From positions 2,540,479 to 2,604,478 of the forward strand of contig CM049321.1 in NCBI GenBank assembly GCA_026874595.1: a stretch of 64,000 nucleotides of DNA, read 5' to 3'. The notes under the pieces are model-generated. The model saw nothing but the letters and a program-made list of their open reading frames with translations, had not been told where the DNA came from and made no database searches. The position numbers were made by a program, and so were the translations under genes. This stretch comes from Sipunculus nudus (Eukaryota > Annelida > Sipuncula > Golfingiida > Sipunculidae). Shown in pieces: positions 1 to 64,000 of the stretch. Position 1 is the first letter of the stretch. Every line of letters begins with the position of its first letter.

Positions 1-3000
1 ATCCAAATGTGCCTCAAAATAAGAAAGATGCATCACAGGAATTCAGGCAGAAGAGTATGGAGAGTTGGGCAGATTGGCATGGTGAAAGAAAGAAATAAAT
101 ATTTTCTAGCCAGTAAAATAATTCAAATTTTCTTTTTTTTTTTATAAATTATTTTATGTGAAAATATTCATGTTATATAATATTTTCACCGTTAATAAAC
201 TTCACATTTTCATGAAATGGTGTTTTCTAATTATTTCCCAAATAATTTACTAAATGTCTGTCTAATTTATCTTATTTCTGGGCTCATTGCCTTGATTTCT
301 TTTGTTCTGGAGGAAACAAAAATTGTCTTAAATATCGCCACCACTTACCAAGAAAAAAACATTTTTGGTTTCAAGTTTTGAGTTTATTTTGGAGTGGGAC
401 AAAATCTAAACAAACAATCAGGTCCTTTCCATTTAGAAATGATTCCATCGTAGCTTTAGATAAAGAGTCATGGAAACAGGAGTGAAGCCTTGTAGAAGCC
501 ACAAATCATTTGACTGTAGCATGGCCACTGAAGGAGTCAGAAGATGAAACCACAGCTGAGAAACTGACAGAATTCCCATCATTTGACTGTTTAAGAAAAA
601 GCCCAGAAAATAATTGGTAAAAATTAAAAAAAATATACAGGTGGCGCCACCAGTTTTCAGGAACTGACAACCCTGGTCATTGTCAATATTCAAGGCAAGA
701 TCATGGTAATCCATTGCATTAATTATCAAAATACTGGTTTTAATATCAAATTTTAATAACTCGTGTGTGTGTGTGGGGGGGGGGGGGGTGTTGGAGGAAA
801 TAGGTTTCAGGACAATATTTTGGCAAGAACAGATTATTATAAAGAGAAGAAACTATTTTTCGTGTCTACTCAACCTGCTTTATAAGGGATTGGGCCCATT
901 TAAAAAAACAACATCAAAATAGCCTTTATTTTATCTTTATTCACCAACAAAGGTTAATACAGGTTATATCTTACATGTTAATTTGATTGCACTTAAAATT
1001 CACATACAGTCCACCCAGCACACCACAGAACAAATACATTAACAGTGTAGGGAGCTAACTATCTACAATACTCGAGGAAACGATGGAGTACTACATCAAA
1101 ACTACCAACAGGTCTATGGCTTCTAGTCAAGTTTATAATTAACATACTGATGAACTGGGTATCAAATTAAAAACATTGCCTGTGATGTGTGTATTCTGGG
1201 ATGGCCACACTGAATTATTCGAAACCCCCCCCCCCCCCCATAACTGACTAGTTTATATTAACATGAACGCTTCATTTGTGACTGACATATTTAAAATATC
1301 TAGTCCTATTAACTAAGTGTTAACTACTATTGGAACTAACTATTCCCTCACATTACATTGTACTATTAAATTCACCATCAGTTGTACAAATTTACCTTGG
1401 CAATGAGTTGTCATCTCATGATCACCAAGATCCACACGTTTAACAGCTACAATTTTATTGGCCACTTTCCTATTTACTGCAATCCCATTGGCTATTCTCT
1501 TAGTAATATACTTAAAAAATACAAGGGTATTCTCTGCATAGTTTGCTATCATCTGATTGGCTGCCTTCCTAGTTGCAGGACTCTGATTAGCTGTATCTAG
1601 TCTGCCGTCATGATAGGCTGCACTCCTGCAAGCTGTAATGTGGTTGGCTACATTCAGTACTATAAAAATGCTGTTTTTTAATCTTAAGTGTAATGAAAAT
1701 GACACAAACTGTATGTCAATGTATGAATCATTGCAAAACTGGATAGTCTTTTTACCAGTTGGGTGTTATGGGTGCAAAACCGTGCAAAATTACATAAGAA
1801 AAAAAAATACACGACTTGCGCAAGCTTCTTTCTCCTTAGATATATATGATTATTCTGATACCACAACTAATGATTCATTTGATATGACTTATGTAGTGCA
1901 AATGATAAATTAAAAGGATTTCACTATAATAAGGTAACACTTTAAAATTTGTAAATAAAATGCTTCTGCAGTACTTTGTGCAATACTCTTAGTTCTCCAT
2001 GTAACCAGGTGCAATCAACCAATAAAATAAAACAATATTTGTGGATGTACTTGCAATTCAAGTCCATTTGTTGCTGGAATTATGAGATCATATATCCAGC
2101 CTATGGCTAATGTTGTACATATATCAGTATGGAAGGTATGCAAAAGCCATACAATAAAGATAAGGTGTGTTTGACAGCAATTTCTGTTTCTGTTCTACAC
2201 ACAGTAAAGCCTCCCCTAATGACAACCTTGGTGTAGCTATAACCTCAAAATTATGACCACTTTCAATGGTCACCAATTCTTTTTTAGCTCTTTATATTAG
2301 AACTCCCTTTCACTGTATTTATTTGGTGTGTTTGAGCATCTGTTGGTCTCATTTCATAATAGTGAAGTGTATGTGTACCTGGTGACACCACTCATAAATT
2401 GTGTATGCGTGTTTGCAGAAGGTTGAAATCTAACAAGATATGCATTAAATATTCATCAGAAATGTGCATCCTTGAAGGCATTTTACAAACAAAGCAACTA
2501 CTTAATGCATGGGTTTATGATTTGATATACTCAGGAGAGAAACTGGGTGATACACAGTTTTACAGCAGATTGAATGTGTTATGTATGTAAAGACTTGCTA
2601 ATTTGAGGTTGCGTTTTTTCCCCTAACAATATCTACTTTAGTTTACATTATTCAGAATTTACGCATCCAGAAAAAAAATATGAATTAAAGAACAGTTAAC
2701 AAACATGATGTATGGATATAAAAAAGTACTGCATGAAACAGTAACCAGATAAATTAATATAAGCAGATTATTCACAGAGTGAGACTAGAACAAATTGACA
2801 TTAAAGCTTATAATTAGTTATTTATAATAAAAGAAGCACACAGGTTTTACACAGCAAGCAGAAAAGAACACATATTTATATGGTAAACACTTGACCTGGT
2901 GACAAGCTTTGAAATGACCAACTTGCCATGGAGACCACTATTTTTGGTCCTTGCAGATGTCATGTACATACACACACGTGTAAATGTGTGTGCTTTATGG

Positions 3001-3495
3001 AATGAAGTCATTGAAAGATTTATACATGTGATAAGATTCTTCAGAAACTAAAAGATGATTTACTCACAACCAGCAGTTGTTAAGCCATTTTACAGCAAAA
3101 TATTGTACACATGATATTTCAGTTTAAACTGTTGCGTCTCTAACACTAGTGTATGGGTTAACTGGAGAGAGTAGCCATTTTACTTTCTTTTGAGATATGC
3201 ATCACAAGAAAAATAAACATAAACTGTGCAAGGCATAAATCATTACAACCAAGCTGGACACTGCATCTGTTGTACATGACTACTGGAAAAAAATATAATA
3301 TTCTGAGTATCATTAAAAATAGAGGAAATGAGGAACTGTCCTTATTCACCACTAGAGGGCTCTGTGCTAATTTGGCACATACAGGAGCACCCCCTGGTGG
3401 AGATTTATGCATACTATATTATCTTATAACAGGGATATTAACTACCAGTATTTAATACTAGCCAAATTTTCATAGATAAAAATAGATTCGATTAA
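1..3495. other. 3' flank of ICA1, no gene recognised
   Basis: AT-rich sequence with no ORF of recognisable family. It contains a GT/G run at 763-788, one copy of the palindrome GGTGGCGCCACC at 640-651, a poly-C run at 1225-1239, a degenerate minisatellite at 1457-1665, and a one-sided end like a pogo element (CAGTAAAGCCTCCCC) near 2204. Confidence 0.5.
1457..1665. repeat. Degenerate ~28-bp minisatellite with ATTGGCT boxes
   Basis: Units start ATTGGCCAC, ATTGGCTAT, ATTGGCTGC, ATTAGCTGT, ATAGGCTGC and TTGGCTAC, most followed by a C/T-rich tract with a TGCA-like core. It creates open frames on both strands (121 and 72 codons) that look like repeat products rather than genes. Confidence 0.6.
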
Positions 3496-4976
3496 TTTAT
3501 TTCAATATCTACATAATAACTAATAAGGCTGCCTTTCCATATATGCAGAATTTTTTCTGCATGGGAACCACACAATTAATTTTGAGAGGGTTGCAGCTCG
3601 CCGTCATTGTGGGTCCCTCAAGTCCCAAGTGCACATCCTGCATTCCACATCCACAAAACTCATACACTGCTGGAGTTCAAACTTCTTATATGCAGTTCTC
3701 ACACATCCATGTACCAATAAATATATGGAAAGGGATAGTGATGATGAACAAGCTCGATTTACCCCTTGCACTTGCAGGATCCACATTATATAGTAAAGCA
3801 GCCTAAATGTTAATCTTCTTAAATAAAAGGTCAAATTACGGATTCACTTTGTTCCTGCTTCATCGACCTTTTATGACATTAAGACTATTTTATCATAGCC
3901 ATGTATGTCTCCAGGAAAATGGGAACGGGTTACCAATGAGCATATCCCCTAATGCCCCAGAACCAGTATTGTTATATTTTGTTGAAACACTGACAGCACA
4001 CCGCCCGGCACCACGTGTGCAAAGGCCCATGTGCTGTGAACAAAATGTAACAATACTGGTTCTTGGGCAGTCAGGGCTTGGCCCATGGGTAACTGGTTCC
4101 AGTTTTGCTATAGACTTAAACATGATTGGGATAAAATAGTCTTAATGTCATAATAGGAAGATGAAGAGGGAACAAAGTTGAAAGATAATATGACCTATTA
4201 CTTAATAAGAGTACCTAATCATTCACTATTACAGTACAACAATGTCCTTGGATTATTAACACTGGGGATAATCAGTTTACTGTAACTGTGGAACTCTAAC
4301 TAAAGATCACATGAACATCATGACCTGATGTATGATACATTTTGTACAGTACGAACAACATTATATACATAAATATATCATTCAGGAATGTAATGTTCTT
4401 ATCACGATCAGAACTATGTCAGATGTGACACAGTCAAGCTGGCATCCACAATAGGACACATTATGATGATAACATTAATAATCTACAACAGTTTACTCTT
4501 TGTATAAGTATTACAGTACTCTAACAACTAATAATGGAAAGTATATGATTACACCATCATGATATCTGCAGCTTATCACAAGAGATATAAAAGCAAAGTG
4601 ACTTTTTTTCTCCTTGGTCTGTTTGTGAAAAATACTGAACCTGCACCTGTAAATGAATTAGTTTTTTAACAACTTGTGCATTCGCTCTTGTGGAAATGTA
4701 GACTGTTACATCATTTGAGGTCAAAGGCAAGTTTGAAAAATATTATCAAGATATTATACTTGTCATGTATTTTCATCACAGAACAATAATAAATAAAGTA
4801 TATAGGAAAGTGGAAATGCAGAACATGAAAAACAGTTAAATGATTTTGCACTACAGAGTGCATTGCCTGTTGGAAAACTTGTGGAAAAATAGTTTGCCCA
4901 TTCTGCACTAGAGGGCGCTACATGCAGCTTGGCTGTGACACATCTGATGACTTGGCAGAATTATATGCTAATTGGG
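3496..4976 (-). other. Probable ICA1 3' UTR
   Basis: No AATAAA appears on the minus strand in the first 1.4 kb after the stop; the first clear one is at 3501-3496, implying a 3' UTR of about 1.5 kb. If correct, the message includes the foldback at 3845-4180 and a CTCF-like DNA motif at 4905-4920. The end point is an inference; a variant signal nearer the stop is possible. Confidence 0.35.
3845..4180. mobile_element. Foldback (MITE-like) element, 336 bp
   Basis: The two halves are inverted copies: TTATGACATTAAGACTATTT on the left is matched by its complement on the right, and an inner arm AGAACCAGTATTGTTAT (from 3959) is matched at 4048-4063. Outer ends CACTTTGTTCC and GGAACAAAGTTG also pair. 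Intervening bases are less symmetric. No ORF or transposase. Confidence 0.75.
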
Positions 4977-42955
<37,979 letters not shown>

Positions 42956-42978
<23 letters not shown>

Positions 42979-43011
42979 CTTAATGAGACTCCCTCCTTAG
43001 ATCTGAATGCT
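42956..43011 (-). CDS. ICA1: ICA1 first coding exon (33 nt 5' UTR plus codons 1-8)
   Basis: The acceptor is a pyrimidine-rich tract ending TTTCAG at 43014-43012. The exon carries 33 nt of 5' UTR with an in-frame stop (TAA in the CTAAGG stretch region) and then ATG at 42978. It encodes MSRSSLSG with the last codon split after two bases, and the donor is GTAAG. The small N-terminal coding exon is normal for the family. The start is chosen because it gives the only ATG that joins in phase to the AH-domain exon. Confidence 0.85.
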
Positions 43012-43775
43012 CTGAAATTAAAGACAAAATCATATAAATTTGATAAAATAATTAATAATATGAGAATACCAGGACTGAAAATATACCATGTTGTCCATGT
43101 CACATAAAAATATCACTTATTTTTTTCTTAAGTTTGGGATCAAGGCCTGTAGGTGGGGTAGTGTACTAAAGGAGGAGTGAAATGACTGAAAAACATTATG
43201 ATTAATGATGTGTAAACTTAAGGTCACATGTTCCTGATAATTTTTCATGGGAAAGGTCACAAAACAATGAATATTAGAGTAATCAGTAGTTAGGCTAGTT
43301 CCATTTAAGTAACGTTCTGTTAAGTGGTGTTATGACTAAGTACTGTATATAAATTTGGTCCATAACTTTAAGAAATCAAGTGATATTGACTTCATTCCTT
43401 CATTTCCAGTTTTTTCCTACCCTACACATAGAAAATATGTCTTAAATCAATTTTTATGCTAGATATGAACAAATTAGCTGCAGTGATGTAGATAAGGGGA
43501 AGTCTGGAAAATGTACATTTTTATGCTAAAAGAAGGTTATAGCTTTTATAGCAAAGAAACAAGGTCACAGTGAGTTATTTTTTTTACTTATGGACATCTA
43601 ACTGCATGTTGAATTTCAAACCAATACAGGTTTAACAGTGCCAAAACATGCGTGTCTCACAATTAGATAGATGGACGACGTATGCAGGTTAATCACTAAA
43701 GCTCAGATGAACTGCTGTCTATTTAACTTAATTTTTCACTGTCTCTGTTCATTTTTCTTTACTGCATCTCCACCA

Positions 43776-43862
43776 TTCTGTGGTTGGCTTCATAGTTGTG
43801 GGTTAAAACTTTTTTAGAGTGTCACAAAGTTCCCATTTTCGCAATCTCATCCTATAAACAAG
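43776..43862. mobile_element. MITE fragment of the TACTGTGGTTGGC family
   Basis: Left arm only: TTCTGTGGTTGGCTTCATAG, TGTGGGTTAAAACTTTTTTA, TTTTCGCAATCTCATCCTAT. No matching right end found nearby. Confidence 0.6.
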
Positions 43863-44302
43863 GGACCCATGGGTCAGGGCGCTCAGCTGAAGTCTAAAAT
43901 ATTTGCAAATGCAAAATATGCAAAATATTCTATTGTAATGTTTTTCATACATATAAGCATATGAGAAGTCAAGAGGAAAGGAGCCCTCCTACTTGGTTAT
44001 AGTGTTGTTCCAAATATATGATTGCAAAACTAATACTCTGACAAGATTGTCATGAAGAAGACCAGTAAAAGTTTTGAGATATTGTGATGCATATGAAAAA
44101 TTTACAGATGGACAGACAAGTTGACAGAATGGACTAATACCTTTATTTCACTTTCAAGAGTGTAATGCATTTAAGTTTATATTAAAGCCTATTTTTTTTA
44201 GCATATCCACTTTTTCCATTAATAGTTTTTATCAGATTCATTTTTTTATTTACAAGTTTTATAAATTTGTAAAAAAAAAAATCTGAAAATATAAGTTAAA
44301 AT

Positions 44303-46271
44303 GGTTACATGCCAGTCTGCCGATTCCCATTCTGCCGAATCCCAGAATACCGAGTCCAGTTTGCCGAATCCCAGATTGCCGAATGTTAACTTTTTAATAT
44401 GAAATTGTCCATTAATTTGATATATATTCATGTTTAATGCCATTGTAGTATTCATGGAGTAAAAACGATGAAAGACGTATAATCAGTGTGTACAGGTAAA
44501 CCAGTCGGTAACCTGCCATGCCACAAGTCACGCATGACTTGTCATGGCCGTCATAGCAGTCCTTTTGCCTCGCCCCGCACTGGCCGACATTCAATAAAAG
44601 AACGTTTATGTGTATTGTCACTAATCTTGTTTATCATAATAACCAACCCTTATACTGACAGGTCCGTGGGAACAAAAATGGTGTTGCTCCGTTCGTAATC
44701 CTGTCCATTTTTGTCTCCTTTGCAATTGAGTGCCATTGCAGTTAACAAACGACGGTAGCGGAACCTTGTTAATACTCAGGTTAAATCAATCGGCCATACG
44801 AAAGACTAAATGGGAATCGTTTGGCTATGATGAGATGTTTTATAATATTAGCAAAAGCTATTAAAATGTGCAATTATAAATAAATTTTCAATTGAGCGCA
44901 TGATGTTTGTCTGTTTAAGGGCTTGCATGCATGTGCGTTTTATAATCGCCGAATAATGCATAACACATGAGACTGGTGGAAAGGGACAGTGATTCTGAGC
45001 GGCATATACCAGGGCGACACCCCTTAACACCTATTTATATTGTTTTGTTGAAAATAAGTCCATTCTTTTAAATAAACTTAATAACTTTTTAAAAATTTAC
45101 ATTTCAAAGCTTTGGACCTTGCTATTAATGGAACTATGAATTATGAACTTTTTGATTAATCATTTACTCTTGTTTGGTTAAACGGAATCTATCCACATCA
45201 AATGGATGTGTAGAGACCGTGCACACAAATAGTTTATGATCAAAGGCTTTTTGTTAACCTTTTGATGTAATTAATGCTGTAATAACAGTAACCGGAGCAT
45301 CCTTCACCTCATTCCATGCTTGGTAATTGAGCAGATCTCTAATGAACAAACATTGTATCAAGAACAATATTCTTACCCTGAGAGAGAGAGAGAGAAAGAG
45401 ATAGTGAATGGAGAGATGCATAGGGAAATCGATAAAAAATAAAGATGACAATGGAAGGAGAGAATGTATGAAAGCGAGAATGGTAAAAGGAGAGAGAGAG
45501 AGAGTAAGAGAAAGAGACAATAAGAAAATATGTTTAAACAGTCATAACATTTTCTTTTTTTTTACAAGTTGAACATGAAGTCCGCATGATATTGAATTAT
45601 TTTACTCTACAAGCTTTTTATAAAGTTTTGATCATCAACTGTCACTATTTTTTAGGAACCTCTGTTTTAAGTGAATTGGTTTTAAGTTTACGAAAAACAA
45701 CAATACTAACCCAATAAAAACAATAAGCAGAATATAAAACGATCTTTACTAACAAACGACGAGATTAAGTCAGGATCGAGCATAGGACCTGTCTGTTCTA
45801 AGTGTGTCTTGTTAGTTATTACTATAAACAACAATAGTAACTTCATACACAAAATAATATGCATAACTAAAACGATCATTACTATAAAAAGCAACGAAAT
45901 TACGTCAGCAGCACCAGGGAAAGATCATGAACCGTTGCTTGTTTGCAGGGACCTCAAAGTGTAGGCTATAACAAATCATGCGTGACTCGTTGCCAGCCGG
46001 GTTGCCGACTGGTAGCTGTTAAGACGCAGTAATTTGGGTGAGGGCTTCTTGTTTGTACATGCTGAAATTAGTATTCTGTCCATGCCTTTTAATACTGTTT
46101 TTGTCGTGTTCACTCCCTGAATACTCCGACGCTCCAAAAACATGAATATATATCAAATTAACGGACGATTTTCATATAAAAAAGTTCAGATTCGACATTC
46201 TGGGATTTGGCAAACTGGACTCAGTAATCTGGGATTCGGCAAAATGGGAATCAGCAAACTGGAATGATACT
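44303..46271. mobile_element. Foldback DNA transposon, ~1.97 kb, with 8-bp direct repeats
   Basis: About 85 bp at each end are inverted copies built from CTGCCGAATCCCA / TGGGATTCGGCAAA subrepeats. GTTAAAAT flanks both ends (44295-44302 and 46272-46279), a likely 8-bp target duplication of hAT type. Inner arms near 44490-44530 and 45970-46010 also pair (ACCAGTCGG / CCGACTGGT). A GA-rich run lies at 45381-45520. No transposase. Confidence 0.8.
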
Positions 46272-47745
46272 GTTAAAATATCAGAATTCTAAGTTGCAAT
46301 CATTATTTATCCAGAGTGTAGCAGCTATTGGGTCATATTATGCATACACATATATTTTATTATTTTTAAATCACAAATGTTTAAACTGAGTTTAAAAGAA
46401 AATAATGCCACATCATGGCATCTTCAAGATTATTCCTTGAATCACTATTAAAACGTTTTGTACATTTGGGTTTTCAGTACATCCTTAATTTTATTCACAA
46501 AAATAAAAGATTCAGTAAATTTGATCAAATAAAACATCTTTTCTGATAAAGTATACACACTGTTGGTTGAATGAGGGGACAAACAATATCATTTTGCTAA
46601 TTACTATCTCAGCTTTAATTTATTACTGGAATTAATAGTCAATTCCACACCTGGTGATGTTTTTATTCTTCTGAAGTAAGGAATTACTTATCTGTTGAAC
46701 ATCCACACTTTCATATCAATACACCACTTTGCGGACACAGTTACATGTACACTTTAATCATTGTAACCCTGATGGTACCATACAAAATTTAAAATGTAGC
46801 ATAGCCTAGAATAAGAATGAATCAAATACAATAAATGATAAAATTCATCTAGTTTATGCACCAGCTAGGGAAGGGGGAGTGCAGGTCAGAGGGGAAGCCT
46901 GCTAGTAGTGGCCAAGCTGAGCCAAGGTAAGCTGCCTGGAGAGGGTTACATAACAGAAGGCTGTACTATAGGTGGACTTGGTGTAAACAACACTTCACAT
47001 GGTGTATAAATATTTAAATAAAAGCTTCTCTTTTCAATCAATTCCTTTGAAATTTCAGATTTAAAAATCTGATCTAATTTTGGGTAAACAATTGAATCTT
47101 TATAAAAAAAGTTATATCCCTGAAAAGTCTCCAGCTTCAGCAATTCTCATGTTATGTGAGTAAATTTATTTCGTGATTTAAAAATAAACCATTATATTTG
47201 GGCCCATAACTTCAAAACAATAAGCAATACTGACCTAATTTTTGGTATATTCAAAGAAAATGTATGGAAGAATATGAATACTAAATATGATTAAAAAAGG
47301 TAGGTGGTTTTGATATTAGGCAGCCTTGAAGTGTAACAATGGCTTTTTAATGGAAAATTGAGGTTTTTCTTTAATATTTCAAAGGAGCAAAGCCCTAGTG
47401 ACCCAATTTTTGGTATGGTAGGAGATTTTGGGGACATCAAACTGTATGCAAAATTTTGGATTCATAGGTCCGACGGTTTCAAAACTTGCCCTGTTAACAG
47501 GTGAACCATCAGCTGAGCTAAAATCTGCACAAAGTTATCCATTATTTTATTTATTAATTATATTGTATGTAACTTATGCACATAATCTTAACAGACCAAA
47601 GGTAACATCAACAAAATCATTCATCAATGGCATATCATTTGAAAGATTTGATATAATTTAAATAGGAATATCGATGTTTGAATATACAAAATTTATTAAT
47701 TATTATTTAAACTTAATATCAACATTCTAACTTTTGATTTGCTTT
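46272..47745. other. Upstream region, no gene
   Basis: AT-rich; blocks such as GGCCCATAACTTC and ATTTTTGGTAT near 47200-47450 have the style of the noncoding repeats further right. No gene recognised. Confidence 0.4.
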
Positions 47746-47850
47746 CCACAACTTGGCCTCTTATTCATGGTGGTTTTATTTTTGCAACATATCCCCTTTT
47801 GTAAATATCACAAATTTGAAACCCCCTCAAACGAAAAGGCAACTATAGTA
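47746..47850. mobile_element. MITE fragment of the TACTGTGGTTGGC family
   Basis: Right arm only: GGTTTTATTTTTGCAACATA, AAATATCACAAATTTGAAAC, AACGAAAAGGCAACTATAGTA. Confidence 0.6.
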
Positions 47851-48203
47851 TATTGCTTTATATATATATATATATGTTGACAGAACACTGTGTCATCTGC
47901 TGACAACAATAGTTACACTCAAGCGGTGGTTGTATTACATTTCATACAGAGATATGAATATTACAGTAGAAACATTTTAAACACAATACTGATTATCAAG
48001 TAACATCATGTCACTGCACTCATGACGGTTGATCTATTGGCAGTTTAGTCAATATCCTTAAGTGGACAAATGTTCGGACACATTTCGAACTCCCTGTAGA
48101 TAAGAATACACAGCCACCCACACAGTGAACTATATATCTAACACTCTACTACATAGTAGTGAGATACAAGCATTCCTCCCCCATACACTGCATGGCATTT
48201 ATT

Positions 48204-48526
48204 TACCGTGGTTGGCTTCATACTGGTGTGGTAAATTATTCGTGTGGGTGCACTGGGTGGCATTTTAGTCTTCTATAGTTTCCTTCTTTTAATTTAAGGA
48301 AAGTACCGTTATCTTTCACTAGATGTCTCCCCTTTATTTTCCAGTTTTTTTTGGGAGGGTACCCAGAGGATTCATGCAATTCATACATCCATGTACACAA
48401 ATTAATGACTTCTACATGAGTATATGTTGTGCCCTGCATGTGTAGAAGCGTTCCTATCAAACTGGTCCCATCAACTTCAACACAATGGGGTTTTAAAATA
48501 TATTTCGCAGCCAAAACCACATATGC
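48204..48526. mobile_element. Probable MITE of the TACTGTGGTTGGC family containing an unrecognised 94-codon frame
   Basis: Left end TACCGTGGTTGGCTTCATAC; a weak inverted partner GCCAAAACCACATA closes it near 48526. A minus-strand open frame (48236-48520) has fairly balanced amino-acid composition but no family I recognise. It may be captured or relict coding sequence. Confidence 0.4.
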
Positions 48527-51150
48527 AATTTGTTATGCATCACACTAAATTTGTTATTTCACCAAGGTTAATTGGTTAGTCTGGTGGTTTCTAATGAACG
48601 TGGGTTCACACTCAAAACCTTCTACAAATCTAAGAACATTTTAAGGACTTTCAAGGACCATATCCATCAGATAATAAAATCAATCTTAAAATATACAGAT
48701 ATAATTACTTCAATACTGCAGTTTTGAATTAATGCACTTGATGCTTTTTTTAAGGACCTGTTTCATATAGGCTAGCTGTATGAACCCTGTAGTTTGTGGA
48801 ATTTTTCTGGAGGGTCAGAATTCAACACCCTTGGAACAATCTGTTGTATCTTGGAGCCTGGAGGTAATCTGGAACACTATAACATTTTTTGGTTTATTTA
48901 AGGCCAAAAAAATAAGGTTGTTTCTCAGGCACTTTTTAAAGAAATCAATGCAATTGGGCAATTTATTTACCTTATTTGTATGTTTCGATAAAAATGTCAT
49001 ATGATCAGGAAAAAGCAGGAAAATAACATAATTTTTTGGCTTATTAGGTAACAACACTATATAAGAAAGGATATTTCATCAAAATTGTATTATTTTATCT
49101 AAGAAATGTTTGAGCAGCTGGAGCTCAAAATTGGTAAGTTCCTAAGGAAAATCAAAATCAAAATTGTTGATGCGGGGGGTTAAAATTGATGCGGGTTGTG
49201 CCTGAGAACCATACCTTTTATTTGTTTTGGCCTAAAGCATCCTATAACATTGTGAGATGGGGTAATTTCTTTGTACCAGCTAGGGGCCAGTGCAATTCAT
49301 GGGTATTAGGGGCTGCTTTTGTTCTGGAGCTGACCTGTTATCAAGTTATGGAGTTAATGAACTATGACAATGTTTGATACGGGTCAAGACAAGGATGTAC
49401 ATGTATATAATTTCAATTCTCGAGACTTTCTTTATCCAACTTTTGCCTAAAATTGCCAGGAGGGTATGCAATCATTTCTGTTTGTGTGTTAGTATGTTTA
49501 AGTGTGTGTTTGTGGGTTTGCTCATAAAATAACTCAGGCATCCATGAACAGAATCATCATGAAATTTTCAGGGCATTTCGGGAATGGGCCAAGGAGAAGA
49601 AAAATCAGTTATATGATGATGTTGATCCAGCATCTTCTCCGCATTCTAGAGCATCAACAAGGAATATTTACAAATGTACAGTCACATGTCACTGAGCATT
49701 TTTTGAAACTTGTGCTCCTATGGGGAAGGCATGTATACCTTTGAATGCAGATTTCTAGTGTTTTGCAATTAAATCCTGTGTTTATCTGATGAGAAGTCTA
49801 GATCTGTCCAGCAGAGTGTGAGAGGTTCTTGATTCTAGGAAAATGGGGAAATCTAAATAAAGGAGATGACATCATCAATTAATTTCCTTCATGCACACTG
49901 GCTCACACAAACCTTTGTTTGTGTGGAATAAGAGGAACACAACTTGGCCTGTTTTATGTTACATAATGACTGCGAATAGTCATCCAATTACATGTTAAGG
50001 TTTCCCCAATAGAGTTAAAATGATGAAAACTGTGTTTTTCAAACTTTAAAATTAATTTACTGTTTCCTCATTCTTTCTAATTTAAGAGAGCAACAGATCA
50101 CGATTTATGATTTTAACCATTTTTTTTAAGAAATGAAAGACATCTCAGTTTGTTCCTACAGCCCTGAATTAGGCAAAACACAATCTTTTCACAGGTAATA
50201 ATTGTATCGTAATTCGACTTAACCTTATAATTATACTTTATCATAAGTTTATGTATGTCAATAAATAGTGCTATGTACAAGAAATACATTTACTGCAACA
50301 TTATATTTATGACAAGTATACTTGTACCCCTTCACAGAAATCAACGGTAAAACAACTTAGGCATGAACAGAAAGCAAATACTGTGGATTCTGAGTTGTTC
50401 GTTGGGATTTTATTTTCTTGGAATTTGTGGTAACATTTATCCAAGAAATTAAAAACCCAAGATGATTAGGTTTATTATAAAATTTTTTAAGTCCATCGAC
50501 CTTGTGCATTGAGTTATGTCTTATGACATCATGTTGGCCCACTGTCACCATCCATGCTAACAAATGGTACTGATTAATAAAACTCAAAGAAAACAATATG
50601 TAGCCCATAAATTAAACAAGGCCTACAGGCCTAATGCGAACCTGTGCATATGGAAATACACCAGGTATAATACTTCAATGCTGGACCATTACATCTCATG
50701 TATATGAACAATGCAAGTACTAAACATTTTGAATAAGAAACAATTACACAAACAACACTACTGAAATTCTGGCATGGTTATACACAACACAAAAAATGAT
50801 TGTAGCTGGCACCGCAAGCCTTGTATACAACAAAGTTATCGGAGATATATACAAATGCCCAATTTCAGACTGATATATCAAGCCCCTCCTGAAAATAAGC
50901 AGGGACACACAGTGTGCAAAAAAATATTTGTAGGTGGCACCACCAGTCTTGTATACGACAAAGCTATTCAATAAGTATATATATATACTTATTTATATAT
51001 ATATGCCCAATTTCAGGCTGATATATCAAATTCCTCTGTAGAAATAAGCAGGCACATACACTGTGCAAAAGTCATTGCAGGTGGCGACACCTGTCTTGTA
51101 AAAGCCATCAAAGACACATAGACAGGTCAAAATATCAGGCCAATACATCA
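48527..51150. other. Upstream region with scattered repeat fragments
   Basis: 49500-49700 is a dispersed repeat shared with intron 1. From 50790 the first relatives of the palindrome family appear: GGCACCGCAAGCCTTGTATA, GGTGGCACCACCAGTCTTGT (50935) and GGTGGCGACACCTGTCTTGT (51069), about 135 bp apart. Confidence 0.5.
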
Positions 51151-51169
51151 AACTTACCTTGAGTCTAAT

Positions 51170-51800
51170 GCATGGGGCTGACCTGGCTTAGGTGAGAAAG
51201 GCAGTTGCCCTGAGTGAACTGTGACAAATTTGCTGGCTCAGTCTACTGCACTGAGTGAAATCATGACCTGCACCTGGCTAGACTGAGTGACCTTTTGACC
51301 TGTACCTGGCTGCACTGAGTGAACTCTTGACCTGTTGCATAATCTGACACAGTCGGCACTTTGCCAAAGCTATAAATAGATCCAAGCTGAACTTTGGTGC
51401 CAAATCTGATGCAGTATGCAGTCTGCCAATGCTATAAATAGAATGCAGCTACTGCATTGAGTGAACTCCTGACCCATACCTGGCTGCACTGAGTGAACTC
51501 TTGATCTGCTGCCTAATCTGATACAGTTGGCAGTCTGACAGAGCTATAAATAGATCCAGACTGACCTCTAGCCTGTTGCCAAATCTGAAATAGTAGTCAC
51601 ACCTTTGCATAAGCTCGTGCAGGGGCCCTGCCCTGAGGGGCATGACACCCATGAAGTGTTCACATGGTGCCCATGAGGTGTTCACATGTCACCCATGAGG
51701 TGATCACATGCCTTGTGCTTGGCTGCACTGATTGAACTCTTGACCTATATCTGGCTGCACTGAATGAACTCATGATCTGTTGCCAAAACTGAAACAGTTG
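51170..51800. repeat. Tandem array with CTGCACTGAGTGAACTCTTG units and three TATAAATAG boxes
   Basis: The block CTGGCTGCACTGAGTGAACT followed by CTTGACCTGTTGC, AATCTGA.ACAGT, GGCAGTCTG and GCTATAAATAGATCCA recurs with variations. TATAAATAG is at 51371, 51433 and 51545. 51640-51715 is a smaller CACCCATGAGGTGTTCACATG repeat. Confidence 0.8.
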
Positions 51801-52229
51801 GCAGTTTCTCAACCTATTTAAAGATACACAATCTTGGCCTGTTGGTAAAACTGTTTACACATACTAAAAGACTTTGGCTATATTCATAAACTTGTTATCA
51901 AAATATCTAGAATGATAAAAGATGCAGTCCTTTTATTGTTAAAGGTCCAATAATTCTGCCAAAAATCATTCAAGTAAACTTGAGCAAAGACCACCTAAGA
52001 GTAATTTTTGTGCAATGTTACATAGGTTATAATTAAAACAATCATTTTGTAGAAGAACAGTTCTGCAGTCCTCAGTTTGAAATAGACATAATAATGGCCA
52101 TAAGACCAACTTAAGCTTTTCTGATATGATTGAAAGAACCATGTTCTTTTGAAAAATTGAACAATTCAACTTGAAAGTTTCATCATAAACATTTCAAGCT
52201 GAAAGAGGCTAAAATTGTGAGGTTTTGCC

Positions 52230-54330
52230 CATAAAAAACAGGTCAATGTAGGTGGCACTACAAAATCTGCAACTTCAAATATGAGTCATGTGACCATCAT
52301 TTGCACAATACTTGGTAGTTCTAGCTTCTGTCATTTCTGAGAGTACTATGTCGGTAAGCTTACTTGGCCAAGTGACTGTTCAAATTCATGTAACGCCACT
52401 AAAATTCATCGAATGCAAACCATTTGAACAAACTTGAGAGGGCTTGCCTCTGGGATCATTTCTTTAAAATATTGAAAAATTTGGCTTGACCATTTACAAG
52501 AAGACTTTAAAAGTTTTTCAGCCTTTTCCCTATAATATCTAAGTAAATGCAGATAGCAAAAAAATAAGCAAAATCCCACAAAATTTTATATGTGACAGAT
52601 TATTGAATAAAATCTGGGGCTGGTAGCTCCTGCTATTCCTGAGAAATTATGGGTTAATGTACAGATGACCAATGACCCCCGTACAAAAAAAGGTCAATGC
52701 AGGTGGCACCACCAATACCTAAATTTCATATATGACTCATGTGACCAACACTGGCATAAAATTTGGTGATGATAGCTCTGGCCATTTCTGAGACTGTCAT
52801 TTTAGTGTGCTTTTTTGGACAGATGACTAAGTTCAACTTCCTGTAACTCGGCAAAAATTCAATGAACTTGAACCATTCAAACAAACTTGAGAGAGATGAT
52901 ATAAAAGATTATTTCTGTGAAATATTAAATAATTTGGCTTGACAGTTTCAGAGGAGAAGATTTTTAAAGGTTTTTAGCTTTTTCTCTAAAAAATCTAAGA
53001 AAATGCAGAATTTTTCAGATGGCTAATTTTTTGCATTAAATTTCATGATGCTAGTATGTTTACCAATTATTAATAATCCATGTACAGCCGTCTTTATCCA
53101 CAGAGAGCTGTATACCTGTGATTGTAAACATTGCCTGGCATGAGAAATATCTAAAATCATGAATCTACATTTTTAAAACCTTTTAAAAAAACATTCTTGT
53201 CAATATTAACCATAGATAACCTGAAATCTAAATGTCTATACAGGCATGATGCAACGGATGCTGATAAACTGGTGCCAGGCTAGATATATCTGCTTCACAC
53301 AGCTAACCTGGTAAAATGACTCAATTCAATCTTTATAATTCAGCCAAAATTCATTCTTTGGAACCATAATAGACAATTATTAAAAGAATTATTCAGGGAA
53401 TTATTCTTGTAAAATATTAAACAAATTGGCCTCAGTGGCATCAGTCAAAAATTGTTTTACAGGTTTATAACTCATATGGGAAAATACAGCAAAATGGCTA
53501 AGTTAAGCTTCCCATAACTCAGCCAAAAATCACTGAACCAAAACCATTTGAACAAACTTGAATTAGCAATATCTAAGGATAATAATGTGTGAGATTTAAG
53601 AATTTGGCCCAGTGATTTTTGAGAAGAAGGTCTTTGTAGCCACTGAGCTAAAATGGGCTGTTACAGCATATGACTAAATTTAGCTTCCCATAACTCAGCC
53701 AAAAGTCACTGAACTGAGACCATTTGAACAAACTTCAGAAAGCACTACCCTAGGCTCATTTCTGTGCGATATTACTCAATTTGGCCATATGGTTTCAGAG
53801 AAGAAGTTTTTTGTAGCCGTCATTATGTTACGGTCACTGATGACCCCCCTACAATAAATGCTGATGCAGGTGGCGCCACCTATACCTCAAATTCAGATAT
53901 GACTCATGTGACCAACATTGGCATAAAATCTGGTGATGACAGCTCCAGCTGTTTCTTAGATTGTAATTTTAAAATGCTTTTTTGGACAGATGACTAAGTT
54001 CAACTTCCTGTAACTCAGCCAAAAATCACTGAACTTAAACCATTCAAACAAACTTGAGAAAGATTGTTCCAGGAATCATTTCTGTGAAATATTTGACAAT
54101 TTGGCTGAACAGTTTCGGAGAAGAAGATTTTTAAAGGTTTTTGCTTTTTCCCTATAAAATTTACTAAAATGCAGTTAGCCAAAAAACAAGCAAAATCTGA
54201 TTGAGTTTTTCAGATGACTAATTTTTTGCATAAAATTTCGTGATGCTAACTCATGCCATTTTCAAGTTAGTATGGGTTAACGTACAGACGACGGACGACA
54301 GACGGCTCACAGGTTCGCTAAAAAAAACTA
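52230..54330. repeat. Tandem array with CTTCC(T/C)(G/A)TAACTC.GCCAAAA units
   Basis: Repeating order: a GGTGG(C/A).CCACC core (52251, 52697 and a perfect one at 53869-53880), GACTCATGTGACCAACATTG, GTAACTCAGCCAAAAATCAC, ACCATTTGAACAAACTTGAG, TTCTGTGAAATATT and GAGAAGAAG. The array ends with a GACGACGGACGACAGACGG run. Noncoding, plus orientation. Confidence 0.85.
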
Positions 54331-54779
54331 CTTATATTGTGAGGAAGGATATTCAGTTCAACCATGGCATGAGCAAACAAATCAAAATTTCATCAGTGGA
54401 CTTAAAAATGACTGTTTGAAGCTGACATTTGATTAAAGAGTCAGAAAAGCTTAAACATTCAATGGATTTTTAACAAAAAGAAAACACTGATCTTTCACTT
54501 GTTTTCATGTCTGTTCACATATTAATTTTGATAAAATGGACAGGAAAAATTAATCCAAGAAAGTTTTAACCCAACAAATAGTATTTCAGGTCAAAATCAA
54601 ATATTGTTTTCTTGTAGGCATAACATTATGTTGGTAGTTCATGCCTGTATATAAACTATAATTTAGAGGGGCCCAATCACCAATAAAGCAAGTCGAGTTA
54701 ACACGAAAAATAGTTTCTTTCCTTTGAAATAAATCAGTACCTGCCAAAATTTTGCCTTGAAACCGTTTGCTTACTCCTG

Positions 54780-54985
54780 TACGCAAGTGTTAAAAACAGT
54801 GAACCAGGCGCAATCGCAGGTGTAAACATAAACACCGGGCATTGGGCCGTGTGCTGCGCGGGGCCACAACACGTGCCAATCAGGAGATGCTCTGACTGAC
54901 TTGGCTAAAATATATAATGCATGTTCCCACTGCCTAAAACACAGCGTGCTGCCCCTCTTAAACGGACCTCCTGTCACGCGGCCAT
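54780..54985. other. CpG-richer island with CCAAT and E-box
   Basis: About 200 bp with many CG pairs in an otherwise CG-poor region. On the minus strand it reads CTGATTGGCACGTG, an inverted-CCAAT-like box fused to a CACGTG E-box. It could be a promoter (one candidate for ICA1) or a transposon end. Confidence 0.3.
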
Positions 54986-54999
54986 TTTTTTAAGAAATG

Positions 55000-55112
55000 A
55001 ACTAGAATACGGGTAGTCGACAAGCGACTACATGTATCCACCTAAATCAGAGTGGAACGGGTGAAGTGAGGCATGGATTGAGTGGCAAGGGAAAATTAAG
55101 TGTTGCATATTA
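55000..55112. repeat. Second copy of the repeat next to ICA1 exon 6
   Basis: Same orientation and about 90% identical to 25404-25523. It carries the perfect stem-loop GTAGTCG-ACAAG-CGACTAC. The palindrome array starts just after it. Confidence 0.8.
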
Positions 55113-55127
55113 GCATGGATGTCTGCA

Positions 55128-56790
55128 GCCAAATTGTGTATGTAGGTTGCCCCCCATACCACAAAATCCAGAAAGCCGTCCAAGTTGTATACATATGCAA
55201 AATTTAAGGCAGATAAGTCAAACCACTACATGTATATGAATGATTTTAGCCCATGGCAGACAAACAGATGGACGCTGAGCAAAAATGGTTGCAGGTGACG
55301 CCACCAGTTTTGCGTATGATAGAGCTATGTGAGAACTATACACATGCAAAACTTTGGCCCAATCGGTCAAACGGTTCCCAAGATATGAGCTTGGATGTCT
55401 GCTGCATAAACTAGAATGCAGGTGGCGCCACCTGTCATAAAATCAAGAGAGCTGTCGGGGATGTATAAACCTGCAAAATTTTAGGCAGATATGTCAAACC
55501 ACTGCCAAGATATGAGTGATTTTATCCAATGGGTAGACAAACAGACAGGAGCTGAGCAAAAATGGCTGCAGGTGGCGCCACCAGTTTTGCGTATGATGAA
55601 GAGCTATGTGAGATCTATACACATGCAAAATTTTGGCCCAATCGGTCAAACGGTTCCCGAGATATGAGCTTGGATGTCAGCAGTGTAAACGTGAATGTAG
55701 GTGGCGCCACCTGTCATAAAATCAGAAAAGCTATCCAGGATGTTTACCCATGCCGAATTTCAGGTGAATTAGTCTAGTCACTGCAGAGATATGAGTGATT
55801 TTAACCCAAGTCAGACGAACAGATGGACACTTTGCAAACATGGTTGCAGGTGGCGCCACCATTTTTTGTGTATGTTATAAAGCTCTCCAAGGGCTATATT
55901 TGTGCAAAAAAAATTTTCTGATCGGTCAAACGGTTCCCGAGATATGAGCTTGGATGTCTGCAGCGTAAACGTGAATGAAGGTGGCGCCACCTGTCATAAA
56001 ATCAGAAAAGCTATCCAGGATGTGTTCGCATGCCGAATTTCAGGTGAATTAGTCTAGTCACTGCAGAGATATGAGTGATTTTAACCCAAGGCAGACGAAC
56101 AGATGGACACTGTGCAAACATGGTTGCAGGTGGTGCCACCATTTTTTGTGTATGTTATAAAGCTCTCCAAGGGCTACATTTGTGCAAAAAAATTTTCCTG
56201 ATCGGTCAAACGGTTCCCGAGATATGAGCTTGGATGTCTGCAGCGTAAACGTGAATGTAGGTGGCGCCACCTGTCATAAAATCAGAAAAGCTATCCAGGA
56301 TGTGTAAGCATGCCGAACTTCAGGTGAATTAGTCAAGTCACTGCAGAGATATGAGTGATTTTAACCCAAGGCAGACGAACAGATGGATACTGTGCAAACA
56401 TGGTTGCAGGTGGCGCCACCATTTTTTGTGTATGTTATAAAGCTCTCCAAGGGCTACATTTGTGCAAAAAGATTTTCCTGATCGGTCAAACGGTTCCCGA
56501 GATATGAGCTTGGATGTCTGCAGCGTAAACGTGAATGTAGGTGGCGCCACCTGTCATAAAATCAGAAAAGCTATCCAGGATGTTTACACATGCCAAATTT
56601 CAGGTGAATTAGTCTAGTCACTGCAGAGATATGAGTGATTTTAACCCAAGGCAGACGAACAGATGGACACTGTGTAAACATGGTTGCAGGTGGCGCCACC
56701 ATTTTTTGTGTATGTTATAAAGCTCTCCAAGGGCTACATTTGTGTAAAAAAAATTTCCTGATCGGTCAATCGGTTCCCGAGATATGTGGG
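55128..56790. repeat. Tandem array centred on the palindrome GGTGGCGCCACC
   Basis: The palindrome, exact or with one change, sits at 55294, 55421, 55571, 55700, 55849, 55980, 56129, 56260, 56409, 56540 and 56689. Spacing alternates about 131 and 149 bp, so the unit is 280 bp made of two diverged half-units. One continues ACCATTTTTTGTGTATG, the other ACCTGTCATAAAATCAG; both end in GAGATATGAG. The last 280-bp units are almost identical. Spurious ORFs of 70 codons recur at 280-bp steps. The array ends in ACGGACGCAGAGCGCAG. Confidence 0.95.
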
Positions 56791-57796
56791 TTTATGTGTG
56801 GAAACAGACGCACAAACGGACGCAGAGCGCAGAGGAAAGGTCAGAGGTCAAAACAAAATCGGGGCGCAGCAGTTCACATGTGACCCGAACACAATCCCGG
56901 GTTTCATAAAATTCCGCCCAGCGGTTACGGAGGAGTTCTCCGGACACCTACACGGCGGCGGCGGCGGCGGCGTGCAGCTGAAAACATAGTATCCGCAAAA
57001 CTCTGTTTTGGCGGATACAATGACAGACTGTTTACCAACACGCAGGGTTATAACATGGTGTAAAACCGTCGTATGCAAGGAAATGAGACTGTGTGCTGGA
57101 ATGGTTTTACTGGGAAACATTTGTATAAAGCAAAACTGTACTGATAGTGTGAAAGAATAGGAATAATATTGCTCCTGATTATGTCCCTTTAATGTTTATA
57201 GTATGTGAAAGAATGTCTTCCAACTGGATTCAAAATAGGCTCGGCCTGACTTCTCAAGACAATAACCAGAGGTGTACAAATTCCAAAATAAATAAGCATG
57301 AGGGAAGAAACTTTGTTAAAATGTATGCAAGTTTTATTATTGTATACATTAAGAATCATATACACTGCAGTGTGTATGGTGGTAGAACCGTTATCTTGTA
57401 CTTTATCATTGCACCATGAAGAAACTGGTGAAAACCCAGTTTACATTTTAAGTTCATATAGTACACCTTATCATGCATGTATGAGCTAATTTCCATTAAA
57501 AATAAAACAAGAACTGTTCAAGAATCGTTGTTGCATTTTCGCGATCTCACAAGAACCTATATCAAATCTTTGGCAAAGCCATATACCTGTGTGTATTATA
57601 AAATGAGAATAAGTCATGAGTTTGTGACATTTTCTTATATAATGATAGGCCCCCACACACAGCATAGGTGGTTTAGATAAATTTAAGGCTTACATTTCCC
57701 TATATCTGCAAGGATGTAATCTATTAAAAAAGTTCTCTCTGTTTTAACCTATTTCCATACAAGTATTGATCACACTAAATAAGAAGGACATTCTCA

Positions 57797-57895
57797 ATTG
57801 GCCGATTATTCCCGAGGGTTTCATTTTCAGGATTATTTCCCATTCGCGAATATCGCGAAATTAAAACCCTCGCGAACAAAAAGGCAACCACAGTA
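57797..57895. mobile_element. MITE right arm of the TACTGTGGTTGGC family
   Basis: GAGGGTTTCATTTTCAGGAT, ATTCGCGAATATCGCGAAAT, AAAACCCTCGCGAACAAAAA then GGCAACCACAGTA. This is the best preserved end and shows the CG-containing ancestral form. Confidence 0.75.
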
Positions 57896-57899
57896 TTTC

Positions 57900-59280
57900 A
57901 ACACATAGGGTCTCTGTCCACGTTCTAACATGCTTTCTGTGTTCTCATGCATTTTTTATGTAATATGGTCAGAAGTTTTTAGATGATTCTACAATGCGAG
58001 AAAAAACACTATCTTTATGTTAGCAAAATGTTAAACTGTAAGGGCCCCGAAAGTCTGATGCCATACGATACCCATGTCAGAAGCTTTACTGGATATTACT
58101 GGGCAAGCCCATTGCAATTATGGACAAAATATAATGATCTGTAGCTTTTTGACTAATAATAACTTTTAAACCAGGAATACATCCCACATGATATGTGTCC
58201 CTTTTTTTAGTACAAATTTTTAATTTTGCTTTTTATACTTACCAATGTGTTTTCAATGGACTGTCTCCAGAATTTTCATGCATATAATCCAATTTCATAT
58301 TTATTAAAGTTCTGTTATATGTGTGACTAGTGTGTCCTTTTTTTGAATAAATATTTCACTATATTCACATATACGTGCATGTAAGTTTAACCATGATGTA
58401 TCATTACATCCATATACATATACTTATGCATTAAACAGGGTTGTCATATGGTTGTATACTAACAACAACTCTTATCAGTCTTTTTTAATGTGCAGGTTAT
58501 CTTATAATTAACACAGCTGGACTATTATATGGTTGGTGCAATTATGGGAAACCAAGAAACATTTTATCAGATTTTTTATTTCATTTTCTGCAAAAACGAT
58601 GAAGGGCCCGAGTATACAATCCGGTCTTCATTTCCAAGATGCGTCTAAACTGACTGGACCATTCCATATTGGAAGTAAGCAACATAAGCCATGACATGCC
58701 TGATGATATGACATCGACATGCCTCATACTTCTCCATTACATGTATCCTAAACATCATTACGTCCGTCTGTATGCACCCATAAACTCATCCATATAGACC
58801 GGATCCTATACTTGCTCCCTATGAAGCATCCCTTGGCAGATTCCAATAAACGCTGTTTATACGATAAAGCAATTAATAATATCTAGTGATATTTTTAAAA
58901 TTTGATTGAAACTGATGTTATAATATAATATTAAATTTTAACATATAGTTTAGTTGTATTTACTTAAGTGTCCATAAAATTGTCTGCAAAAATGTACTTC
59001 ATATTGCCTGGATTGGAGTAAATGTATTAAGACCTCTGACATCTGAATTTTGGCATCCAAGTTTTCAGACTATAGCAGTAATGTCAATATAATTTATCAA
59101 TAATAATATATTGAGGAATTGACGTGATTGTGAACTGGTATGTGAGATAGCATTTACCTTGTAACACTAAAATAACACTAATTAATGAAAACTGCTGTAT
59201 AACAACCTTATTATGCCTTTTAAAAATAATGTGCTTTATATCCCTTTACTATTACACCCGCGTATACACCCATATACAGT
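57900..59280. other. Upstream region, no gene
   Basis: Only a weak inverted pair (GTATACAATCCGGTCT near 58612 and AGACCGGATCCTATAC near 58797) suggests a small foldback. No coding sequence recognised. Confidence 0.4.
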
Positions 59281-59286
59281 GACAGT

Positions 59287-59332
59287 GACACTTGTCATTT
59301 TGACAAGTGTCCAACGGTGTTGGCAACACCGT
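59287..59332. repeat. Two back-to-back perfect hairpins
   Basis: GACACTTGTCA (59287-59297), loop TTT, exact complement to 59311; two bases later ACGGTGTT (59314-59321), loop GGC, AACACCGT to 59332. Flanked by CAGTGACAGTGACA on the left and further weak pairing (ACTGGTATAAACCGGT) on the right. Confidence 0.9.
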
Positions 59333-59508
59333 AACACTGCTAACAGATCCATCACCAATACTGGTATAAACCGGTGTAAATGCATAGGAAAATGGGGTAC
59401 ATATATTTGGAGAATCATTATATTGTATTTCTTGTTCAACTGTGTTACTTACGTAAGAGTCTGCAGCTTTATTTATTACGATGAGATGATATTTACGGCC
59501 CTTCCCAC

Positions 59509-59640
59509 CTGTTTACTTCAGTAAACGAAAACGGCCATGTTGGCTGCTCACGAAGATCTCCGAACGATTCCGAATATAAGGTCAAGGACTTATTTTAGTA
59601 TCTTTTAGGGACACACGATGGCGCTTCACTGACTTGAGTT
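59509..59640 (-). promoter_or_regulatory. Candidate noncoding first exon / promoter of ICA1
   Basis: Minus strand reads GAGCAGCCAACATGGCCGTT with several CG pairs and then a donor AACAG/GTGGGA at 59509. The AACATGG context would give a six-codon upstream frame (MAVFVY). It is the right strand and phase-free for splicing to 43011. Evidence is composition and one donor only. Confidence 0.25.
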
Positions 59641-59739
59641 GCGCAAACCATTTTGCTCCGTCAAAATAATGACTCCATGAGACAAATTCTCAAATACTTT
59701 CTTACAATAATTCAGTTTCCAGTGGCGTCAATTTATCTT

Positions 59740-59847
59740 CAAGGGGGGGGGGGATGACTCGCAATGGTGGGGGGGGGGGGGGGGGATGACAGGCGTGGGG
59801 GTAGTTAAAATTGGGATAAAACAGACATGTTTATACATACATACATA

Positions 59848-59906
<59 letters not shown>

Positions 59907-59910
59907 TATA
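59740..59910. repeat. G runs and TA microsatellite
   Basis: Two G runs (59743-59752 and 59769-59784) in a block starting CAGTGGCGTCAATTT, which resembles a transposon end, then an uninterrupted TA run from about 59845 to 59898. Confidence 0.8.
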
Positions 59911-60329
59911 CCTTTTATTGTCCGTGTGACATATCGAATATATATATATCTTATGTATAAGGTTTTATAAATAAGGTGTATGCATGTTAATTCTAAACCA
60001 TTTATCTATTAATATTTCATAAAAAAAACTTATAAATGGAACCAAAGTCTATATAAATTCTATTTATTTATATATTACATTATATATACAAAAGAACATA
60101 AATAAAAAAATTAAAACATTTTTTTTCAATCTTACACTTTCATGTTTTTAGACACTTTTAGATTTTTTTCATAGTTTTTGAACGTACTGGTATGTCTTAC
60201 AAGTAACATATGACACAACTTAATGTGAAGTTCGTTTTGAAATAAATTTTTAATGGGAAAACGTCGCCTAAAAATCTTAACATGAGTTATCTTCTTTTTT
60301 TTCTGACTATATACATGCATGTTTCTCAT

Positions 60330-60415
60330 AGGGCTGTATCAATATTTCGATACATATCGATACGATACATCGATACGGCTATCGATACGCTGTGCTTACT
60401 GTATCGTGGTACCGA
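60330..60415. repeat. ATCGATAC-rich short repeat
   Basis: AGGGCTGTATCAATATTTCG followed by several CGATAC words, typical of the terminal part of some DNA transposons. No second end identified. Confidence 0.5.
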
Positions 60416-61110
60416 TGAATCACAAAAACTGCTTACAAATATAGGCCCTAGATATAAGTCAGACAACCCTAATTTAAACTATAATCTGAGTTATTTTTAA
60501 AGCTTATGCTGCTTTTTACTTATTATACTGACCTTTTAAGAATCAAACAAGATCACGCATTGTCGTATTATTGACTGGATGAGGAATGTGTATACATTTC
60601 TCAGTGCTTTCATGACAAGCGATGATAGACTAACATATCATGGTCTTTTTATTTGTTTAGAAAAAAAAACTTTACCAAGGAAGCTGTTGATCAGAATTTA
60701 TACACAAAGAAAAATGAAGCGTATCGCCAGAGTAGATCAGTATGTAATTTATCTAAATATATTCTCAGGAGAAATTCTATAAAATCAATCAAATTCATGT
60801 GACATTAAATCAATATTTTACAAGGTAACATAAAAGTGTAGGCCTAATAGACCTCTTACGCATTTGTGACTCTGTTTCAACCCTCATATGTTTAGTTACA
60901 TCCTATGGTAAAATAAAATCCCTTGAATAACAACAAGAAAGAACACATATTTAACAGACAATTAGTTTTAAGTAATGTTGATTGGATATGGGGTCTATAT
61001 ATCAGGTCTGGGCGAGTCCCGTATCCGCCGATTGTCAACAACAAGTGTGATGAGGGCCATCTTGATAGACACATGCTCTCACGGGCCCGCATGGGTACTG
61101 GGTAAACGCC
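60416..61110. other. No gene recognised
   Basis: AT-rich, short frames only; no family, repeat unit or element end that I can support. Confidence 0.35.
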
Positions 61111-61111
61111 G

Positions 61112-61262
61112 GTAGCACCCAGGGGCGGATCAAAGATTTAGGAAAGGGGAGGTTCAAACCAAGGAAGGCGAAATGTAAACCTAAAAAAAAAATTGATTTG
61201 AAACCCTAACAATTTTTTTTTTGCAAAAATAAAAAAAGGGGGGGGGGGGGGGGGGAGAGGTC
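61112..61262. mobile_element. One-sided transposon end with G run
   Basis: CAGGGGCGGATCAAAGATTT followed by AGGAAAGGGGAGG and a long G run (61226-61255) resembles the common CAGGGGCGGATCCAGG ends of hAT-type elements. The other end was not found. Confidence 0.4.
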
Positions 61263-61789
61263 CTAAAGAAAACCTGATTGGTGTCTACATTTGCACGTCT
61301 GGTGGTTTGGCCCTTTGCTGCCCGTTGATCGTAATGCATGACCCGTACGTTACTTCACAACCGCCTGTGCTTTAAATTGTCACCTGTTCTAGAAAGACAA
61401 CGTTCTGGGAATACCAGTACTTCACCATGTGAATGGAACCTGACTCGTTTGTTTTTACCTGGTGTGTGGTTTCGTTTTTGTCCAAAGGCGGCGTTAGTGT
61501 TAACATTGGGCAAGAGAACGACCACCGATTAATCGTGAACTTAATAAAGGAATAACGATCGATAGTGAAAAGTACACTACATATGAAAATAATATGGGAA
61601 AGAAGCATAATATTACAAAGTTATACAATATATCCTAATTTTTATTGCTGCTGAATCACAAAAGAACACATTGTTCTTAACCCAGATCCCCGTTGCCCTA
61701 TAGACGATATATACCGGGGTTATGTCAGCGCTAAGGACAAATGCGCCGTCTTCCACAATGTGTTTTACCACGCTTGGCTTGGTCCCTAC

Positions 61790-61832
<43 letters not shown>

Positions 61833-62880
61833 ATATTAAGTTGGGGAAAACCGTGTTATGGATCCCGTATCATAGAGATAGTGCTGTGAAAACCAACCAC
61901 AATATATGGCAGTTACTTCCACTCTTCCAACTATATAATACAAGAATAAGAAGAATGTATGAAGTGAAATAAACATTAAAAAAAGTCTGATACGGGGGCG
62001 CAAACCCTGCGCGGAAGTTTTTAAAATTGATATAGGAAGAAAGTTGGTGCAATAGAATGTTAATTAAACCTGAACATCGTGGTAGTGCTGTCCCTGACTA
62101 TATACGTTTATATATAACGAACAAAAATGCCCAAATCCCCTCGATCTACTTTGGTTTACTGACATCTTTCAGGGAAATGGCACGTGGAGTGACGTCATTG
62201 TCCTCTGTGATGTCATGACTCGCACTCCAAAGTTGGCCATATCGCAATATGCTACGTCCTAATGTGAACATATGTGCTATAACCCCCCCCCCCCCAAAAA
62301 AAACCCCACTAATTCCGTGTTATTCATGCTTAGATTTACAACAGAATTGGACTTCGTGGACACTCGCAGTGCCAAACTGTATGATACATTTCATTCAGAT
62401 CCATTATACCGTCTCCATATCTAAATCGTCCGGACTCACACGCACATCTTCACACACTACACAGAATCGAGTTAAAACAATAACCCTGGCTTCGCGCAGG
62501 GTTTATAAATACTCAAGGATAAAAAATTGTAGTTGCGGATTTTTCGAGAACAGGACTGATAAGTGCACATATCTACTGGTAAACCTGGCAATCACATGCA
62601 ATATGCGTACTATTCTCGATGACAGACACGATAAGGGTACAAGTGTATATTTAATTTGACATAATCATTAAGTTAGCACATAGTCTAATGCTATATCGCA
62701 CCCCAAGGACAGTAACCCTGTAACTCACTTTTTGTAAACAATGGCAGAAATGAGGAAAAACTGATATGAAAATCATACTTTAGGAATTTTCTGAAACATC
62801 CTTCATACTTTAGAAATCAAATTCAGTATGAGAGTCAGTGCTGGTAAGGTGACTAATATTGTCTGTGATTTGTATTAATG
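61263..62880. other. CpG-richer right flank with TA run and promoter-like motifs
   Basis: TA microsatellite at 61793-61829. CACGTG (62181), TGACGTCA (62190-62197) and TGATGTCA (62208-62215) are packed in 35 bp. A plus-strand 136-codon frame (62249-62659) has no family I recognise. Poly-C/poly-A at 62283-62305. Confidence 0.4.
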
Positions 62881-62903
62881 CATGCATCACATTCTTAATT
62901 AAT

Positions 62904-63300
62904 TTACCAATTAGTGAGATACAGACTTATTGCATTGGATAATAATTTACACTGAAATTCATATTTCTACAACTAAATAATTTATTTTTCTGTGCCCCAA
63001 TAGGCCCCTCGGTAAGTCTTCTCGTAGAATCTTCAAAAAAAATTTTTATCAATCGTAGATTTGCATGAGTAATTAGATAATTTGCATATTTAAACCCATT
63101 TGCCAATTGGTGAGATACAGACTTATTGCACTGGAAAATAATTTAAGACTGAAATTCATATTTCTACAACAAAAAAAATTATTTTTGTGCCCCAATAGGC
63201 CCCTTGGTAAGTGTTCCCGTAGAAACTTGAAATAAATGTTTATCAATCTTAGATTTGCATGTGTAATTAGATAATTTTCATATTCAAACCCTGAAAGGTG
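62904..63300. repeat. Tandem duplication, ~195-bp period
   Basis: CCAATTAGTGAGATACAGAC... CCCCAATAGGCCCC... TTGCATGAGTAATTAGATAA is present twice (from 62907 and 63103) with about 90% identity, ending GAAAGGTGGCATATTCCTTTA. It accounts for most of the minus-strand 152-codon frame at 63073-63531. Confidence 0.85.
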
Positions 63301-64000
63301 GCATATTCCTTTACCAGGCAGGCGCCAGTGTCTGTTCATTTGAAAATGTCCGCATCTGCAATTTAAAATATCAATATTCCAGACATGCTTCCACCTATTT
63401 ATATTAAAAACATTATATCCTGATGTTTTGCAGTGGTCAAAATATTTCCATGGTGAATTGACCTTGACCTTTGCTTTCAAGATCAGAATGGACATTGATG
63501 CATAGACTGATCGACAGCGCGACAGGACCAACCTGTTTCATTGGATATGACTATTTGTTTCAAATATTACTCTCTGAAACAATAAATGTTGTACTTTTTC
63601 CCCAGGAAATATGGGAGCCTTTTTTATTGTTCTATAGCCATACTCAAATGTACAATCATAATTATTAATTTGCATTTTATGAAAATGAGACCATGGCAAC
63701 CTAATTACCATTTCCGTTTCAGACAGTTTAATAATATTAAATCTTATAATAAATCCAGCAGTGCATATTGGCAGTAAGCAGTCATTCTTGATTTAAATCA
63801 TTTAATACCCCTTTCATTCTAAATATATATTTTTAAGAAGTGTTTGTCTCTTTTTCCCAAAATATGTTCAAAAAATTTCTGAAATGCTGTTCAAGACCAA
63901 ATATACATGAACAATGTTAATAATAACTTTTGACTGGCTTTTCTCTCTGTTTTGCCAGGAGCAGGAAATTGAATAAACATTTTTAGTTTTTATTTACGGA
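63301..64000. other. Right edge, no gene recognised
   Basis: AT-rich sequence; no exon or element can be supported up to the window edge. Confidence 0.35.

Follow-up and report, generated by a model that had tools for sequence, protein, structure and literature searches.

A phased palindrome array that is probably the core of a non-autonomous Helentron

The window analysed here is a single 64-kb stretch of AT-rich DNA (28.5-40.7% GC in 2-kb steps) containing two reading frames of at least 150 amino acids. The longer frame, at 12163-14103, encodes a TRIM-NHL protein that, among solved structures, best matches TRIM71, fly Thin, TRIM3 and TRIM2; on the minus strand, an exon at about 25530-25757 matched the Arfaptin domain. 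Together these two features identify the window as animal DNA. No match was obtained anywhere in the window against Rfam at gathering scores. Toward one end of the window lies a tandem array of about 1.68 kb, in which TRF detected 6.0 copies of a 280-bp period with 88% matches, and which carries phased copies of the 12-bp palindrome GGTGGCGCCACC (Table 1). The results presented below rest on this one window and on published descriptions.

Table 1. Features of the array, of the element proposed around it and of related copies in the window. Strand is given as a dot where a feature has none.
Feature	Position	Strand	Basis and details
Probable non-autonomous Helentron (HINE-like element), whole, limits approximate	55000-57020	-	3' limit, onset of homology to the 25404 copy; 5' limit, hairpin of subterminal repeat (subTIR) and inverted partner
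3' palindrome, hairpin GTAGTCG..CGACTAC	55013-55031	-	Hairpin scan, alignment, DNA fold
3' subterminal inverted repeat GTATCCACCTAAA	55034-55046	-	11/13 match to the 5' one; sister copy at 25439-25451
Central tandem array	55107-56786	-	TRF, spacings, alignment; 280-bp dimers of a 149-bp (A) and a 131-bp (B) half-unit
Degenerate palindrome site, 8/12 letters	55145-55156	.	In the first, divergent unit; twelfth site of the array
Eleven palindromes GGTGGCGCCACC	55294-56700	.	Starts 55294 (1 mismatch), 55421, 55571, 55700, 55849, 55980, 56129 (1 mismatch), 56260, 56409, 56540, 56689
(CGG)n microsatellite within the 5' module	56953-56972	.	Sequence
5' subterminal repeat GTATCCGCCAAAA and inverted partner	56989-57018	-	Hairpin, 11 pairs, 1 mismatch
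Second copy of the first-family 3' module	25404-25506	-	Alignment, 90.3% over 103 bp, E 1e-36; no core repeats seen
Second-family HINE-like element	33355-34381	-	Weak left hairpin, subTIR, 302-bp core repeats, GGAC-type microsatellite, 5' hairpin
Second copy of the second family	22871-23383	-	Apparently one core unit; decayed palindrome site CATGGCACCCCC at 23042
Third short array, three related units	50787-51164	-	nhmmer matches

The eleven palindromes given for the array in a preliminary description of this DNA were recovered, nine of them exact and two with one mismatch. In array order their spacings are 127, 150, 129, 149, 131, 149, 131, 149, 131 and 149 bp. The strict 131/149 alternation reported for them holds as an alternation throughout the array, with the exact 149/131 values appearing only from 55700 onward. 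When up to two mismatches were allowed, the whole window contained 18 palindrome sites against 0.37 expected, an enrichment that none of 100 dinucleotide shuffles reached. Eleven of these sites lie in the array and seven elsewhere, namely two exact ones (640 and 53869), four with one mismatch (34037, 50933, 51080 and 52702) and one with two (33734). The late dimers are almost identical, as had been noted, with 95.0-97.1% mutual identity among dimers 3-6. Dimers 1 and 2 are 82.6% identical to each other and 73.6-77.3% identical to dimers 3-6, and are either older or another variant.

The two half-units of the dimer are themselves diverged copies of one sequence, with 69 of 127 aligned columns identical between the A and B consensus. 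Besides the palindrome, a second box of 10 bp, GAGATATGAG, is identical between them. A is longer than B mainly because of about 22 bases that follow its GAGATATGAG box and are unique to A in the alignment. They end in a CAGACGAACAGATGGAC stretch and resemble a microsatellite tail. DNA folding gave nothing unusual for the repeat, since neither of the half-units tested outdid shuffled versions of itself in stability (z 1.33 and -0.44), and the palindrome in its flanking sequence folded as ordinary sequence does (z -1.05, 23 of 200 shuffles as stable). A hairpin role for the palindrome is therefore unsupported. A coding repeat was considered as well and is unlikely, because the 280-bp period is not divisible by 3 and the array contains no long frame.

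Both sides of the array carry structured modules. The 3' hairpin region (55005-55060) and the 5' hairpin region (56980-57027) gave fold z scores of -4.56 and -6.76, and in neither case was any of 200 shuffles equally stable. Read on the minus strand, GTATCCGCCAAAA forms the outer arm of the right hairpin, and it matches the subterminal repeat on the other side of the array at 11 of 13 positions, with both mismatches in the 3' repeat. We scanned the whole window for such end pairs and obtained ten at 10/13 or better, including the pair 33359/34374 (10/13) of a second family described below, and two at 11/13 or better, one belonging to the array and the other (1688/2560) located away from it. 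Two of the ten pairs lie beside the two arrays. Taken alone the scan is weak evidence for element ends: 20 shuffled windows gave 1-10 pairs at the lower threshold (mean 4.5, with one shuffle reaching 10) and 0-2 pairs at the higher one, with 5 of the 20 above zero. The region 55000-57020 has no coding capacity, in that it holds no open reading frame of at least 150 amino acids and the only stop-to-stop frame of at least 110 amino acids overlapping it has 115.

These features, that is two end modules with hairpins and matching subterminal repeats (with an inverted partner at the 5' end), a microsatellite, a tandem core and the lack of a long open frame, correspond to the plan of HINE elements. 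That plan is described as a 5' subTIR, an inverted repeat and a microsatellite, central repeats mostly of 140-180 bp, a 3' subTIR and a palindrome (PMC7492417, PMC4067079). The array is probably the satellite-like core of one such element, a non-autonomous Helentron (HINE, Pearl-like) that occupies about 55000-57020 on the minus strand. The phased palindromes would then be part of a mobile element, which the preliminary description did not include. Elements of this kind are already known from animal genomes, and the member found here is new.

The closest published counterparts come from bivalves. The Cg_HINE elements of the Pacific oyster, which are non-autonomous Helentrons with satDNA-like cores, are described with the same order of parts (5' subTIR and inverted partner, microsatellite, tandem core, 3' subTIR and hairpin), core consensus units of 138-181 bp and, in several of them, GTCC-type microsatellites like those of the second family here (PMC7492417). 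At the level of these descriptions, our core differs in its two-phase dimeric build and its perfect 12-bp palindrome. Pearl elements likewise have short arrays, in which core repeats of about 160 bp number six at most, and DTC84 of Donax trunculus, compared by description only, has a conserved palindrome in its core that lies near the repeat junction, which the palindrome here does not (PMC5139131, PMC7492417). In the BIV160/Cg170 satellite family, diverged monomers share two conserved motifs, as our half-units do by description, although those monomers are longer (PMC5139131).

The main competing view is that the array is an ordinary dimeric (higher-order) satellite or minisatellite maintained by unequal exchange, with no mobile element and with flanking hairpins that arose by chance. 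We consider this unlikely. It accounts well for the contrast between the homogeneous dimers 3-6 and the different dimers 1 and 2, which is the usual picture of local homogenisation, and hairpin and subTIR pairs do occur in shuffles. However, the array holds only six dimers, the left flank recurs 30 kb away as a copy of its own without an array, and a second family repeats the same plan in two copies that differ in unit number. The second copy of one end and the second family, whose core carries this palindrome site as well, also support the HINE reading.

The left-flank copy shows homology to the 3' module from 25404 to about 25523, stopping close to the point where the array starts in the main element. 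At the 3' limit the minus strand of both first-family copies reads CTAG followed by TT, which is only suggestive of insertion at TT. The window contains a single 5' end of this family. It was also observed that the 3'-end-only copy (25404-25529) ends within a few bases of an apparent splice donor of the Arfaptin-domain exon, and the copy looks as if it sits in the adjoining intron.

The second family is represented by the elements at 33355-34381, with about two 302-bp core units, and 22871-23383. BLAST aligned their left modules over 154 bp at 82.5% and the right ones over 96 bp at 87.5%; we used BLAST for this comparison, as a MAFFT alignment was wrong at the left end because the unit numbers differ between the copies. 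Their GGAC-type microsatellites lie at about 34305-34331 and 23315-23333. In the longer copy the two hairpins differ in strength, the right one being strong (z -5.41) and the left one weak (z -1.88, equalled in stability by 12 of 200 shuffles), and the core contains palindrome sites at 33734 and 34037 (GGTGGAGCCCCC and GGTGGTGCCACC). The two families differ in their ends and have the palindrome box of the core in common. Thus at least two element families share one short box despite their different ends, whereas the core around it mostly drifts.

Further related repeats occur in the window. Beside the third short array (50787-51164), a hairpin scan found no HINE-type hairpins. A large block of related modules at 52234-54300 (repeat families D5-D7 and D9) carries palindrome sites at 52251, 52702 and 53869 and terminates in GACGGACGACAGACGG; it looks like a further HINE-type core, and the hairpin scan gave no convincing ends for it.

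A second alternative concerns the palindrome itself, which could be a breakpoint or recombination node at which array junctions are made. The precedent is the phBglII400 satellite of the clam Ruditapes philippinarum, whose monomer consists of two repeated, related halves with 12-bp and 10-bp palindromes, and in which 13 of 16 junctions are reported at the longer palindrome (PMC5139131). Our array is alike in its halves and its 12-bp palindrome, the palindromes being likened by description and not by letters. Where the clam junctions fall at the palindrome, however, both ends of the single array available here fall in the GAGATAT box. The nearest palindrome sites are the degenerate one at 55145, 38 bases from the array end at 55107, and the one ending at 56700, 86 bases from the array end at 56786. 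We therefore regard a recombination node as quite improbable. Conserved motifs have been described in bivalve core repeats and satellites, and their part in junction formation has been questioned (PMC5139131). The suggestion that the palindrome might be a cleavage site found nothing in its support, the array ends lying at the GAGATAT box instead.

We then compared the conservation of the palindrome with that of its surroundings. Between the A and B half-units the palindrome is identical at 12 of 12 positions against 57 of the 115 other columns (hypergeometric P 4e-4, at a place already picked beforehand). A fairer test is given by the longest run shared by the two half-units, the 13-bp AGGTGGCGCCACC, whose length was reached in 1,200 of 100,000 permutations. 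The palindrome is thus kept in the diverged half-units beyond its surroundings, as first described, though not alone, since the 10-bp GAGATATGAG box is identical too. Among ten of the array units, differences from the half-unit consensus affect 0/60 palindrome letters in A and 2/60 in B, compared with 50/685 and 61/587 letters elsewhere (P 0.03 and 0.11). For recent units the corresponding values (0/48 against 13/548 and 1/36 against 5/357) show no clear contrast.

A wider set consisted of 15 pairwise comparisons, eight between half-units or lineages and seven within lineages or arrays, which share members and are not independent. Between lineages, the palindrome scored 12/12 (rest 53/109), 11/12 twice (rest 54/93), 11/12 (rest 55/111), 11/12 (rest 45/111), and 8/12 both for the A consensus against 50804 (rest 60/112) and for the B consensus against 23042 (rest 47/111). 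The eighth comparison, at 12/12 (rest 40/111), is biased because the site was picked through its palindrome. In all seven comparisons that were not chosen via the palindrome alone, it exceeded the rest, at 8-12 of 12 against 41-58%. Within lineages it was ahead in three of seven (10/12 against 55/87, 10/12 against 78/112, and 11/12 against 88/113, the last involving two sites found via the palindrome) and equal or worse in four (8/12 against 80/112, 9/12 against 71/93, 10/12 against 100/113 and 7/12 against 67/113). Over 22 sites, 9 of 23 changes fell on the central CpG, seven of these being CpG-type transitions (P 0.009), which is what methylated DNA without protection would be expected to show.

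Sites 640, 52702 and 53869 owe their detection to the palindrome and are biased toward conservation. A model was also built of the half-unit part after the palindrome, with the palindrome left out. Beyond the eleven regular units, this model matched at E <0.1 at 55165 (the divergent first unit), 50820, 50946, 23111, 47444 and 34094. Near the expected place, 8-11 of the 12 palindrome letters were present at five of these six matches and 6 of 12 at 47444. Matches with E >1, other than known sites, had 4-6 letters, which is the chance level; the site at 51080 was recovered at E 1.5 only.

Selection or constraint on the palindrome, as proposed in the preliminary description, is upheld in part. Set against its flanks the palindrome gives a split result, being better kept in every usable comparison between lineages (twice at only 8/12) and in a minority within lineages or arrays, with changes piling up at the central CpG. 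This difference makes the constraint look like a property of element lineages and not of each genomic site. If the palindrome were bound by a host protein, such as one that binds DNA as a dimer, and selected at each genomic copy, then its perfect agreement between half-units that are otherwise half alike would be accounted for, as would its lead in three within-lineage comparisons; the four comparisons without such a lead and the excess of changes at the central CpG speak against this explanation, which we hold to be very unlikely. The pattern appears to fit a conserved box of the element better than host selection on each copy. Our reading of these small, non-independent numbers is that constraint would act in replicating lineages, with decay afterwards, and the three within-lineage comparisons that the palindrome leads count against entirely free decay. 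Somewhat unusually, the palindrome changes little from one element lineage to another, while the surrounding sequence drifts.

On the reading of the array as a HINE core, we can outline how it may have formed. An autonomous Helentron located elsewhere in the genome would supply the Rep/Helicase that recognises the ends of the element; it is established knowledge, also described in PMC4067079, that non-autonomous copies depend for their movement on the Rep/Helicase of such a relative. The element would spread by rolling-circle copying, and its core array would expand and be homogenised through slippage or unequal exchange of whole A+B dimers. The palindrome would represent one of two conserved boxes in a superfamily of core repeats. 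Replicating lineages would retain it, probably for a contribution to array formation or for the binding of a protein, and it would decay after insertion. If this were true genome-wide, then the palindrome would be a concrete and testable candidate for a functional part of HINE core repeats.

A bolder proposal is that the palindrome consists of two overlapping CTCF-type cores (AGGTGGCGC, one per strand), and that the elements would seed phased, symmetrical arrays of predicted architectural-protein sites in an invertebrate genome. In that case CTCF-type sites would be kept since binding aids element copying or escape from silencing. The full CTCF motif, which we take to be CCASYAGRKGGCRS, comprises the core AGGTGGCGC and a 5' part. 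The core is present on both strands in A units, where T follows, and on at least one strand in B units. Of the five plus-strand bases that precede the core (AATGT and GTTGC), two of five fit the CTCF positions as we presume them. The proposal stays bold because the 5' part of this motif is unmatched, and we judge it highly improbable. Oligonucleotides given for CTCF sites do contain the AGGTGGCGC core (PMC6344568, PMC6925871). A search of article text in one literature library, with sequences in figures outside its scope, found no paper joining the internal tandem repeats of Helitrons with CTCF.

Searches of other sequence collections added little. TTGCAGGTGGCGCCACC occurred at two loci in a viral contig collection, neither of them useful. 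The palindrome combined with GAGATATNAG gave no match in viral contigs and one in genome contigs, on a Nocardia contig, which we take as chance, and GAGATAT combined with GACGGACGGACGG gave none in viral contigs. In the article text of the same library, again with figure sequences outside the scope, the 12-mer palindrome appeared in one chitinase paper, and GTGGCGCCAC together with 'satellite' in none.

Some smaller observations concern the remainder of the window. All core-unit matches with E <0.004, which extend over 636-56786, have a single orientation; the best minus-strand match (E 0.0044) lies inside the array itself. With only about six separate loci, this bias is possibly chance. At 58762-58788, within a GACGGAC-type stretch, the minus strand weakly matches the beginning of the first-family right flank over 27 bp (81.5%, E 0.16), perhaps as a remnant of an oppositely oriented element. 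A 194-bp unit is repeated twice at 88% at 62902-63291, and at 16309-16578 a unit of 145 bp that includes AGATATGAG, a sequence similar to the main array's box, is duplicated in tandem.
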